A program made the translations under genes and the position numbers. A stretch of DNA of 64,000 bases from Sinanaerobacter sp. ZZT-01 (GTDB taxonomy: Bacteria > Bacillota > Clostridia > Peptostreptococcales > Anaerovoracaceae), in assembly GCF_035621135.1 (NCBI RefSeq), contig NZ_CP141728.1, forward strand, positions 1,798,001 to 1,862,000, read 5' to 3'. Positions 1 to 64,000 of this stretch are shown piece after piece. The notes below the pieces were generated by a model. That model was not told the origin of the DNA, did not search any database, and saw nothing but the letters and a program-made list of their open reading frames with translations. Each line of letters begins with the position of its first letter. The first letter of the stretch is position 1.

Positions 1-44
1 TCAATTACACGTTTATGGCATTTCCAATTTAAGAAAAAATGATG

Positions 45-50
45 TATAAT
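45..50 (+). promoter_or_regulatory. -10 box of the pseudouridine synthase promoter
   Basis: A perfect TATAAT lies 31 nt before the chosen start of the first gene. No good -35 is visible at the standard spacing, so this is a tentative promoter. Confidence 0.4.
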
Positions 51-80
51 AGCAAAGTAATAATTGCATCAGGAGGAAGC

Positions 81-1052
81 ATGATAAAAATATCCATTAC
101 GGAAAACGAAGAAAATCAAAGATTGGATCGTTTTTTGAAAAAGTACTTTAAGAGTGCTTCGTTAAGTCACCTTTATAAGTTGATTCGCAAGGACATAAAA
201 ATAAACGGAAAACGAAGCAAGGCAGAAGCCATTTTGAAACTGGGAGATGAATTAAATATCTACATCACAGACGAAGAAGCTGAAAATCTTAGAAAGACAA
301 AGAAATTGCAGCATTCCAAAAAACAGTTCCACATCGCATATGAGGATGCGCACATTCTGATTGCAGAAAAACCATTTGGACTTTTGGTACATGGAGACCG
401 AACGGAAAAAAAGAATACTTTAGCAAATCAGGTGATTAGTTATTTAATTGAAACTGGAGAGTATCGTCCCCGTTTGGAACGCACATTTGCACCGTCACCG
501 GTGAATCGCTTGGACCGTAATACGACCGGGCTGGTCATTTTCGGAAAGGACAATCGTACACTGCAGACGTTAAATCAAATGCTTCGAGAAAAGGAATGCG
601 TAAAAAAGTATTATTTAACGATTGTATGCGGCGAATTAAAAAATGAACTTCATTTAATGGACAAGATGATAAAAGATGAAATAAAAAACAAAGTAAGTGT
701 ACATAAATTAGAAGAAGGTAGCGATGGACGAATGATCGAAACGATCGCACGTCCGATACAATCTGCAAATGGATATACTCTAGTGGAAATTGAATTGATA
801 ACCGGACGAACACATCAGATAAGGGCACATATGCAGAGTGCAGGATATTGTGTAATTGGTGATGAAAAGTACGGGAATGCAAAGGCAAATCGTGAATTGA
901 AAAAACGCTTTGGGCTGTCTACACAATTTTTGCACGCTTACAAATTGTATTTCGCTCATGCGCATGAACCGATAAGCTACTTAGAAGGGAAAATGGTTAC
1001 TGCACCATTGACCTCATATATGGAGTCTATCAAAAAAAATTTATTTGAATGA
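81..1052 (+). CDS. RluA-family 23S rRNA-type pseudouridine synthase
   Basis: This enzyme isomerises specific uridines in RNA, most likely 23S rRNA, to pseudouridine. The protein is about 323 residues: an N-terminal S4-like RNA-binding segment (about residues 1-70) followed by the RluA/RluC/RluD catalytic domain. The catalytic motif reads NRLDRNTTG with the nucleophilic Asp at residue 145; the usual first His is Asn here, while the Asp is kept. A conserved GRTHQIRAH stretch follows near residues 240-250. The start at 81 is chosen because AGGAGG at 71-76 sits just upstream; an in-frame ATG at 39 has no ribosome site. Which uridine it modifies (RluC, RluD or another paralogue) cannot be told from sequence. 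Confidence 0.93.
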   Translation: MIKISITENEENQRLDRFLKKYFKSASLSHLYKLIRKDIKINGKRSKAEAILKLGDELNIYITDEEAENLRKTKKLQHSKKQFHIAYEDAHILIAEKPFGLLVHGDRTEKKNTLANQVISYLIETGEYRPRLERTFAPSPVNRLDRNTTGLVIFGKDNRTLQTLNQMLREKECVKKYYLTIVCGELKNELHLMDKMIKDEIKNKVSVHKLEEGSDGRMIETIARPIQSANGYTLVEIELITGRTHQIRAHMQSAGYCVIGDEKYGNAKANRELKKRFGLSTQFLHAYKLYFAHAHEPISYLEGKMVTAPLTSYMESIKKNLFE

Positions 1053-1122
1053 AAATTGAATTGAGAAGTTTCTGATTTAAATTCGATTAGAAAATGTAAG
1101 GTAAGAAAGGAAGTTGAGTAAT

Positions 1123-1647
1123 TTGAGTCAAAATACGAAAGAATGGATTAAAGATATTGTATTTGCGGTAATCATTGGACTGATTATCATACAATTTATT
1201 AGACCGACCATTGTAAAAGAGCATTCTATGATGCCAACCTTAAATGAAAATGATTACATTTTTTTAAGCAAACAATCCTACACCTTCGGAGAACCTAAAT
1301 ATGGTGATATCGTTGTATTTCAAAGTGATTTGAAAACGGCGGAAGGAAAAGAGAAACGCCTTATCAAAAGAGTGATTGGACTGCCGGGCGATGTGATCAG
1401 CATAGCAGACGGAGTCGTCTTTCGAAACGGACAACCGCTGGATGAAACTTATACATTAGAACAGTATACTTCTACGGTTATGTCAGACATTACGGTGCCG
1501 AAGGACAACTTGTTTGTAATGGGAGATAATAGACAAAACAGCATCGATAGCAGAGACCCGGATGTGGGATGCATTGAAGAAAAACGTTTGGTTGGAAAAG
1601 CATTTCTTAGGTTATATCCATTTAATAAAATCGGATTTCTGAAGTAA
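1123..1647 (+). CDS. lepB: Type I signal peptidase, tandem copy 1
   Basis: Membrane-anchored serine protease of the S26 family that removes signal peptides from secreted proteins on the outer face of the membrane. About 174 residues, the short Gram-positive form: one N-terminal membrane helix (about residues 10-28), the catalytic Ser in HSMMPTL at residue 35 and the general-base Lys in KRVIGLPGD at residue 82, then MGDNR and SRD boxes. The TTG at 1123 is preferred over the TTG at 1114 because AAAGGAAG at 1106-1113 is well spaced from it and because copy 2 starts at the equivalent residue. It is the first of three adjacent paralogues on the same strand and is closest to copy 2. Confidence 0.95.
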   Translation: MSQNTKEWIKDIVFAVIIGLIIIQFIRPTIVKEHSMMPTLNENDYIFLSKQSYTFGEPKYGDIVVFQSDLKTAEGKEKRLIKRVIGLPGDVISIADGVVFRNGQPLDETYTLEQYTSTVMSDITVPKDNLFVMGDNRQNSIDSRDPDVGCIEEKRLVGKAFLRLYPFNKIGFLK

Positions 1648-1740
1648 ATAAAAATCCTTTATTTTTTGTTGAAGAAATGATTGGGAGTCATTTGATACAT
1701 AATAAAGAGATGCGGATAAAAAACGAGGGGAGATGTTTAT

Positions 1741-2265
1741 TTGAGCCAAAATACGAAAGAGTGGATGAAAGAGATTATAATAGCAGTTGTTATTGGACTG
1801 ATTATCATACAATTTATTAAACCGACCATTGTGCAAGGCCATTCCATGATGCCGACTTTAAATGAAAGGGATTATATCTTTTTAAGTAAGCAGGCTTATG
1901 CGTTTGAGGAACCGCAGTATGGAGATATTATCGTATTCCATAGCGATTTAACAACAGCAGAAGGACAAGAAAAAATGTTGATTAAACGCATTGTTGGTTT
2001 ACCGGGTGATGTGATACGTATACAGGATGGCGTTGTTTTTCGGAATGGAGAAGCATTAGATGAATCCTATACTTTAGAACATTATACGTCCACGATTATG
2101 TCGGACATTACCGTTCCTGAGGGCAGCTTGTTTGTAATGGGGGATAACAGACAAGGCAGCACTGACAGCAGAGATTCGGAAGTTGGATGCATTGCGCAGA
2201 CTCGCTTAGTGGGAAAAGCGGTTTTACGCCTATATCCGTTTAATAAAATTGGATTTCTTAAATAA
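1741..2265 (+). CDS. lepB: Type I signal peptidase, tandem copy 2
   Basis: Second S26 signal peptidase, 174 residues, very similar to copy 1 over its whole length, including the SQNTKEW start and the FNKIGFLK end. It has one N-terminal transmembrane helix, catalytic Ser at residue 35 and Lys at residue 82, both conserved, so it should be active. It starts with TTG behind a GAGGGGAG ribosome site (about 1726-1733). The 93-nt gap to copy 1 and the near-identity suggest a recent local duplication. Differences lie mainly in the substrate-facing middle section, so slightly different substrate preferences are possible but not shown. Confidence 0.95.
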   Translation: MSQNTKEWMKEIIIAVVIGLIIIQFIKPTIVQGHSMMPTLNERDYIFLSKQAYAFEEPQYGDIIVFHSDLTTAEGQEKMLIKRIVGLPGDVIRIQDGVVFRNGEALDESYTLEHYTSTIMSDITVPEGSLFVMGDNRQGSTDSRDSEVGCIAQTRLVGKAVLRLYPFNKIGFLK

Positions 2266-2344
2266 ATAATTTATTATAGTCAGTCAATGATATGACGGAA
2301 TCGCTTTAAAATTTTTATATCTTAAAGTAAACAGGGGAGAAAAA

Positions 2345-2866
2345 ATGAAAGCAGCAATTTGGGATTTTGTAAAAACGATATTAATGGCGCTAGTGATTGC
2401 TATTCTTATAACAAGCTTTATTAAACCAACTTTGGTAAAAGGATATTCGATGTATCCGACCATACAGCCGAACAGCTATATGATTGTGAATAAAATCCCT
2501 TATATCAAGGGAATGCCTCAGCATGGCGACATTGTTGTATTTAAGGCGCATATTTATATGGAAAACGGTGAAGAGAAGGACTTAATTAAGAGAGTGATTG
2601 GAGTACCAGGGGATCATATTTCTGTGAAAGATGGGGCAGTTTACAGAAATGGAGAAGCATTAAAAGAAGACTATATTTATGACGGAGTCACTTCCGGTGA
2701 ATTGGATGAAATCACTGTTGCAGAAAATTGTATTTTTGTAATGGGAGATAATCGTGGGAATAGCCTAGATAGCAGAGACCCAAGCATTGGACAGGTGGAA
2801 ATGAAGGATATTTTGGGGAAGGTCGTTTTGCGGCTCTATCCATTTGATGAAATAGGCTTTTTATAA
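2345..2866 (+). CDS. lepB: Type I signal peptidase, tandem copy 3
   Basis: Third S26 signal peptidase, 173 residues, more diverged than copies 1 and 2. It keeps the N-terminal membrane helix (about residues 8-26), the catalytic Ser at residue 35 in GYSMYPT, the Lys at residue 82 in KRVIGVPGD, and the MGDNR box. It starts with ATG after AGGGGAG at 2333-2339. The gene ends 15 nt before the smpB start, so the two are probably co-transcribed. The divergence suggests an older duplication than that separating copies 1 and 2. Confidence 0.95.
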   Translation: MKAAIWDFVKTILMALVIAILITSFIKPTLVKGYSMYPTIQPNSYMIVNKIPYIKGMPQHGDIVVFKAHIYMENGEEKDLIKRVIGVPGDHISVKDGAVYRNGEALKEDYIYDGVTSGELDEITVAENCIFVMGDNRGNSLDSRDPSIGQVEMKDILGKVVLRLYPFDEIGFL

Positions 2867-2881
2867 AGGAAGGTGAGAACA

Positions 2882-3343
2882 GTGAGACAAAGGAAGCTGA
2901 TTGCCAATAATAAAAAAGCGCGGCATGATTACTTTATAGACGAGGTCTATGAAGCGGGTATTGTATTGACCGGTACAGAAATTAAATCACTTCGCCAAGG
3001 AAAAGTTAATTTAAAAGAAAGTTATGCAAAAATTGATAATGGGGAAGTCGTTATTTACAATATGCATATCAGCCCGTATGAACAGGGAAATCGTTATAAT
3101 ACAGATCCGATGCGAGAACGTAAGCTTTTGCTGCATAAACAGGAGATACGTAAATTAATCGGATATACAACACAAAAAGGATTGACGATTATTCCTTTAA
3201 AATTATATTTGAACGAACGAGGCTTGGCAAAGATGGAACTTGCCGTTGCCAGAGGAAAGAAGCTATTTGATAAACGTGATGATATTGCGAAAAAAGATGC
3301 GGATCGACGTATGGAACAGCAAATGAAAAAGCATTGGCAGTAA
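2882..3343 (+). CDS. smpB: SsrA-binding protein SmpB
   Basis: Small basic protein that binds tmRNA and brings it to stalled ribosomes for trans-translation. About 153 residues, the normal family length. It shows the typical [12 protein letters not shown] start, the [21 protein letters not shown] core, and a basic C-terminal tail ending in KKHWQ, the part that enters the decoding centre. The GTG at 2882 is chosen over a GTG at 2873 because AAGGAAGG at 2867-2874 is placed correctly for it and the family starts there. The tmRNA gene lies 1.5 kb downstream on the same strand, separated by an antiparallel permease gene. Confidence 0.97.
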
Positions 3344-3356
3344 GCCAATGCTTTTT
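3331..3356 (+). terminator. Terminator overlapping the end of smpB
   Basis: An 8-bp perfect stem (GCATTGGC with GCCAATGC) closes a 5-nt loop, AGTAA, that contains the smpB stop codon, followed by TTTTT. The last codons of smpB thus form the 5' arm of the terminator. Confidence 0.85.
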
Positions 3357-3404
3357 ATAATGGCGGAAGTGGCACAGCCATTTTTATTATGTTAAGACAT
3401 TTGT

Positions 3405-4712
3405 TTATAAAAATAAATATTTAATTAAGAATAGAAGTGCGACGACAACAATCATTACATTCAATTCTTTTCTCTTTTCAGCACCTCCGATTAATTTCAA
3501 TAGAAAATAAGAGAGAATACCAAAGCCAATACCATCTGCAATACTGGATGCAAAAGGCATCATTGTAATAGTTAAAAATGCGGGGATTGCTTCGGAATAG
3601 TCGTCAAAAGGAATGTCTTTAATGGGAACGGCCATAAACAATCCTACTAAGACAAGAGCCGGGGCAGTCGCAGCACTTGGCACGATCAAAATTAGAGGTG
3701 AGAAAAATAGTGCGAGGAAAAAGCAGGCAGATGTTGTTAAAGCAGTCAATCCTGTTCTGCCTCCCGCAGCCATTCCGGCAGCGGATTCACCAAACGTGGT
3801 GACGGTGCTTGTCCCTAAACAGGCACCCAAAGTAGTACCTACAGCATCACATAGAAGAGCTTTTTTTGCATGTGGGAAATTTCCGTTCTCATCTAGTAAG
3901 TCTGCACGCATAGCGAAGGCAATGAGAGAGCCGGCTGTATCAAAAATATCCACAAGCAGAAATGTGAAAACGATTAATAGCATGTCAATTGTAAAGAAAT
4001 TTGTAAAGTCGAAATGAAAAAATATTGGAGCAATGCTAGGCGGAAGACTAACAATAGAAGAAGGGAGCATCGTAACGCCAAGTGGTAATCCGATAATTGT
4101 TGTAGCAATAATTCCAAGAAGTAAAGCCGCAGGAACTTTTCTTACCAAGAAAATACCGGTTACAATCAAACCAATGCTGGCGAGTAAAGCAGTCGGTTCG
4201 GAAAGATCGCCAAGTGTAATTAAATTTGAGGTGTCCGCTACGATGATATGTGCATTTTTCAAACCGATCGAGGCAATGAAAAGACCGATTCCTGCCGAAA
4301 TTGCTTTTTTTAGCGTTGCCGGCATTTTATTTATGATGGATTCACGAATATCAAATAGAGATAATAAGATGAAAAGAATACCTTCAATTAAAATCGCGGT
4401 CAGAGCAAACTGCCAGGTGTAGCCTAACTGAAGTACAACATAATAGGTAAAAAAGGCATTCAATCCCATTCCAGGAGCAAGTGCGATTGGAAGTTTAGCC
4501 CATACCCCCATGAAAAAAGTAGCAAGGAGAGCAGCAACAGCAGTTGCTGTAAAAACGGCACCGTAGTTCATACCAGATTCTTCTAAAATAACTGGATTGA
4601 CGATTAAAATATAAGCCATTGCGACAAATGTAGTGATACCTGCAATCACTTCTGTTTGTATCGTTGTTTTGTGTTCCTTAATTTGGAAATATTGAATTAG
4701 TTTTTTAGTCAT
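3405..4712 (-). CDS. NCS2-family purine (xanthine/guanine/hypoxanthine) permease
   Basis: Polytopic membrane transporter of the AzgA/PbuG/PbuO branch of the nucleobase-cation symporter 2 family, importing purine bases with protons. About 435 residues with roughly 12-14 hydrophobic helices. The N-terminus (ITTFVAMAYILIVNP), the ALAPGMGLNAFF segment around residue 80 and the GTSTVTTFGESAAG segment near residue 300 are typical of the branch. It starts with ATG behind AAGGAG. It is transcribed against smpB and ssrA, between them. No purine riboswitch was seen in the leader. The exact substrate cannot be fixed from sequence. Confidence 0.9.
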   Translation of the reverse strand: MTKKLIQYFQIKEHKTTIQTEVIAGITTFVAMAYILIVNPVILEESGMNYGAVFTATAVAALLATFFMGVWAKLPIALAPGMGLNAFFTYYVVLQLGYTWQFALTAILIEGILFILLSLFDIRESIINKMPATLKKAISAGIGLFIASIGLKNAHIIVADTSNLITLGDLSEPTALLASIGLIVTGIFLVRKVPAALLLGIIATTIIGLPLGVTMLPSSIVSLPPSIAPIFFHFDFTNFFTIDMLLIVFTFLLVDIFDTAGSLIAFAMRADLLDENGNFPHAKKALLCDAVGTTLGACLGTSTVTTFGESAAGMAAGGRTGLTALTTSACFFLALFFSPLILIVPSAATAPALVLVGLFMAVPIKDIPFDDYSEAIPAFLTITMMPFASSIADGIGFGILSYFLLKLIGGAEKRKELNVMIVVVALLFLIKYLFL

Positions 4713-4857
4713 AGAGATCTCCTTGTCAAATTATAAGATAAAACTGTTCTATTATAAGTTTTTTTTGAAAAAAATGCAATGTAAAATATATCCATAAACA
4801 AGAAATATAACCTAGATATTTAATAAATTTTTAATGGTTAAAATTATAATTTTAAGG

Positions 4858-4863
4858 TATAAT
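4858..4863 (+). promoter_or_regulatory. -10 box for ssrA
   Basis: A perfect TATAAT ends 32 nt before the mature tmRNA 5' end, consistent with a short precursor trimmed by RNase P. The -35 is poor. Confidence 0.5.
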
Positions 4864-4895
4864 GTATATGTAAAGTAAAAGCTTTATCATTACCT

Positions 4896-5265
4896 GGGGG
4901 CGTAAAGGTTTCGACGGGGGTGTAGAAGCTGGATCAGCGAGCCGTAGTTGCCAAGTCTACGTAAAAAGTGGCACGTTTAAATATAAACGCTAAAAATAAT
5001 AACAATTACGCTTTAGCTGCTTAAGCAGCTGCCGCTAAGCGGCGCGTCGTCAGCTCCGATTCACCTGTAGGTCGGATACCTGGCGTCAATTATACAGGAA
5101 AACTCTGTGTGAGCTCCTAGTAGCACAGGGGAACAATAGGATAGCTGAAATGATAGCCTGCTGATGGGCGATCATAGAGGCGAAACATTAAATCATCAGC
5201 TGCGCTCGGAGAAAATTCTGTGGAAATGCTTTCGGACGTGAGTTCGACTCTCACCGCCTTCACCA
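4896..5265 (+). ncRNA. ssrA: Transfer-messenger RNA (tmRNA)
   Basis: One-piece tmRNA of about 370 nt. The 5' end GGGGGCG followed by a TTTCGACGGGG-type sequence pairs with CGCCTTC near the 3' end to form the alanine-tRNA-like acceptor stem; the T arm (GTGAGTTCGACTCTCAC) and an encoded ACCA end at 5262-5265 are present. The tag reading frame resumes at GCT at 4989 and encodes AKNNNNYALAA, stopping at TAA 5022-5024; the ALAA end is the standard degradation signal. It acts with SmpB, encoded upstream, to free stalled ribosomes. Confidence 0.97.
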
Positions 5266-5270
5266 AAATT

Positions 5271-5320
5271 ATCAGGCTAAAATGAATGCAGAATTGCATG
5301 TCCATTTTAGCCTGATTCTT
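5271..5320 (+). terminator. Terminator after tmRNA
   Basis: A 14-bp perfect stem (5271-5284 with 5303-5316) starts six nt after the tmRNA CCA end and is followed by a T-rich stretch. Confidence 0.8.
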
Positions 5321-5367
5321 TATCTGATACTTTTAATTTGAAATTTTTATATACGGGAGATGAGCTT

Positions 5368-5961
5368 GTGGATTATTTGGAAATAAAACAAAATTTTGAA
5401 CATCATGGTTTTTCAACACAGCTTTTTTCAACAAAAGAAGAAGCTTGTTGCTATCTTGTCGATATTTTACAAAATCAAACGATTGGATTTGGTGGAAGTG
5501 AGACTTTAAAGGAAATGGGTCTGTTTGAAGCATTACAACAAAAAAATGTTGTTACATGGCACAATAGAATTCCAGGCTTAGCAGTAAGAAAACTGGCAAA
5601 TTGTTCAGATGTATATATAACCAGTGCGAATGCAGTAACGGAGACAGGAGAGATTCTTAATATTGACGGAACAGGAAATCGTGTTGCTATGACTGCTTTT
5701 GGACCTCAATCCTGTTACTATGTTGTAGGAAAAAATAAAATTACACCGAATCTTAGCGAAGCGTATCAGCGTTGCAAAAATGTGGCTGCTCCTTTGAATG
5801 CAAGACGCTTGGGGGCTAAAACTCCATGCGCAGTTAAGGGAGATAAGTGTTATGACTGCAACAGCCCCGACCGAATATGCCGCATTATTTCGATGATTGA
5901 AAGAGTACCAATGGAAATGAAATGTGAAATTATCTTTGTGGATCAAGAATTAGGGTTTTAA
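5368..5961 (+). CDS. LUD-domain protein (lactate-utilisation-like)
   Basis: About 197 residues matching the LUD (LutC/YkgG-like) domain: an early ETLKEMG segment following GFGGS, a DVYITSANAVTETGEI stretch and a conserved GPQSCYYVVGKNKI section. In Lut systems such proteins work with iron-sulfur partners in lactate oxidation, but stand-alone LUD proteins in Clostridia have no firmly known job. The GTG at 5368 is chosen because GGGAGA at 5355-5360 lies 7 nt upstream; a TTG at 5338 lacks a ribosome site. Four Cys residues cluster near the C-terminus (about residues 155-171), which may bind metal. No lutA or lutB partner is adjacent. Confidence 0.8.
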   Translation: MDYLEIKQNFEHHGFSTQLFSTKEEACCYLVDILQNQTIGFGGSETLKEMGLFEALQQKNVVTWHNRIPGLAVRKLANCSDVYITSANAVTETGEILNIDGTGNRVAMTAFGPQSCYYVVGKNKITPNLSEAYQRCKNVAAPLNARRLGAKTPCAVKGDKCYDCNSPDRICRIISMIERVPMEMKCEIIFVDQELGF

Positions 5962-6062
5962 GTTCAAGATTGAGAATATGAATTTTTATTTAGAATTTCT
6001 AAAGTGTACATTGCAATATATAGAAAGTTAGTACTAAAACAAAACATGAAGAACGGGATGTT

Positions 6063-6086
6063 CATCTATTTTGTACTCATGACACA
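6063..6086 (+). repeat. 24-nt direct repeat, left copy
   Basis: Matches 7646-7669 at 21 of 24 positions; the first 14 nt (CATCTATTTTGTAC) are identical. The copies bracket the ECF sigma/secreted protein unit and each is followed by a hairpin with a T tract. Confidence 0.7.
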
Positions 6087-6092
6087 CAATTA

Positions 6093-6119
6093 AAAATGAG
6101 CCTTATGTCTCATTTTTTA
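6093..6119 (+). terminator. Hairpin with T tract before the ECF sigma unit
   Basis: Stem AAAATGAG/CTCATTTT around an 8-nt loop, followed by TTT. It may end transcription from the LUD gene. Confidence 0.55.
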
Positions 6120-6254
6120 TTTTTTTGTCTTGCTTTTGTGAAATTGATTGAGAACTTGCATCTGCAAGAGTGTTCATAATTATATTTTTTTGTAAAAAGC
6201 CAACAAAATAATGTTGCTGCCGCATTTAAACAGTATAAGGATAAAGGAGATAAA

Positions 6255-7022
6255 ATGAATACTGTTAAAATTGAAACTATATTTGATTTGATGAAAAACA
6301 AAGAACAGCGAGGGTTCGAGCTTTTATATGAACATTATTTTCGTATTATGTACGGCATCGCATATTCAATTACCGGCGACGACGAGGTGAGCAAGGATGC
6401 TGTCCAAAATACGTTAATTAAGCTATTTGTCCTCGAACCACATAAATTCCCCGAAGCGCATGTGTTGACATGGCTGTATACCGTCGTCAAAAACGAAGCG
6501 CTTATGTTGCTTCGTAAGGAAAAGCAGACTATTGACATCAGTACAATTGATGAAAAACTTCCAATGATTGATAAAAGCATTGAGGAATTTGTCGATATGG
6601 AAAACTACTACACTTTGATTTCATCTCTGAACGAAAAGCAACGGCAGATTGTCACACTGAAAGTGTTAGGTGGTATGAGCCATAAAGAAATATCCCACAT
6701 GCTGCAGAAGCCGATCGGTACAATTCAATGGACATATAACATGTCCATCAAGAAACTGCGTACTGCGCTTTCTACAATGGCTACGTTTGTCATCATGCTA
6801 GGCACAGGCTTTGCTTATAAGCTGATTCGTGCATTTGATACAGAATACATTGAAATCCCGGAAATGGATATGGAATCGTCCGTCAATATTCCAGCACCGC
6901 CAATAATTGATGCGTGGGTTATTGTGCTCGGTATATGCTTTTTATTGTCGGCAACAGCTTTAATCGTATTTTTTAGAAATACAGACAAATTGCCAACAAA
7001 ACGCAAAGCTAGACGCATCTAA
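6255..7022 (+). CDS. ECF-type sigma factor with C-terminal membrane helices
   Basis: RNA polymerase sigma factor of the extracytoplasmic function group. Residues about 15-85 form the sigma region 2 and about 115-165 region 4 with its helix-turn-helix (LGGMSHKEISHMLQKPIGTIQW). Unusually, the protein continues into two hydrophobic helices (about residues 178-195 and 226-246) separated by an acidic, proline-rich stretch, so it is probably anchored in the membrane and may sense a signal itself instead of using a separate anti-sigma factor. It starts with ATG behind AAAGGAGA. The next gene, a secreted protein, is likely in the same operon. Some codons are more GC-rich than in neighbouring genes, hinting at transfer. 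Confidence 0.82.
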   Translation: MNTVKIETIFDLMKNKEQRGFELLYEHYFRIMYGIAYSITGDDEVSKDAVQNTLIKLFVLEPHKFPEAHVLTWLYTVVKNEALMLLRKEKQTIDISTIDEKLPMIDKSIEEFVDMENYYTLISSLNEKQRQIVTLKVLGGMSHKEISHMLQKPIGTIQWTYNMSIKKLRTALSTMATFVIMLGTGFAYKLIRAFDTEYIEIPEMDMESSVNIPAPPIIDAWVIVLGICFLLSATALIVFFRNTDKLPTKRKARRI

Positions 7023-7068
7023 AAGATATGAGCAAAACAAAATGCTTAAAATGAAAAGGAGAATAACA

Positions 7069-7551
7069 ATGAAAAAAAATAGGAAAATTTTGTTAATGAC
7101 TCTCGGGTGCGTTATGTGTCTCAGTTTAACCGCCTATGCCTCTGTTGCCACCGACTTGAAAGAACCCATTCTAAACAGCCAAGTCGGGTTGAAAATGCCT
7201 ATAACAGCACCAGCACTGGAAGACGGAATCACTGATGGTACTGATTTGTTTGATGTTGTGCAGTTCAAAGGCAAAATTGACAGCATTGATGGGGATGGAG
7301 CAATCGTGACACCCGATGAAGGTGAAGAGATCCGTAGCTCTGGAGATGCCGTTCGTATCAATATTGCCGATTACAGCAAAACACTCAACGTAGGTGATGC
7401 CGTAACGATCTATTATGACGGCATAATTATGGAAAGCTACCCATTGCAGATCAACATCCTTGGCATTAACGATGAAATGTTCGATATTGAAGAACCTAGC
7501 AACGGTGCGGATTCAAGTGAAGCGGTTACGTTTGTAATCCAGAAGTATTAA
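7069..7551 (+). CDS. Secreted protein of unknown function
   Basis: About 160 residues with a clear signal peptide (KKNRK, then a hydrophobic core through residue 22, likely cut after TAYA). The mature part is acidic and shows a small beta-rich pattern around residues 60-135 (VVQFKGKIDSIDGDGAIVTPD, then GDAVTIYYDGIIMESYPLQI), which resembles the secreted DUF3221/OB-like proteins often found next to sigma factors in Firmicutes; this is a resemblance only. The ATG at 7069 is preferred to one at 7042 because AAAAGGAG lies just upstream. It follows the sigma gene by 46 nt. Confidence 0.7.
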   Translation: MKKNRKILLMTLGCVMCLSLTAYASVATDLKEPILNSQVGLKMPITAPALEDGITDGTDLFDVVQFKGKIDSIDGDGAIVTPDEGEEIRSSGDAVRINIADYSKTLNVGDAVTIYYDGIIMESYPLQINILGINDEMFDIEEPSNGADSSEAVTFVIQKY

Positions 7552-7645
7552 ATTAAGCTTTTCATTTAGATTCATCCAAAGGAAGTGTAAAATAACCGTC
7601 ATGATAACTTCGGGATGATATCGTATTATTATATGATAAAGATCA

Positions 7646-7669
7646 CATCTATTTTGTACGAATGAAACA
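7646..7669 (+). repeat. 24-nt direct repeat, right copy
   Basis: Partner of 6063-6086 (21 of 24 identical). It lies about 95 nt after the secreted protein gene and just before a terminator. Confidence 0.7.
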
Positions 7670-7673
7670 ACGT

Positions 7674-7713
7674 AAAGTCATGTATGAGATCAAATCCTCA
7701 TACATGACTTTTT
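7674..7713 (+). terminator. Terminator after the ECF sigma unit
   Basis: Perfect 15-bp stem (7674-7688 with 7697-7711) with an 8-nt loop and a short T run. It lies between convergent genes and may work in both directions. Confidence 0.8.
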
Positions 7714-7748
7714 ATATGTGGTAAACTTGAAGCAAGTATTATTTATAT

Positions 7749-7943
7749 TTAGTCTGGTAACTCAAATATGTTTTCAACAGACGTTTTTAGTAATCTTGCA
7801 AGTTTCATGGCTAATTCAAGTGTTGGATTGTATTTGTCGTTTTCAATAGCATTTATAGTTTGCCTAGTTACTCCTAATTCATTTGCAATATCCTCTTGCC
7901 GTAACCCCATATTTTTTCGCAATTCTTTAATTTTATTTTTCAT
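7749..7943 (-). CDS. XRE-family helix-turn-helix regulator, YozG-like
   Basis: Small 64-residue DNA-binding protein that is almost entirely one Cro/C1 helix-turn-helix: LRKNMGLRQEDIANELGVT followed by RQTINAIENDKYNP and the C-terminal SVENIF helix. It is typical of one-domain regulators paired with a small membrane protein, as here: the gene upstream (7953-8249) ends 9 nt away and is surely in the same operon. It probably represses its own promoter; targets are unknown. Confidence 0.88.
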   Translation of the reverse strand: MKNKIKELRKNMGLRQEDIANELGVTRQTINAIENDKYNPTLELAMKLARLLKTSVENIFELPD

Positions 7944-7952
7944 GGTAGCACC

Positions 7953-8249
7953 TTATCTTTCTAAAAAGAAAAGAATAGCGCCAAAAAAAATCAGACACAC
8001 AACAACTGCAGTTAGATACCATATGATGATCTTTTTTCCGCTTTTATCTCCCGCTTTCCATTTAGAGATTTGCGTAGCAAAAAAATAAACAATATTTTGA
8101 ATTATCAAAAGGTAAAACGGTAACGTAATATTACCGAGTTTTATAAAATCATATATGCCCCATATAAACAATGCAATAACGGTAAACGACCAGGCCCATT
8201 TAATAGAATCTAAAGCTATTTTTGTTTCCATCTCATCCATTTTTCTCAT
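7953..8249 (-). CDS. Small membrane protein paired with XRE regulator
   Basis: 98 residues with three predicted membrane helices (about residues 17-35, 42-60 and 74-94) and a short basic linker, WKAGDKSGKK, before the last. It starts with ATG behind GGAGGTG and is followed after 9 nt by the XRE regulator gene. Such pairs are common in Firmicutes, but the role of the membrane partner is not known; it could sense membrane state and control the regulator. No enzymatic motif is visible. Confidence 0.65.
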   Translation of the reverse strand: MRKMDEMETKIALDSIKWAWSFTVIALFIWGIYDFIKLGNITLPFYLLIIQNIVYFFATQISKWKAGDKSGKKIIIWYLTAVVVCLIFFGAILFFLER

Positions 8250-8448
8250 AGTTTGACACCTCCATAATGTATAATTGTTTTGACATTTTCAATATAACAG
8301 ATCAGCAAAATAATGTCAAGAAGTTTTTACATTTTGAGGATATGATTGATGGAAGCTGTATAAATAAATTAAAAAGATGCAATTGCGATTGAAGAATTTT
8401 AATCCCAGGAGTATAATGACATTGTAAATGATAGGAAACGTAAAATAA

Positions 8449-8523
<75 letters not shown>

Positions 8524-8524
<1 letters not shown>

Positions 8525-8560
8525 AAAATATTAGAGTTCATTTGAGCTCTAATATTTTTT
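8524..8560 (+). terminator. Terminator after tRNA-Ala
   Basis: A 13-bp stem (8524-8536 with 8547-8559) ending in a T run follows directly after the tRNA. Confidence 0.75.
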
Positions 8561-8887
8561 ATTAGAGAAATCGCAACTTTGACCAAGAGAGTATTTGAAG
8601 ATAAAGATTTTTTAATTAAAGTATATCGCAAATTAGCGATTAATGTTGAAATAAAGTGATATTTGAAGAGTTTCTTCGAAGGAAACCGATATCTTTATGG
8701 TAACGATTCTTGTTGTTCATCGGAAGTCTTTCTGTTATATTAAATAGAAGGAAACATTTAATGAGTGACTTTTGATGAATGATTTTTGTTTCATTTCACA
8801 AAACAGCAAAGAATGAGAAGCTCAATAATTGTTAGAATGAAGTGTAAGTGCTGCAAGTACACAATTATAATATAGGAGGATACAAGA
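8561..8887. other. Intergenic stretch without a visible gene
   Basis: AT-rich spacer between the tRNA terminator and the flavodoxin-like gene. I see no ORF with a ribosome site, no repeat and no structured RNA; a promoter for the next gene should lie near its 3' end. Confidence 0.5.
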
Positions 8888-9325
8888 ATGAAAGTTGTTA
8901 TTGTATATGAATCGACTCATCATGGGAACACAAAAATACTGGTGGATGCAATTGCCAAAAAAAACGAAGTCGACCTGGTAGATGCAACAAAAACCAATTC
9001 CATTCCTTATGAACGCTACGACATGATTGGATTCGCGTCTGGGGCTGCATTTGGGAAATTCTACAAGAAGATAACATCTCTAGCACGCTCTGTTCCTTCG
9101 GGAAAAAAGGTGTTTTTCTTGTACTCTTGTGGGAAGAACAGCAAAGATTATTCAAAAAATATATGTGGGATTTTAGAAGCGAATGGGTGTATTTCTCTCG
9201 GTTCATATGGTTGCTGCGGGTATGACACGTATGGGCCGTTAAAATTGATGGGTGGGATCAACAAAGGGCATCCGGATGAAAATGAAATTAGAGGGGCAGT
9301 AGATTTCTATACATCACTCGTATGA
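8888..9325 (+). CDS. Flavodoxin-like protein
   Basis: 145 residues with a flavodoxin fold. The N-terminus VVIVYESTHHGNTK is the FMN phosphate-binding loop (S/T-x-x-G-N-T), followed by the alternating strands IGFASGAAFGKF and KVFFLYSCG expected for FMN-binding loops. Such proteins carry electrons between redox enzymes; the many Cys residues near positions 80-110 are unusual and could bind metal or form disulfides. It starts with ATG behind ATAGGAGG. A lipoprotein gene follows after 18 nt, so the two are likely co-transcribed. Its redox partner is unknown. Confidence 0.85.
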   Translation: MKVVIVYESTHHGNTKILVDAIAKKNEVDLVDATKTNSIPYERYDMIGFASGAAFGKFYKKITSLARSVPSGKKVFFLYSCGKNSKDYSKNICGILEANGCISLGSYGCCGYDTYGPLKLMGGINKGHPDENEIRGAVDFYTSLV

Positions 9326-9343
9326 GGATGAAGGAGTTATAAA

Positions 9344-9808
9344 TTGAGAAGAAGGATGAAAATAAAGATTTTTTGTTTCTTGGCTGTGGCAGTACTTATT
9401 ATGTGTGGCTGCACCGATAAAGATGGAACAACGGAAAAGGTTCCAACACTTATAAATGTTACTTTAGAAGATGAGAATAGTGTTGAAATTGCGGTGGATG
9501 ATAACGGTTGGATTCCTTTAAAGGATGATACTCGGATTCACGTACAATTTAAAGGAGATGTTGATTATATTTTCTTTTATCTTACCCCGAGAGGAACAGA
9601 GACCTTTAGTCAAAGAGAGTTAGTTGGAGTGGCATCAGCATATGACAATGACAGTACTGGTGAAAAAGGTTTTGGTATTGGAAAAACCACAGTGCAGTAT
9701 AAATGGAATGTACCAGATAAGAGTTTTGATGGCGTTCTGGGGATTGAACTGATGAGTGGAACGGTAGCAAGGTATGAAGGTAATGTGGCTGATGTGATAA
9801 ATAGATAA
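9344..9808 (+). CDS. Putative lipoprotein
   Basis: 154 residues with a lipoprotein signal peptide: basic MRRRMKIK, a hydrophobic core and a Cys after IMCG near residue 23 for lipid attachment. The mature part (about 130 residues) looks all-beta (VEIAVDDNGWIPLKDDTRIHVQF and later GTVARYEGNVADV) with no known catalytic motif. A TTG at 9344 is favoured by AAGGAG at 9331-9336; the alternative ATG at 9356 is too close to its candidate ribosome site. The function is unknown; it shares an operon with the flavodoxin-like gene. Confidence 0.6.
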   Translation: MRRRMKIKIFCFLAVAVLIMCGCTDKDGTTEKVPTLINVTLEDENSVEIAVDDNGWIPLKDDTRIHVQFKGDVDYIFFYLTPRGTETFSQRELVGVASAYDNDSTGEKGFGIGKTTVQYKWNVPDKSFDGVLGIELMSGTVARYEGNVADVINR

Positions 9809-9910
9809 GGGAGATCGGATAATTTTTTTGCGCATAAAAGGAAGTCGGATTTATTTTTATAATAGATTGACAAATTATAGCCTATATGGCATAATGAACA
9901 GACAATTTAA

Positions 9911-10036
9911 TTTACTCGTGAGGGAGTAGTTTGCGCAGAATTTTGCGTGTCAAGTCAACATACTGACCTTTTTTGGTCTGGCTTGCCTTAATAAACGAGA
10001 CTCATGTATAGCATTTAGCTGTGCATGGTCTTTTTT
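9911..10036 (+). ncRNA. yybP-ykoY (Mn2+) riboswitch
   Basis: The element shows the family landmarks in order: GGGAGTAG at 9922-9929, GTCAACA at 9954-9960, a GACC/GGTC hairpin at 9965-9978 followed by TGGCTTGCC, and ACGAGACTCATG at about 9995-10006. It precedes a P-type cation ATPase, a well-known target of this manganese-sensing class. The sequence ACTCGTG at 9914-9920 is repeated in the 5' arm of the following terminator, so it can compete for the 3' arm and act as an antiterminator when Mn2+ is bound. Confidence 0.87.
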
Positions 10037-10038
10037 TT

Positions 10039-10073
10039 AACTCGTGCATAGTACGGCTATGCACGAGTTTTTT
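10039..10073 (+). terminator. Riboswitch-controlled terminator
   Basis: Strong 13-bp stem (10039-10051 with 10057-10069) and a T tract, placed about 100 nt before the ATPase start: the expected expression platform of the riboswitch. Confidence 0.85.
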
Positions 10074-10167
10074 ATATTGTATAGGAATATCGCAGACGAT
10101 GTTAGCGAGACGAGAAAAGTTTTCTTTTTGTTTCGTGAGTCAAAATTTAAAAGAAGGAGAAAAGACA

Positions 10168-12828
10168 TTGTTAGAGTTTCAAGAAGACAAAAGCAAGCTT
10201 GTCTGTAAGTTAAATACCGATGAACGATCTGGTTTAACAAATGATCAAGCAACAAAAAATCGTGAAAAGTATGGAGATAATACACTGACTAAAGAAAAAC
10301 CGGAATCCTTGCTTAAGCGTATTGCGGGGGCATCTAGAGAGCCGATGATCCTGATGTTGATTATGGCGGGAATAATTGCACTTATTGTTAATGTAATACG
10401 CGCTTCTACTGGATCTGAGGCAGATTTTTTAGAATGCATTGGAATCTTTGCTGCAATTTTTCTTTCAGTTCTGATCACCGTTGTTATGGAAGGAAAGAGT
10501 GCAAAAGCATTTGAGGCATTGTCAAAAATCAGTGATGACACGATTGTAAAGGTGTTGCGTAACGGAGATACGCAGATGCTGAGCCAGAAAGAGATTGTAG
10601 TAGGTGATATTGTAGTTCTTTCCACAGGAGATAAGATTCCGGCAGACGGCAGACTTTTGCAGAGCACAGGGCTTTCTGCAGATGAATCTGCTTTAACCGG
10701 AGAAAGCTTACCGGCGAAGAAAGATGCAGATGCTGCTTTTCTAGATGAAAAAATACCACTTGCAGAACGGGCAAATATGCTGTATTCCGGAAATTTTATT
10801 ACTGGTGGACACGGGAAAATGGTGGTGACTGCGGTAGGAGACAGCACCGAATTTGGAAAGATTGCAAAGGAATTAACAAAAACAGAGCGAGCGTCTACAC
10901 CGTTGCAGGAAAAACTGGCGAGGCTTGGAAAAACCATCACCATACTTGGTGTAATTGCAGCAGCGATTGTTTTTATTTCAGAATTAATCTCATTTGCATT
11001 AGCAGGAACGCTTGTACTGGAAGATGTTTTAGATGCCTTTGTTACTAGCATTGTTCTTATTGTTGCTGCCGTACCTGAAGGACTTCCGACAATTGTAGCC
11101 GTTTCTTTATCGATTAACATCATTAAGCTTTCCCAGCAAAATGCGTTGGTGAAAAAGATGATTGCTTCTGAGACAGTAGGATGTATTAATGTGATCTGTT
11201 CTGATAAAACGGGTACATTAACAGAAAACAAAATGACTGTATCTGCATTTTATGATGACACATGGAAAGAGAAACCATCCGAGCTTTCTTCAGATTGGCT
11301 GATTCATAATATCTGCTTGAATACAACAGCTGATCTTTCAAGAGACGGAGCATTTATTGGGAATCCCACAGAATGTGCAATGTTGAATTTTTACGAAAGC
11401 TCGGAAGTAAGAAAGAAGAGAGATAAATCGTATAAGAACGAACGCGACGATCATGAAATATTACATGCATTCCCGTTCTCATCCGAACTGAAACATATGA
11501 CGACAATCAGTAAAGTGGATGGAAAACTGATTTCCTATGTAAAAGGTAGCCCGGAGTGTGTATTTACAATGTGCAGCCTTACAAATAAAGAAAGGAAAGA
11601 AATCGAACACGTTATTGCCCTTGCTCAAAAAAAAGCGATGCGTGTTATTGCATTTGCGCATAAGGAGCTGGATAAAATGCGTGATTATGAAGATGAAAAT
11701 CACCATAACGATATGGAAACGGATATGATATTTGACGGATTTGTTGCCATATCAGACCCGCTGCGTACAGATGTGTATCAAGCTGTAGCAAATTGCCGAA
11801 ATGCAGGAGTGGATTTAAAAATACTTACAGGTGATAATATCATTACAGCAACTGCCATTGCCAAAGAGCTTCATATATTAGAAGGGAAGCGAATTGCAGT
11901 AGAAGCAAACGAGATTGCTGATCTCAGTGATTCGGAATTGCTGGACATGCTGCCGCAAATCAGTGTAATTGCTCGAAGCACACCTTCAATAAAAATGCGT
12001 ATCGTTAAACTTTTGAAATCTCAGGGAAATGTAGTTGCTGTTACGGGAGATGGCATCAACGATGCACCCGCATTGAAAAATGCAGATGTAGGTATTGCTA
12101 TGGGGATATCAGGAACCGAAGTTTCCAAGGAGGCCAGTGATATTGTACTGCTTGATGATTCCTTTTCAACAATTGTTAAGGCAGTTGCTTGGGGACGTGG
12201 AATTTACGAAAATTTTAAGCGGTTTATTCAATTTCAACTGACGGTAAACGTCTCTTCGGTCATTGTTGTCTTTACATCGATTTTGCTTGGGTTGAAAGCC
12301 CCGTTTACTGCGTTGCAATTGCTGTGGATCAACATTATAATGGATGGACCGCCGGCACTTACTTTAGGGTTAGAGCCAATCTATGATGATTTAATGAGCC
12401 GGACACCAACAAAGAGAAGCGATAATATTATATCTCGTACGATGTTTATAAAAATCGGGGTGACCGGATTATATATTTCCACTATTTTTCTATGTCAATA
12501 CCTGCTCAACTTTTTAAGCGCGGGGGACGAAGAAATGACTACAGTACTATTTACTCTGTTTGCATTGTTTCAGCTGTTTAATGCTTTTAATTGTCGTGAG
12601 CTTTATACGACCAGTATCTTTAAGAATTTGTTGAAGAATAAAATCATGCTTGTGGTTATTTCAATAACGTTTGTGCTACAGATTCTAATTATTCAGTTTG
12701 CAGGTGCATTTTTTGGAACCGTTGCCCTTGAATTTGGAATGTGGATGAAAATATTTGCCTTAACCTTTAGTGTTATTTTAGTTTCAGAACTGGTAAAATT
12801 CCTACTAAGAAAGAGAGAAAGAAAGTAA
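10168..12828 (+). CDS. P-type cation-transporting ATPase (Ca2+/Mn2+-type)
   Basis: About 886-residue ATP-driven membrane pump of the P2 branch. The phosphorylated Asp is residue 346 in CSDKTGTLT; the actuator motif (LTGES), the PEGLP membrane motif about 30 residues before the phosphorylation site, and the hinge TGDGINDAPALKNAD are all present. PEGLP fits SERCA/PMR1-like calcium and manganese pumps. The leader carries a yybP-ykoY riboswitch, which points to Mn2+ export under excess manganese. The TTG at 10168 is chosen because AAGGAGA lies 7 nt before it; longer frames would run through the riboswitch. About ten membrane helices are visible. Confidence 0.93.
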   Translation: MLEFQEDKSKLVCKLNTDERSGLTNDQATKNREKYGDNTLTKEKPESLLKRIAGASREPMILMLIMAGIIALIVNVIRASTGSEADFLECIGIFAAIFLSVLITVVMEGKSAKAFEALSKISDDTIVKVLRNGDTQMLSQKEIVVGDIVVLSTGDKIPADGRLLQSTGLSADESALTGESLPAKKDADAAFLDEKIPLAERANMLYSGNFITGGHGKMVVTAVGDSTEFGKIAKELTKTERASTPLQEKLARLGKTITILGVIAAAIVFISELISFALAGTLVLEDVLDAFVTSIVLIVAAVPEGLPTIVAVSLSINIIKLSQQNALVKKMIASETVGCINVICSDKTGTLTENKMTVSAFYDDTWKEKPSELSSDWLIHNICLNTTADLSRDGAFIGNPTECAMLNFYESSEVRKKRDKSYKNERDDHEILHAFPFSSELKHMTTISKVDGKLISYVKGSPECVFTMCSLTNKERKEIEHVIALAQKKAMRVIAFAHKELDKMRDYEDENHHNDMETDMIFDGFVAISDPLRTDVYQAVANCRNAGVDLKILTGDNIITATAIAKELHILEGKRIAVEANEIADLSDSELLDMLPQISVIARSTPSIKMRIVKLLKSQGNVVAVTGDGINDAPALKNADVGIAMGISGTEVSKEASDIVLLDDSFSTIVKAVAWGRGIYENFKRFIQFQLTVNVSSVIVVFTSILLGLKAPFTALQLLWINIIMDGPPALTLGLEPIYDDLMSRTPTKRSDNIISRTMFIKIGVTGLYISTIFLCQYLLNFLSAGDEEMTTVLFTLFALFQLFNAFNCRELYTTSIFKNLLKNKIMLVVISITFVLQILIIQFAGAFFGTVALEFGMWMKIFALTFSVILVSELVKFLLRKRERK

Positions 12829-12870
12829 GTAATTACGGTTATAATTTTTCCGTTATAGAATAATGAGGCT

Positions 12871-12914
12871 AAAAAACAGAGAACTGAGTTGATCCTCAAT
12901 TCTCTGTTTTTTTA
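12871..12914. terminator. Bidirectional terminator
   Basis: Long stem (12871-12888 with 12895-12912, one mismatch) with A and T runs on either side, between the convergent ATPase and secreted-protein genes. Confidence 0.8.
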
Positions 12915-12944
12915 CTGAAATATTATTTTTATCATGCATTCCCG

Positions 12945-13547
12945 TTATTTGAGGATTCTTTGGAGAGAAAATCCCCATTCATCCCACTTCCAAACCGCGG
13001 TTCGTGTAGTTCCGTTCGTATTTGGAGTGTAATAATTTCCGATCATTTTTTTATAGACCCCTTCCTCTACAATCAGTTCATTTAATCCGTCTTCATCCTG
13101 ATCTTTTATTTCGAAAAATAGTATCGGACGGTCTAAATTGGAGGAACACCATACAGATTTAAACGTAGAATCTTGCATCTGATATACAAACAAATGATTT
13201 TTATAGTCTTCATCTTTTTCGGTATGCCAAAACGGTTTTAATTCACCAAAGCTTCCTTTTTTCCAAAGGCTGATTACCAAATTCATATTGCCGTCGTGAT
13301 TGATGTCTCCCAAAGAGAAGGAGTCAACGTAATAATTTTGAGGTGTCTTCCAGATCTCTTTGTCAGCCTCTTTGACAGAAAGTGTATGGTTGGATAAAAA
13401 ATATTCTTCTTTTATCCCGTTTCCATTAAGGTCTTCTTCTGCATAGATGTGTGGGAGAGAATTCTTTGATCCTGGGCAAAAAAGGAATATAATTAGAAGC
13501 AATAAAAATATTTTTGCTGCTTTTAATCGGAAATCTTTTTTTACCAT
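12945..13547 (-). CDS. Secreted repeat protein (FG-GAP/VCBS-like)
   Basis: 200 residues with an N-terminal signal or anchor (KIFLLLLIIFLF) and three loops of the DxNxDG type found in FG-GAP/VCBS repeats: DLNGNGIKEEYFL near residue 39, DINHDGNMNLVI near residue 80 and DQDEDGLNELIV near residue 150. Such loops bind calcium within a beta-propeller; only a partial propeller is present here. The gene starts inside the last codons of the DUF3160 lipoprotein gene (7-nt overlap) behind AGGGG, so the two are translated from one message and probably act together at the cell surface. Confidence 0.65.
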   Translation of the reverse strand: MVKKDFRLKAAKIFLLLLIIFLFCPGSKNSLPHIYAEEDLNGNGIKEEYFLSNHTLSVKEADKEIWKTPQNYYVDSFSLGDINHDGNMNLVISLWKKGSFGELKPFWHTEKDEDYKNHLFVYQMQDSTFKSVWCSSNLDRPILFFEIKDQDEDGLNELIVEEGVYKKMIGNYYTPNTNGTTRTAVWKWDEWGFSLQRILK

Positions 13548-15679
13548 TTTAAAGACCCCTTAGGAGCGGTATAGGATTTTGCCCAAGACGGAGTATCCGG
13601 TGCAAGCCCTTCTTGTAGAATGTTTTTCCATTTTTCATCTGTTAGACGGTCTTTGGACGGCCACGTAAATTCGTAATAGGAGTAAACGGCACCTCTTGCA
13701 ATTCGCAGGCTGCCTGCAACTGGTACTACGACGTAGATTTCATTGATATAACCGGTTCCTTCTTGCAAAACCTGTCCGTTTGGATCCGTTGCTACGTCGC
13801 TGATTAAAGCAGCTGGGTTTGCACAAGCAGCAGACGGATCAACGTTTTCGTCCTTTAACGCTTCTATCCAGAAATGCTCCAGCTGTCCGCCAAAGCTGCG
13901 AATCAAGTCATAATCTTCATCACTCAAATCTTGCTCTGCTAATTCTTTTTCAGAAATCAATTTTAGTTTTAAAGACAACTCTTCAAGCTGTTCTAATGAA
14001 GCAGTAATGTCTTTGTCAAGGAGATTTCTGCTTTGTAAGCCATCAATCATCATTCTGGACAAAGATGCAAGTCTAGCATAGACTTCCGGATTTGGCTCTA
14101 CATAACCTCTGTCATCCTGTTCTCCATCGCCGCCGCCCATTTCTGCATAAACTTGTTTTGCGTAAAGAACCGTATCATGCTTGAGCTCTGTCCAGCTACT
14201 TAGGTATGTTTCCAATTGCTTACGCGTCCAAGCCTGATTTTGCATGAAGGAAGGGTAACCTGCTTCTTTTGGTTGAGTAAGTGGAGATAATGTGTAAAGC
14301 CAAGCGAAGTATAAATTTTGAGTTTGTGTTTTAGTATCCAGCGAGGTAGTGAGAGTTTGAATTTTTTTCATATTTTCCGGATAATTTTTATAATCTGTTT
14401 CGCCCATCTCATCCAAGATAGAGTAAGCCTCCTGTGATCCCATAGCCGCTGGAATGTCTAACCCTTTCGGAAGCATACGGCGTTCTTTACTGCTGTTTTC
14501 CCCAACTTCCCGATAGACCAAACGTTGGAAAATGGAGCCATCCAATGTGAAGCGTTGTCCCATAAAGCGAAAAGCCTTGACTGATTCATCACGGTTTGGT
14601 TGAATGGATTCGTCAAAGATCGGTATGGAGTTGATAGATGGAGGATCTAGTTTCTGAACGGCAGAAAGGAAAGTATCCCATCTCTTAAAGTCTTTTTTTA
14701 AAAGACTCAGATCAGGAATCTTACCATAGCTATCGTTCAGAAGAGTGATATATTGTGTAAATTCTAGATCGTCACTTTTCCCTACAAAGAAATTAGTTGG
14801 TTCATAAATGCTGTTCCACTGATCGTATACATCTTGACTGTTGAGAAGCAGAGTGATCAGAACGGCTGATTTTGTTTCATCGTCATTCGTAGTGCGGAAG
14901 GACATGCGCCCGTACCACATCATTGTTTTAAAATAACGTTTCAGCTCGTTTGATTTTGTATAATGACCGCGGGGACTGTATTGTGTATAATCCTCGTTAA
15001 GAGAGCTGGATGAATTTCCAATGTTCATCACTGGAGAAGAAGCAAAGGATTCCTGATGCTTGGAAATCAGCTGGTATTCAGTATTCACTTCATCACCCAC
15101 ATAGGAAGGAATTGTAAGATCAAGGTTTAAGAGCTTAGCTGCTACAGCGAAAAATGCGACGTTTCGTTTGGAAGCGTTTTCCCATTCGGTATCTTTCAAA
15201 GCATCGTATTGTAATTCACTTTTTTCCAGCATAGATTGCGTAAGCAAATTCAAATGCTTGCAGAAGACATCTTTTTCCATGGTTCGAAGCAAGTAGCTGA
15301 AATATAAATGATAGTTATGAAGCATAGCATCGGTGGTGACGAAATTGGGTGTCCAATCATACCGATTTGATTCATAGCTTGAAAAAAATTCACTTGTATT
15401 CGTTGGGATCACAACAAAATTGTTCTGAACTAGCAATTTTTTTGCTTCGTCTGAAAAGGCAAAGCGGTCTTTATTGACGAGATTGCTGAGGTTAGCACTT
15501 GTCTTATATGCTTTTACGGATGGTTTTGCGTTTACAGGAACTTCTTTATAGTCTGCAAAGGAAGTTTGTAAAGTCAAATCCAAATCAGCCAGCTCTTTTG
15601 TAGGCTGGCAGCCGCCTAGGCTTGCTGTTAAAAGAAGCGTTGCCGCAAGACAGATAATGCTTTTTTTTCTTTTGTTCAT
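13541..15679 (-). CDS. DUF3160-domain lipoprotein
   Basis: 712-residue surface lipoprotein: signal peptide with Cys in LGGCQ at about residue 24, followed by a large all-alpha domain matching DUF3160 (FVTTDAMLHNYHLYFSYLLR near residue 115; EMGGGDGEQDDRGYVEPNPEVYARL near residue 515; a TGYINEIYVVVPV motif near residue 650). DUF3160 proteins are widespread in Firmicutes and archaea but have no proven function. It begins with ATG behind AGGAGG. The following gene (secreted FG-GAP-like protein) overlaps its stop, which indicates a two-gene operon. Confidence 0.85.
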   Translation of the reverse strand: MNKRKKSIICLAATLLLTASLGGCQPTKELADLDLTLQTSFADYKEVPVNAKPSVKAYKTSANLSNLVNKDRFAFSDEAKKLLVQNNFVVIPTNTSEFFSSYESNRYDWTPNFVTTDAMLHNYHLYFSYLLRTMEKDVFCKHLNLLTQSMLEKSELQYDALKDTEWENASKRNVAFFAVAAKLLNLDLTIPSYVGDEVNTEYQLISKHQESFASSPVMNIGNSSSSLNEDYTQYSPRGHYTKSNELKRYFKTMMWYGRMSFRTTNDDETKSAVLITLLLNSQDVYDQWNSIYEPTNFFVGKSDDLEFTQYITLLNDSYGKIPDLSLLKKDFKRWDTFLSAVQKLDPPSINSIPIFDESIQPNRDESVKAFRFMGQRFTLDGSIFQRLVYREVGENSSKERRMLPKGLDIPAAMGSQEAYSILDEMGETDYKNYPENMKKIQTLTTSLDTKTQTQNLYFAWLYTLSPLTQPKEAGYPSFMQNQAWTRKQLETYLSSWTELKHDTVLYAKQVYAEMGGGDGEQDDRGYVEPNPEVYARLASLSRMMIDGLQSRNLLDKDITASLEQLEELSLKLKLISEKELAEQDLSDEDYDLIRSFGGQLEHFWIEALKDENVDPSAACANPAALISDVATDPNGQVLQEGTGYINEIYVVVPVAGSLRIARGAVYSYYEFTWPSKDRLTDEKWKNILQEGLAPDTPSWAKSYTAPKGSLKW

Positions 15680-16101
15680 ATGCGTTGAACCTCCTGGTTA
15701 ATAATTTTTGATTATGTACTTAGAAAGTTAAAGCTATTGGGAAAACAAAGATTGAAATCCAATTATTGTCTATAGTTTATTACAATGGAAAGGCATTGTA
15801 AAACATGTTTTATCGCAAAATCAGAACGAATAAAACAATATTTTTTATTTATAAGGTACAAGAAAATATAAGACCGACACAACAATCTCTTAAATTGGTT
15901 GGTTTTATTTTTTTTATTGGATGTATTTTATGAAAAAATAGGATGCTATTATCAAGACAATAGTTAAAGATAGATTTTTTAAAATTTAACAGCAGGTGCA
16001 TGTATTGAACGCATGATAAAAAGGAAATCTGCCTGCTGTTGCCTTGCAGGGAGAAATAAAACAATTAAAGGTTTACTGATTTTTCAATGGAGGAATGAAA
16101 A
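15680..16101. other. Intergenic region with a structured leader
   Basis: Over 400 nt between divergently transcribed genes. It should hold promoters for both. The right part contains the alternative hairpins described separately at 15988-16050; otherwise the stretch is AT-rich with no gene. Confidence 0.5.
15988..16050 (+). promoter_or_regulatory. Leader with two competing hairpins
   Basis: AACAGCAGG (15988-15996) can pair with CCTGCTGTT (16032-16040), or CCTGC (16032-16036) can pair with GCAGG (16046-16050). The two folds exclude each other, as in an attenuator or riboswitch, and lie in the leader of the aminotransferase operon. No known riboswitch class was recognised. Confidence 0.4.
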
Positions 16102-17226
16102 ATGAAATTAAATGATTTTAAATTAGAATGTTATTTTGGCCAGTATGAATTTACTGCACCATATTTGCTGACACAGTCCGATTGTGAATCGATGACAACG
16201 AATGAATTACTTTCTTTGGAGCCTGGTGCAAAAGAAGATTACCTGAATCAATGGCTGGGATATACAGAGACATGGGGAGATCCGGAGTTAAGAGAACTAA
16301 TAGCAGGCTTATATAAGGGCATGGCAGCAGAGGATATATTGGTTTTTCATGGAGCACAGGAAGCTATTTTTGGATACATGAATGTGATGCTACAGGAAGG
16401 GGATCATATGATCGCCATGTATCCAAATTATCAATCAGCATATGAAGTGGCAAATTCCGTTCCGAATTGTGAGTTTTCTAAGTGGTATATCAAAGATGAC
16501 GGAGAAAAATGGACGCTGGATTTTGATGAACTGGAACGTTTAATCAAACCGAATACGAAGGTGCTTGCTGTTAATTCGCCAAACAATCCAACCGGATATA
16601 CCTTTACAAATGCGGAAATAAAAAAATTATGTGAAATCTGTAAAAGATATGACCTCTACCTATTTGCAGATGAAGTCTATAAAGGTCTCGAAATGGATGG
16701 GGAAAAGAGAGAATGGATGGCTGACGAGTATGATAAATGCGTGTCATTGGGAGTCATGTCTAAAGCATACGGTCTTGCGGGACTGCGAGTAGGTTGGCTG
16801 GCAAGCAAAGATCATGAAGTGCTAGAAAATGTTGTTAAATTTAAGCACTATATGAGCATTTGTGATTCCGCACCATCTGAGTTTTTATCTAAAGTTGCAC
16901 TGAAACACAGTGATGAATTGCTGCAAAGGAGTATTGACATCATTCAAGATAATTTAAAGCTGGTAGATGAATTTTTTGAACGTTATCCAAACTTATTTGA
17001 GAAAAAAGCAATTACTTGCGGACCGGTTGCTTATCATAAGCTTTTAATCGATATGCCGGTAAAAGAATTTTGCCAGCTCGCTGTTGATAAAAAAGGTGTT
17101 TTGCTGCTGCCTTCCGATATCTATGGTATGGATGATCAATACTTTAGAATGGGCTATGGCCGAAAAGGCGTTCCAGAGAGTTTGGCAAAATTCGAGGAGT
17201 TTTTAATAGAAGAAAAATTTGTATAA
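16102..17226 (+). CDS. Class I/II PLP-dependent aminotransferase
   Basis: 374 residues of fold-type I. It transfers amino groups between an amino acid and a keto acid. The PLP-binding Lys is residue 221 in MSKAYGLAGLR; the NSPNNPTGY loop near residue 155 and the FADEVYKGLE strand near residue 190 carry the usual Asn, Asp and Tyr contacts. It starts with ATG behind GGAGGAATG. It is the first gene of a set with an ornithine-cyclodeaminase-family enzyme, a PhzF-family protein and a MocR regulator, so it probably acts in a specific amino-acid route rather than general transamination. The substrate is unknown. Confidence 0.88.
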   Translation: MKLNDFKLECYFGQYEFTAPYLLTQSDCESMTTNELLSLEPGAKEDYLNQWLGYTETWGDPELRELIAGLYKGMAAEDILVFHGAQEAIFGYMNVMLQEGDHMIAMYPNYQSAYEVANSVPNCEFSKWYIKDDGEKWTLDFDELERLIKPNTKVLAVNSPNNPTGYTFTNAEIKKLCEICKRYDLYLFADEVYKGLEMDGEKREWMADEYDKCVSLGVMSKAYGLAGLRVGWLASKDHEVLENVVKFKHYMSICDSAPSEFLSKVALKHSDELLQRSIDIIQDNLKLVDEFFERYPNLFEKKAITCGPVAYHKLLIDMPVKEFCQLAVDKKGVLLLPSDIYGMDDQYFRMGYGRKGVPESLAKFEEFLIEEKFV

Positions 17227-17236
17227 TGATTGATAC

Positions 17237-17270
17237 GATAAATAAGTTTGCAAATGCAAGCTTATTTATC
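17237..17270 (+). terminator. Intra-operon hairpin
   Basis: A 15-bp stem (17237-17251 with 17256-17270, one G-T pair) with a 4-nt loop, between the aminotransferase and the next gene, followed at a distance by a T run at 17282-17288. It may partly stop transcription or stabilise the upstream message. Confidence 0.5.
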
Positions 17271-17303
17271 GCATATAAAAGTTTTTTTAATAAGGAGGGA
17301 ACG

Positions 17304-18290
17304 ATGGAAACATTACTGCTCAGTATAAAAGACGTTGAAGAAGCATTAGCAATGGAAGAAGTGATTCATGCGGTAGAAGAAGGCTATATAGCTTATCATG
17401 AAGGGAAAGTACAGCAGCCAGAGATTGTATCGATAGAAATGCCGCAAAATAATGGGGAAACGGATATCAAATCGTGTTATAATCAATTAAATGAGAGAAT
17501 ATCCGTTAAAATTGCATCAGGATTTTATGACAATGGAAAAAAGAATGATCTTCCTACTATGATTGGAACCATATTATTGTTTGATGGAAAAAGCGGTGCA
17601 CCTCTTTGTGTGATGGATGGAAGTTTAATTACAGGAATACGAACTGGAGCGGCAGGTGCCATTTCATCAAAGCTATTGGCAAGAAAAAATTCTAAAACAG
17701 TAGCTGTATTTGGAACCGGTGGACAGGCGAGGATGCAGATATATGGCTTGTGTCAGGTAATGGATATTGAGGAAGTTCGAGTTTACGGTGAACATAGGAA
17801 TGGGCTTTTAAAATACAAAGAAGATGTAGAAGCCAATACAAAAGTAAATGTTATTCTATGCGAGACACCGGAAATGGCAATGCAAGATGCAGATATTGCT
17901 ATATCGACAACCCCCTCGAAAAAATATTTTATAGAAAGATCTTGGGTTAGACCGGGGCTGCACATTGTCGCTGTGGGTGCAGATATGGCTGGTAAAAATG
18001 AATGGGACCCGAAGATTTTTCAAGGATCAAAAATTGTGAATGACAGCATTGCACAATGTGTCAGCCGAGGAGAAACCAGAAACGCGATTGTTGCTGGAGT
18101 GATTCGTGAGAATGATATTTATGCTGAAATCGGAGAACTTTTGGCCGGTGAAAAGCCGCTTCGAGTAAGCGAGGATGAAATTACAATCTTTGATACGACC
18201 GGGATGGGAATCCAAGACAATGTCACCGCAATGATAGTATATGAAGCAGCGAAGAAACGAGGCTTAGGAAGCTATTTTGAGTTTATTTAA
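17304..18290 (+). CDS. Ornithine cyclodeaminase/mu-crystallin family protein
   Basis: About 328-residue NAD(P)-dependent enzyme of the ornithine cyclodeaminase/mu-crystallin family. The nucleotide-binding Rossmann motif VAVFGTGGQARMQ lies near residues 130-145; the ITGIRTGAAGAISSKLLA segment before it and VAVGADMAGKNE after it are typical. Relatives deaminate ornithine to proline, reduce cyclic imines or make and degrade amino acids, so the exact reaction is unsure. Start at 17304 because AAGGAGGGA precedes it. The PhzF-family gene begins with an overlapping frame at its stop, indicating translational coupling. Confidence 0.87.
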   Translation: METLLLSIKDVEEALAMEEVIHAVEEGYIAYHEGKVQQPEIVSIEMPQNNGETDIKSCYNQLNERISVKIASGFYDNGKKNDLPTMIGTILLFDGKSGAPLCVMDGSLITGIRTGAAGAISSKLLARKNSKTVAVFGTGGQARMQIYGLCQVMDIEEVRVYGEHRNGLLKYKEDVEANTKVNVILCETPEMAMQDADIAISTTPSKKYFIERSWVRPGLHIVAVGADMAGKNEWDPKIFQGSKIVNDSIAQCVSRGETRNAIVAGVIRENDIYAEIGELLAGEKPLRVSEDEITIFDTTGMGIQDNVTAMIVYEAAKKRGLGSYFEFI

Positions 18291-18307
18291 TGAGGAGGAT
18301 AAGTGTA

Positions 18308-19201
18308 ATGAAGTTTAGTATTATTGATGCGTTTACAGACAATTTATTTGGAGGAAATCCGGCAGGAGTTGTGCTTTTGCCGGAAGGACAGGATTTTCCG
18401 TCTGATGAAGTGATGGTTAAAACAGCCGCAGAGCTCAGATATTCTGAAACTGCTTTCATCAAGGAATTTGGAGCAGATACCTTTAATATTAGATATTTTA
18501 CACCAGCATCAGAAGTTGATTTATGCGGTCATGCGACCATTGCATCTTTTTATTACCTATTGAATGAGGGAATCATTGAATCCAACAGAATTTATACAAA
18601 TAAGACATTAGCGGGAGATTTGGAAATTGCAGTGAATGAAAATTCAATTCTTATGGATATGGGAGAGCCACAGATTTTTGATACGATTCCACAGGGGCAA
18701 GCTACGGAAGAATTATACCGCATAATGGGACTGGATTCGGAGAATCAAGGAATCTGTGAAAAATATCCAAACCTTACCTTACTGCCGAAAAAAGTATCAA
18801 CTGGATTGATAGATATTATGTTGCCTGTACAAAATGAAAGTGAACTGGAAAAAATTAATCCTGATTTTAATGCACTTACAGAGCTTTCTAAAAACTATGA
18901 AGTAGTAGGGGTTCATGCTTTTACGTTGAATACGAAAGATGGAAAGATTCATGCTAGAAATTTTGCTCCATTATATGACATTGATGAAGAAGCGGCAACC
19001 GGAACTTCCAATGGTGCATTAACTTATTACTTGTACGATTATGGAATGATTCAGTTCGATCGTACTTATGAAATCATTCAAGGCGAAAAGATGGGAAGAC
19101 CTTCAAAGATATTAACACAAATTGAGAGGAAAAGTGGAAAAGAGAAGATAAAGGTTGGAGGGTCCGCGGTTACAGTTGCTGTGGGGGAAATTAACATATA
19201 G
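18308..19201 (+). CDS. PhzF-family isomerase/epimerase
   Basis: About 297 residues with the PhzF fold, built of two diaminopimelate-epimerase-like halves. The start KFSIIDAFTDNLFGGNPAGVVLLP, the ETAFI motif with the catalytic Glu near residue 45, CGHATIAS near residue 75 and the GTSNGALTYY element near residue 230 are diagnostic. Members catalyse proton-shift isomerisations, often of metabolites produced by neighbours. It starts at ATG 18308 behind GAGGAGG; an ATG at 18290 overlaps the preceding stop but is less likely. It sits between an ornithine-cyclodeaminase-type enzyme and a MocR regulator, which suggests a shared amino-acid or cyclic-imine substrate. Confidence 0.88.
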   Translation: MKFSIIDAFTDNLFGGNPAGVVLLPEGQDFPSDEVMVKTAAELRYSETAFIKEFGADTFNIRYFTPASEVDLCGHATIASFYYLLNEGIIESNRIYTNKTLAGDLEIAVNENSILMDMGEPQIFDTIPQGQATEELYRIMGLDSENQGICEKYPNLTLLPKKVSTGLIDIMLPVQNESELEKINPDFNALTELSKNYEVVGVHAFTLNTKDGKIHARNFAPLYDIDEEAATGTSNGALTYYLYDYGMIQFDRTYEIIQGEKMGRPSKILTQIERKSGKEKIKVGGSAVTVAVGEINI

Positions 19202-19209
19202 GAGCAAAG

Positions 19210-20667
19210 ATGAGTAAAACAGTTACAGTGGATTGGCTTCCGAACAAGAAATCCAAAGAGCCGGTTTATCAGCAAATCGTAGATTATATATCCAGGAAAA
19301 TATCGAGCGGAGATTGGGCTGTGGGATATCGACTTCCATCTCAACGGATACTTGCCGAAAAATTTCAGGTAAATAGGAGCACTGTTTCCATTGCACTGGA
19401 TATTTTAGAGGCATATGGAATTATTGAAGGAAGAGTTGGTAAAGGAACTGTAATTATAAGTAACACATGGTCACTTATGTTTTCCAGTAAAGAAGCAAGC
19501 TGGGGGAGCTATGTAAAATCAGGTTATTTCAAAGAAAATCTTCCAACGATTCAGGTTATTAATAAACTGGAATTTGTGGATGGAATCACTCGGCTTGGGA
19601 CGGGAGAAATGTCACCAGACTTATTCCCAAAAGAGGCCGTAACGAAAGCGATTCAATCACTAGCACCCAAAATGAGCAGTTTAAACTATTTGGGTCCTTT
19701 GGGTTTGGATGAACTGAGAGAAACCTTGTCATACAGATTAAAGGAATTTGGAATAGAAGCAAAGCCCTCTAATATATTGATTACTTCTGGCTCTTTACAA
19801 GCCTTGCAGCTGATCTCTATCAGCATGTTAAAACCAAATTCGAAAATATATTGTGAAATTCCATCCTATATTAATTCTTTACAAGTTTTTCAATCTGCCG
19901 GAATGAAGCTTGAAGGGGTTACTATGGATACAGAAGGGTTGCAGTATTGGAATATGGGGGAAAATATGAAAACGAAAACCCCGTCTCTTCTTTATACAAT
20001 TCCAACTCATCATAATCCTACAGGCGTTGTTATGTCCGAGCAGAGGCGAAGAGAAGTTTATAAATTCTGCAATCAAAATGCCATTCCGATCATTGAAGAT
20101 GATGCTTACTGTGAATTATACCATTTAGAGAAGCCGCCAAGACCGATTAAAGCAATGGATGAATCTGGTTCTGTATTATATTTAGGTACGGTATCCAAAT
20201 CATTTGCTCCTGGGCTTAGAATTGGGTGGGTGGTAGGTCCGGAGTCAATTATTGAGCGGCTTGGCGATGTTAAGATGCAGTTAGACTATGGAGCCAGTTC
20301 TCTGTCGCAGATCCTTTTAAATGAAGTTTTTATAAATGGCTCGTATGATGCATTTCTAGCGGAATTCAGAGTGATATTAGAGAGAAGAAAGAATAAAATG
20401 CTAGAAGCATTGGAAGAATACTTATCAGATATTGCAAAATGGAATCAACCCACTGGAGGGTATTATATTTGGCTTGATTTTATGGAAGCAGTCCCCGTGG
20501 AAAAATTATTTAATCGAGCATTGGAAAAAGAAATTTTGCTTAACACCGGAAATATTTATCATATGAGCAAAACGCATTCACTAAGGCTTTCTTTTGCCTA
20601 TATTAATGAAGATGTCATTGTTTCAGCGATTAAGGAGCTTTCGGAGATGGCACGGACATTAATTTAA
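19210..20667 (+). CDS. MocR-type GntR/aminotransferase regulator
   Basis: 485 residues: an N-terminal GntR winged helix (residues about 15-85, with LPSQRILAEKFQVNRSTVSIAL) joined to a fold-type I aminotransferase-like domain with the PLP Lys at residue 330 in SKSFAPGLRIGW. MocR proteins bind PLP and amino-acid ligands and usually control nearby amino-acid or vitamin genes. It starts 8 nt after the PhzF-family gene, so it is the last gene of the operon and probably regulates it. No targets can be seen directly. Confidence 0.92.
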   Translation: MSKTVTVDWLPNKKSKEPVYQQIVDYISRKISSGDWAVGYRLPSQRILAEKFQVNRSTVSIALDILEAYGIIEGRVGKGTVIISNTWSLMFSSKEASWGSYVKSGYFKENLPTIQVINKLEFVDGITRLGTGEMSPDLFPKEAVTKAIQSLAPKMSSLNYLGPLGLDELRETLSYRLKEFGIEAKPSNILITSGSLQALQLISISMLKPNSKIYCEIPSYINSLQVFQSAGMKLEGVTMDTEGLQYWNMGENMKTKTPSLLYTIPTHHNPTGVVMSEQRRREVYKFCNQNAIPIIEDDAYCELYHLEKPPRPIKAMDESGSVLYLGTVSKSFAPGLRIGWVVGPESIIERLGDVKMQLDYGASSLSQILLNEVFINGSYDAFLAEFRVILERRKNKMLEALEEYLSDIAKWNQPTGGYYIWLDFMEAVPVEKLFNRALEKEILLNTGNIYHMSKTHSLRLSFAYINEDVIVSAIKELSEMARTLI

Positions 20668-20856
20668 ATAATAATTAAATAACTTTGATTGAAAAACAAT
20701 TGTGTGATTTTTCATAAAATATTTCTTTTCTTTTCATTTATATAGTATAATTTATATTATCTAAGACTTTAGGCATGACTGGTTATCGTTGCTATTGATT
20801 GATTATAAAACCTTTATAATGAGATTTAATTAACTGTGCAAGAGAGGTTTGGACTT

Positions 20857-22239
20857 ATGATTGAAACACTAAGCCAGGTACAAAAAATTATAGACATGTG
20901 TGGAGATAATACAGAAATTGTTATTTGCAATAAAGATGGTATTGTCGAATACAGTACATGTCAGCATTATACACAGTTGCCCGCACTTCTGATCGGCAGG
21001 CATATTTTAGATGTATATCCTAGTTTAAGTGAGGAAACAAGCACAATTATTAGAACCATTAAAACAGGAAAATCCATTATTAATGAAAAGCAAATTTTAA
21101 CAAACAGTCAAAACCAGCAGATTTCTTTAATGTGTACCTCTATGCCAATTTTTGAAGAAGGAGAATTGATCGGAGTTGTTGATTATTCAAGATTTGTAAA
21201 AGTTATTAATAATAAATCCACAGCAGAAAAATCAAAGCGTCTATATCAGCTTGAAGATATTATTACAAGAAATGATGACATGCTTTTGTTAAAGGAACGT
21301 ATAAAAACGATAGCTGATAATAATTCGACGGTTCTTATTTATGGGGAGACGGGAACAGGAAAAGAGCTGGTTGCACAATCCATACACACAAGCAGCCGGC
21401 GAAATGGAAAGCCCTTTATTTCGCAAAATTGTGCGGCAATACCAAGCAATCTTTTTGAAAGCATTTTCTTCGGTACAGAAAAAGGGAGCTATACGGGAGC
21501 ACAGACGCAAAAAGGATTGTTTGAATTCGCAGATGGCGGTACTTTATTTTTAGATGAAATCAACTCTATGGACATTTCCATGCAAGTCAAGCTCTTAAAA
21601 GTACTTGAAGATAAAAAGGTAAGGCACATTGGAGGGCAAAAAGATATTCCCTTTGATGTCCGCATCATTTGTGCGACCAATGAAAAATTAGAGGACTTAC
21701 TAGTTTCAAAGCGATTGAGAGAAGATTTATATTATAGAATCAGTATTGTTAAAATATACATTCCTCCACTGAGGCAGAGAAAAAATGATGTCCTGTTACT
21801 TGCCGATTATTTTATAAAAAAATATAATAAAAAAATGGACAGGGACATTAGGGGATTAAGCGAAATGGTAAAAAGTATCATGGGAAGTTGGAATTGGCCC
21901 GGAAATGTAAGAGAGTTAAAAAATATGATTGAGAGTGCCTTTAATCATGAAGGGGGACATGAAATTATATTAAAGGATATTCAAGAGTTTATTCGGTCGA
22001 TTGAGTATCAAAGTGCGACACCGATTGAATATCAGACAGCACCGCTTGCTCACCAAGCCATTTTACCTTGTGGTGAGAATGATAGCATTATTGATTTGCA
22101 AAATACGGTGGACCGTTATGAAAAGGAATTAATACAACGTGCAATAAAGAATACAGGCAGCTTAACAGAAGCTGCTTCGAAACTATCTATTACACCGCAA
22201 AGACTGAATTATAAAATTTCAAAGTATAATCTGCGATGA
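20857..22239 (+). CDS. Sigma-54-dependent activator, RocR-like
   Basis: About 460-residue bacterial enhancer-binding protein. The N-terminal part (about 1-125) is PAS-like; the AAA+ domain has Walker A GETGTGKE at residues 163-170 and the sigma-54-contact loop as GSYTGA at 210-215 (GAFTGA is the standard form, so the aromatic is kept). The C-terminus ends in a Fis-type helix-turn-helix (LTEAASKLSITPQRLNYKI). Start at 20857 behind AGAGAGG. Size and layout match RocR of Bacillus, and a -24/-12 promoter lies just downstream before a symporter and RocB-like gene, its likely targets. Confidence 0.9.
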   Translation: MIETLSQVQKIIDMCGDNTEIVICNKDGIVEYSTCQHYTQLPALLIGRHILDVYPSLSEETSTIIRTIKTGKSIINEKQILTNSQNQQISLMCTSMPIFEEGELIGVVDYSRFVKVINNKSTAEKSKRLYQLEDIITRNDDMLLLKERIKTIADNNSTVLIYGETGTGKELVAQSIHTSSRRNGKPFISQNCAAIPSNLFESIFFGTEKGSYTGAQTQKGLFEFADGGTLFLDEINSMDISMQVKLLKVLEDKKVRHIGGQKDIPFDVRIICATNEKLEDLLVSKRLREDLYYRISIVKIYIPPLRQRKNDVLLLADYFIKKYNKKMDRDIRGLSEMVKSIMGSWNWPGNVRELKNMIESAFNHEGGHEIILKDIQEFIRSIEYQSATPIEYQTAPLAHQAILPCGENDSIIDLQNTVDRYEKELIQRAIKNTGSLTEAASKLSITPQRLNYKISKYNLR

Positions 22240-22310
22240 CCTTTTATAAAAAAAATTTTATAAATTAAAAATTTTTTTATAAAAATTTTTGTAAACTTTT
22301 AAATATTACG

Positions 22311-22350
22311 AAAAATAGCGTATAGGAAAGCCTTTTATGCTATTTTTTTT
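22311..22350 (+). terminator. Terminator of the sigma-54 activator gene
   Basis: AAAAATAGC (22311-22319) pairs with GCTATTTTT (22339-22347), followed by a long T run that flows directly into the -24 element of the next promoter. Confidence 0.75.
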
Positions 22351-22351
22351 T

Positions 22352-22368
22352 TTGGCATATTACTTGCT
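22352..22368 (+). promoter_or_regulatory. Sigma-54 (-24/-12) promoter
   Basis: TTGGCATATTACTTGCT: GG at 22354-22355 and GC at 22366-22367 with exactly 10 nt between, the defining spacing of RpoN promoters. It lies 131 nt before the AGCS symporter gene and follows the activator gene, so the activator likely drives it. Confidence 0.85.
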
Positions 22369-22498
22369 TTATAAATAATTGTTCGCAAAAAAGAGAGGAG
22401 GGTGGAAAAGTAAGCGTACGAAGTCTTAGATGGCTTAAACTCATAATTTGAAATAAACGTGCTATTTTAAAAATTATTGTTAATTATGGAGGTCGAAA

Positions 22499-23986
22499 AT
22501 GAGTATTACGGAGATTACAGGACAGATAAATGCTATTTTATGGAGCAAATCTCTCATTTATGTTTGTTTAGCAGCAGGTTTGTATTTCTCGATAAGAACC
22601 GCATTTCCACAAATAAGATTATTTAAGGATATGGTAAAACTACTTCTTAGCGGGAAAAGCTCAAAAAGTGGTGTATCCTCGTTTCAGGGATTTGCTATGG
22701 CATTAGGCGGACGTGTTGGAATTGGAAATATTGCTGGTGTAGCTACAGCTATCTTCTACGGCGGTCCAGGAGCAATCTTTTGGATGTGGGTCATTGCCTT
22801 TTTTGGTGCAGGATCAGCTTATGTGGAATCATCACTTTCTCAAGTTTGGAAAGAAGACATCGGCGGTGAATATCGAGGGGGTCCGGCTTTCTATATTGAA
22901 AAAGGTCTAAAGAGCAAGGTAGTTGCAGTTATTTTTACCATTGCAGTTATCATCGCATGTGGATTTACGGGACCTGGAATTCAAGCATTTAATATTGCTG
23001 ATTCTTTTAAGAATGCATTTGGGATCAGCCCGCTTATTACAGGAATCGGTGTCGCAGCTTTATTCACAATTGTAATTTTTGGCGGCGTAAAAAGAATTGG
23101 GAAGTTCGCTGAAATTGTTGTACCGGTCATGGCAATCGCATATATTGTGGTAGCGCTTGTGATTGTGGCTATTCATATTACAGAAGTTCCAGCAATGTTT
23201 AAATTAATCTTTTCTTCAGCGTTTAATATGAATGCAACCTTCGGAGGAATCTTTGGAAATGCAGTTTTATGGGGCATAAAAAGAGGTGTATATTCAAACG
23301 AAGCAGGACAAGGTACTGGCGCAATGGCTGCTGGTGCAGCAGAAGTTTCTCACCCGGCAAAACAAGGATTGGTTCAGGCATTTTCCGTTTATGTCGATAC
23401 TCTTTTTGTCTGTACCGCGACAGCCATTATGATTTTGTCAACAGGAGCATATAATGTCGTAGATAACAGTGGAGCGTTTATTGTTGAAAATCTTCCCGAT
23501 ATTGGTGTGGGAGTTGGATTTACGCAAGCTGCGATTGATACATTACTTCCTGGTGTAGGAGGAGCCTTTATTGCGATCGCTATGTTCTTCTTTGCATTTA
23601 CAACTCTGCTTTCATTTGCTTACTACGCAATGTCAAATGTCGCATTTCTCTTTAAAGATAGTAAACATTTGGGTGTTATTACAAATGTAGTTCGAGTTAT
23701 TCAGGTTGTAATGGTTGTATTTGCAAGTGTAAAGAGTTCTGAATTTGCATGGAATTTAGCTGATATTGGTGTGGGAATGATCGCATGGATTAATATTCTT
23801 TCTATCTTGATTATCGGGAAATACGGATTTGCTACCTTAAAAGACTATGAGGAACAAAAGAAAATGGGCTTAGATCCAGTCTTTGTACCAGAAAGATGTG
23901 GAATTGATAATGCTCCATTATGGAACAAGATAGCGAAAGAAAACTATCCTGAGGAATTACAAAAATTAGAAGCAAAATTAAAATGA
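22499..23986 (+). CDS. Alanine/glycine:cation symporter (AGCS family)
   Basis: 495-residue membrane protein that takes up small amino acids with Na+ or H+. Hallmarks are the FQGFAMALGGRVGIGNIAGVATAI segment near residue 65, GGGxxxFW-type helices, the RGVYSNEAGQGTGAMA motif near residue 260 and the C-terminal AWINI region. About 11 helices. Starts with ATG behind GGAGGTCG. It has a sigma-54 promoter 131 nt upstream and is followed by the RocB-like peptidase gene, so it probably brings in the amino acid or its precursor used by that pathway. Confidence 0.93.
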   Translation: MSITEITGQINAILWSKSLIYVCLAAGLYFSIRTAFPQIRLFKDMVKLLLSGKSSKSGVSSFQGFAMALGGRVGIGNIAGVATAIFYGGPGAIFWMWVIAFFGAGSAYVESSLSQVWKEDIGGEYRGGPAFYIEKGLKSKVVAVIFTIAVIIACGFTGPGIQAFNIADSFKNAFGISPLITGIGVAALFTIVIFGGVKRIGKFAEIVVPVMAIAYIVVALVIVAIHITEVPAMFKLIFSSAFNMNATFGGIFGNAVLWGIKRGVYSNEAGQGTGAMAAGAAEVSHPAKQGLVQAFSVYVDTLFVCTATAIMILSTGAYNVVDNSGAFIVENLPDIGVGVGFTQAAIDTLLPGVGGAFIAIAMFFFAFTTLLSFAYYAMSNVAFLFKDSKHLGVITNVVRVIQVVMVVFASVKSSEFAWNLADIGVGMIAWINILSILIIGKYGFATLKDYEEQKKMGLDPVFVPERCGIDNAPLWNKIAKENYPEELQKLEAKLK

Positions 23987-24014
23987 AATGATATAATTGA
24001 TTAGTACATTGATA

Positions 24015-24066
24015 AAGAATTTAATGACAGAACTTTCTTGATGGAAAAACTGTCATTAAATTCTTA
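24015..24066 (+). terminator. Hairpin between symporter and RocB-like gene
   Basis: Perfect 16-bp stem (24015-24030 with 24050-24065) around a 19-nt loop, with only a weak T tract after it. It may partly terminate or protect the symporter message. Confidence 0.55.
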
Positions 24067-24093
24067 CTTATTTACTAAGTTAAGGAGATAGAA

Positions 24094-25734
24094 ATGAAAC
24101 TTGCGGAGAAAATAGAAAATAATTTAATGACTTATTTAAGTGAGATAACACATACCGGAACTGCGTTGGAAAAAAATAATGAAAACTTTTTTAAAAAGTG
24201 GTTTAACTCGCTAAGTTATTTAAAAGAAAATCCGGAGCATTGTGGTTTTTATGATATCAAGAATGATTATTTACAAAGAAGGATACCGTGGGCTTTATTA
24301 AAAGGAACAGGAAATCAAACGATCGTCATGTTGCATCATACAGATACGGTTGATGTTGAAGATTATGGGAAATATAAAGAATATGCTTATAACCCATACG
24401 AATTAGAAAAATTATTCAAAACCGGAGAAGTTGAATTGAATGAGAGTGCGAAAATAGATTTGGAATCCGGAGAATGGTTGTTTGGAAGAGGTGCATCCGA
24501 TATGAAAGGGGGCGGTTGCATTCACCTGTCGCTCTTTGAAGAATACACAAAGAAGAAAGATTTCAAAGGCAATATCCTTTTGATCGGCGTACCGGATGAG
24601 GAAAATTTATCTGCTGGTATGAGATCTGCGGTCTATTTATTAAAAGATATGAGGGATCAGTATCAGTTGGAATACAAACTACTTTTAAATGTGGAGCCTC
24701 ATGATCGAATTGATGAAAACAATATGACGCTATACGATGGTTCAGTAGGCAAGATTATGCCGATTTTCCTAGCTAGAGGTAAGCTTGCACATGTTGGACA
24801 AATTTATCAGGGACTAAATCCAGTCAACTTGTTGTCGGCAATTGTAAGAAAGACAGAATTAAATCCGATTTTTATTGAGAAAGCAGGCAATACGGTTACA
24901 ACACCTCCGGCATGGCTTTACTTTAAAGATAGAAAAAACACATATGATGTTTCTTTACCACTTACGGCAGGCGGATATATGTCGATTCTATCACTTACGA
25001 AATCTCCAAAAGAAATTTTAGATCAGCTGAAGTCAATAAGTCAGGAAGCGTTTGAAGAATTGGTATCTGATATGGAATACAGCTATGAAAAATATAAAAG
25101 CATAGCTGGAATTGAAGGAGTGGAGCATCATTGGGAGCCAAAAGTAAAATATTATGGTGAAATTTATAATGAAATAGTAGAAGAAAAAGGGGAAGCATTT
25201 AAGGTTGAAATCGCAAAATACCAAAAACAACTAGAAAATAAAATAATCAATGGTGAAATATCAAGAGTAGAAGGCACTTATAAGTTAATGGAAAAGACAT
25301 TAGAATATTATAGTGATTTGTCTCCAATTGTAGTAATTGCAATGGCAGCACCATATTATCCCAGCACGAATAATTCTATGTTAGAGAGTGCCTCAGAGGT
25401 GAATGAACTGGTAGGTAAGCTAGATCAATATGCGAAAAAAGAGTTTGGAAATGGTATTTATGTTCAAAACTATTTTACAGGTATATCCGATTTAAGTTAC
25501 GCAATGTTTACAGTAGATAAAGAAAATATAGAATATGTCCAAAATAATATGCTCTTTTGGGGAGGGATGTATTACATTCCATTGGAAATCATAAAAGAGC
25601 AATCAATGCCAGTATTAAATGTAGGCCCTTGGGGTAAAGATTTGCATAAATATACGGAACGAGTATTTAAGAAAGATCTTTTTGAAAATATTCCTAAATT
25701 GACAGACTATATAATAAATAGTTTATTAGGGTAA
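24094..25734 (+). CDS. rocB: M20-family peptidase, RocB-like
   Basis: 546-residue zinc-dependent amidohydrolase/peptidase of the M20 group. Metal-binding motifs are HHTDTVD near residue 82, RGASDMKGG near residue 132 with the bridging Asp, and the catalytic DEE near residue 170. The length and the extra domain match RocB, named for the arginine-utilisation (roc) operon of Bacillus, which is controlled by RocR and sigma-54; the same arrangement is seen here. The biochemical substrate of RocB is not firmly known. It starts with ATG behind AAGGAGA. Confidence 0.8.
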   Translation: MKLAEKIENNLMTYLSEITHTGTALEKNNENFFKKWFNSLSYLKENPEHCGFYDIKNDYLQRRIPWALLKGTGNQTIVMLHHTDTVDVEDYGKYKEYAYNPYELEKLFKTGEVELNESAKIDLESGEWLFGRGASDMKGGGCIHLSLFEEYTKKKDFKGNILLIGVPDEENLSAGMRSAVYLLKDMRDQYQLEYKLLLNVEPHDRIDENNMTLYDGSVGKIMPIFLARGKLAHVGQIYQGLNPVNLLSAIVRKTELNPIFIEKAGNTVTTPPAWLYFKDRKNTYDVSLPLTAGGYMSILSLTKSPKEILDQLKSISQEAFEELVSDMEYSYEKYKSIAGIEGVEHHWEPKVKYYGEIYNEIVEEKGEAFKVEIAKYQKQLENKIINGEISRVEGTYKLMEKTLEYYSDLSPIVVIAMAAPYYPSTNNSMLESASEVNELVGKLDQYAKKEFGNGIYVQNYFTGISDLSYAMFTVDKENIEYVQNNMLFWGGMYYIPLEIIKEQSMPVLNVGPWGKDLHKYTERVFKKDLFENIPKLTDYIINSLLG

Positions 25735-26063
25735 TACTTATAAGATGGTTCAAGATAATTTTTTAATTAAATCATGTGAAAACAGTACTTCATTAAAAGA
25801 TAAAAATAAGATGATCAAGCAAAGATACCATATAATAAATTAAATATAGAGATGAAAAATATCTTTACTGTGCAAGGGTTAAGAAATAAGCTATAGGGAT
25901 AAAATCTTATAGCTTATTTTTATGCGTTCAAACATGTTATTTGATTCGACGGTTTGAGAAGGAAGACGCTTAATGCTCAAATAAAAATAAATCTTTGTGA
26001 ACCGTTCGTATACTTATTACAATATATAGGTGAAGGGCAAAACCACATGTGGAGGAATGAAAG
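25735..26063. other. Intergenic stretch with a terminator
   Basis: A 12-bp stem at 25884-25895 with 25908-25919 and a T run ends the RocB transcript. The remainder up to the ECF sigma gene is AT-rich with no gene; a promoter must lie near its end. Confidence 0.6.
25884..25922 (+). terminator. Terminator after RocB-like gene
   Basis: AAATAAGCTATA pairs with TATAGCTTATTT around a 12-nt loop, followed by a T run. Confidence 0.75.
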
Positions 26064-26597
26064 TTGAAACTTACAGACATTGATGAGATGGTTTATATTG
26101 AAGGCAAAGCTTTGTACAATTTTTGCAGACATTTAACCCAAGATAAAGAAGAAGCAGAGGAACTCTATCAGGAAACTTTCTTAAAGGCAGTAGAACTGTG
26201 CAGTAAAATTGATGTAGAGAAAAATCCAAAAAGTTACTTAATGTCCATTGCAGTTAAACTATGGAAAAACCGCAAAAGAAAATTTGCTTGGCGTTCTAGG
26301 ATTGCGTTCATACAAAGCAGCAAGGATGAAAGTGCTCGAGAAGAAAATCTGTTTGGAGAAGTACATAGTCCAGAAGATGAATTATTGAAAAAAGAGAAGC
26401 AACGCATCGTATCTGACGCAGTAAAAGAATTAAAAGAAGCGTATCGAACACCAATGTATTTGTACTATGCAGAGGAAATGCCATTAAGAGAGATCAGTCT
26501 GATTTTGCACTTGCCTGAAGGTACCGTAAAAAGTCGGCTTTATAAAGCAAGAAAAGAGATAAAAAAATATCTGGAGGTTAATGGATATGGAAGATAA
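26064..26597 (+). CDS. ECF-type RNA polymerase sigma factor
   Basis: 177-residue sigma factor of the extracytoplasmic function group. Region 2 (about 10-80, with NFCRHLTQDKEEAEELYQETFL) recognises the -10 region; region 4 (about 120-170, with LREISLILHLPEGTVKSRLYKAR) carries the helix-turn-helix. Starts with TTG behind GGAGG at 26051-26055. Its stop overlaps the start of the next gene, which encodes a membrane-anchored regulator, so the two are one operon and the neighbour is probably its anti-sigma factor. Confidence 0.92.
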   Translation: MKLTDIDEMVYIEGKALYNFCRHLTQDKEEAEELYQETFLKAVELCSKIDVEKNPKSYLMSIAVKLWKNRKRKFAWRSRIAFIQSSKDESAREENLFGEVHSPEDELLKKEKQRIVSDAVKELKEAYRTPMYLYYAEEMPLREISLILHLPEGTVKSRLYKARKEIKKYLEVNGYGR

Positions 26598-27717
26598 AGA
26601 ATTGAATCAACTATTAAAAAATGCTCTTTTGACAGACTATGAGCCGGATCATAATCTGAATACAAAAATTTTACAAAAAATAAGGGAGAACCAGAATATG
26701 AATGGAAAAAAAATGAGAAGATTATCCGTTGCTGCCGTAGTATGCTGTGCAGTTTTATGTGGCTCCGTAACAGCATTTGCTGCTTGGACACTGCTGACAC
26801 CAAAGGAGATTGCAACAGAGTATGGGGATAAACAGCTTGCCACAGCATTTGAGAGCAAGGATGCTGTTTCAATGCAAGAATCAAAAACTTATGGAAAGTA
26901 TACGGTCACATTACTAGGCGCCGTTTCAGGTAAAAATTTAAGTGATGTTTGCTCGGAAGAGGAGCAATTGAGTCCGGAAAAAACATATGCAGTTGTCGCG
27001 ATTGCTAATAAGGATGGGAGCCCTATGCCAAAGACTTCTGATGAGACATATGGAGAGGAAGCGTTCTTTGTTTCGCCGTTGATTCAAGGTCTAAATCCCG
27101 CAGAATATAATATTATAACAATGCATGGGGGCTATTCTGAAATAGTAAGAGATGGGATTAAGTATCGAATCATTGAATGCGATAACGTAGAGCTTTTTGC
27201 AGATAAAGCCCTTTATATGTGTGTTAGTAATACAACATTTTTGGATAGAGATGCTTATACCTTTGATGAGAAAACAGGTACGATCTCTGCGAATAAGGAT
27301 TATGAGGGTATGAATCTGCTGTTTGATTTGCCGTTAAAAAAAGAGAAAGCAAATAAAGATGCAGCAAAACAATATTTAAAAAAATTAACGCTGGAAGAAG
27401 AAAATGAAAAAAACAGTAAAGAGGAAGAAGATAAAGAATTTACAAAGCCGGATATCAATGAGGTTCAGAAAAACTGGACGTTGGTTTCAGAGGAAAAAGT
27501 TACTCCGGACAAAGACGGAAGAGTTTATTATTCCCATAAAGGAAAATCCGGATCAGGAGAAGGCTTTATTACAGAGGATGCTTTGTTTGATGAAGGAGAG
27601 ACAGGATATTCCGAGACTATGTCAGGAACGCAATCGAATGATTGGAAAACAGCAGTTCTTTTTTATAAAGATAAAGCTGGTGATATTCTAGTATCCGTAT
27701 ATGAGACGCATATATAA
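26587..27717 (+). CDS. Membrane-bound anti-sigma factor, DUF4179-like
   Basis: About 376 residues: a cytoplasmic N-terminal segment (1-45, likely the sigma-binding part), one membrane helix (about 46-65, LSVAAVVCCAVLCGSVTAFAA) and a large extracellular domain with a lysine/glutamate-rich coiled segment at about 260-290. The overlap with the ECF sigma gene and the one-helix layout point to an anti-sigma factor of the DUF4179 type. The ATG at 26587 is preferred over 26581 for ribosome-site spacing. A possible extracellular signal is unknown. Confidence 0.75.
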   Translation: MEDKELNQLLKNALLTDYEPDHNLNTKILQKIRENQNMNGKKMRRLSVAAVVCCAVLCGSVTAFAAWTLLTPKEIATEYGDKQLATAFESKDAVSMQESKTYGKYTVTLLGAVSGKNLSDVCSEEEQLSPEKTYAVVAIANKDGSPMPKTSDETYGEEAFFVSPLIQGLNPAEYNIITMHGGYSEIVRDGIKYRIIECDNVELFADKALYMCVSNTTFLDRDAYTFDEKTGTISANKDYEGMNLLFDLPLKKEKANKDAAKQYLKKLTLEEENEKNSKEEEDKEFTKPDINEVQKNWTLVSEEKVTPDKDGRVYYSHKGKSGSGEGFITEDALFDEGETGYSETMSGTQSNDWKTAVLFYKDKAGDILVSVYETHI

Positions 27718-27765
27718 TAGGAATAGGAGAATTTCAAGAGGGGTAAGGCTCAGATAAATTTAGAT

Positions 27766-27797
27766 AAAGAGGTGTTGAACTTGAACACCTCTTTTTT
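27766..27797 (+). terminator. Terminator after the sigma/anti-sigma operon
   Basis: AAAGAGGTGTT pairs with AACACCTCTTT around a 7-nt loop, followed by more T. Confidence 0.85.
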
Positions 27798-27841
27798 ACG
27801 TTTTTTGTAGAAAATATTAAAGAATTTTATCACATAAAAAC

Positions 27842-27866
27842 GACGCAGTATACCTCATACTGCGTC
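27842..27866. repeat. Palindromic site, left of integrase
   Basis: 25 bp made of the arm GACGCAGTA, a 7-nt spacer (TACCTCA) and the inverted arm TACTGCGTC. An identical copy lies at 29264-29288 in opposite orientation, as the spacer shows (TGAGGTA there). Two inverted 9-bp arms around a short spacer are the layout of tyrosine-recombinase core sites. Confidence 0.8.
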
Positions 27867-28074
27867 GACATATTTTTATTTATTTAGACAATATAATTAT
27901 ACATTAAATGCTTGCTGTTTGTCAAATTGCCCCTTAAATTATTATTTAGGGTAAAAAAAGGAAATGTCGACATCATTTTAATCATAACTATAAGGCTCTT
28001 TCCGATAACCCGTCTATAATTCGCCGTCAACATCAGAGTCAAAATAGTAATGGTAGCCAGTAAAGGAGTTTACA

Positions 28075-29238
28075 ATGTCACGCAGAGGAGAAAATATCTA
28101 TAAACGAAAAGATGGACGCTGGGAAGGAAGGATTTTACGCCAGAATGGCAAATATCAATATCTTTATGCAAAATCGTACAGAGAAGTCAAAGAAAAGATG
28201 AAGTATTTTCATGAAAATAAAGTTGAGAAAAAACAGTTTAAGAACCTTAGTAAAGCTTCAGAGCTATTTGATTTATGGCTGAAAGGAGATGTTTCACATC
28301 AAGTAAAACCGTCCACTTACGAAAGCTATCACAGTTGTATGCATAAATACGTAATTCCGTTTTTTCAGAAGAATGAAAATGCTCAAATCACAGTCGATTC
28401 TGTCAGAGCGTTTGTGCGGCTTATAAGGGAAAATACGTCTATTGGAGAAGCATCCAGAAAAAAGATATTGACCATATTTAAAATAGCATTAAAAGAAATA
28501 CTAAAAGATTTACCGATGTCTCATAGTATTCTTGAATTGGTTCAGTTCCCTAAAATAGAAGAAAAAGAAGTACAGGTCTTTTCCATGAAGGAACAACGTA
28601 TGATTGAGCATGCTGCACTGAATCGCGAGGATAAGCGAGCTATCGGAATCGTATTATGCTTTTATACTGGCATACGTCTTGGAGAACTTTGTGCACTAAA
28701 ATGGAGCGATATTGATACAGAATCTGGGACGATGTCTATCACACGGACCGTGTCTCGGACTAGGAATTTTGAAGATGGAAAGAATAAAACGGTTTTGTTT
28801 GTTGGCACTCCAAAAAGCAAAAAATCAATGCGGAGAATCCCTCTCCCTACATTTTTGCTAAAAGTAGTAAGGGAAAATAGAATTGGTTATATAAATGAAA
28901 ATCACTATATATTCTCTGGGAAGAACGTTCCGGTGGACCCTCGCTATTATCAAAAATTATTTAAGAGGATGCTCTTAGAAAGTAAGATACCGGAGCGTAA
29001 ATTTCATGCAATTCGTCATACCTTTGCGACACGTGCACTGGAACTGGGAGTAGATATTAAAACACTTAGTGAGATATTGGGGCATTCTAATGTTTCCATA
29101 ACACTTAATGTCTATGCACATTCTCTCATGGAGCATAAAAGAGCAGCAATTGATAAATTCAACACGATTTACCTTATGAACAAAGACAAAGCATCTTTCA
29201 CCGTCAATTCCACCGTCCAAAAAGTATCAAATATCTGA
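28075..29238 (+). CDS. Tyrosine recombinase (phage/Tn916-type integrase)
   Basis: 387 residues. Site-specific DNA recombinase that breaks and rejoins DNA through a phosphotyrosine link. It has an N-terminal arm-binding segment (GENIYKRKDGRWEGRI, like Tn916-type integrases), a SAM-like core-binding domain (about 60-160) and the catalytic domain with the Arg at 201 (TGIRLGE), His and Arg at 311 and 314 (HAIRH), His at 337 (LGHSN) and the nucleophilic Tyr at 347. All key residues are present, so it should be active. Starts with ATG behind AAGGAG. No excisionase, replication or cargo genes accompany it; palindromic sites flank it. Confidence 0.93.
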   Translation: MSRRGENIYKRKDGRWEGRILRQNGKYQYLYAKSYREVKEKMKYFHENKVEKKQFKNLSKASELFDLWLKGDVSHQVKPSTYESYHSCMHKYVIPFFQKNENAQITVDSVRAFVRLIRENTSIGEASRKKILTIFKIALKEILKDLPMSHSILELVQFPKIEEKEVQVFSMKEQRMIEHAALNREDKRAIGIVLCFYTGIRLGELCALKWSDIDTESGTMSITRTVSRTRNFEDGKNKTVLFVGTPKSKKSMRRIPLPTFLLKVVRENRIGYINENHYIFSGKNVPVDPRYYQKLFKRMLLESKIPERKFHAIRHTFATRALELGVDIKTLSEILGHSNVSITLNVYAHSLMEHKRAAIDKFNTIYLMNKDKASFTVNSTVQKVSNI

Positions 29239-29250
29239 TGTTTTCATTGA

Positions 29251-29298
29251 TTTAAGACAACAAGACGCAGTATGAGGTATACTGCGTCTTTAAGACAA
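29251..29298 (+). repeat. 10-nt direct repeats around the right palindromic site
   Basis: TTTAAGACAA occurs at 29251-29260 and again at 29289-29298, immediately either side of the right palindrome; a near copy (TTTAGACAATA) lies near 27883 beside the left one. They may be accessory binding sites of the recombinase. Confidence 0.45.
29264..29288. repeat. Palindromic site, right of integrase
   Basis: Exact reverse complement of 27842-27866 (9-bp arms, 7-nt asymmetric spacer), starting 26 nt after the integrase stop. Confidence 0.8.
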
Positions 29299-29539
29299 TA
29301 AATGAATAAATTTAGTTTAGCCCGAATAGAACAATATATTCATCAAGCAAAGTGATATACTGTTTGTATTTTTTTGACGAGTTTTATTTAAAGTTTGAAA
29401 TATGCTGCACTAAATTTTAAAAAAAATACTGTCTAAAGATTTATTTAGCAACCACTGAGGTAAGACATAAGGAAGTTTCTGACCAAAGTGTTTTCTATAT
29501 CCAAAATACAAATTTGCCTGAAAACAGGGAGGAATGATT

Positions 29540-31312
29540 ATGAAAAAATTTAAAGATTTCAGTATTTCGCGTAAGTTATTGACCGGATTTTTGAGCTTAA
29601 CATTGATTATGCTGATCATTGGTGGTGTGGGTATCTTTGGAATGGTTCGGATTAATCAGATGGACACTTATTTGTATGAATCACAAACAGCTCCGATGAA
29701 TGATTTAATCAGTGCGATTGAAGATTTATACCAGTTTAGTTCTGATTCGAAGACAGCTGTAATTCAAACCGGTAGCGCGCAAAAGATTGAAGAATTAGAA
29801 AAAGAATATCTCAGTACAAAAGAAAGCTTTATAAATCATGTGGAAGCCTATAGGGAAACAATCAATACTGCGGATTCACTTGCTCTAATTGATGAATCTT
29901 TGAAATTATATGATGAATCATTTGATCCAGCCATTCAAAAATGCTTTCAGGCAGCAAAGGTCGGAAAGCAAGATGAGGCGATGAATGCACTGGAAAATGA
30001 AACGAAAGATATACAAAAAATATATAATAATTTTGACACATTGGTTAATAATCGAATGTATTCTGCACAAAAAACCAGTAAATCAAATGATTCCTCTGCG
30101 GTTTTATTAACAATTATTCTAACCATTTTTGTTCTTATTGGAGGAGGTCTTGCAGTATTTCTTGGATTGAGAATATCAAAAATGATCAGTAAACCAATTG
30201 AGAGGGTCGTTGATGCAGCAAATAAGATTGCATTGGGACATGTGGATGTTGACTTAGATGATATTACTGCTAAAGATGAAACCGGTCAGCTGGCTGCGGC
30301 CTTTACCGGAATGATTGATAGCATTCGCGACCAAGTATTAGCAGCTGAGAGCATCAGTATCGGTGATTTTACGAAAGAAGTGCCTCTACGTTCGGATAAA
30401 GATGTTCTCGGATTGGCATTACAAAAAATTAAGACGGATCTTAATCGAACCTTATTAATTATTAACACAACAGCAGATCAAGTCAATATTGGGGCAGAAC
30501 AGGTATCAAGTGCTTCACAATCGCTTGCATCCGGGGCGGCAGAGCAGGCGGCAACTGTCGAGGAGTTAAATGCGTCTATTACGAATGTTGCACAGCAGGC
30601 AGAGCAAAATTCAGTCAATGTACAGAAAGCTTCGGAATATGTAGGACAAACTGGCTTTGGCGTAAATGAAAGCAATGCGCATATGCAAGAGCTTAGCACT
30701 GCGATGAAAGAAATTAGCATTGCTTCTGAAAAAATATCTAGCATTACTAAAGTAATTGAGGATATTGCATTTCAAACAAATATTCTTGCCTTAAATGCAG
30801 CGATCGAGGCGGCTCGGGCAGGGAATGCAGGAAAAGGGTTTGCAGTGGTTGCAGATGAAGTGCGTAATCTTGCTGCGAAATCCGCAGAGGCGGCAAAGCA
30901 GACGGCAGGCTTAATTGAGCAATCTTCAAATACAGTTTTAGCAGGTGAAAAACAAGCATTGGAAACTGCGCAAATTCTTCAAGAAGTTGCTGAAAAATCA
31001 AGACTTGTTGAACAGGCAATACAAGAAATTGAATCGGCATCGGCTACGCAAGCACAAGCGATTGAACAGATTAACCAAGGTCTTTCACAGGTATCTTCCG
31101 TCGTACAGACAAATGCAGCGACAGCGGAAGAAAGCTCTGCATCTAGTGAAGAATTGGCTGCACAGGCACATACTTTGCAGGAAGAGGTTGGAAAATTTCA
31201 TCTGTTGAAGGAGCAGTCTAACGACACTTCAACGCCTTTGAATGTTCGGACTGTTGCAAGAAACAAACCTCAAAATCAATCTTCTTTGGAGAAAGATACC
31301 ATCAAGTATTAG
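29540..31312 (+). CDS. Methyl-accepting chemotaxis protein
   Basis: About 590-residue membrane receptor. Order: a first helix (about 13-32), an extracellular four-helix-bundle (4HB_MCP-like) sensor (about 35-185), a second helix (about 188-212), HAMP (about 213-265) and a long cytoplasmic coiled coil with the signalling tip. The conserved tip region includes [20 protein letters not shown] and [20 protein letters not shown]. It signals to CheA/CheW; no che genes are in the window. Starts with ATG at 29540, which is well spaced from GGGAGGA. Confidence 0.93.
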
Positions 31313-31477
31313 GCCTGTTTAATACTGAGTGAAAAAATATTTTAAATAAAAAAATTTTAAGGAAAAAATTGCAGTTATAGCGCAGTCGATGGCTTTTGTT
31401 GTATAATGAGTGTAATCTAAGCCAAAAGGGGTATGAAATAAAAAATAAGCTGACTGGCTGAATTGGGGGTAGAAAAA

Positions 31478-32131
31478 ATGGATAGAAATGAGAGCGACAG
31501 AAGCTGCATCGACTGCGGAACGGCAAAGTGTGGTAAATCCGATAAAAAGTATCCGACATTTTGTTTGACAGAACAAATGGATGAACAAATTTTGAAGGAA
31601 GCAATGGCTCTTTATCTTGAAAAGGAAGAGAATCAGAAAATAGCAATTGCATCAGCGGAGGTAGAAGCAGAGAACTATTGTAAAATGACTAGAATTGAAG
31701 AAATAATAGAATTTGCAAAAAAAATCGGGGCTGCGAAAATTGGAATTGCAACCTGCGTTGGACTGCTTTCAGAAGCGAGAACAGCTGCAAAGATTTTTAA
31801 AAAACATGGTCTTCAAGTATACGGAGCTGCCTGTAAAGTAGGAGCGCAGCCGAAGGTAACGATTGGAATTCCTAAAACCTGCGAAGTAGTTGGAGCAAAT
31901 ATGTGTAATCCAATTTTACAGGCTAAGATACTAAATGAAAACGATACTGATTTAAACGTTGTGATTGGTTTATGTGTAGGGCATGACAGCTTGTTCTATA
32001 AATATTCTGATGCATGGGTTACCACTTTAATTACAAAAGACAGAGTTCTCGGACATAATCCTGTTGCTGCACTATACCAAGCAAATGCGTACTATTCGAG
32101 ATTGATGGAAGAGGGCAAGAAAGAAGAATGA
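31478..32131 (+). CDS. DUF1847-domain metal-binding protein
   Basis: About 217 residues matching DUF1847. The N-terminus has a Cys-rich cluster (CIDCGTAKCGKSDKKYPTFC) likely to bind a metal or cluster, and further conserved Cys residues lie at ATCVG, ACKVG, KTCEVVG and LCVGHDS. Its function is unproven. The ATG at 31478 has GGGGGT 7 nt upstream; a TTG at 31463 does not. It stands alone between two signalling genes. Confidence 0.75.
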   Translation: MDRNESDRSCIDCGTAKCGKSDKKYPTFCLTEQMDEQILKEAMALYLEKEENQKIAIASAEVEAENYCKMTRIEEIIEFAKKIGAAKIGIATCVGLLSEARTAAKIFKKHGLQVYGAACKVGAQPKVTIGIPKTCEVVGANMCNPILQAKILNENDTDLNVVIGLCVGHDSLFYKYSDAWVTTLITKDRVLGHNPVAALYQANAYYSRLMEEGKKEE

Positions 32132-32446
32132 CCTTTGGTTTAAATGAAACAATAGTAAATTTCAAGTAGGGGGCTGAATGAGCAAAAATATGGAATACTG
32201 CATTTCAATGTTTCCCGAATTTATGTTATAATTAAAAAAATATTATAGAGATGTCATAGATCAGATTTAATTTTAAATTATATATATCATATGCTTATTT
32301 TTATTGCGAACACAATGAAGAGGCAATATGATTTATGGTATTAAGAGCTGTCTTTTTATCATGATGAAATGCTGAGGTAAACAGCATTGGAATCGTTTTT
32401 TTTATTCGTTTTTACTCTTTTCTTGTGCATATGAGGATGTGGGAAT
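32132..32446. other. Intergenic stretch
   Basis: AT-rich, with a good -10 like box (TATAAT at about 32224-32229) and a weak 7-bp stem (AATGCTG at 32368 with CAGCATT at 32382). No gene is visible. Confidence 0.45.
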
Positions 32447-33652
32447 ATGGAGCGATATATAGCAAGGCAGCCGATATTTGACAGGGACATGAATTTATAT
32501 GGATATGAATTACTTTATCGTGAAAGCAATGTAAACCTATATACGGGTGTGGATGACAATCAAGCGACTGCTGAATTGATATGTAATTCTTTTCTTGTTT
32601 TTGATATCAATGATTTGACGGATGGTAAAAAAGCATTTATAAATTTTTCAAAAGGTCTTATAAAAAATAATGTTCCGCTCTTGCTACCAAAACAAAATAT
32701 AGTTATTGAAATTTTGGAGCGCGAAGATACTACGCAAGAGATCATAGATGCTTGCAAAAAAATGCGTGATATGGGATATATGTTAGCACTGGATGATTTT
32801 GTTTTTGAAGAAAAATTTTTATCGTTGATGGACACAATTGATATCGTTAAGATTGAATTCCCGCTTATTGATTGTAAGATACAACGTGATTTAATTCAAA
32901 AATATAAATCTAAAATAAAATTTTTGGCAGAGAAAATTGAAACGAGAGAAGAATATCAAATTGCATTTGAAATGGGGTATGATTATTTTCAAGGTTTTTT
33001 CTTCAGCAAACCTTTTGTGATGAAAACAAAAGAAATAGAGAGCCTAAATTCAAATCTGCTTCTTATTATGGAGGACCTGAAAAAAGAGGAACCGAGTTAT
33101 GAAAAAATTGCCAGCATTATTCAAAGTGATCTTGGTCTTACCTATAAGCTTTTAAAGCTCGCTAATTCAGCATACTATGGAGCAAAAAATAAAATAACTT
33201 CTATACGGCAAGCGTTGTCTTACTTGGGAATGAATAAGATTTATCAATGGATTTCGCTGATGCTGCTGAAGGATTTTCAAAGTGTTGAAAATGCAGAATT
33301 GATTAAATTGTCTCTAATACGAGGGCGGCTTATGGATTCTTTGGCAGTTGAACTGGGATTGAGCGGTGCAAATGCAGACTGCTTTTTTACCGGAATGTTT
33401 TCCTTTATTGACATTCTATTAAATAAGGATATGGATGAGGTGCTGAAATATATGCCATTCACAGATAATGTCAAAATGGCTTTGTTGGGCATGGAAAATG
33501 AGCAGAGAGAATTGTTGAATTGCATCATTGATTATGAAAAAACTGGATTAAATATGGGAAAGGCATCTTTTATGAATAAGATAAGTGCAGAGCGGTATAT
33601 GGAATTGTATGTAGATGCACTGAAATGGGCCAGTGGTTTGAACTATGTCTGA
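32447..33652 (+). CDS. EAL-HDOD signalling protein (YuxH-like)
   Basis: 401 residues: an N-terminal EAL-like domain (about 1-195, beginning YIARQPIFDRDMNLYGYELLYR) and a C-terminal HDOD domain (about 200-395). In this family the EAL signature is often changed, here to ELL in YELLYR, so c-di-GMP hydrolysis is doubtful and it may act as a c-di-GMP-linked adaptor. The layout matches YuxH-like proteins. Starts with ATG behind GTGGGAAT. It belongs to a group of signalling genes (MCP, HD-GYP) in this stretch. Confidence 0.88.
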   Translation: MERYIARQPIFDRDMNLYGYELLYRESNVNLYTGVDDNQATAELICNSFLVFDINDLTDGKKAFINFSKGLIKNNVPLLLPKQNIVIEILEREDTTQEIIDACKKMRDMGYMLALDDFVFEEKFLSLMDTIDIVKIEFPLIDCKIQRDLIQKYKSKIKFLAEKIETREEYQIAFEMGYDYFQGFFFSKPFVMKTKEIESLNSNLLLIMEDLKKEEPSYEKIASIIQSDLGLTYKLLKLANSAYYGAKNKITSIRQALSYLGMNKIYQWISLMLLKDFQSVENAELIKLSLIRGRLMDSLAVELGLSGANADCFFTGMFSFIDILLNKDMDEVLKYMPFTDNVKMALLGMENEQRELLNCIIDYEKTGLNMGKASFMNKISAERYMELYVDALKWASGLNYV

Positions 33653-33720
33653 TTTCATGCGAAAGGATCAACGATAAGAAAAAACAAAATAAAAAGTAAA
33701 TCTGATTGTATTTGAGCAAG

Positions 33721-33879
33721 ATGCTTACAAAATCTTGTCTAAGATGTAATTCAGTAATTGCAGATGAAAATGCAAAATTTTGTCCAGAATGTGGAGAATC
33801 ACTTATAAAGAGATGCGGAAATTGTGGGGCAAAAATTGATGGCTCTCCTAAGTTTTATCCAGAGTGCGAAAATAAATGA
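33721..33879 (+). CDS. Small double zinc-ribbon protein
   Basis: 52 residues, too short for routine gene finding. The first ribbon is complete: C-x2-C (CLRC) and C-x2-C (CPEC) about 12 residues apart. The second repeats the layout with CGNC, but the matching knuckle reads FYPEC, so one Cys has become Tyr. It stops two nt before the start of ATG 33897's upstream frame and probably shares its message with the membrane protein gene. The ribosome site is weak, so the confidence is moderate. Function unknown. Confidence 0.55.
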   Translation: MLTKSCLRCNSVIADENAKFCPECGESLIKRCGNCGAKIDGSPKFYPECENK

Positions 33880-33896
33880 TAAGGGGAGTGATAAAA

Positions 33897-34589
33897 ATGA
33901 AAAAAAATCAAGCATTGTTTTTAAATGTTGGAATTGGATTTGTAATTTTTATTGCAACAATATCAGCATATTTTTTAATGCCAGAACGGACCGCCGTAGA
34001 TGACTGGGGACTGGGGTTTACACTTTTAGCTGAATTTATGATTATAAACGGCTTCTTTTGGTTAGAAAGCTATCAGCCTAAAACAAATAAAGTTTTTATG
34101 CGATCAGGATTGAGCGGAATTTTGATTCTTTATTTCCTATTTACTGCGACTTTTTCCTTATTTGCTAGACAATTTAATAATAGTATAAAGACTTTTGTTT
34201 TTATACAAATCTTAATTATTGCAGCAACTATTATTCTGATTATACTGTTCATCACATCTTCGAGGAGAGTCAATTCGGTAGAGCGTTCAACACTTCAAGA
34301 AATGGCGAACTTAAAGAAATGTGAAGAGAGAGCCCTCGCCTTGCTGTATAATTCAAATGCGAGGCTTTATGAAAAACAGATCAACAAGCTATACGAAAGT
34401 ATGCGTTACAGGGATAAAACATTCTCTACTTCTCTAGATGATCAAATTTCTGAGAAGTTGGCAAACCTTGAAGATGCGCTCAAATCTTCAGAAAAAGAGG
34501 AGATACTTAATACGATATTTAATGAGATTGACAGTTTAATGATGCAAAGGAAACATGAGATTTCCAACTTAGAGAGAGGAGGCTTTTAA
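33897..34589 (+). CDS. Membrane protein with cytoplasmic coiled tail
   Basis: About 230 residues: four hydrophobic helices (about residues 6-25, 38-57, 72-92 and 102-125) followed by a charged, helical C-terminal half with a likely coiled coil (about 130-230). No known domain was recognised. Starts at ATG 33897 behind AAGGGGAG. It follows the small zinc-ribbon gene by 17 nt and precedes a dynamin-like gene. Zinc ribbons plus membrane proteins are often found together, but no function can be given. Confidence 0.6.
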   Translation: MKKNQALFLNVGIGFVIFIATISAYFLMPERTAVDDWGLGFTLLAEFMIINGFFWLESYQPKTNKVFMRSGLSGILILYFLFTATFSLFARQFNNSIKTFVFIQILIIAATIILIILFITSSRRVNSVERSTLQEMANLKKCEERALALLYNSNARLYEKQINKLYESMRYRDKTFSTSLDDQISEKLANLEDALKSSEKEEILNTIFNEIDSLMMQRKHEISNLERGGF

Positions 34590-34898
34590 ATATGAAAGTC
34601 TAAAGTGCTTGTTACGTTCAATGTGCTTATTGGAAAATAAAGTGATACATATTGCTCAAGAAGGTGAGTGCGAGTGTTGAGGTACTCCAATTGCATTTTA
34701 AAAATAGAAAGAACGCTTTGCTGTAAACTAAACGGTAGGGTGTTTTTTATTTAATATTTCACATAAATTAGGATCGCAGATAAAAGAATAGATAGAGTAC
34801 CAATTTTAGTAGGATGAGTCAATGAGCATTTTATGGTATGATAAATTGTAACTTTTTTAATGATTTCATATAACAGAAAAAGATGTAGGAGAAGAGAA
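34590..34898. other. Intergenic stretch
   Basis: AT-rich gap before the dynamin gene. I see no convincing terminator, repeat or small gene; a promoter must lie upstream of 34899. Confidence 0.4.
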
Positions 34899-36434
34899 AT
34901 GAATACCTCTATGATCGATATAGTAAAATATACAGGAGAACTGCTGGAAAACTCTGAGATATGCGCAAAAGAAGCCTTCAGAGTTCGTGAATTGAGTGAT
35001 AAGCTTGCCAATCAGCAAATTACCATTTCGGTGATTGGGCAGTTTAAACGAGGCAAGAGTACGCTGCTGAATAAAATGCTTGGAGAAAAGCTGTTGCCTG
35101 TAGGTATCGTTCCTGTAACCTCTGCGGTTACGAGAATACAGTATGGGGAGAAAGCAGCGGCTGTACATTTTGGGAACGGTATTGTTCGACCCGTTGCTTT
35201 TGAAGCATTATCGGAATATATCAGTGAGCAAAAAAATCCGGATAATGAGAGAGGTGTTGCTTCTGTTACCTTAAAGGTACCTGCTGCGTTTTTAATGAGT
35301 GGAATAACACTTGTAGATACTCCGGGAGTGGGTTCTTTTCATAAGCACAATTCAGATGCGGCATATGCTTTTATAAAAGAAAGTGATGCTGTAATTTTTA
35401 CACTATCTGTAGACAGCCCAATTAACGAAATTGAGATTAATTTTTTGAAAAGTGCAAAAGAATATGCAGCCAAATTCTATTTTGCAGTTAATAAAATTGA
35501 TGTAGTCTCAGAGGAAGAATTAAGTGCTTATTTGGATTATTGCCGTAGATTGCTTTGCCAAATTATGGAAGTGGAGAGCGTCAATATGTATGCAGTAAGC
35601 GCAAAGAATGGTGAAGGAGTATCTACATTAAAGGAAAGCATTCAGAATGATTGTGAAGAAGCAGCCAGAAAAATTATAGAAGATTCAGTTGGAATGAAAT
35701 TAAAGGACATTATTGGAAGTACCTTAGCACAGCTGGGACTATATTGGAATGCATTAAAAATGCCTATTGGCAAATTTGACAACCGGTTTAAAAGTATGGA
35801 AAAATATTTGGAAGATTTACAAAAAAATAAAAAACAGGTACGCGTTCAACTCGAAAGAGAAGCGGATCGGATGATTGAAGCATTCAAGCAAACGATTACT
35901 TCTCATAAAGGTGAAATACTGTGCATGGAAGATTCACTTTGCAAGGAAGCGCAGGCTTCTCTGAATCAAGAGATGATCACAAAGCTTCAAGATGCATGTT
36001 GGGAGATGTCAAATGAGATGGAAGCACGGCTGAATGAGATGAAGACATCGTTAGCGGATACGGTTTCAGAGCTTTTTGGGATGGAATATCATTATGAAAT
36101 GAAGACCTTAAATCTTGGAAGAGAAGAAAAAGAAGGACAAGGTACAAAATTCAAAGAAAACGAGCTGCTGAAAAAGGATTGGGAAGAAGCTGATGATAAC
36201 TGCGACCGACTCTTTGAAAAGATGTTTTTGAATTATACATTCCAAATCAGAAGTTGTGCAACTAATCTTGCAGAACGATTTGAAAGTGAACAAGAGAAGA
36301 TTTGCAATGAATTGCAAGCTTCATTGAATCATATTTTAATGTATCGTGAGACAAGCACTTATATCGTTGCAAGAAGAATTGAAGATTTAAATATATTAAC
36401 GAGAAACCTGAAAAAAATAAGAAATCAATTATAA
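34899..36434 (+). CDS. Dynamin-family GTPase
   Basis: About 511 residues. Large GTPase that binds and remodels membranes. The GTP-binding motifs are clear: G1 FKRGKSTLLNKML near residue 47, G2 in PVTSAVTRI, G3 DTPG near residue 140 and G4 NKID near residue 195. The rest is helical with heptad-like stretches (about 265-500) typical of the dynamin stalk. Bacterial dynamins help in membrane repair or division; this one has no second dynamin partner next to it. Starts at ATG 34899 behind AGGAGAAG. The Fic module begins 83 nt after. Confidence 0.88.
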   Translation: MNTSMIDIVKYTGELLENSEICAKEAFRVRELSDKLANQQITISVIGQFKRGKSTLLNKMLGEKLLPVGIVPVTSAVTRIQYGEKAAAVHFGNGIVRPVAFEALSEYISEQKNPDNERGVASVTLKVPAAFLMSGITLVDTPGVGSFHKHNSDAAYAFIKESDAVIFTLSVDSPINEIEINFLKSAKEYAAKFYFAVNKIDVVSEEELSAYLDYCRRLLCQIMEVESVNMYAVSAKNGEGVSTLKESIQNDCEEAARKIIEDSVGMKLKDIIGSTLAQLGLYWNALKMPIGKFDNRFKSMEKYLEDLQKNKKQVRVQLEREADRMIEAFKQTITSHKGEILCMEDSLCKEAQASLNQEMITKLQDACWEMSNEMEARLNEMKTSLADTVSELFGMEYHYEMKTLNLGREEKEGQGTKFKENELLKKDWEEADDNCDRLFEKMFLNYTFQIRSCATNLAERFESEQEKICNELQASLNHILMYRETSTYIVARRIEDLNILTRNLKKIRNQL

Positions 36435-36516
36435 TAAAAATGTATTTAAAAAGCTTTATAAAAAAGCAAAAAAATGTTATAATATAAGAAAGTAGAAGAA
36501 AGGAAAAAGACAATCT

Positions 36517-36690
36517 ATGAGTGATTTTGAGCGTATAATTGAAAATGTGAATGCGACGATGAGCATGGAAGACATGCCTCTTAAGCCAATTGACAAAGAA
36601 CGCATTCGAGATTGTCTCGATGGTTCGATTTCGTTTCATGATGCAATTGAAATTTTAGTCGCAAAATATTTTCGCAAGCAGGCGGTATAG
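36517..36690 (+). CDS. VbhA-like antitoxin of the Fic module
   Basis: 57-residue protein directly before the Fic gene (2 nt apart), too short for standard gene calling. Its layout, a short helix-rich protein with DxxIxFxDAIEILVAKYF near the end, is like VbhA antitoxins, which block Fic enzymes through an inhibitory helix of the S/T-x3-E-G/N form. TMSMED near residues 14-19 is a possible version with D in place of G/N. AAGGAAA lies upstream. It is probably translated together with the Fic gene. Confidence 0.6.
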   Translation: MSDFERIIENVNATMSMEDMPLKPIDKERIRDCLDGSISFHDAIEILVAKYFRKQAV

Positions 36691-36692
36691 CG

Positions 36693-37304
36693 ATGGAAGA
36701 AGAACTGTATTTTTATGAGTACGATCAGGATGGCTATTATTGTTACCCGGATTCCAATACTTTAAAAAATAAATTAAATATCTTGGATGCAGAGGAATTG
36801 AAACAGGTTGAACGTGAAATTACCGCACTTCGTACTGCGCAAATTATGGTGGAAGGCATAGATGGCAAATTTGATTTTGATCATTTAAAAGCGATCCACC
36901 GTTTTCTTTTTCAGGACATTTATAAATGGGCAGGGGAGATCAGGAATGTAAACATTTCAAAAGGAAATCAATTCTGCCTGTTCCAATATATTGAAGAGCA
37001 GATGAATCAGATTTTTATGCAACTAAAGCAGGAAAACTATCTAAGAAACTGCCATGACTTAGAAGAATTCGGAAAGCGTCTTGCTTATTACTTAAGTGAA
37101 ATGAATGCAATTCATCCGTTCCGGGAAGGAAATGGACGTGTGCAGCGACTCTTCTTGGAGGAACTTGCTGCATTTAATGGATATCGACTGGATTTTCTGA
37201 AGATAAGCAGTGAAGAAATGCTTGATGCAAGCCAGAAAGGTTTCTATTTAGATTATTCCTTAATGGAAGACTTAATCATAAGAGCCTTGTCACGTAAAGA
37301 ATGA
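36693..37304 (+). CDS. Fic-family AMPylation enzyme
   Basis: 203 residues with the Fic fold. The active-site motif HPFREGNGRVQR lies at residues 141-152 and keeps the catalytic His and the phosphate-binding residues, so it should transfer AMP (or another nucleotide) to target proteins. The absence of an N- or C-terminal inhibitory helix within the protein and the adjacent small antitoxin place it in class I, as in VbhT/VbhA. It starts 2 nt after the antitoxin stop. Such pairs act as growth-controlling toxin-antitoxin systems. Confidence 0.88.
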   Translation: MEEELYFYEYDQDGYYCYPDSNTLKNKLNILDAEELKQVEREITALRTAQIMVEGIDGKFDFDHLKAIHRFLFQDIYKWAGEIRNVNISKGNQFCLFQYIEEQMNQIFMQLKQENYLRNCHDLEEFGKRLAYYLSEMNAIHPFREGNGRVQRLFLEELAAFNGYRLDFLKISSEEMLDASQKGFYLDYSLMEDLIIRALSRKE

Positions 37305-37331
37305 GGCTTGTTTTTCTTTTAAAATAAAGAA

Positions 37332-37535
37332 TTATATATTTAAGTTATCTAAAGGATTTAAAGTATCTAGACCATCTGTATTCTCTTGCTTTGCAACTAA
37401 ATCAGATAACAAATACAGGGTAGTGGCAAAATATGAAAAGCAATCTGCTAAACGATCTAACTCTTCCGCAGACATGTCTTTCGATATGATATTTGCTGTA
37501 AATGTAATAAATGTAGTAACTTCCTGCGGAGTCAT
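37332..37535 (-). CDS. Small uncharacterised protein (DUF6774-like)
   Basis: 67 residues, mostly helical with a hydrophobic middle (about residues 25-45) and an acidic end. It resembles short Clostridia proteins of the DUF6774 type, of unknown role. Start at 37535 (MTPQEV) behind GAGGTG. It lies on the opposite strand to the Fic and PLD genes. Confidence 0.5.
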   Translation of the reverse strand: MTPQEVTTFITFTANIISKDMSAEELDRLADCFSYFATTLYLLSDLVAKQENTDGLDTLNPLDNLNI

Positions 37536-37652
37536 GACAATCACCTCATAATAACGTATGCATTTGAAGGAAATACAATGTAAACGAAAATTGAATGAAC
37601 TGAAAAAAACCAGAAAGCTTAGTACTTGCGGAAAAATAGATCAGAGGAATTT

Positions 37653-39062
37653 ATGAAGAAGATAATAATCAGTATACTTTTATTTCTAGTTTTAATTGTT
37701 CCCATTTGCTGGAGCCTATTTCAAAAAGGGCCCGACGGGACTTCCTTTGAAGGCGATTATCATGAAGCAGAGGCAATTGATTTTCTTGTGGATTTCACTT
37801 TTCTGCGGGAAGGTAAGGTGATCCACGAATTAAATATCTTAAAGCGTGAAATTAGTATGATTGAAGCCGCACAGGAATTCATTCTTATGGATATGTTTTT
37901 ATTTAACGATGCCTATGACCGAAATTCTGAAAAATATCCGAATGCGGTTGCTAGCATCACAAATGCATTGATTGAAAAGAGAAAGTTAAATCCAGATATG
38001 CCGATTGTCTTTATTACGGACCCAATCAATGGATTTTACGGAGCTTATGAAGAAGAGGCTATCCAGAGCATGAGGGATAGTGACATCCAGGTTATTTTGA
38101 CGGATTTAACGCAAATGAAGGATTCAAATCCGTTGTTTTCTGGTTATTATAGAGCTTACATAAAATGGTTTGGAACGAAAGGAAAAGGATGGATTGAAAA
38201 CCCTACCGATACAAAAAAGCCAAAAGTGAATATTCGAAATTTTTTAGGCTTGCTAAATTTGAAGGCAAACCATCGAAAGCTTCTTATCACAGACCAAGAA
38301 GGAATGATTACATCAGCGAACCCACACGATGCAAGTAGCTATCATTCAAATGTTGCAGTAGTAGTGAAAAGTCCCGTTCTCAATGATATGATTGAAGCGG
38401 AGAGGCGTGTCGCAATCTTTTCCGGAGAGGAATTACCTTATTTTGAATACTATCAAGGAGAGCAATCGTATCTGTCAAATACGAAAGTAAAATATTTGAC
38501 GGAGAAAGCGATTTATAATCGTTTGCTTGAATGCATTCGTGCGGCAAAAAAAGGTGATAAGATTCAAATAGGCATGTTTTATCTGAGTGAGTTTTCTGTG
38601 ATTGATGAATTGGAAAAAGCTGCGAAACGTGGGGTTCTTATTGAATTAATCGCCGATCCAAACAAAAATGCTTTTGGCGTAAAAATGAATGGATCGCCTA
38701 ATTGTCAGTCTTTATCGAAGCTGGGTGAAGAAGAAAACTTTACTATAAAATGGTACAATATTGGAGAGGAACAGTACCACGTAAAACTGGCATCGTTTAC
38801 TTATCCGGTACATAATATCATCTTGATGGGGTCCGCGAATTATACGAGAAGAAATCTAAAGGGTTATAATTTAGAAAGTGATTTGGAAATTGTTACTGTG
38901 AGAGATACGGATATTTCAAAAACCATTCAGTCCTATTTTAAACGGTTATGGAATAACGAGGACGGCGATTATACGGTGGAATTTAAGACATATGCGAATG
39001 ATGATTTCTTAAAGTATAAGTTATATCAAATACAAGAAGCAACGGGGATATCTTCCTATTAG
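37653..39062 (+). CDS. Phospholipase D-family protein (cardiolipin synthase-like)
   Basis: About 469 residues with an N-terminal membrane anchor (about 4-21) and two PLD domains. The first half has a clear HxK motif (NHRKLLITD, followed by SANPHD, about residue 210); the second has YHVKLASF with GSANYTRRN (about residue 380), again with His and Lys. Such proteins exchange phosphatidyl groups, as in cardiolipin synthesis, or cut phospholipids. Starts at ATG 37653 behind GAGGAA. It has no obvious partner. Confidence 0.85.
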   Translation: MKKIIISILLFLVLIVPICWSLFQKGPDGTSFEGDYHEAEAIDFLVDFTFLREGKVIHELNILKREISMIEAAQEFILMDMFLFNDAYDRNSEKYPNAVASITNALIEKRKLNPDMPIVFITDPINGFYGAYEEEAIQSMRDSDIQVILTDLTQMKDSNPLFSGYYRAYIKWFGTKGKGWIENPTDTKKPKVNIRNFLGLLNLKANHRKLLITDQEGMITSANPHDASSYHSNVAVVVKSPVLNDMIEAERRVAIFSGEELPYFEYYQGEQSYLSNTKVKYLTEKAIYNRLLECIRAAKKGDKIQIGMFYLSEFSVIDELEKAAKRGVLIELIADPNKNAFGVKMNGSPNCQSLSKLGEEENFTIKWYNIGEEQYHVKLASFTYPVHNIILMGSANYTRRNLKGYNLESDLEIVTVRDTDISKTIQSYFKRLWNNEDGDYTVEFKTYANDDFLKYKLYQIQEATGISSY

Positions 39063-39092
39063 AAAATAGAAAAACTGATAGATAACGAAATA

Positions 39093-39140
39093 AAAATACG
39101 CCTTGGAAGGTTTACACAACTAAGCAAGACGTATTTTATA
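39093..39140. terminator. Bidirectional terminator
   Basis: AAAATACGCCTTG (39093-39105) pairs with CAAGACGTATTTT (39124-39136), one mismatch, between convergent genes. Confidence 0.8.
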
Positions 39141-39143
39141 TTT

Positions 39144-40247
39144 TTACTCAAAGATTGTATTTGGAAGCTTATCTACGTCAGTGATTGTGCCGGTAACGGT
39201 GACGTTAAAGAAACTACGGTCTGTAGCGAGATCCACATCCGTGTTTGCTAGATTTTCTGGTGTCAGTAGACGAATTTTGGGACGAAGGATATGTTCCTTT
39301 GAGTTTTGCAGAACGATTGCCAAAGAGCCATTGCTGAGTTGGACAACGGTTCCAACCGGATAAGCTGCAATGATCCTAAGAAATGCTTTTAAGAGATCAT
39401 GGTCAAAATGGGTGCCTCCGCAACCCATCATATATTCTACTGCTTCATTCGGAAGCCATGCACGTCGATAAGAACGAGATGAAGTTAATGCATCATAAAC
39501 ATCTGCTAAGGCTAAAATACGCCCGTAAATTGGGATGTCATCTCCCTTCAAGCCATAGGGATATCCGGTTCCATTGTATTTTTCATGGTGGCTTTCTATC
39601 GCCGACAAAACAATATTCGGAATTTTTTGGCTAAACTCCAGTCGGCTAATTGCTTTTTTGGGATGTGTTTTAATCTCATCAAATTCTTCAGGTGTGAGAG
39701 GACCTTTTTTATTGATAATATCTAATGAAATATCCAGTTTTCCAATATCATGAAAAAGTCCAGCCATAGCAAGATGAAGGAGAAGATTTTCCGAATAATT
39801 AAGCTGCATGCCTATTAGGACGCTTAGAGTTCCCACATAAATACTATGGGAATAGGTATAAGTATCATAGTCTTTGATATCTATTATGTTCAGTAAAAAT
39901 TCTTCTTTCGAAGTTATATAATTTAAAAGCTTCTCTGCAATGTTGCGCATGGAATCAATTGTAGAAGTAGAAAGAGGCATATTATGTAAGTAGCCGCCGT
40001 AAAGCGATTTTAGTTCATTGGTAACTTGTTGTTTTATCTTTGGTTCAATAAATTCTTTTACTTCAATATCACTTGCAAATTTACTTTCAATATACACGCC
40101 GGAAATATTTAATTCAGTAAGCTTTCTGATCATTGGTGAACCTAGCTGCTGTCCTGCAACGATAAGGGGAAGAGAAGTTGGATGGTAATATACCGATCGT
40201 GCAAGTACCATACCCGGCTGCAAATGCTGCAATGGAAGATATATCAT
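39144..40247 (-). CDS. HD-GYP-domain protein
   Basis: 367 residues with a C-terminal HD-GYP domain. The metal-binding HD is in FHDIGKLD near residue 167, and the second motif is HHEKYNGTGYPYGL near residue 220 (GYP in GTGYP). This layout hydrolyses c-di-GMP in most relatives. The N-terminal 115 residues resemble the DUF3391-type partner domain but are divergent. Starts with ATG behind AAGGAG. A terminator shared with the PLD gene lies downstream. Confidence 0.9.
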   Translation of the reverse strand: MIYLPLQHLQPGMVLARSVYYHPTSLPLIVAGQQLGSPMIRKLTELNISGVYIESKFASDIEVKEFIEPKIKQQVTNELKSLYGGYLHNMPLSTSTIDSMRNIAEKLLNYITSKEEFLLNIIDIKDYDTYTYSHSIYVGTLSVLIGMQLNYSENLLLHLAMAGLFHDIGKLDISLDIINKKGPLTPEEFDEIKTHPKKAISRLEFSQKIPNIVLSAIESHHEKYNGTGYPYGLKGDDIPIYGRILALADVYDALTSSRSYRRAWLPNEAVEYMMGCGGTHFDHDLLKAFLRIIAAYPVGTVVQLSNGSLAIVLQNSKEHILRPKIRLLTPENLANTDVDLATDRSFFNVTVTGTITDVDKLPNTIFE

Positions 40248-40365
40248 TGAAACTCCTTAATCCTTAAATAAATTTCCCGTAACTGTGGGAGATACTGTTA
40301 TAAGTCAATTAATAATATAGCACAAAATAATATTTTTTTCCACCGTTTCATAGCGCATTGTTAGA

Positions 40366-41037
40366 TTATTCCTGCAATTTTTCCTTATCTAAAATTTCAA
40401 TTCCACCACGGAATAAACGCACAATTCCTTCACTTTGAAAATATTTTAACATTCGGGTGACTACTTCCCTCGCAGATCCAATATTGTTTGCAATTTTTTC
40501 CTGTGTAATGATTAATGTATTACTTTGCTCGATATTAGATTGCTCTAACAGAAAATTAGAAAGACGACGGTCAAAGCTGGCAAACAGAACTTGATCGATG
40601 ACCCACATTACATCTGAAAAGCGAGATTCCATTAAATCATTCATAAAAGACTGCACAGAAATGGATTCATTTGCAAGCTGGCGGTAAGATGCGGTTGGAA
40701 GAAGAAAGGAATCCGTATCCTTCTCAACTTCAATATGGACATCAAAAGTGATGTTAGGCATAATGCAGGAAGCGGAGAAAATGCATACGTCTCGGTCAAA
40801 AAGCCGATAGAGTGTTACTTCTCTGCCACTTTCAGATATCATGTATATGCGAAGTTGACCTGATTGAATCAAAAATAGACCGGAACAGTCATCTGAGCCA
40901 GTGTGCAGGGATTCTCCCGATGAAAAGTGCTGCTTTATCATATCTTTTTTTAGAGAATCCTGCTGGACTGGCGTCAAATGGTTCCAAAAAGACAAGGCGT
41001 TTTGAATAAATTCAATTTCTTTGCTTGTAAAAGGCAT
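40366..41037 (-). CDS. Crp/Fnr-family transcriptional regulator
   Basis: 223 residues: a cyclic-nucleotide-binding-like beta-barrel (about 15-130) and a winged helix-turn-helix (about 155-215, with LIITQEKIANNIGSAREVVTRMLKYF). Only two Cys near the barrel (in DDCSG and FSASC) are seen, too few for a Fnr cluster, so the ligand is unknown. Starts with ATG behind AAAGGAGG. It is upstream of, and opposite in transcription to, the CoA-disulfide reductase gene, with thioredoxin in between; a GTGAC inverted repeat at 41602 may be its site. Confidence 0.9.
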   Translation of the reverse strand: MPFTSKEIEFIQNALSFWNHLTPVQQDSLKKDMIKQHFSSGESLHTGSDDCSGLFLIQSGQLRIYMISESGREVTLYRLFDRDVCIFSASCIMPNITFDVHIEVEKDTDSFLLPTASYRQLANESISVQSFMNDLMESRFSDVMWVIDQVLFASFDRRLSNFLLEQSNIEQSNTLIITQEKIANNIGSAREVVTRMLKYFQSEGIVRLFRGGIEILDKEKLQE

Positions 41038-41146
41038 ATGACGAACCTCCTTTATAGGATTAATTATACCTTATCAAAGCTCTAGTTACAAGCAAAGCAA
41101 ACATTGAAAGTAAAGTAGAAAGAAAATTTAAAAGGGGTTCATTGGT

Positions 41147-41455
41147 TTATCGAACCATCTGTATGAATTCTTGTTTCGATTTTACGCCTACAGATGTATG
41201 GGTGCATACACCATCCTTAAAAATCATAACGGTGGGGATAGACATAACACGATATTTTCTTGCAAGTTCAGGCTGTTCATCTACATTAATTTTTGCTACA
41301 GTAGCCTCATCTTTAATCTCTTGTGCAAGTTCCTCTATAATAGGGCCAAGCTTTTGGCAAGGACCGCACCATGGTGCCCAAAAATCCAAAATAACGGGTT
41401 TCTTACTATTCAATACCTCTTGTTCGAAATTATTTTTTGTTATTTGCATTGTCAT
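41147..41455 (-). CDS. trxA: Thioredoxin
   Basis: 102 residues with the thioredoxin fold and active-site disulfide WCGPC (Cys 30 and Cys 33). It reduces disulfides in proteins using electrons from thioredoxin reductase, which is not in the window. Starts with ATG behind AAGGAGAG. It lies between the Crp/Fnr regulator and the CoA-disulfide reductase fusion, suggesting a shared role in thiol or sulfur balance. Confidence 0.95.
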   Translation of the reverse strand: MTMQITKNNFEQEVLNSKKPVILDFWAPWCGPCQKLGPIIEELAQEIKDEATVAKINVDEQPELARKYRVMSIPTVMIFKDGVCTHTSVGVKSKQEFIQMVR

Positions 41456-41601
41456 TTTATTTCTCTCCTTTTCATTTTAAAATTTTAGAGTAAATGGTTA
41501 ATTTTTTTAAGGCGTTTTCTGAAACGCTTTTGTTAAAATTAAGTATAAAGAGAAAACGCATATATTTCTGTAACTTAATCACAATAAAATCGAGAAATAA
41601 G

Positions 41602-41614
41602 GTGACTTTGTCAC
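41602..41614. promoter_or_regulatory. Candidate operator upstream of the CoA-disulfide reductase
   Basis: GTGACTTTGTCAC: perfect 5-bp inverted repeat with a 3-nt spacer, 92 nt before the reductase start. It may bind the Crp/Fnr regulator encoded 0.6 kb away; the usual CRP spacing is 6, so this is uncertain. Confidence 0.4.
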
Positions 41615-41705
41615 ATACAATTTCATACAAATTGTCTATGCTGAGAATAAACAGAAAAAATTTTTTAAAATTGAAATAAAGTTGAATGGGAAAGGAAGGC
41701 ATAAT

Positions 41706-44186
41706 ATGAAGATATGTATTGTTGGAGGCGTAGCAGGAGGGGCGAGTGCGGCAACACGTTTACGTCGTTTAGATGAGAATGCCGAAATTATTTTGTTCGA
41801 AAAAGGAGAATATATTTCTTATGCAAATTGCGGATTACCTTATTATATTGGAGGGACAATTAAAGAAAAGGAAAGTCTGATTGTCACAAAACCGGAGTTA
41901 TTGCGAAATCGTTTTGCAGTTGATGTCAGAATGAGAAACGAAGTACTCTCAATCCAACCAAAAGAAAAGAAAATAACAGTAAAAAATCATGATACAGGAA
42001 AAGAATATGAAGAAAACTATGATAAGCTGATTCTTTCACCAGGAGCGGAAGCAAAGAAACCAAATTTTCCGGGAGTGAATGAAGAAGGCATTTTTACTTT
42101 GCGTACGGTTCCTGATACCTTCCGAATTGAGGAATATATAAAACAGCATCAAACAAAATCAGCAGTGGTGATCGGCGGCGGTTTTATTGGGATTGAAATG
42201 GCTGAAAATTTAAAGGAAAGAGGCCTTGATGTAACGGTTGTAGAATATAGCGATCAAGTTGTAGCGTCCTTGGATAAAGAAATGGCAAATATACTGCATC
42301 AGCATTTGATTGAAAATGGGATTCATCTTCAATTAAATACGGGTGTCACGTCGTTTCAGAAACAAGGGGATGGGAGTTTGAGCCTTGAGACAACGCAACA
42401 GAAAACTCTGCAGTGTGAGCTTGCAATTTTAAGCATGGGTGTAGCACCGGAAAGCCGTTTGGCAAAAGAAGCAGGATTAAGCTTGGGAATTGGTGGAAGC
42501 ATTGCGGTCAATGAGCAGTATCAAACATCAGATCCCGATATTTATGCGGTAGGGGATGCGGTCAGCATCATTAATCTTGTAAGTGGAAAAGAAGGAATGA
42601 TCCCGCTTGCGGGGCCTGCAAATAAGCAAGGACGGATTGCAGCAGAAAATGCACTTGGGGCAGAGAAAACCATCGGTGCAGGTGTGCAGGGGAGTGCGGT
42701 GTTAAAGGTGTTTGAATTGACAGCAGCATCAACCGGTATGAATGAGAAGCAATTGAAAAAGGAAGGTATGGAATATCAGAAGACATATGTGCATCCACAA
42801 TCGCATGCTTCCTATTATCCGGGAGCAACACCAATCAGCATGAAGATGTTATTCGATAAGAATGGAAAGATTTTAGGAGCACAGGCGGTAGGATATGAAG
42901 GTGTAGAAAAACGGATTGATGTAATTGCAACAGCTATGCGCTTTTCTGGTACGGTATATGATTTGGAAAATCTGGAACTATGTTATGCTCCGCCTTTTTC
43001 TTCTGCGAAAGATCCAGTTAATATGCTTGGATTTTCAGCGGCAAATATGTTAAAGGGAGATATGCCGGTATGGTATGCAGAGGATTTGGAAACAATGGAT
43101 TTAGACTCTGTTACTTTCTTGGATATCGGAACACCCGAAGAAATCATGATGGGAACTTTGCCGAATGCAGTTAATTTAAATCTGGATTCTTTACGTGAGC
43201 ATCTTGATGAATTGGATAAGAGCAAACCGATATATGTAACTTGCAGAGTTGGTCTTAGAGGTTATATTGCTACACGTATATTAATGCAAAATGGATTTGA
43301 TGTAAAAAATTTAAGCGGAGGCTATCGAACTTATAGTCTTGTAACTTATAAAATTGATGAGCAAGAGCCGCTTCTCATTGAAAAGAGCGATAAAAAAGTT
43401 GACGAAAAAAAGCGCAGAGAACCGCAAGACAATTCAGATACAACAAAAACAATTGAAGTAGATGCATGTGGCTTGCAGTGCCCGGGACCGATCATGAAAG
43501 TATCTTCTGCTATGAAAGATATGAAAGATGGGGAACGTCTTGTCATTCGTGCGAGTGACCCTGCATTTGCGTCAGATATCAAGGTCTGGTGCGAACGTAC
43601 AGGAAATCTTTTAGAAGGGATTAAGAATCAAAAAGGCATTTATGAAGTCCGACTTCAGAAAATGAAAGGGGCAGTTCCCGGAGCTTGTAGCAATGACTTT
43701 GACCAGACTTCCTCAGGTAACGATAAAACTATGGTCGTATTCAGCGGCGATTTGGATAAAGCAATTGCAGCGTTTATTATCGCTAACGGTGCCGCAGCAA
43801 TGGATCGCAAAGTAACCCTGTTCTTTACATTTTGGGGACTGAACATTCTGCGTAAGAATCAAGCAGTTAAAGTAAATAAAACATTTATTGAAGGAATGTT
43901 CGGTAAGATGATGCCGAGAGGAAGCAAGAAGCTTGGACTATCACGTATGAATATGAGTGGAATGGGTGCAAGGATGATTCGAAAGGTCATGAAATCAAAA
44001 AATGTTTCTTCTTTAGAAGAACTGATTCAAGCAGCAATGGATAATGGGGTAAGAATTGTTGCTTGTCAAATGTCTATGGACGTTATGGGGATCCGAGCAG
44101 AAGAATTGATCGATGGAGTCGAAATTGGCGGAGTTGCAACTTTCCTTGGAGCAGCCGAACTGTCAGATACTAATTTGTTTATATAA
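41706..44186 (+). CDS. CoA-disulfide reductase with rhodanese, TusA and DsrE domains
   Basis: About 826-residue fusion of four sulfur-handling modules. Residues 1-450 form the FAD/NAD(P)H reductase with active Cys 42 in YANCGLPYY; then a rhodanese domain (Cys 513 in VTCRVG), a TusA/SirA-like domain (Cys 592 in CGLQCPGP) and a C-terminal DsrE/DsrF-like domain (from about residue 665). Such proteins reduce CoA-persulfide or move sulfane sulfur between sites. The fusion keeps all key Cys residues. Starts at ATG 41706 behind AAGGAAGG. A thioredoxin and a Crp/Fnr regulator lie upstream, pointing to redox control. Confidence 0.92.
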   Translation: MKICIVGGVAGGASAATRLRRLDENAEIILFEKGEYISYANCGLPYYIGGTIKEKESLIVTKPELLRNRFAVDVRMRNEVLSIQPKEKKITVKNHDTGKEYEENYDKLILSPGAEAKKPNFPGVNEEGIFTLRTVPDTFRIEEYIKQHQTKSAVVIGGGFIGIEMAENLKERGLDVTVVEYSDQVVASLDKEMANILHQHLIENGIHLQLNTGVTSFQKQGDGSLSLETTQQKTLQCELAILSMGVAPESRLAKEAGLSLGIGGSIAVNEQYQTSDPDIYAVGDAVSIINLVSGKEGMIPLAGPANKQGRIAAENALGAEKTIGAGVQGSAVLKVFELTAASTGMNEKQLKKEGMEYQKTYVHPQSHASYYPGATPISMKMLFDKNGKILGAQAVGYEGVEKRIDVIATAMRFSGTVYDLENLELCYAPPFSSAKDPVNMLGFSAANMLKGDMPVWYAEDLETMDLDSVTFLDIGTPEEIMMGTLPNAVNLNLDSLREHLDELDKSKPIYVTCRVGLRGYIATRILMQNGFDVKNLSGGYRTYSLVTYKIDEQEPLLIEKSDKKVDEKKRREPQDNSDTTKTIEVDACGLQCPGPIMKVSSAMKDMKDGERLVIRASDPAFASDIKVWCERTGNLLEGIKNQKGIYEVRLQKMKGAVPGACSNDFDQTSSGNDKTMVVFSGDLDKAIAAFIIANGAAAMDRKVTLFFTFWGLNILRKNQAVKVNKTFIEGMFGKMMPRGSKKLGLSRMNMSGMGARMIRKVMKSKNVSSLEELIQAAMDNGVRIVACQMSMDVMGIRAEELIDGVEIGGVATFLGAAELSDTNLFI

Positions 44187-44228
44187 AATATCATGCTGAA
44201 ATTAGGGGAAGGAAGAAAATAATGACAC

Positions 44229-44266
44229 AGACTGTCCTCGAATAATGATGAGGGCAGTCTTTTATT
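44229..44266 (+). terminator. Terminator after the CoA-disulfide reductase
   Basis: AGACTGTCCTC pairs with GAGGGCAGTCT (one G-T pair) around a 10-nt loop, followed by a T tract. Confidence 0.85.
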
Positions 44267-44343
44267 TGTTAGTAAGCTGTGTTAAAATAAAAAAATAACA
44301 GCAAATATTCCTGTTTTAAGAAATGTAACGGAGGGGAAAAGCA

Positions 44344-46026
44344 TTGAAGATTAAATTTTGTGGAGCAGCAACTTCGGTAACGGGTTCCTGTCATTTAATT
44401 ACGACCGACAAGTATAAAATTTTGCTGGATTGTGGGCAATTTCAGGGCGGAAAAGCGATGGATGCCATGAATTATGAAGAGTTTGGATTTGACCCGGCGG
44501 AGATTGATTTTCTTTTGCTTAGTCATGCCCACATCGATCATTGTGGTAGGATACCTCTTCTGGTAAATAGAGGATTTAAAGGGAAAATCTATTGCACCAG
44601 TGCGACGGCTGATTTGGTTGAGGTAATGTTGAAAGACAGTGGATACATTCATGAAAAAGAGGCTGAATGGAAAAACCGCAAAGCGGAGCGCGCGGGCAAA
44701 GCTTTGGTAGAACCATTGTATACGTATAATGATGCATTAGAATCCTTGAAATATATTACACCGGTTCTTTATGACCAATTGATCGAAATCAACGAGCAGG
44801 TGAAGGTAGTATTTAATGATGCAGGGCATATTCTTGGATCAGCGATTATAGAGATATGGATTGAGGAAGAGGAGCGTATTTCAAAAATTGTCTTTTCCGG
44901 CGATTTGGGAATGACAGATCGGCCAATTCTCAGGAACCCTACAAAAATTAAAAAAGCAGACTACGTTATTATGGAAACGACGTATGGAAATCGTGTCCAT
45001 GAGAAAAATGCAACTAGCATTGACCGCTTGATTGAGATTGTTTTAGAAACGACAAGAAGAGGTGGAAATGTTGTAATTCCTTCCTTTGCGGTTGGAAGAA
45101 CGCAGGAATTGATTTATGAATTCAATCGGTTTTATGAAGATCACTCAAAGTATAAGAAAGAATTGGACAAACTGATGGTGTATGTGGACAGCCCGATGGC
45201 AACAACGGCAACAGAAGTTTTTCGGAAAAATGCACAGGTATTTGATGAGGAAACAAAAGCTTATATTCTGAAGGGTGATAACCCGCTCGACTTTAAAAAT
45301 TTAGTCTTTACGAGAAGCAGTGATGAATCCAGAGCGATTAATTTCGACCATGAGCCAAAGATCATTATTTCTGCGAGTGGTATGTGTGAAGCAGGAAGAA
45401 TCCGTCATCATTTAAAGCATAATCTATGGGATTCCCGTAACAGCATTGTATTTGTGGGCTATCAGGCCGAAGGAACCTTAGGGAGATATTTAGTTGAAGG
45501 ACAAAAAGAGGTTACACTTTTTGGAGAAAAAATTCATGTAAGTGCAGAAATTCATAATTTAGAAGGATTTTCTGGACATGCAGACAGAGATGGGCTAATG
45601 GATTGGCTGGGGGGTTTCCAAATGAAACCGCATGATATTTTCTTGGTACACGGCGAACAAGAATCCAAACATGATTTTGCAGATTTGGTAAAAAAAGAAT
45701 TGGGCTTGGATTGCACGGTGATTGATAGCGTATCCGAATTCCAGTTAAACCATGTAACCACATTGACTTCACAGGAAGCAAGCGCTGATGAGGTTGACAA
45801 GGAAGAAATTATGAAAATGCGTGAGCGCATTGCAGATATTCACGATGATCTAGAAAATATTTTATATCGTACTAATTTAGCAGTAGGAGATTCAATCTCG
45901 CCGGATCGGATGGTTGAGATTAATAATATTATATTGGAATTACAAAAAAGCACTTTAAATCTAGGTTCGACCGTAACGCTTGAAGAAGAACCGAAAACCA
46001 TTCAAGTAAAAGTGCAAGAAAAATAA
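44344..46026 (+). CDS. MBL-fold/beta-CASP hydrolase
   Basis: 560 residues of the metallo-beta-lactamase fold with a beta-CASP insertion, the group that includes RNA-processing nucleases such as CPSF-73-like enzymes. The metal motif HAHIDHCG lies at residues 61-68; further ligands are GHILGSA near residue 160, the GDLG Asp near residue 185 and the SGHAD motif near residue 410. It likely cuts RNA. Starts with TTG at 44344 behind GGAGGGG. It is transcribed alone. Confidence 0.9.
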   Translation: MKIKFCGAATSVTGSCHLITTDKYKILLDCGQFQGGKAMDAMNYEEFGFDPAEIDFLLLSHAHIDHCGRIPLLVNRGFKGKIYCTSATADLVEVMLKDSGYIHEKEAEWKNRKAERAGKALVEPLYTYNDALESLKYITPVLYDQLIEINEQVKVVFNDAGHILGSAIIEIWIEEEERISKIVFSGDLGMTDRPILRNPTKIKKADYVIMETTYGNRVHEKNATSIDRLIEIVLETTRRGGNVVIPSFAVGRTQELIYEFNRFYEDHSKYKKELDKLMVYVDSPMATTATEVFRKNAQVFDEETKAYILKGDNPLDFKNLVFTRSSDESRAINFDHEPKIIISASGMCEAGRIRHHLKHNLWDSRNSIVFVGYQAEGTLGRYLVEGQKEVTLFGEKIHVSAEIHNLEGFSGHADRDGLMDWLGGFQMKPHDIFLVHGEQESKHDFADLVKKELGLDCTVIDSVSEFQLNHVTTLTSQEASADEVDKEEIMKMRERIADIHDDLENILYRTNLAVGDSISPDRMVEINNIILELQKSTLNLGSTVTLEEEPKTIQVKVQEK

Positions 46027-46030
46027 AAAA

Positions 46031-46558
46031 TTATTTATGCAGAGCAATGCCCTTTTTTAAAAGGGCATTTTCTATGCGTAAAAAAGTAGAAACATCTTTA
46101 CAGCCGATACGATGCAAGTGAATGCCCTCAGTCAGATCGCTGAGCGGTTTTCCCTCTCCTGATTGAACTTTGGTTGCGAATAAATCCGCATCATAGCGGG
46201 AATGAATAGCAAGAGCACCTGATATCTGCCCGTAGATTGCATGCTCGATCGTTACATCGATAAGAGAGCCGCCATAGTCTACAACAGTATAAAGCTCTTC
46301 AATTAATTGAGAGAACGTGTGTTTACAAGCGATTACACCAACATATTCAAAAGGCATCTTATCATTATTGTCTGAGTGATACAAATACCCTCTGGGTGTG
46401 GAAGCTATATTGTTTCCGGAAGCTCGCAGAATGGCAATATCTCCGACAATTACTTGGCGGCTCACGTTAAATTGAGAGGCAAGTGTCGTTGCGCTGATAG
46501 GAGTTTCGGATTCCTGTAGTGCAGCTATAATTTGATCACGCCTTGTTTTTGTTTGCAT
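46031..46558 (-). CDS. niaR: NAD-biosynthesis repressor NiaR (3H domain)
   Basis: 175 residues: an N-terminal HTH_11 winged helix (about 5-60, TTLASQFNVSRQVIVGDIAIL) and the 3H domain with three conserved His residues (KHTF, EHAIYG and HLHR regions). NiaR-type repressors bind nicotinic acid and switch off niacin uptake and NAD synthesis genes. Starts with ATG behind AGGAAGGA. It is divergent from the PTS-IIC-like gene, with an operator-like palindrome between them. Confidence 0.9.
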   Translation of the reverse strand: MQTKTRRDQIIAALQESETPISATTLASQFNVSRQVIVGDIAILRASGNNIASTPRGYLYHSDNNDKMPFEYVGVIACKHTFSQLIEELYTVVDYGGSLIDVTIEHAIYGQISGALAIHSRYDADLFATKVQSGEGKPLSDLTEGIHLHRIGCKDVSTFLRIENALLKKGIALHK

Positions 46559-46634
46559 AAAAATTTCCTTCCTAAATTATAAGAATACCATGATAATAGC
46601 ATAGATGTGTAGACAGGTCAAACTGTAATCAATA

Positions 46635-46671
46635 CATATGTCTTGACATGTGGAATGTCATTTGATAGAAT
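46635..46671 (+). promoter_or_regulatory. Promoter with overlapping operator for the PTS-IIC-like gene
   Basis: TTGACA at 46643-46648 and TAGAAT at 46666-46671 with a 17-nt spacer form a strong promoter. The imperfect palindrome CATATGTC-TT-GACATGTG (46635-46652) covers the -35 box, as expected for a repressor site. A related AGACAGGTCA element lies near 46611. Confidence 0.7.
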
Positions 46672-46709
46672 GGGATTGTTTTTATACATAAACTAATTTG
46701 GAGGGCAGA

Positions 46710-47753
46710 ATGGAGCGAATAAAACAATTTTTAAAACGTAAGGACATCGTATTTTCAAGAAAGCGTTATTTTAATGATGCATTATCTGCAATGGCATTAG
46801 GATTGTTTTCCTCTCTTTTGATCGGTCTGATTATCAAAACGCTAGGAGAGCAGAGCGTTCTGCTTTTCGGACAAAATGTGTTGTCTGATTTTTTCATTAC
46901 AGCAGGAACAACAACAATGAGTTTTATGGGGCCGGCCATCGGAGGTGCAGTTGCTTTTGGGTTAAAGGCGCCACCTCTTGTTTTATTTGGAAGTATTGTT
47001 ACCGGCGGTATGGGGGCTGCAATGGGTGGACCGGCGGGGGCCTTTCTAGCAGCCGCAGTTGGTGCAGAATTTGGAAAGCTAGCTTCTAAAGAAACAAAAA
47101 TTGATATCATTGTAACGCCATTTGTGACCATTATGATGGGTGCGGCCGCTGCTCAATTTTTTGGACCGCTGGTTGCGGCACTGATGAGCGGACTTGGAAT
47201 GGTGATTATGACCGCAACTGTCATGCGACCATTTTTAATGGGGATCATTGTTTCTGTCGTCGTCGGACTGGTTCTAACCGCACCGATTTCCAGTGCTGCA
47301 CTTTGCATTATGCTTAATTTAAGCGGTTTGGCAGGAGGCGCGGCGACCGTAGGCTGCTGTGCGCAGATGATTGGATTTGCAATCATCAGTTTTCCGGAAA
47401 ATGGTTTAGGGGGATTGCTAGCACAAGGAATCGGAACCTCTATGTTACAGGTTCCAAATATCATAAAAAATCCGTGGATTTTAGTACCACCGACATTGGC
47501 AGGAGCGATTGTTGGTCCTATTGCCACAAGTAGGTATTTCAGCATGACAAATATACCAGCCGGTTCGGGTATGGGAACCTCTGGATTGGTAGGGCAAATA
47601 GGGACTTTCACATCAATGGGGTTTCATGGACAAGTGTTAGTTTCTGTCTTGCTTCTACATTTTCTTCTCCCTGCTGCCATTGCGTGGTTTACAGACTATG
47701 CCTTAAAGAAATCGGGAAAAATCAAACTGGGAGATTATAAACTAGATTTATAA
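46710..47753 (+). CDS. PTS-EIIC-like membrane protein, possible niacin transporter
   Basis: About 347 residues, strongly hydrophobic with 8-10 helices, matching the PTS_EIIC_2 family. No EIIA or EIIB partner is present, so it is unlikely to be a normal sugar PTS. It is divergent from the NiaR repressor with an operator-like palindrome on its promoter, so a role in taking up niacin or another NAD precursor is a reasonable inference. Starts at ATG 46710 behind GGAGGG. Confidence 0.7.
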   Translation: MERIKQFLKRKDIVFSRKRYFNDALSAMALGLFSSLLIGLIIKTLGEQSVLLFGQNVLSDFFITAGTTTMSFMGPAIGGAVAFGLKAPPLVLFGSIVTGGMGAAMGGPAGAFLAAAVGAEFGKLASKETKIDIIVTPFVTIMMGAAAAQFFGPLVAALMSGLGMVIMTATVMRPFLMGIIVSVVVGLVLTAPISSAALCIMLNLSGLAGGAATVGCCAQMIGFAIISFPENGLGGLLAQGIGTSMLQVPNIIKNPWILVPPTLAGAIVGPIATSRYFSMTNIPAGSGMGTSGLVGQIGTFTSMGFHGQVLVSVLLLHFLLPAAIAWFTDYALKKSGKIKLGDYKLDL

Positions 47754-47763
47754 GAAAAATAAA

Positions 47764-47807
47764 AAAAGAGGTATTTTAAATGATAAATTTAAAATACCTC
47801 TTTTGGT
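47764..47807. terminator. Bidirectional terminator
   Basis: Perfect 18-bp stem (47764-47781 with 47787-47804) with a 5-nt loop and A/T runs, after the PTS-EIIC-like gene and facing the convergent rubredoxin-like gene. Confidence 0.9.
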
Positions 47808-47855
47808 AAGTAAGAATCTTTTTTCTTAGATGATTAAAAAATATATTTCAGGACA

Positions 47856-48185
47856 TTAATATTTTTCTTTTGCAACGTGAGACGCAATTTCTGCTTTTAC
47901 AAGTTGTTTAATCTCCCATGCACGTTTATTCGATGCATTGAAAGCACTGTTGCATCCAGGATCAAGATTGATTTCTAAACCTTCCTTGCAAAGCGTATTG
48001 ATTTTTGCTGCTAGAGCTGCAATTTCATGATGAATGTCGTTTGTACGGTCGGCTTTGTAAATTTTTTCGGATGCCTCATCAGAGAGTGCTGTAAATTTTT
48101 CTGCCGGTGCACCGCATTTTGGACAGACACTTGGAGCAGAATCACCTTCCGTAATATATCCGCAGACACTACATTTCCATAACAT
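47856..48185 (-). CDS. Rubredoxin-like protein with helical tail
   Basis: 109 residues. The N-terminus has a rubredoxin-type iron site (CSVCGYITEG and CPKCGAP, about residues 5-30), as in the C-terminal domain of rubrerythrins. The rest is helical and not a ferritin-like di-iron domain, as it lacks ExxH pairs. It probably carries electrons in oxygen or peroxide defence. Starts with ATG behind AAGGAGG. Confidence 0.82.
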   Translation of the reverse strand: MLWKCSVCGYITEGDSAPSVCPKCGAPAEKFTALSDEASEKIYKADRTNDIHHEIAALAAKINTLCKEGLEINLDPGCNSAFNASNKRAWEIKQLVKAEIASHVAKEKY

Positions 48186-48405
48186 AATTATTTCCTCCTT
48201 TTAATTATACTTAATAATATTATTATACCACGATAATTAATAAGCAAACATGATAAAATCATACATATTTAAAAATTATTCGCCGAAATCAGACAACAAC
48301 TTTCAGTTGTAATGTTGCTGAAAAAATGGTACTATCAAATAGTCTTCTTCTCCATAGAAGAAATTCTTACTATGAAAACTGAAGAAAAAAGGAAAAGGTC
48401 TTAAG

Positions 48406-49056
48406 ATGGAAATAGAAATGAAATATGGCATTGGGGATAAAGAATGTGCCGAAAATATTTGGGATGACGAGGATCTTTTAAACATAGCAGACATAGAATC
48501 ACGAGAAACTATTTTAATGAAAGCAGCATACTTTGATTCCGATGATTATGTATTGTCTAAGAACGATGTCGCTTTTCGCGTGCGGATGGAAGGCAATCGA
48601 GTTGTGGCTTCTCTAAAGTGGAATGGGAATTGTGAGGATGGACTTCATAGCAGAGAGGAAATTAATGTTCCGATTAATGATGAGGCGTGTTTGATTATGC
48701 CGTCTCCAGATGTTTTTAAAGAGAGCGAGCAGGGTAAAGCCGTTCTTGAACTTTTAGGTGACAGAAAGTTGCACAGTCTAATGGAAACCTGCTTTATACG
48801 GAAACGGATGCGCATTGATACAGGTGACTCCATATGCGAAGTTGCAATTGATGAAGGAGAAATTGTAACTGATTTTGGAACGCTACCGATTTGCGAATTA
48901 GAAATTGAATTATTTTCAGGGGAAGAAAAGGAAGTAAATGTAATCGGGGAACGTCTTGCTCAAAAATACAATTTGGTTCCGGAGAACCGAAGTAAATATG
49001 CAAGAGGATTACATCTTTTAAAACAGGGAATTACAAAATTAAATGATGAAAAATAA
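48406..49056 (+). CDS. CYTH-domain protein
   Basis: 216 residues with the CYTH triphosphate-tunnel fold. The N-terminal ExExK motif is in MEIEMKYG (residues 2-6), and charged strands such as RVRMEGNRVVASLKWN and CELEIEL line the tunnel. Family members bind triphosphates, for example thiamine triphosphate or ATP; the substrate here is unknown. Starts with ATG after AAAGGAAAAGG. Confidence 0.85.
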   Translation: MEIEMKYGIGDKECAENIWDDEDLLNIADIESRETILMKAAYFDSDDYVLSKNDVAFRVRMEGNRVVASLKWNGNCEDGLHSREEINVPINDEACLIMPSPDVFKESEQGKAVLELLGDRKLHSLMETCFIRKRMRIDTGDSICEVAIDEGEIVTDFGTLPICELEIELFSGEEKEVNVIGERLAQKYNLVPENRSKYARGLHLLKQGITKLNDEK

Positions 49057-49396
49057 AGAAATAATGAGGGACTTGGTGAAAAAATCGAGTCCTTTCTGTT
49101 TTTTTATCACTAAATAAGGAAATTAGAGCGAATAAAGGGCTTAAAGAGCTCTTTTTCGGAAATATACTTTACTTTATAATAGGAAAACGATATAATAATG
49201 TGCGCAGTTTATGCATTTTCGTAAATTAGACGTAGAAAATAAGAAAAAATAAGTGTAAAATGCTTTACACTTAAACCCATATGCTTTTTTAGCATTTGGA
49301 AATAAAATAAAATATAAAGCCGGGCAAATTTATAGCTGTTATCGTTATAAAGGAGAAACAGTTTATTTGTCTTGTTCATTGAGATGGAGGACAAAA
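49057..49396. other. Intergenic stretch with hairpins before tig
   Basis: Holds the terminator at 49069-49101, a perfect 10-bp palindromic hairpin (TAAGTGTAAA/TTTACACTTA, 49250-49273) and a small ATGCT/TAGCAT hairpin near 49280. No gene is visible. Confidence 0.55.
49069..49101 (+). terminator. Terminator after the CYTH gene
   Basis: GGACTTGG pairs with TCGAGTCC (with wobbles) around a loop and is followed by T-rich sequence. Confidence 0.65.
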
Positions 49397-50686
49397 ATGA
49401 AAGCAACTTTATTAGGTAAAGAAAAAAATGACGCAAAGTTCACTATGACCTTTTCTGCAGATGATTTCGAAAAGGCAATTGGAGAGGTTTACCAGAAGAG
49501 TAAAGGAAAATTTGTGGTAGATGGTTTTCGTAAAGGAAAGGCCCCTAGAAAATTAATTGAATCTAAATTTGGAGAAGATGTCTTTTATGAAGACGCGATC
49601 AATGAATTGTTTTCTAATGGATATCCACAGGCATTAAAAGAATTATCTTTGAATCCAGTAGACCGCCCTTCTGCTGACTTTGGGGAAGAAAAAATTGAAA
49701 AGGGCAAGGACTTCACCGTTACAATTACCGTAACTTGCATGCCTGAATTTGAAGTGAAAGATTACAAAGGTGTTAAGGTAGAAAAAATTGAACATCCGGT
49801 AACCGAGGATGATATAAATAAAGAATTGGAAGCATTACAGAAAAGAAATGCCAGAATGATTGTTGTGGACAGAGCGGCAAAAGATGGGGATACTGTATTA
49901 ATTGACTATTCCGGCTTTGTAGGAGAAGAACAGTTTGAAGGTGGAACGGCAGAAAGACAGCCTTTGACTTTAGGTTCTAACACTTTTATTCCTGGATTTG
50001 AAGAGCAGCTGATTGGTGCGAGTGCAGGAGACGAAAGAGATGTTAAGGTTACTTTCCCAGAAGAATACCACGCGGAGAATTTAGCTGGTAAGGAAGCTGT
50101 TTTTAAATGCAAGGTACATGAAATCAAAGAGCAGGAACTTCCGGCTTTAGACGATGAATTTGCTAAAGATGTAAGCGAGTTTGATACTCTGGAAGAATTA
50201 AAAAAGGAAACAAAGGAAAAGCTAGAGAAATCAGCGATAGAAGCTGTCGAATATGAAACGAAGAATGCAGTATTAGAAAAAGTCTATGAAGCAAACGATG
50301 TTGATATTCCGGATTGTATGGTAGAAGATCAGTTAAATGAAATGCTTCAAGAATTTGAGCAGCAATTGTCACAGCAGGGATTAAACTTGCAGATGTACTG
50401 CCAGTATTTAAATAAAGAATTAAAAGATTTGAGAGAAGACCTTCGCTCCGATGCACAGAAAAAGGTGAAGACTCGTCTTGTGATTGAAGCAGTTGCCGAT
50501 GCTGAAAAGATTGAAGTTTCTAAAGAAGAGATGGAAAAAGAGATGCAGGCAATGGCTGATATGTACAAAATGGAATTATCTAAGCTGCAAGCTATGATGC
50601 AGGTAGATAACCTTGCATACCTCAAGCAGGATATAAAATTAAGAAAAGCAATCGAATTTATGTTTGAAAATGCAATAATTGAGTAA
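49397..50686 (+). CDS. tig: Trigger factor
   Basis: About 429-residue ribosome-bound chaperone and prolyl isomerase. Residues 1-145 carry the ribosome-binding domain, including FRKGKAPRKLIE near residue 35; about 160-245 is the FKBP-like PPIase domain (DGDTVLIDYSGFVGEEQFEGG); the C-terminus is the helical chaperone arm. Start at 49397 behind GGAGG. It heads a block of protein-quality genes (clpP, clpX, lon). Confidence 0.97.
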   Translation: MKATLLGKEKNDAKFTMTFSADDFEKAIGEVYQKSKGKFVVDGFRKGKAPRKLIESKFGEDVFYEDAINELFSNGYPQALKELSLNPVDRPSADFGEEKIEKGKDFTVTITVTCMPEFEVKDYKGVKVEKIEHPVTEDDINKELEALQKRNARMIVVDRAAKDGDTVLIDYSGFVGEEQFEGGTAERQPLTLGSNTFIPGFEEQLIGASAGDERDVKVTFPEEYHAENLAGKEAVFKCKVHEIKEQELPALDDEFAKDVSEFDTLEELKKETKEKLEKSAIEAVEYETKNAVLEKVYEANDVDIPDCMVEDQLNEMLQEFEQQLSQQGLNLQMYCQYLNKELKDLREDLRSDAQKKVKTRLVIEAVADAEKIEVSKEEMEKEMQAMADMYKMELSKLQAMMQVDNLAYLKQDIKLRKAIEFMFENAIIE

Positions 50687-50723
50687 TAAATAATATATAT
50701 ATCAAAAAGAGAGGGGTAAAAAA

Positions 50724-51308
50724 ATGAGTTTAATTCCTATGGTAGTGGAACAAAGCAGCAGAGGCGAACGCTCCTACGATATTTATTCAAGGTTATTGAA
50801 GGATAGAATTGTGTTTTTAGGTGAAGAAGTAAATGATACAACTGCAAGCCTTGTGGTCGCTCAGCTTTTATTTTTAGAATCTGAGGATGCTGAAAAGGAT
50901 ATTAGCTTTTATATTAATAGCCCGGGAGGATCAATTACCGCAGGGATGGCGATTTATGATACGATGCAGTATATCAAGCCTGACGTTTCAACGATATGCA
51001 TTGGCATGGCAGCGAGTATGGGGGCATTTTTGTTATCATCAGGCACAAAGGGTAAGAGATTTGCGCTGCCGAATGCAGAAGTTATGATTCATCAGCCTTT
51101 GGGAGGAATGAAAGGGCAGGCAGAAGATTTAAGGATTCATGCTGAATGGATTATTAAAACAAAAGAAAAACTAAATCGTATTCTAAGCTTAAATACAGGT
51201 CAAGATATTGCTACCATTGAGCGTGACACCGATCGCGATAATTTCATGGGAGCAGAAGAGGCTTTAAAGTATGGGATTATTGATAAGGTGATTACCAATA
51301 GAAAATGA
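50724..51308 (+). CDS. clpP: ATP-dependent Clp protease proteolytic subunit
   Basis: 194-residue serine peptidase forming the tetradecameric chamber of Clp proteases. The catalytic Ser 98 (GMAASMGA) and His 123 (MIHQPLGG) are present, and the Asp of the triad is in the usual place near residue 172. It starts with ATG behind AGAGGGG. clpX begins as its stop codon ends, the usual operon order. Confidence 0.97.
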
Positions 51309-51319
51309 GGGGAGGATAT

Positions 51320-52612
51320 ATGAGCAAGTATGATGAAAGCAAGCAACTCCGTTGCTCTTTCTGCGGAAAACCTCAAGATCAGGTTCGCAGATTAGTAGCG
51401 GGGCCCAATGTATATATTTGTGATGAATGTATCGAGTTATGTCAAGATATTATAAATGAAGAATTCACTGCGATTGAAGAGCCGGGTAAAAATCTAATGG
51501 AATCTGGATTTCTGCCTAGACCAAAAGAAATTGCAAAGATTTTATCCGATTATGTGATTGATCAAGATGGTGCAAAGAAAACACTTGCTGTAGCTGTTTA
51601 CAATCACTATAAAAGGGTTAACAGCATAAAAAAACAAAAAAATGATGAGGTTGAGATCCAAAAAAGTAACATTGTTATGATTGGACCGACAGGATCAGGT
51701 AAGACTTTACTTGCGCAGACGCTGGCAAAGATATTAAATGTGCCGTTTGCGATTGCAGATGCAACAGCACTCACAGAAGCCGGATATGTTGGTGAAGATG
51801 TAGAAAATATTCTTTTGAAACTGATACAGGCTGCGGATTATGATGTAGAAAAGGCTCAAAAAGGTATCATCTATGTGGATGAAATTGATAAGATAGCCAG
51901 AAAATCTGAGAATCCTTCCATAACACGTGATGTTAGCGGAGAAGGAGTTCAGCAGGCATTGCTGAAAATCTTAGAAGGAACAGTTGCAAGCGTACCTCCT
52001 CAGGGGGGAAGAAAACATCCGCATCAGGATTTCATTCAATTTGACACGACGAATGTACTGTTTATTTGCGGTGGTGCATTTGACGGTTTGGATAAAATTA
52101 TACAAAGAAGAATCGGTGAAAAAACAATTGGCTTCAATTCACAGCTGACACAAACAAAAGTGGATTCTTCTGAACTGCTAAAGAAAGTACAGCCAGAAGA
52201 TTTGCTGAAATTTGGATTGATTCCAGAGTTTATAGGTCGTTTGCCGGTCATGGTTACTTTAGAAGAGCTTACAAGAGATGCTTTGGTAAGAATTATCAGG
52301 GAGCCGAAAAATGCGATTTTAAAGCAATATAAAAAACTCTTTGAATTCGATGATGTTGAATTGGAGATTGAAGAAGATGCAATTATGCGTGTGGCCGAGA
52401 AAGCGATTGAGAGAAAAACTGGAGCGCGTGGACTGCGAAGTATATTAGAACAGGTTATGACTGACATTATGTATGAGATTCCATCAAGAAATGATATACG
52501 CAAATGCATCATAACAAAAGGCACCATTGATTGTAACACTGGGCCGGCATTAGTACTTTTGGAAGGAACCCAAATTACTGAAGGCAGTGAAAAGGAAGAA
52601 TCCGCATCATAA
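51320..52612 (+). CDS. clpX: Clp protease ATP-binding subunit ClpX
   Basis: 430-residue AAA+ unfoldase that feeds substrates, including tmRNA-tagged proteins, into ClpP. The N-terminal zinc-binding domain has Cys 12, 15, 34 and 37; Walker A is GPTGSGKT near residue 120 and Walker B YVDEIDK near residue 185. The IGF-type loop that docks on ClpP (EKTIGFNS) is near residue 270. Starts at 51320 with a good ribosome site. Confidence 0.97.
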
Positions 52613-52637
52613 ACAGACGGCTCTGCCGCCTGTTTTG
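52612..52637 (+). terminator. Weak terminator between clpX and lon
   Basis: A 10-bp stem with one mismatch (52612-52621 with 52625-52634) and a short T-rich tail, close to the clpX stop. It may lower lon expression from the clp transcript. Confidence 0.6.
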
Positions 52638-52678
52638 TTGCTTTGCGCATCTGTTTATTTAGAAGGAGGGAAACATTT

Positions 52679-55114
52679 ATGGTAGAGAAAAAGAAAAAGG
52701 CTGCCTTAGAAGAACAAGAGCCCATTGAAATAAATGCGAATATAGATGCCGAAATGAATGCAGATATTGAAAAACAAGATGAAATAGATGATGTACAGGA
52801 AAGTAATTTTCATACGATGCCTTTGATTCCGCTGAGAGGCTTAACTGTATTTCCGAATATGGTGCTTCATTTCGATATAGGAAGAGAAAAGTCTATAGCC
52901 GCTTTAGAAAAAGCGATGATGATTAATCAAATGATTTTTTTGACCGCACAAAAAGATGCTGAGACAGATTTGCCTACTCAAAAAGATTTTTATCACGTAG
53001 GGACAGTAGCAAAGATTAAACAAATGTTAAAGCTTCCTGGAGACAACATTCGTGTATTAGTCGAAGGCGTGTGCCGTGGCGAAATGCGTAATTTGCTGAA
53101 AGAAGTTCCTTATTTTAAATGTAAAGTTCATGAAATCTATGAAGAGCGTTATGAAGTGATTCCCCCCCGAATTGTGGCACTCATGCGCACAGTATTAAAT
53201 GAATTTGAGGAATACCTTAGCTTTACTCCAAAGGGAGGAATGGATGTGCTTTCTTCTGTTGCCTCTGAAGACCAGCCAGGTCGCCTGGCGGATATTATTG
53301 CTTCTAACCTTGATGTTAAAATAGGGGAAAAACAGGAAATTTTAAATGCATTTGACGTAGAAGAGAGATTAGAAATTTTAGGCTCCATACTTAGTCGTGA
53401 AATTGAAATCCTGCGTATTGAAAATGATATCAGCAGTAAGGTGAAAACGCAGATGAACAAGACGCAGAAGGAATATTATCTGCGAGAACAGATTCGTGCA
53501 ATTCAGGAAGAATTAGGTCAAGACGAAGATATTGAAGATGAAATTCAAAAATGGTTGAAGCAATTAAAAAAATTAAAGCTATCTGCTAAGATGCATGAAA
53601 AGATAGAAAAAGAAATAAAAAGATTGAATAAAATTCAGCCGTCTTCCGCGGAAGGCGGAGTGATACGCACGTATATTGAGTGGGTTTTGGCTTTGCCATG
53701 GAATAAACTGACAAAAGATAATATTGATCTGAAGCAAGCAAAGAAAATTTTGGATCAAGACCATTATGGACTAGATAAAGTAAAAGAAAGGGTACTGGAA
53801 TATTTAGCTGTTATGAAACTGGCAGGCAGTATGAAAGGACCGATTTTATGTCTGGTAGGGCCACCCGGAGTTGGAAAGACATCCATTGCAAAGTCAATTG
53901 CTCGTGCAGTTAATAGAAATTTTGTCCGTATGTCACTTGGTGGTGTGCGTGATGAAGCAGAAATTCGTGGACACAGAAGAACTTACATTGGAGCAATACC
54001 GGGGAGAATCCTTTCTGCAATGAAAGATGCAGGCAGCAGCAATCCAATTTTCTTATTTGATGAAGTGGACAAGATTGGTGCGGATTTTCGAGGAGACCCG
54101 GCGTCAGCACTGCTGGAAGTGCTGGACCCTGAGCAAAATAAAGAGTTTATGGATCATTATTTAGAGCTTCCGTTTGATTTATCTAAGGTCATGTTTATTA
54201 CGACAGCAAATTCGATAGAAACGATACCAAGACCGCTCCTGGATCGTATGGAAATCATTTCTGTTTCCGGATATACGGAAGAAGAAAAAGTAAAAATTGC
54301 TCAAATGTATCTACTGCCGAAACAGAAAAAAGAGCATGGATTGAAAGAAAAAGACATTTCCATTTCTGAGGAAGGAATCCGATCCATTATAAATGATTAT
54401 ACCAGAGAATCCGGAGTCAGAAACTTGGAGAGAGAACTGGCAAATGTATGCCGGAAAGCGGCACGCCAAGTCGTAGAAGGAAAAGATAAGAAAAAGAGAG
54501 TTTCTCCAAGAAATATAGAACATTATTTAGGGAAAAAGCGGTATCATTATGATCGTATAAAGGATGATGATGAAATTGGTGTGGCAACTGGAATGGCTTG
54601 GACAATTGTAGGCGGAGACACTTTGTTTATAGAAACTACAGTTGTTCCCGGAACCGGTAAGCTTGTTTTGACCGGTCAGCTTGGAGACGTCATGCAGGAA
54701 TCAGCAAAAGCAGGAATCAGCTATATTCGCTCTCATTGCAAGCAGTTTGGGATTAGTGAAGAATTCTACAAGGAGAAAGACCTGCACATTCATATCCCAG
54801 AAGGAGCAACACCAAAGGATGGACCTTCTGCCGGAGTCACTATGTGTACTTCTGTCATCTCCGCGTTGACAAATACACCGATTCAAAAAGAAGTTTCTAT
54901 GACAGGTGAGATTACACTTAGAGGTAAGGTTCTGCCTGTAGGGGGAATTCGTGAAAAAGTTATGGCTGCACACCGCGCGGGAATAAAGAAAGTACTGTTA
55001 CCGAGAGGAAATGAGAAAGATATTGAGGAAATTCCTTCTGTGGTACGAAAAGATTTGACATTTGTCTTGCTGGATTCAGTAGAAGATGCATTGGAAGAAG
55101 CTTTGGTAAAGTAA
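52679..55114 (+). CDS. lon: ATP-dependent protease Lon
   Basis: About 811-residue AAA+ protease. The N-terminal LAN domain (about 45-250) binds substrates, the AAA+ module has Walker [10 protein letters not shown] near residue 400, and the protease domain has the Ser/Lys dyad at residues 717 (KDGPSAG) and 760. The acidic first 45 residues are longer than usual. Starts at 52679 behind AAGGAGGG. It follows clpX, consistent with a protein-quality operon. Confidence 0.96.
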
Positions 55115-55136
55115 GGTCAATAGACGGAGGAAAGTT

Positions 55137-55724
55137 ATGATTATAAAAAAGGCAGACTTGTTGGCGGTAGCGGTTAAAAAAGCTCAATATCCGCAGGATG
55201 ACCAAAAGGAAATTGCTTTTGCAGGGCGATCGAATGTCGGAAAGTCTTCGCTTATCAATATGCTGTTAAATCGAAGGAACTTTGCTCGTGTCAGTGGTAA
55301 TCCGGGAAAGACAAGAACGATAAATTTTTATGAGATCAATGATGACTTTCGCATTGTTGATCTTCCGGGATACGGATACGCAAAAGTGTCCAAGTCCATT
55401 TCGGAAGGCTGGGGAGATATGATGGAAAATTATTTATCCAGCCGACAGAATTTATTAAAGGTGATCCAGCTCGTCGATATTCGTCATGCACCATCTGTAC
55501 AGGATGTGCAGATGTATGATTGGCTTCGATATTATGATTTGGATGGTATTGTAGTAGCAACTAAAGCAGATAAAATTTCAAGAAATGAGCTATCTAAAAA
55601 TCTATCCATCATCCGAAAAACTTTAAAACTATCACAAGAGGACTTGGTTGTTCCGGTCTCTTCACTGAAGAAGACCGGAAATACCGAGTTGTTGGAGATT
55701 TTTGATTTACTGCTGGAGGATTAG
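55137..55724 (+). CDS. engB: Ribosome-assembly GTPase YsxC/EngB
   Basis: 195-residue Era-like GTPase needed for large-subunit assembly. It shows G1 GRSNVGKSSL near residue 30, G3 DLPGYGYAKVS near residue 78 and G4 TKADKI near residue 140, all typical of YihA/YsxC. It starts with ATG behind GGAGGAAAG, 22 nt after lon, the arrangement seen in Bacillus. Confidence 0.95.
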   Translation: MIIKKADLLAVAVKKAQYPQDDQKEIAFAGRSNVGKSSLINMLLNRRNFARVSGNPGKTRTINFYEINDDFRIVDLPGYGYAKVSKSISEGWGDMMENYLSSRQNLLKVIQLVDIRHAPSVQDVQMYDWLRYYDLDGIVVATKADKISRNELSKNLSIIRKTLKLSQEDLVVPVSSLKKTGNTELLEIFDLLLED

Positions 55725-55727
55725 GCC

Positions 55728-56105
55728 ATGCAATTTATCAGCTTAAGTTTTATAATCAAACGTATAAAAACCATTATATACATGATGAAAGATAAATCTG
55801 TGCCCAAAAGGAAGAAAGCGCTAATTATTGTAGGCATTGTATACCTGCTTCTTCCTTTTGATTTAATTCCTCCAATTATACCCATATTAGGATTTTTGGA
55901 TGACTTTATTCTTTGGGTATTTATTTTGGGGCATCTAAGAGATGAATTGAATAAATATTGGGTGGGAGATGATGAAATTAAGCCAACCACTAAAAAGTAT
56001 CGTGGAAAAAATGTAATAAATGATGTAGACTTTGAGGTATGTGAGGACGAAACATGTACATCTGAGGAGAGTAATAAGGACTGCAAGGAGGATTGCAGAA
56101 AATAA
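55728..56105 (+). CDS. YkvA-family (DUF1232) membrane protein
   Basis: 125 residues with the DUF1232 signature, a hydrophobic hairpin (VGIVYLLLPFDLIPPIIPILGFLDD) near residues 35-65, and a Cys/Glu-rich C-terminal tail. Function unknown. GGAGG lies 9 nt before the ATG, inside the end of engB, so it is translated with the preceding gene. Confidence 0.8.
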   Translation: MQFISLSFIIKRIKTIIYMMKDKSVPKRKKALIIVGIVYLLLPFDLIPPIIPILGFLDDFILWVFILGHLRDELNKYWVGDDEIKPTTKKYRGKNVINDVDFEVCEDETCTSEESNKDCKEDCRK

Positions 56106-56117
56106 GGAGAGACGATA

Positions 56118-56654
56118 GTGAAAGAGAAGCAATATGTATTTGGTGAGATTTTGATTAGTGAAGAACAGCTAAAAAAAAGAACCAAAGAGATAGGGAAGCA
56201 GATTACCGAAGAATATAAAGGCGAATCTATTTTGGCTGTTTGCATACTAAAAGGTGCAGTATTGTTTATGACGGATTTGATCCGAGAAATCGATTTAGAT
56301 GTGCAAATTGACTTTATGTCTGTTTCCAGCTATGGTGCTTCAACCAAGAGTTCCGGAGTTGTTCGTATCTTAAAAGATTTGGATACGGCAATTGAGGGGA
56401 AGAATGTGTTGATTATTGAAGACATCGTTGATTCTGGATTAACTTTGAAATACTTAAAAGACTATTTAATGGGAAGAAATCCCAAAAGCCTAAAAATATG
56501 TACTTTGCTTGATAAACCAGCAAGAAGAAGTGCAGACATCTTAGCCGATTATACTGGATTTGAGGTAGAAGATCAGTTTATTGTAGGCTATGGATTGGAT
56601 TACAATCAAATGTACCGTAATATTCCGTATATTACGTGTCTCGTTGAAAAATAA
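56118..56654 (+). CDS. hpt: Hypoxanthine phosphoribosyltransferase
   Basis: 178-residue purine-salvage enzyme that makes IMP or GMP from hypoxanthine or guanine and PRPP. The PRPP-binding motif is LIIEDIVDSGLTL near residue 95; the flexible loop MSVSSYGAST lies near residue 72. GTG start behind GGAGAG. It may use bases imported by the purine permease at 3.4-4.7 kb. Confidence 0.95.
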   Translation: MKEKQYVFGEILISEEQLKKRTKEIGKQITEEYKGESILAVCILKGAVLFMTDLIREIDLDVQIDFMSVSSYGASTKSSGVVRILKDLDTAIEGKNVLIIEDIVDSGLTLKYLKDYLMGRNPKSLKICTLLDKPARRSADILADYTGFEVEDQFIVGYGLDYNQMYRNIPYITCLVEK

Positions 56655-56728
56655 GTTGTTTATAGAGACTCAATTTTGAGCCTTTTAATAATAGAAATTT
56701 ATGTACATAAAAAAAGGAGAGTATAAAA

Positions 56729-57301
56729 ATGAGTTACAAAGCACCAATTGGATTATCAAATAAGCATTTGCATCTATGTCAGGCCGACCTCGAAGTATTA
56801 TTCGGGAAAGGTCATGAGTTACATCCAACCAAGGATTTAAAGCAGCCGGGACAGTTTGCTTGTGAAGAAAAAGTTGATATTGTAGGTCCTAAAAATACGT
56901 TGAAAGGTATTCGTGTGTTAGGACCGGTTCGCCGTGAAACACAGATAGAACTTGCTATGACGGATGCACGAACAGCTGGCATTTCTGCACCGGTTCGTGA
57001 ATCAGGAAAACTGGAAGGGACACCTGGTGTTAAACTGGTTGGACCTGCGGGAGAAGTTGAGCTGGATCATGGTGTGATTGTAGCATTGCGTCACATTCAC
57101 CTTTCCACGGAGCAGGCAAAAGAAGCTGGCGTAAAGGATAAGGATATCGTAAAAATTAAAGTAGATGGTGAAAGAGCTTTGATTTTTGATAATGTGTTAG
57201 TACGTTCCGGAGAAGGACATGATTGTGAAATTCATCTGGACACCGATGAAGGAAATGCAGCTGGACTTGGAAACAATTCCTTTGGTGAGATTGTAAAATA
57301 A
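56729..57301 (+). CDS. pduL: Phosphate propanoyltransferase PduL
   Basis: 190 residues. Zinc enzyme that exchanges CoA and phosphate on acyl groups (acetyl- or propionyl-CoA to acyl phosphate). Two beta-barrel halves each carry a metal-binding His motif: NKHLHL near residue 15 and RHIHLS near residue 125. There are no microcompartment shell genes and no encapsulation peptide is visible at its N-terminus, so it probably serves general acetyl-CoA/acetyl-phosphate metabolism. Starts with ATG behind AAGGAGAG. Confidence 0.93.
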   Translation: MSYKAPIGLSNKHLHLCQADLEVLFGKGHELHPTKDLKQPGQFACEEKVDIVGPKNTLKGIRVLGPVRRETQIELAMTDARTAGISAPVRESGKLEGTPGVKLVGPAGEVELDHGVIVALRHIHLSTEQAKEAGVKDKDIVKIKVDGERALIFDNVLVRSGEGHDCEIHLDTDEGNAAGLGNNSFGEIVK

Positions 57302-57318
57302 TTTGACTTGCTTTAAAC

Positions 57319-57373
57319 GAGGCATTACCACGCATATTTTAAATAAAGATGCAAAGTAATGCTTCTTTTTTCT
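57319..57373 (+). terminator. Terminator after pduL
   Basis: GAGGCATTAC (57319-57328) pairs with GTAATGCTTC (57356-57365), with an inner GCAT/ATGC stem, followed by a T tract. Confidence 0.7.
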
Positions 57374-57400
57374 TTCATGTATTGTAAAGGGGGACTGAGG

Positions 57401-58069
57401 ATGAAACGTTACAATGGATATTTCGATCATACTCTTTTAAAGGCCGATGCAACCGAGAAGGAGATTCTTCAAATTTGCGAAGAAGCAAAGAAATATGAAT
57501 TCTATGCAATTTGTGTCAACGCTTGTTATATTAGTTTCGCAAAAAAGCAATTGATAGACAGCAAGGTAAAAATTGCTTCTGTGATAGGGTTTCCCTTAGG
57601 AGCTTGTGGTACAGAGACAAAAGTATTTGAGACAAAATGGGCCTGTTCGCAAGGAGCAGAAGAAATTGATATGGTAATTGCAGTCGGCGCATTGAAAGAT
57701 GGAAGACTAGATTTTGTGAGAGAAGATATTCGCAAAGTAGTTGAGACAGCAAAACAGAGCAATGCGATCGTTAAGGTGATTTTAGAGACTTGTCTTTTAA
57801 ATGATACAGAAATTGTAATTGGGTGCCATCTTGCAGAAGAGGCAGGAGCTGCCTTTGTCAAAACGTCCACGGGTTTTTCTTCTGGAGGGGCAACCGTACA
57901 TCATGTTGAACTGATGAAAAAGACGGTAGGTAGCAGCATGCAGATCAAGGCATCAGGCGGAATTCGAACATTGGAAACAATGAAGAAAATGATTGAAGCA
58001 GGAGCGGACCGCATCGGTGCGAGCGCTTCAGTTGCTATTTTAAAAGAGAATGAAGAAAAGGACTCCTAA
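57401..58069 (+). CDS. deoC: Deoxyribose-phosphate aldolase
   Basis: 222-residue TIM-barrel class I aldolase that splits 2-deoxyribose 5-phosphate into acetaldehyde and glyceraldehyde 3-phosphate. The Schiff-base Lys is residue 154 in FVKTSTGF; DHTLL at the N-terminus and KASGGIRT near residue 180 are conserved. Starts at ATG 57401 behind a GGGGGACTGAGG region. Its last 4 nt overlap the convergent yaaL gene. Confidence 0.95.
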   Translation: MKRYNGYFDHTLLKADATEKEILQICEEAKKYEFYAICVNACYISFAKKQLIDSKVKIASVIGFPLGACGTETKVFETKWACSQGAEEIDMVIAVGALKDGRLDFVREDIRKVVETAKQSNAIVKVILETCLLNDTEIVIGCHLAEEAGAAFVKTSTGFSSGGATVHHVELMKKTVGSSMQIKASGGIRTLETMKKMIEAGADRIGASASVAILKENEEKDS

Positions 58070-58086
58070 CAGTGGAGCCCTTTTTC
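58055..58086. terminator. Terminator at the deoC/yaaL boundary
   Basis: An approximately 11-bp stem with one A-C mismatch (58055-58066 with 58074-58086) spans both stop codons, serving the two convergent genes. Confidence 0.75.
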
Positions 58087-58287
58087 TTTAGCTAATTTCA
58101 TAAGATAACCGTATTTTGTTCTTGCTGCGAGCATATCATAAATGGCTTGGTCAATTAAATCTGCGTCAACGGCTTCGTTGAAACGTGATTCTGCATCACG
58201 CCAGTCCCTTTGCGCTTTATTAATTGAGCTGACTAGCTTACTTTCTTCTGTTACTGGCTGAGGAAGGTTAATAAAATTTTTCCACAT
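58066..58287 (-). CDS. yaaL: YaaL-like protein (DUF2508)
   Basis: About 73 residues, helical, matching the DUF2508/YaaL family near recR-bofA in Bacillus. ATG 58287 is chosen because GGATGTGA lies 8 nt before it; a GTG at 58296 is poorly spaced. The function is unknown. The bofA gene lies divergent next to it, as expected for this neighbourhood. Confidence 0.75.
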   Translation of the reverse strand: MWKNFINLPQPVTEESKLVSSINKAQRDWRDAESRFNEAVDADLIDQAIYDMLAARTKYGYLMKLAKEKGLHC

Positions 58288-58363
58288 TACTTTCACATCC
58301 CTTTCCGTTTTTCATTCTATTTTATGCTCGTAATCATAAATTATACGGGAGGGAGTTGATTTT

Positions 58364-58639
58364 ATGGATATGCAAGCTGAAATTGGAATTTTATTAGCCT
58401 ATGCAATCGGCATTTTACTGCTTTATGTTTTAGGGTATATGTTTCTAGTGCCAATTAAATTAATTGTACGGCTTATTATAAACAGTGTTTTGGGTGGGAT
58501 TACGATATTAGCAATTAATTGGATTGGCGGATGTTTTGGATTTCATTTAGCTTTAAATTTTATTTCTGCAGCGATTGTGGGTTTACTAGGCGTGCCCGGA
58601 ATCCTTTTATGGGTTTTGCTTACAGCGATTCCTTTTTAA
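58364..58639 (+). CDS. bofA: BofA-like sporulation membrane protein
   Basis: 91 residues with three hydrophobic helices, fitting the BofA family, which in Bacillus blocks SpoIVFB and so delays processing of pro-sigma-K during sporulation. Starts with ATG behind GGGAGGG. Its presence implies an endospore-forming lineage. Confidence 0.85.
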   Translation: MDMQAEIGILLAYAIGILLLYVLGYMFLVPIKLIVRLIINSVLGGITILAINWIGGCFGFHLALNFISAAIVGLLGVPGILLWVLLTAIPF

Positions 58640-58651
58640 AGTATATATGGC

Positions 58652-59176
58652 TTAAGAGCTGATTTGTTTTCGAAGGCGCTGGTATAAGAGCGTTACTAAC
58701 GAAGAATATGCAAATGTCATAAGAACTGTTACAGGGATTCTTGGTAATAGCAATGCAAAATAGCTTGTCCCATATATAATGGAGAGCCATAAGGTGATTA
58801 AGCCAATAGAGCAGATGGTTTCTGTTATCAGTGTAATCAAGAGGACGTTCTTCCATTTCATTTTCCCGCCTAATATAGGTTTCAGCAAACCGGGCAATAA
58901 GCCGGTAAGACATGAGCTCAATGTAAATCCGGGGAAATAGGCACCTGCTGGAAACATAGTAGCACCGATCAAGTCTGCTAAAACGCCGGTAATGGAACCG
59001 GCAAAGGGACCTAAGAGGAAACTAGATAGGATAAGTGGAATATTTCCTAGACTAATACGAACCGAATTAAATCCCAGAAATGGAAGATAAAAGCCTAAGA
59101 AACGAGTTAAAATAATACTGATTGTAGCAAAAAGAGTGCTCAGCAATAAATGCTGCGTAGTTAGCTTTTTTTTCAT
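58652..59176 (-). CDS. folT: Folate ECF-transporter S component
   Basis: 174-residue, roughly six-helix substrate-binding protein of the energy-coupling-factor family, folate type (FolT). It needs a separate EcfAA'T module. A THF riboswitch precedes it, which supports folate uptake. Starts with ATG; its ribosome site can be blocked by the leader (see 59185-59239). Confidence 0.9.
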   Translation of the reverse strand: MKKKLTTQHLLLSTLFATISIILTRFLGFYLPFLGFNSVRISLGNIPLILSSFLLGPFAGSITGVLADLIGATMFPAGAYFPGFTLSSCLTGLLPGLLKPILGGKMKWKNVLLITLITETICSIGLITLWLSIIYGTSYFALLLPRIPVTVLMTFAYSSLVTLLYQRLRKQISS

Positions 59177-59184
59177 ACTAAAAA

Positions 59185-59239
59185 ATCCTTTCTAATTTAA
59201 TATAGCTATAGCACAAAACTACACTAAAGAGGAAAGGAT
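59185..59239 (-). promoter_or_regulatory. SD-sequestering pairing in folT leader
   Basis: On the minus strand, the folT ribosome site GAAAGGAT (59192-59185) is exactly complementary to ATCCTTTC (59239-59232) upstream. Pairing would hide the start region; the nearby THF riboswitch could control this choice. Confidence 0.6.
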
Positions 59240-59269
59240 CTTCGTGATTTCCCTATTCATTTCTCTAAT

Positions 59270-59367
59270 GCAGTAGTGGACGCAATATTACACCGCAAGC
59301 CTTCACTTTTCGTTCATAAGCAACATCCCATCTTATGACACTTTACGCGCAATATTTACTCTACTGC
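59270..59367 (-). ncRNA. THF (folate) riboswitch
   Basis: 98 nt on the minus strand, beginning GCAGTAG and ending CTACTGC, which pair to close the element. The conserved blocks (GAGTAAAT, GCGTAAAGTG, AUGGGAUGUUG-type internal loop and GCGGUGUAAUAUUGCGUCC) match the tetrahydrofolate riboswitch. It precedes folT. Confidence 0.88.
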
Positions 59368-59384
59368 TTTTTAGCATACTATGC

Positions 59385-59768
59385 TTACATAATATTTTCA
59401 AGGGAAATTTTTTCATTCAAATAGAGAAACTTTAACTGTTCTTGAATGCATGATAACTCACCGAGTGCTAACGGGCTATCCTGCAATTTAATATAAGCTT
59501 CTGCTCGCCCTATGGAAAAATCAGTATCAAGCAAGGTTTTTGTATCAAGGAAAAAAGTATATATTTTTTTGTTCTCATGCCATTGATCCGAAAAATCTTT
59601 AAATGCTTCTTCTGCTGTAGCCCAGTTCTCATTTTCAATTTCAGTGATAATCTGATTTTCAAGATCTTTTGATAAGTCATCGATACTATCTTCACAATAA
59701 AACATGAAAGCAACCCAGATTCCTAATGTAAGGAGAATCGTAACAAGTGATATGATAAAAGACCGCAT
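59385..59768 (-). CDS. DUF4363 protein
   Basis: 127 residues with one N-terminal membrane helix (about 5-24) and a soluble helical part. It matches DUF4363, which regularly accompanies DUF421 proteins; here its start is 3 nt after the DUF421 stop, so the two are one operon. Function unknown. Confidence 0.75.
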   Translation of the reverse strand: MRSFIISLVTILLTLGIWVAFMFYCEDSIDDLSKDLENQIITEIENENWATAEEAFKDFSDQWHENKKIYTFFLDTKTLLDTDFSIGRAEAYIKLQDSPLALGELSCIQEQLKFLYLNEKISLENIM

Positions 59769-59770
59769 TT

Positions 59771-60487
59771 TTAATTTTCACCCTCCTTAATAATATGTTT
59801 CACTGGATTTGTCGGATCGTCGTGCTGATAAATGTGAAGTGTTTTCTTTTCATCTGCATAACAGAGAAACACATCTTTATAGTTTGTAATTTTTTGAGTA
59901 AGAAGTTCACCCTTTAACTCATTTTCGGTAATATTTAAACGAGAAAGGTTTTGCCTATATAAATTTCCATCTGCAATGAGTACCATAGGGAGTGTTTCTT
60001 CCTTCATATTTATGGACAAGTCGGAAGGAGTTGCGGGGCGTTTATTTGGTGAAGGAATAACACTTAAATCACCATTTACCTCTAAAATAGCATAATCCAA
60101 ATCAGCGATGGAAGGATAATTTTTTAAACGCAGCTGCTCGATTAAATCATCAATACTGATTCGCAGACGTTTCATTTCACGTAAATCAAGCGCCCCTCGA
60201 TCAATTAAAATAGAGGGAGTTCCACTTATTATTTTCTTAAAACGCTCACTTTTCAAAGAAATAATTGAAATCAATACTTGAAGAAACAGTAAAGAAAATA
60301 ATGCAGTTACGCCATTGAGCAGAGAAACATCCGGAGATTCAATGGGGAGTGAAGCTAACTCGGCAATCATAAAAAGAATGACCATTTGGAAAGGGTCCAT
60401 TTTAGAAAGTTCACCTTTTCCCATAACCCGAAGCACAAATAATACGACTAAATATAATATAAATGTCCTTATTAATATAATAATCAT
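59771..60487 (-). CDS. DUF421 (YetF-like) membrane protein
   Basis: 238 residues: three N-terminal membrane helices (within the first 80) and a cytoplasmic DUF421 domain with two alpha-beta halves, as in YetF/YcaP/YrbG proteins. Function unknown; some relatives are linked to sporulation or membrane stress. A DUF4363 gene follows immediately. Confidence 0.82.
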   Translation of the reverse strand: MIIILIRTFILYLVVLFVLRVMGKGELSKMDPFQMVILFMIAELASLPIESPDVSLLNGVTALFSLLFLQVLISIISLKSERFKKIISGTPSILIDRGALDLREMKRLRISIDDLIEQLRLKNYPSIADLDYAILEVNGDLSVIPSPNKRPATPSDLSINMKEETLPMVLIADGNLYRQNLSRLNITENELKGELLTQKITNYKDVFLCYADEKKTLHIYQHDDPTNPVKHIIKEGEN

Positions 60488-60609
60488 TTTGCACCTACCA
60501 ATCTTATTTATTATTATAATTATTAATTATTTTGTACACAATTTTGTACCCTATGCAAAAATATGTTATATAATGAAAAGGAAAAAAAGAAATTGAACAG
60601 GAGATGAGT

Positions 60610-61779
60610 ATGAAACAAAACTATTATAAATTTGCTTTGCTTTATATTTTTGTTTATGCGGCGATGGGATCGGTCTTCCCATTAATTGGACAATACTTGC
60701 TTGGATTGGGATTTAAAGGGACACAGATCGGCATGGTGACAGCATCTGCAACTGCAATTGGTATCATTGCTGCACCTGTTTGGGGAAATATATATTATAA
60801 AACAAATAATAACAAACATGTAGTTTTGTTTCTCTGCTTTGCTGCGGTTCTTGTCCCTGTATTTCTCTTGCAGATATCCGATTTTTATCTTTTTCTTATG
60901 GGTTATATTCTATTATTCTTTTTTCAAGTTCCGATTTGCCCATTGGCAGATACGATGACCTTAGAAGCAAGTCACGATTTTGGCTCTGTTCGAAAGTGGG
61001 GAGCTGTTGGCTATGCAGGCGGTGTATTTATTGCCGGGCAATTGGCTTCTTATTTTGGTCTGCAATGGATTTTTATTCTGTTTTCAATGACTTCATTTGC
61101 AGCTGGTATTATGGTTTGGATTATTATGAGAGAAAAGTTTGATTTAAAAGAGGAGAGAGAAAACTATGAAGAGAAAGAGAATCGAAATACGGACAGCATG
61201 TTGGAGCTTTTAGGAAATAGAAAATACTGTGCGATATTATTAAGTGCATTTTTTGTTTTAGGAACAAACATTGCTAATAATACTTTTTTTGGTTTTCTAT
61301 ATACAAGTGGAGGAGGAAGCTTAGGTGGAATTGGGTTGGTTTTTCTGCTGATGGCTGGGAGCGAAGCTCCATGTATGGCTTGGGTTCACCGCTTTTCTGC
61401 TAAATTTACACTGGAACGAATGATTTTATTCGCTATGCTTTTGTCTGCCTGCCGCTTCTTTTGGTATGGGAGTGGGCCTTCTTCCTCGCTGTTGATGAGT
61501 ACGTTTTTTTTACAGGGAATCGTAAACGGTATCCTTCTTATTGAATTTATTCGTTATGCAGCGAAAGTAGTGGAGATTGCATTTTTGGGGATTGCAATGT
61601 CATTTATACAGGCGATTTCATGTAACGGAAGTACAATCTTGTGTCAAATGATTGGTGGGTATTTCATGGATCATTTTGGGATCAATGCAGTGTACCTTGG
61701 ATTTGCAGCTATGAATTTAATAGGAGTATTCGTGTATTTATTCTTTCGATTACATATCAAAGCAAATGATAAAGTATAA
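60610..61779 (+). CDS. Major facilitator superfamily transporter
   Basis: About 389 residues with 12 predicted helices, resembling the nucleoside:H+/3-phenylpropionate branch of the MFS (APVWGNIYYKTNN motif near residue 60, DTMTLEASHDFGSVRKWGAVGYAGG near residue 120). Substrate unknown. Start at 60610, 6 nt after the ribosome site, rather than 60604. Confidence 0.85.
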   Translation: MKQNYYKFALLYIFVYAAMGSVFPLIGQYLLGLGFKGTQIGMVTASATAIGIIAAPVWGNIYYKTNNNKHVVLFLCFAAVLVPVFLLQISDFYLFLMGYILLFFFQVPICPLADTMTLEASHDFGSVRKWGAVGYAGGVFIAGQLASYFGLQWIFILFSMTSFAAGIMVWIIMREKFDLKEERENYEEKENRNTDSMLELLGNRKYCAILLSAFFVLGTNIANNTFFGFLYTSGGGSLGGIGLVFLLMAGSEAPCMAWVHRFSAKFTLERMILFAMLLSACRFFWYGSGPSSSLLMSTFFLQGIVNGILLIEFIRYAAKVVEIAFLGIAMSFIQAISCNGSTILCQMIGGYFMDHFGINAVYLGFAAMNLIGVFVYLFFRLHIKANDKV

Positions 61780-61827
61780 AAATCGGTTATGGTTCTATTT
61801 AATACTTAGAGTTTTTGTGGAGGAAAG

Positions 61828-62571
61828 ATGGTATCGATTTTACTTGTTGACAGCAACCGAAGTCGTTGCGCTATGATTGCCGAAATAATTATTATGAGCT
61901 TAACGGAGGAAGTAGAATTATTGAGAACATCTCGTTCAGAGGAAGCATTGAGACTGATTTATCAAGAGCAACGATCTTTTGATTTGGTTTTTCTGGCATC
62001 GATTCAAAAAGAAGAGAATGGTTTTTGCTTAGCAGAGAAAATAAGAAAAGAATCAAGATATAAACTAACGCCGATTATTTTTATTACGGATAAAGCATTT
62101 CATGGATTGGCATATATTTCTCGCAATGAAACAAATAGCTTCTTAATAAATCCGCTTTTAGATCAAAATTCATCAGGAGCGTTAAGTCAATTCCTTGAAG
62201 ACTCGGTTAAAGAGAAAATGCGTTTGCACGAATCAAGACTAATTTACATAAAGCATTTTGAGGGAGAAACGTTTTTAAATACCGATTCCATTTTATTTTT
62301 AGAGGCTAGAAGTAAAAGTTGCATTGTATATACGGTGGAGGGAATTATGCAATGCAAAAGAGAAGGTCTTACTAAGTTGTTAGAACGGCTGAATGTGCCT
62401 TATATAATGAAGTGTCATCGCTGCTTTGCAGTGAACGTGAAAAAAGTAAAAGACTGCAAAAAATTAAACCGCAGGCTTTGGGCATTTTATTTTAATGAAA
62501 GAGAGGAGGTCTGCTATGTAAGCGAAACGTTTTATAAGGTAATAAAAAGGAAGTGTCATTTCGTTCCATAG
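61828..62571 (+). CDS. LytTR-family response regulator with degenerate receiver
   Basis: 247 residues: a receiver-like domain (about 1-125) and a LytTR DNA-binding domain (about 140-245, from LIYIKHFEGETFL). The usual phosphorylated Asp is missing: after DLVFL the sequence reads ASIQ where DIQMP-type is expected. No histidine kinase is nearby, so it is probably not controlled by phosphorylation. Starts with ATG behind GGAGGAAAG. Confidence 0.85.
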   Translation: MVSILLVDSNRSRCAMIAEIIIMSLTEEVELLRTSRSEEALRLIYQEQRSFDLVFLASIQKEENGFCLAEKIRKESRYKLTPIIFITDKAFHGLAYISRNETNSFLINPLLDQNSSGALSQFLEDSVKEKMRLHESRLIYIKHFEGETFLNTDSILFLEARSKSCIVYTVEGIMQCKREGLTKLLERLNVPYIMKCHRCFAVNVKKVKDCKKLNRRLWAFYFNEREEVCYVSETFYKVIKRKCHFVP

Positions 62572-62655
62572 AGTGCCCTTTCGGGTGTGACTGCTTGTTT
62601 TTTCAAATCCAAACCGTATAATAAGATTTAGATCATGGTAAAGGAGGAGAAGCGT

Positions 62656-63684
62656 ATGCATACAAATAAGATAAACATTCGGATGGCTCAGAAAGAGGAT
62701 GCAGATTTAATCGTTAAATACATAAAAGATCTTGCAGCGTATGAACGTGAGCTGGATCAGGTATCTGTAACGGTACAAGCAATTGAACAGGAGATGTTTG
62801 AAAAGCAGGGTGCAGAGGCTTTGCTTGCAGAAATAGACGGCAAACCGGCAGGCTTTGCTTTATTTCATCGAAGCTTCTCTACTTTTCTAGGTAAATCGGG
62901 GATTACATTGGTTGATCTTTATGTAGAGCCGCATATGAGAGGAAAAGGGTGCGGAAAACAAATGGTGGCTCATCTGGCCTATTTGGCTGAGAGTAATAAA
63001 ATGAAGCGCTTGGAATGGTGGGTTCATGATTGGAATCGGGATGCGATGAAGCATTACCAAAATTGGGGTGCATTTCAAGTTCCGTATATTCGAGTTTGTC
63101 GACTTTGTGATGATGCATTAAGATCTTTAGCAAGTCAATCATTTTGTGAAGCAGCAGAGAAAAGAGAGCGCTTGCTTGAAACGGATCGTCTTTGGGTTAC
63201 AAAAGCAAGAGAAGTAGATATTGAAAGCATCATAGCTTTGGAAAGTCACAGTGAAAATAGAGATTATCTTTGGATTGGTACGCCGGAGGAACATAGAAAA
63301 GAAATTTATGATCCAAACCATGAGTTGCTGGTTTTTGAAGAAAAAGTAAGCAAAAAAATGGTAGGATATGCTTTAAATCGTTTGGACTATATTTCAAACA
63401 AGTGGGAATTAAGGCGTATTGCCATTTCAGAAAAAAGACGAGGCTATGGAAAAGAGGTTATAAAAGGGCTTTTGGAATATGCCTTTCATGAATTAAATAT
63501 GAATCGTTTTTGGTTGGATGTATATCCGGATAATGTGGGTGGAATAAAGCTGTATGAAGGTCTTGGTATGCATTGTGACGGCGTGTTACGCCAAAATTAT
63601 AAAAGTCAAAGAGGGTATATAGACCAAATTATTTACTCTATATTGCGGGAAGAGTATAATGGAGAAAATCAGTTATTAGATTAG
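62656..63684 (+). CDS. Tandem GNAT acetyltransferase
   Basis: 342 residues made of two N-acetyltransferase domains. The N-terminal half (about 1-150) has LYVEPHMRGKGCGKQMVAHLA; the C-terminal half (about 170-320) has RRIAISEKRRGYGKEVIKGL, both with the Q/R-x-x-G-x-G/A acetyl-CoA loop. Targets unknown. Starts at 62656 behind AAGGAGG, not at 62635. Confidence 0.85.
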   Translation: MHTNKINIRMAQKEDADLIVKYIKDLAAYERELDQVSVTVQAIEQEMFEKQGAEALLAEIDGKPAGFALFHRSFSTFLGKSGITLVDLYVEPHMRGKGCGKQMVAHLAYLAESNKMKRLEWWVHDWNRDAMKHYQNWGAFQVPYIRVCRLCDDALRSLASQSFCEAAEKRERLLETDRLWVTKAREVDIESIIALESHSENRDYLWIGTPEEHRKEIYDPNHELLVFEEKVSKKMVGYALNRLDYISNKWELRRIAISEKRRGYGKEVIKGLLEYAFHELNMNRFWLDVYPDNVGGIKLYEGLGMHCDGVLRQNYKSQRGYIDQIIYSILREEYNGENQLLD

Positions 63685-63759
63685 AACGACTGATAGATAT
63701 TTTGAACTTTAAATAATTTAATGGATTGTATTTTTAAGATAATAAGTAGAGGTCATGGT

Positions 63760-64000
63760 ATGGCATTATTACCTTTTGCCTGTTTAGGCATTGGCATCTT
63801 GGTAGGAGTATTTAATAGAAGCAAAAGGTTTTTGGGGGTTTCTGATCGAGTCGCAACCGTCTCTCTTATTTTGCTTATGGCAACAATAGGAACAAACATA
63901 GGAATGAATGAGTCGATAATGAGTCGTTTTTCAAACATTGGATTTAATTGTATTGTAATTTCTATTTCTACAATCTTATTTAGTGTAATGATTACTTATT
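63760..64000 (+). CDS. lysO: LysO-like lysine exporter (partial)
   Basis: N-terminal part of a membrane protein, cut by the window edge after 80 codons. The start ALLPFACLGIGILVGVF and the following hydrophobic helices fit the DUF340/LysO family, which exports lysine. Starts at ATG 63760 behind GAGGTC. Assignment is tentative because most of the gene is missing. Confidence 0.65.
   Translation, partial: MALLPFACLGIGILVGVFNRSKRFLGVSDRVATVSLILLMATIGTNIGMNESIMSRFSNIGFNCIVISISTILFSVMITY

Follow-up and report, generated by a model that had tools for sequence, protein, structure and literature searches.

Introduction

In the FimB/FimE, C. difficile RecV and other promoter switches of this kind, a tyrosine recombinase inverts a promoter held between inverted repeats, and its own gene is not part of the stretch that flips. 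The locus described here resembles these switches in its enzyme and its promoter, but its recombinase gene lies inside the segment. By sequence, the nearest solved structure to this recombinase is 6emy, an 'Int protein' that we take to be the Int of Tn1549. Integrases of the Tn916/Tn1549 type integrate and excise a large element with transfer genes, whereas our locus lacks the cargo or transfer genes that an ICE of the Tn916 kind would have between its ends, and is proposed to invert in place.

The Hin/hix flagellar switch of Salmonella has the layout in question, with the recombinase gene and an outward promoter within a segment bounded by inverted sites, so that a flip toggles the neighbouring gene (general knowledge; PMC5903667). 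Hin is a serine recombinase, whereas the enzyme here is a tyrosine recombinase (PF00589) with 9-5-9 sites (9-bp arms around a 5-nt centre) and a chemoreceptor as its presumed target. Thus the locus matches Hin-type systems in carrying the recombinase gene and promoter within the segment but would work like Hin without being a member, because its enzyme is of the tyrosine class; the resemblance is one of layout, not descent. RIT elements likewise pair tyrosine recombinases with flanking repeats that are palindromic and inverted, but they have three recombinase genes, measure about 3.5 kb and are thought to be mobile (PMC3414803).

According to the main text of Sekulovic et al. 2018 (PMC5903667), RecV acts on several segments, and inversion signatures lie beside methyl-accepting chemotaxis protein (MCP) or other chemotaxis genes in Anaerotignum propionicum, Clostridium thermocellum and others, with no word in that main text on a recombinase within those segments. 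The same text gives, near the fimbriae of Providencia stuartii, an 844-bp putative invertible segment enclosing a recombinase gene, as a single read-signature report. Because these Clostridia inversions and the Providencia segment were noted there, parts of the present system may already have been seen as signals. In the literature searched, which left subscription journals largely uncovered, we found no description of a recombinase-inside layout for a tyrosine recombinase family. An earlier note on this DNA knew of no described system with exactly this form; that holds insofar as the literature searched describes no such family, and has to be tempered by the layout of Hin and, as far as the main text of PMC5903667 goes, by the Providencia segment.

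Results

Anatomy of the locus

The locus lies in a window (the whole stretch of DNA analysed, 64,000 nucleotides) from Sinanaerobacter sp. ZZT-01, with the following features.

27766..27794, + strand: terminator-like hairpin 3' of the upstream sigma-factor operon, parting that operon from the switch (context)
27842..27866, + strand: left crossover site, GACGCAGTAT-ACCTC-ATACTGCGTC
27867..29263, no strand: invertible segment of 1397 bp with the recombinase gene and promoter, inferred from the site pair and flipped homologs
27896..27925, - strand: outward sigma-70 consensus promoter within the segment, TTGACA-18-TATAAT (12/12), kept in relatives
28075..29238, + strand: tyrosine recombinase of 387 aa, presumed invertase of the segment, with PF00589 and PF14659 matches
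29264..29288, - strand: right crossover site, matching the left site exactly in inverted orientation
29534..31312, + strand: MCP of 592 aa, the presumed switched gene, which the promoter faces only after inversion

The left site reads GACGCAGTATACCTCATACTGCGTC, and comparison within the window sequence places its reverse complement at 29264-29288. Each site is a palindrome of 25 bp, the two are spaced 1397 bp apart, and the left palindrome is longer by one further pair (27841/27867). The arms can be parsed as 9 bp flanking 7 nt or equally as 10 bp flanking 5 nt. Even with 3 mismatches allowed, the 3.37-Mb genome has no third copy of the 25-bp site, and with 2 allowed it has no further pair of these arms, whatever the 5-nt centre. 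Chance is excluded as the origin of this exact inverted pair, which has the inverted arms and short asymmetric centre of a tyrosine-recombinase site, with exact identity of the centre between the two partners.

The recombinase is the sole gene between the sites and meets the definition of a tyrosine recombinase, with PF14659 as its N-terminal SAM-like domain and PF00589 as its catalytic domain carrying the full R-K-H-R-H-Y set (R201, K247, H311, R314, H337 and Y347, roles assigned by motif). This set is unchanged in a homolog of 56-57% identity. The earlier note, which described a complete integrase gene with all catalytic residues between two identical, inverted 25-bp sites, was thus correct on the gene, the residues and the exactness of the copies; its 9-bp arms and 7-nt spacer also hold, as one of the two parsings. 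It overlooked the outward sigma-70 promoter in the segment and the MCP gene at 29534-31312.

The left palindrome would form a stable hairpin followed by T residues, so the palindromes could be read as mere transcription terminators beside a recombinase that is a functionless relic. An intact gene with its catalytic residues in place speaks against a relic, and the palindrome occurs in the genome only as the window pair. The refuting outcome named in the earlier note combined a lack of inverted forms in read pairs and relatives with the same palindromes turning up elsewhere as terminators; with just two copies in the genome, the latter is not the case.

In the stretch that separates the left site from the start of the recombinase gene, the 12/12 promoter is directed out across the left site, with the end of its -10 element 29 nt from that site. 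In the given orientation the best promoter match upstream of the MCP gene is just 9/12. In-silico inversion of the segment moves the 12/12 promoter to 29205-29234, where it faces the MCP gene, whose leader would then include the right-hand site. Judged by anatomy the segment is an invertible promoter, or inverton: inverted repeats enclose a promoter that would come to face a neighbour once the DNA between them is flipped. The given orientation is probably the OFF state for the MCP, because the promoter faces away and the MCP lacks a good promoter of its own.

As the promoter now points to the sigma-factor operon and could yield antisense RNA there, the invertible segment might instead act on that operon, or on the recombinase itself, with the MCP incidental. 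We consider this quite improbable: the terminator-like hairpin at 27766-27794 stands between the switch and the operon, and among homologous loci the left neighbour varies while an MCP neighbour recurs. The MCP remains, on our preferred reading, the gene that inversion would control. Within the operon, at 26064-27717 of the window, the gene for a sigma-70-family factor runs into the beginning of one for a 378-aa protein that has no Pfam match and may be its anti-sigma factor; the latter gene ends just left of the switch.

Conservation of the layout

Relatives were collected by scanning one genome per species with a two-sequence alignment query, which gave 80 relatives. A 57% homolog from the same family (L007) is flanked by inverted sites whose sequence is unlike that of the window sites, and a 36% paralog in the window genome (L004) also lies between inverted sites of a different sequence. 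Inverted site pairs (score of at least 13) were found at 71 of the 82 homolog loci with readable flanks (87%), compared with 0.75% of 1464 shifted control positions taken within the same loci. In an even sample of the class, a homolog was present in 36 of 393 genomes (about 9% of sampled species; E <=1e-55), and sites were present in 20 of 28 loci that were fetched and had readable flanks. Some family homologs in viral and phage collections are on virus-labelled contigs, and three of these homologs have sites; L179 and L180 do not differ from each other.

The geometry of these loci is regular. The left site is mostly 160-280 bp upstream of the start codon, the right site lies shortly past the stop, and of 95 well-scored cases 91 have 9-bp arms, often TCG...CGA, flanking a centre of 5 nt. 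The centre varies among loci and is identical between both copies of one locus, as a tyrosine recombinase would require; our survey script demanded an identical centre within a locus, so the count of agreements is biased that way. A promoter of 12/12 points outward in 27 of 94 loci and inward in none (shuffles, 0.1%); at a threshold of at least 11/12 the numbers are 41 outward and 3 inward (shuffles, 1.2%).

All 25 Lacrimispora-genus genomes carry a recombinase of the window family, and in one subclade one or both sites were not found although the recombinase is kept. We read the missing sites as loss, an inference from sequence comparison. Because this subclade keeps the protein without one or both sites, the recombinase may have another use there. 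At one locus of the site-losing group (L100, grouped with L128 and relatives), a consensus promoter is fixed between the recombinase and an MCP. In the tree, the window recombinase clusters with this mostly Lacrimispora subclade and with L012, whose sites have the same arms as the window sites, CGCAGTAT. Relatives without sites are what one might expect if the palindromes were terminators beside a relic, but in distant relatives the arrangement is kept at matched distances and is in some of them flipped, and together with the intact gene and the single pair in the genome this leaves that explanation with very little credence.

Several of these traits would also suit a minimal mobile element, here a transposable unit made of an integrase alone, bounded by terminal inverted repeats and inserting close to genes. 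The arm sequence CGCAGTwT is common to close relatives in differing genomic contexts, genomes hold several copies, and the solved structures closest to the recombinase in sequence bear the name Int protein. The centres of the sites are specific to each locus, however, and are not common element ends.

Inversion in relatives

Both orientations of the segment are seen at homologous loci. In G248, which belongs to the same genus as the Enterococcus plantarum locus L042, a contig of 3,842,361 bp has redundant ends (1-40127 and 3802241-3842360) that agree at 99.9% in the same direction, the exception being a reversed stretch of 1560 bp around the recombinase. These ends are best read as one locus of an unclosed circle that was assembled twice, once per orientation. 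The arms at this locus differ slightly from each other, and the exchanged letters put the crossover inside the site. Orthologous loci of G240 and G234 have flanks that are 75-85% identical and the segment in opposite orientations. At L011 and L024, cheW and the following stretch, which matches MCP genes, are on opposite sides of the recombinase. In G207, of the Lacrimispora genus, contig C16 opens with the first base of a site core. Contig C12 opens within another site and duplicates 1730 bp of C16; such contig starts are as would arise with both orientations present. Comparing related genomes for both orientations was a check put forward by the earlier note, and G248 and the G240/G234 pair supply the flipped loci it called for.

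Plasmids of E. raffinosus from five strains showed no flip among those that align. Nearly all MCP-linked loci with intact sites are in the same orientation, presumed OFF. This near-uniformity counts against our proposal, as a freely flipping switch might show both orientations more often; either ON is rare in culture or it is selected against in isolation.

What is observed of recombination is inversion in place with unaltered flanks, which counts against a mobile element, and neither an empty site nor an excised form was seen. In the nearest genomes, the 378-aa gene upstream of the switch has no ortholog in G001 or G072, and no close MCP was found in G001, so these genomes give no information for or against an empty site.

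Genes beside the proposed switch

The right-hand neighbour was an MCP in 11 of the 52 loci scanned. Others among these neighbours are CheW, an EAL protein, winged-helix or response regulators, and S-layer or other surface proteins; the EAL protein adjoins the window genome's own recombinase paralog. In Enterococcus the neighbours include a WxL operon, a regulator ahead of accessory Sec genes, and a winged-helix gene ahead of a giant surface protein.

The window MCP shares 57-64% identity with recombinase-linked MCPs of other genera in several loci, compared with 37-48% for the best MCPs in a same-genus genome. Because the linked MCPs of other genera are the closer ones, the recombinase and MCP appear to be inherited together. 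The same contrast (up to 64% against 37-48%) would allow the two genes to move jointly as part of a mobile element. Against this, placement with respect to the neighbour gene is kept among loci and the promoter is directed outward, and with locus-specific centres and in-place inversions also on record we regard the minimal element, which the earlier note had offered as its alternative, as improbable next to a promoter-inversion switch.

Other neighbours fall outside these groups. Three loci of a Lachnospiraceae branch (L045, L057, L058) have a right neighbour from a family of 442-450 aa; the one at L045 (5258-6583) matches a Cas12f1-like TNB (TnpB-type) domain, a match found in 2 of 52 neighbours, and nuclease activity has not been shown. 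At L034, L067 and L082 the neighbour is a protein with a DEAD/helicase-associated domain, located to one side of the recombinase or to the other. In Oscillibacter valericigenes (G203:C1:702326-705095; L113 and L120), two copies of the recombinase stand back to back, and a 271-bp inverted repeat encloses one copy.

Discussion

We propose, with high confidence, that the locus is a self-contained promoter-inversion switch in which a recombinase flips its own gene together with a promoter and thereby controls an MCP. The tyrosine recombinase would bind the two palindromic sites around its own gene and invert the 1.4-kb segment, whose strong promoter points outward at the end that lies 5' of the recombinase gene. 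As given, the promoter would fire left, toward the end of the sigma-factor operon, leaving the MCP without a good promoter (OFF); after inversion it would fire right, through the right-hand site and into the MCP gene (ON). Flipping would make a clonal population a mixture of cells with and without this chemoreceptor.

Directly established are the anatomy, its conservation in many homologs, and the occurrence of both orientations, once within the assembly of a single relative and once when two further genomes are compared at their orthologous loci. Flipping of the window's own copy, and control of MCP transcription by that flip, are inferred in the absence of reads, a second strain or transcript data; inversion of the window segment itself is not shown because there are no reads or second strain of the species. 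The suggestion in the earlier note that the enzyme inverts its own gene and so switches neighbouring transcription gains support from the conserved layout, the outward promoter and the flipped homologs, short of any inversion in the isolate itself.

The signature of an integrase gene, 9-5-9 inverted sites and an outward promoter offers a way to find phase-variable genes from a single genome, without reads. Compact one-gene invertases with locus-specific centres are also candidates for testing as tools. With moderate confidence, we place the locus in a large, undescribed family of self-contained tyrosine-recombinase switches in Clostridia and Enterococcus that would be convergent with Hin, travel with their target gene, often a chemoreceptor, and diversify the chemotactic preferences of clonal populations. 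The genes beside these switches suggest that switching is common in these bacteria for chemoreceptors, CheW, cyclic di-GMP enzymes, and surface proteins and their regulators.
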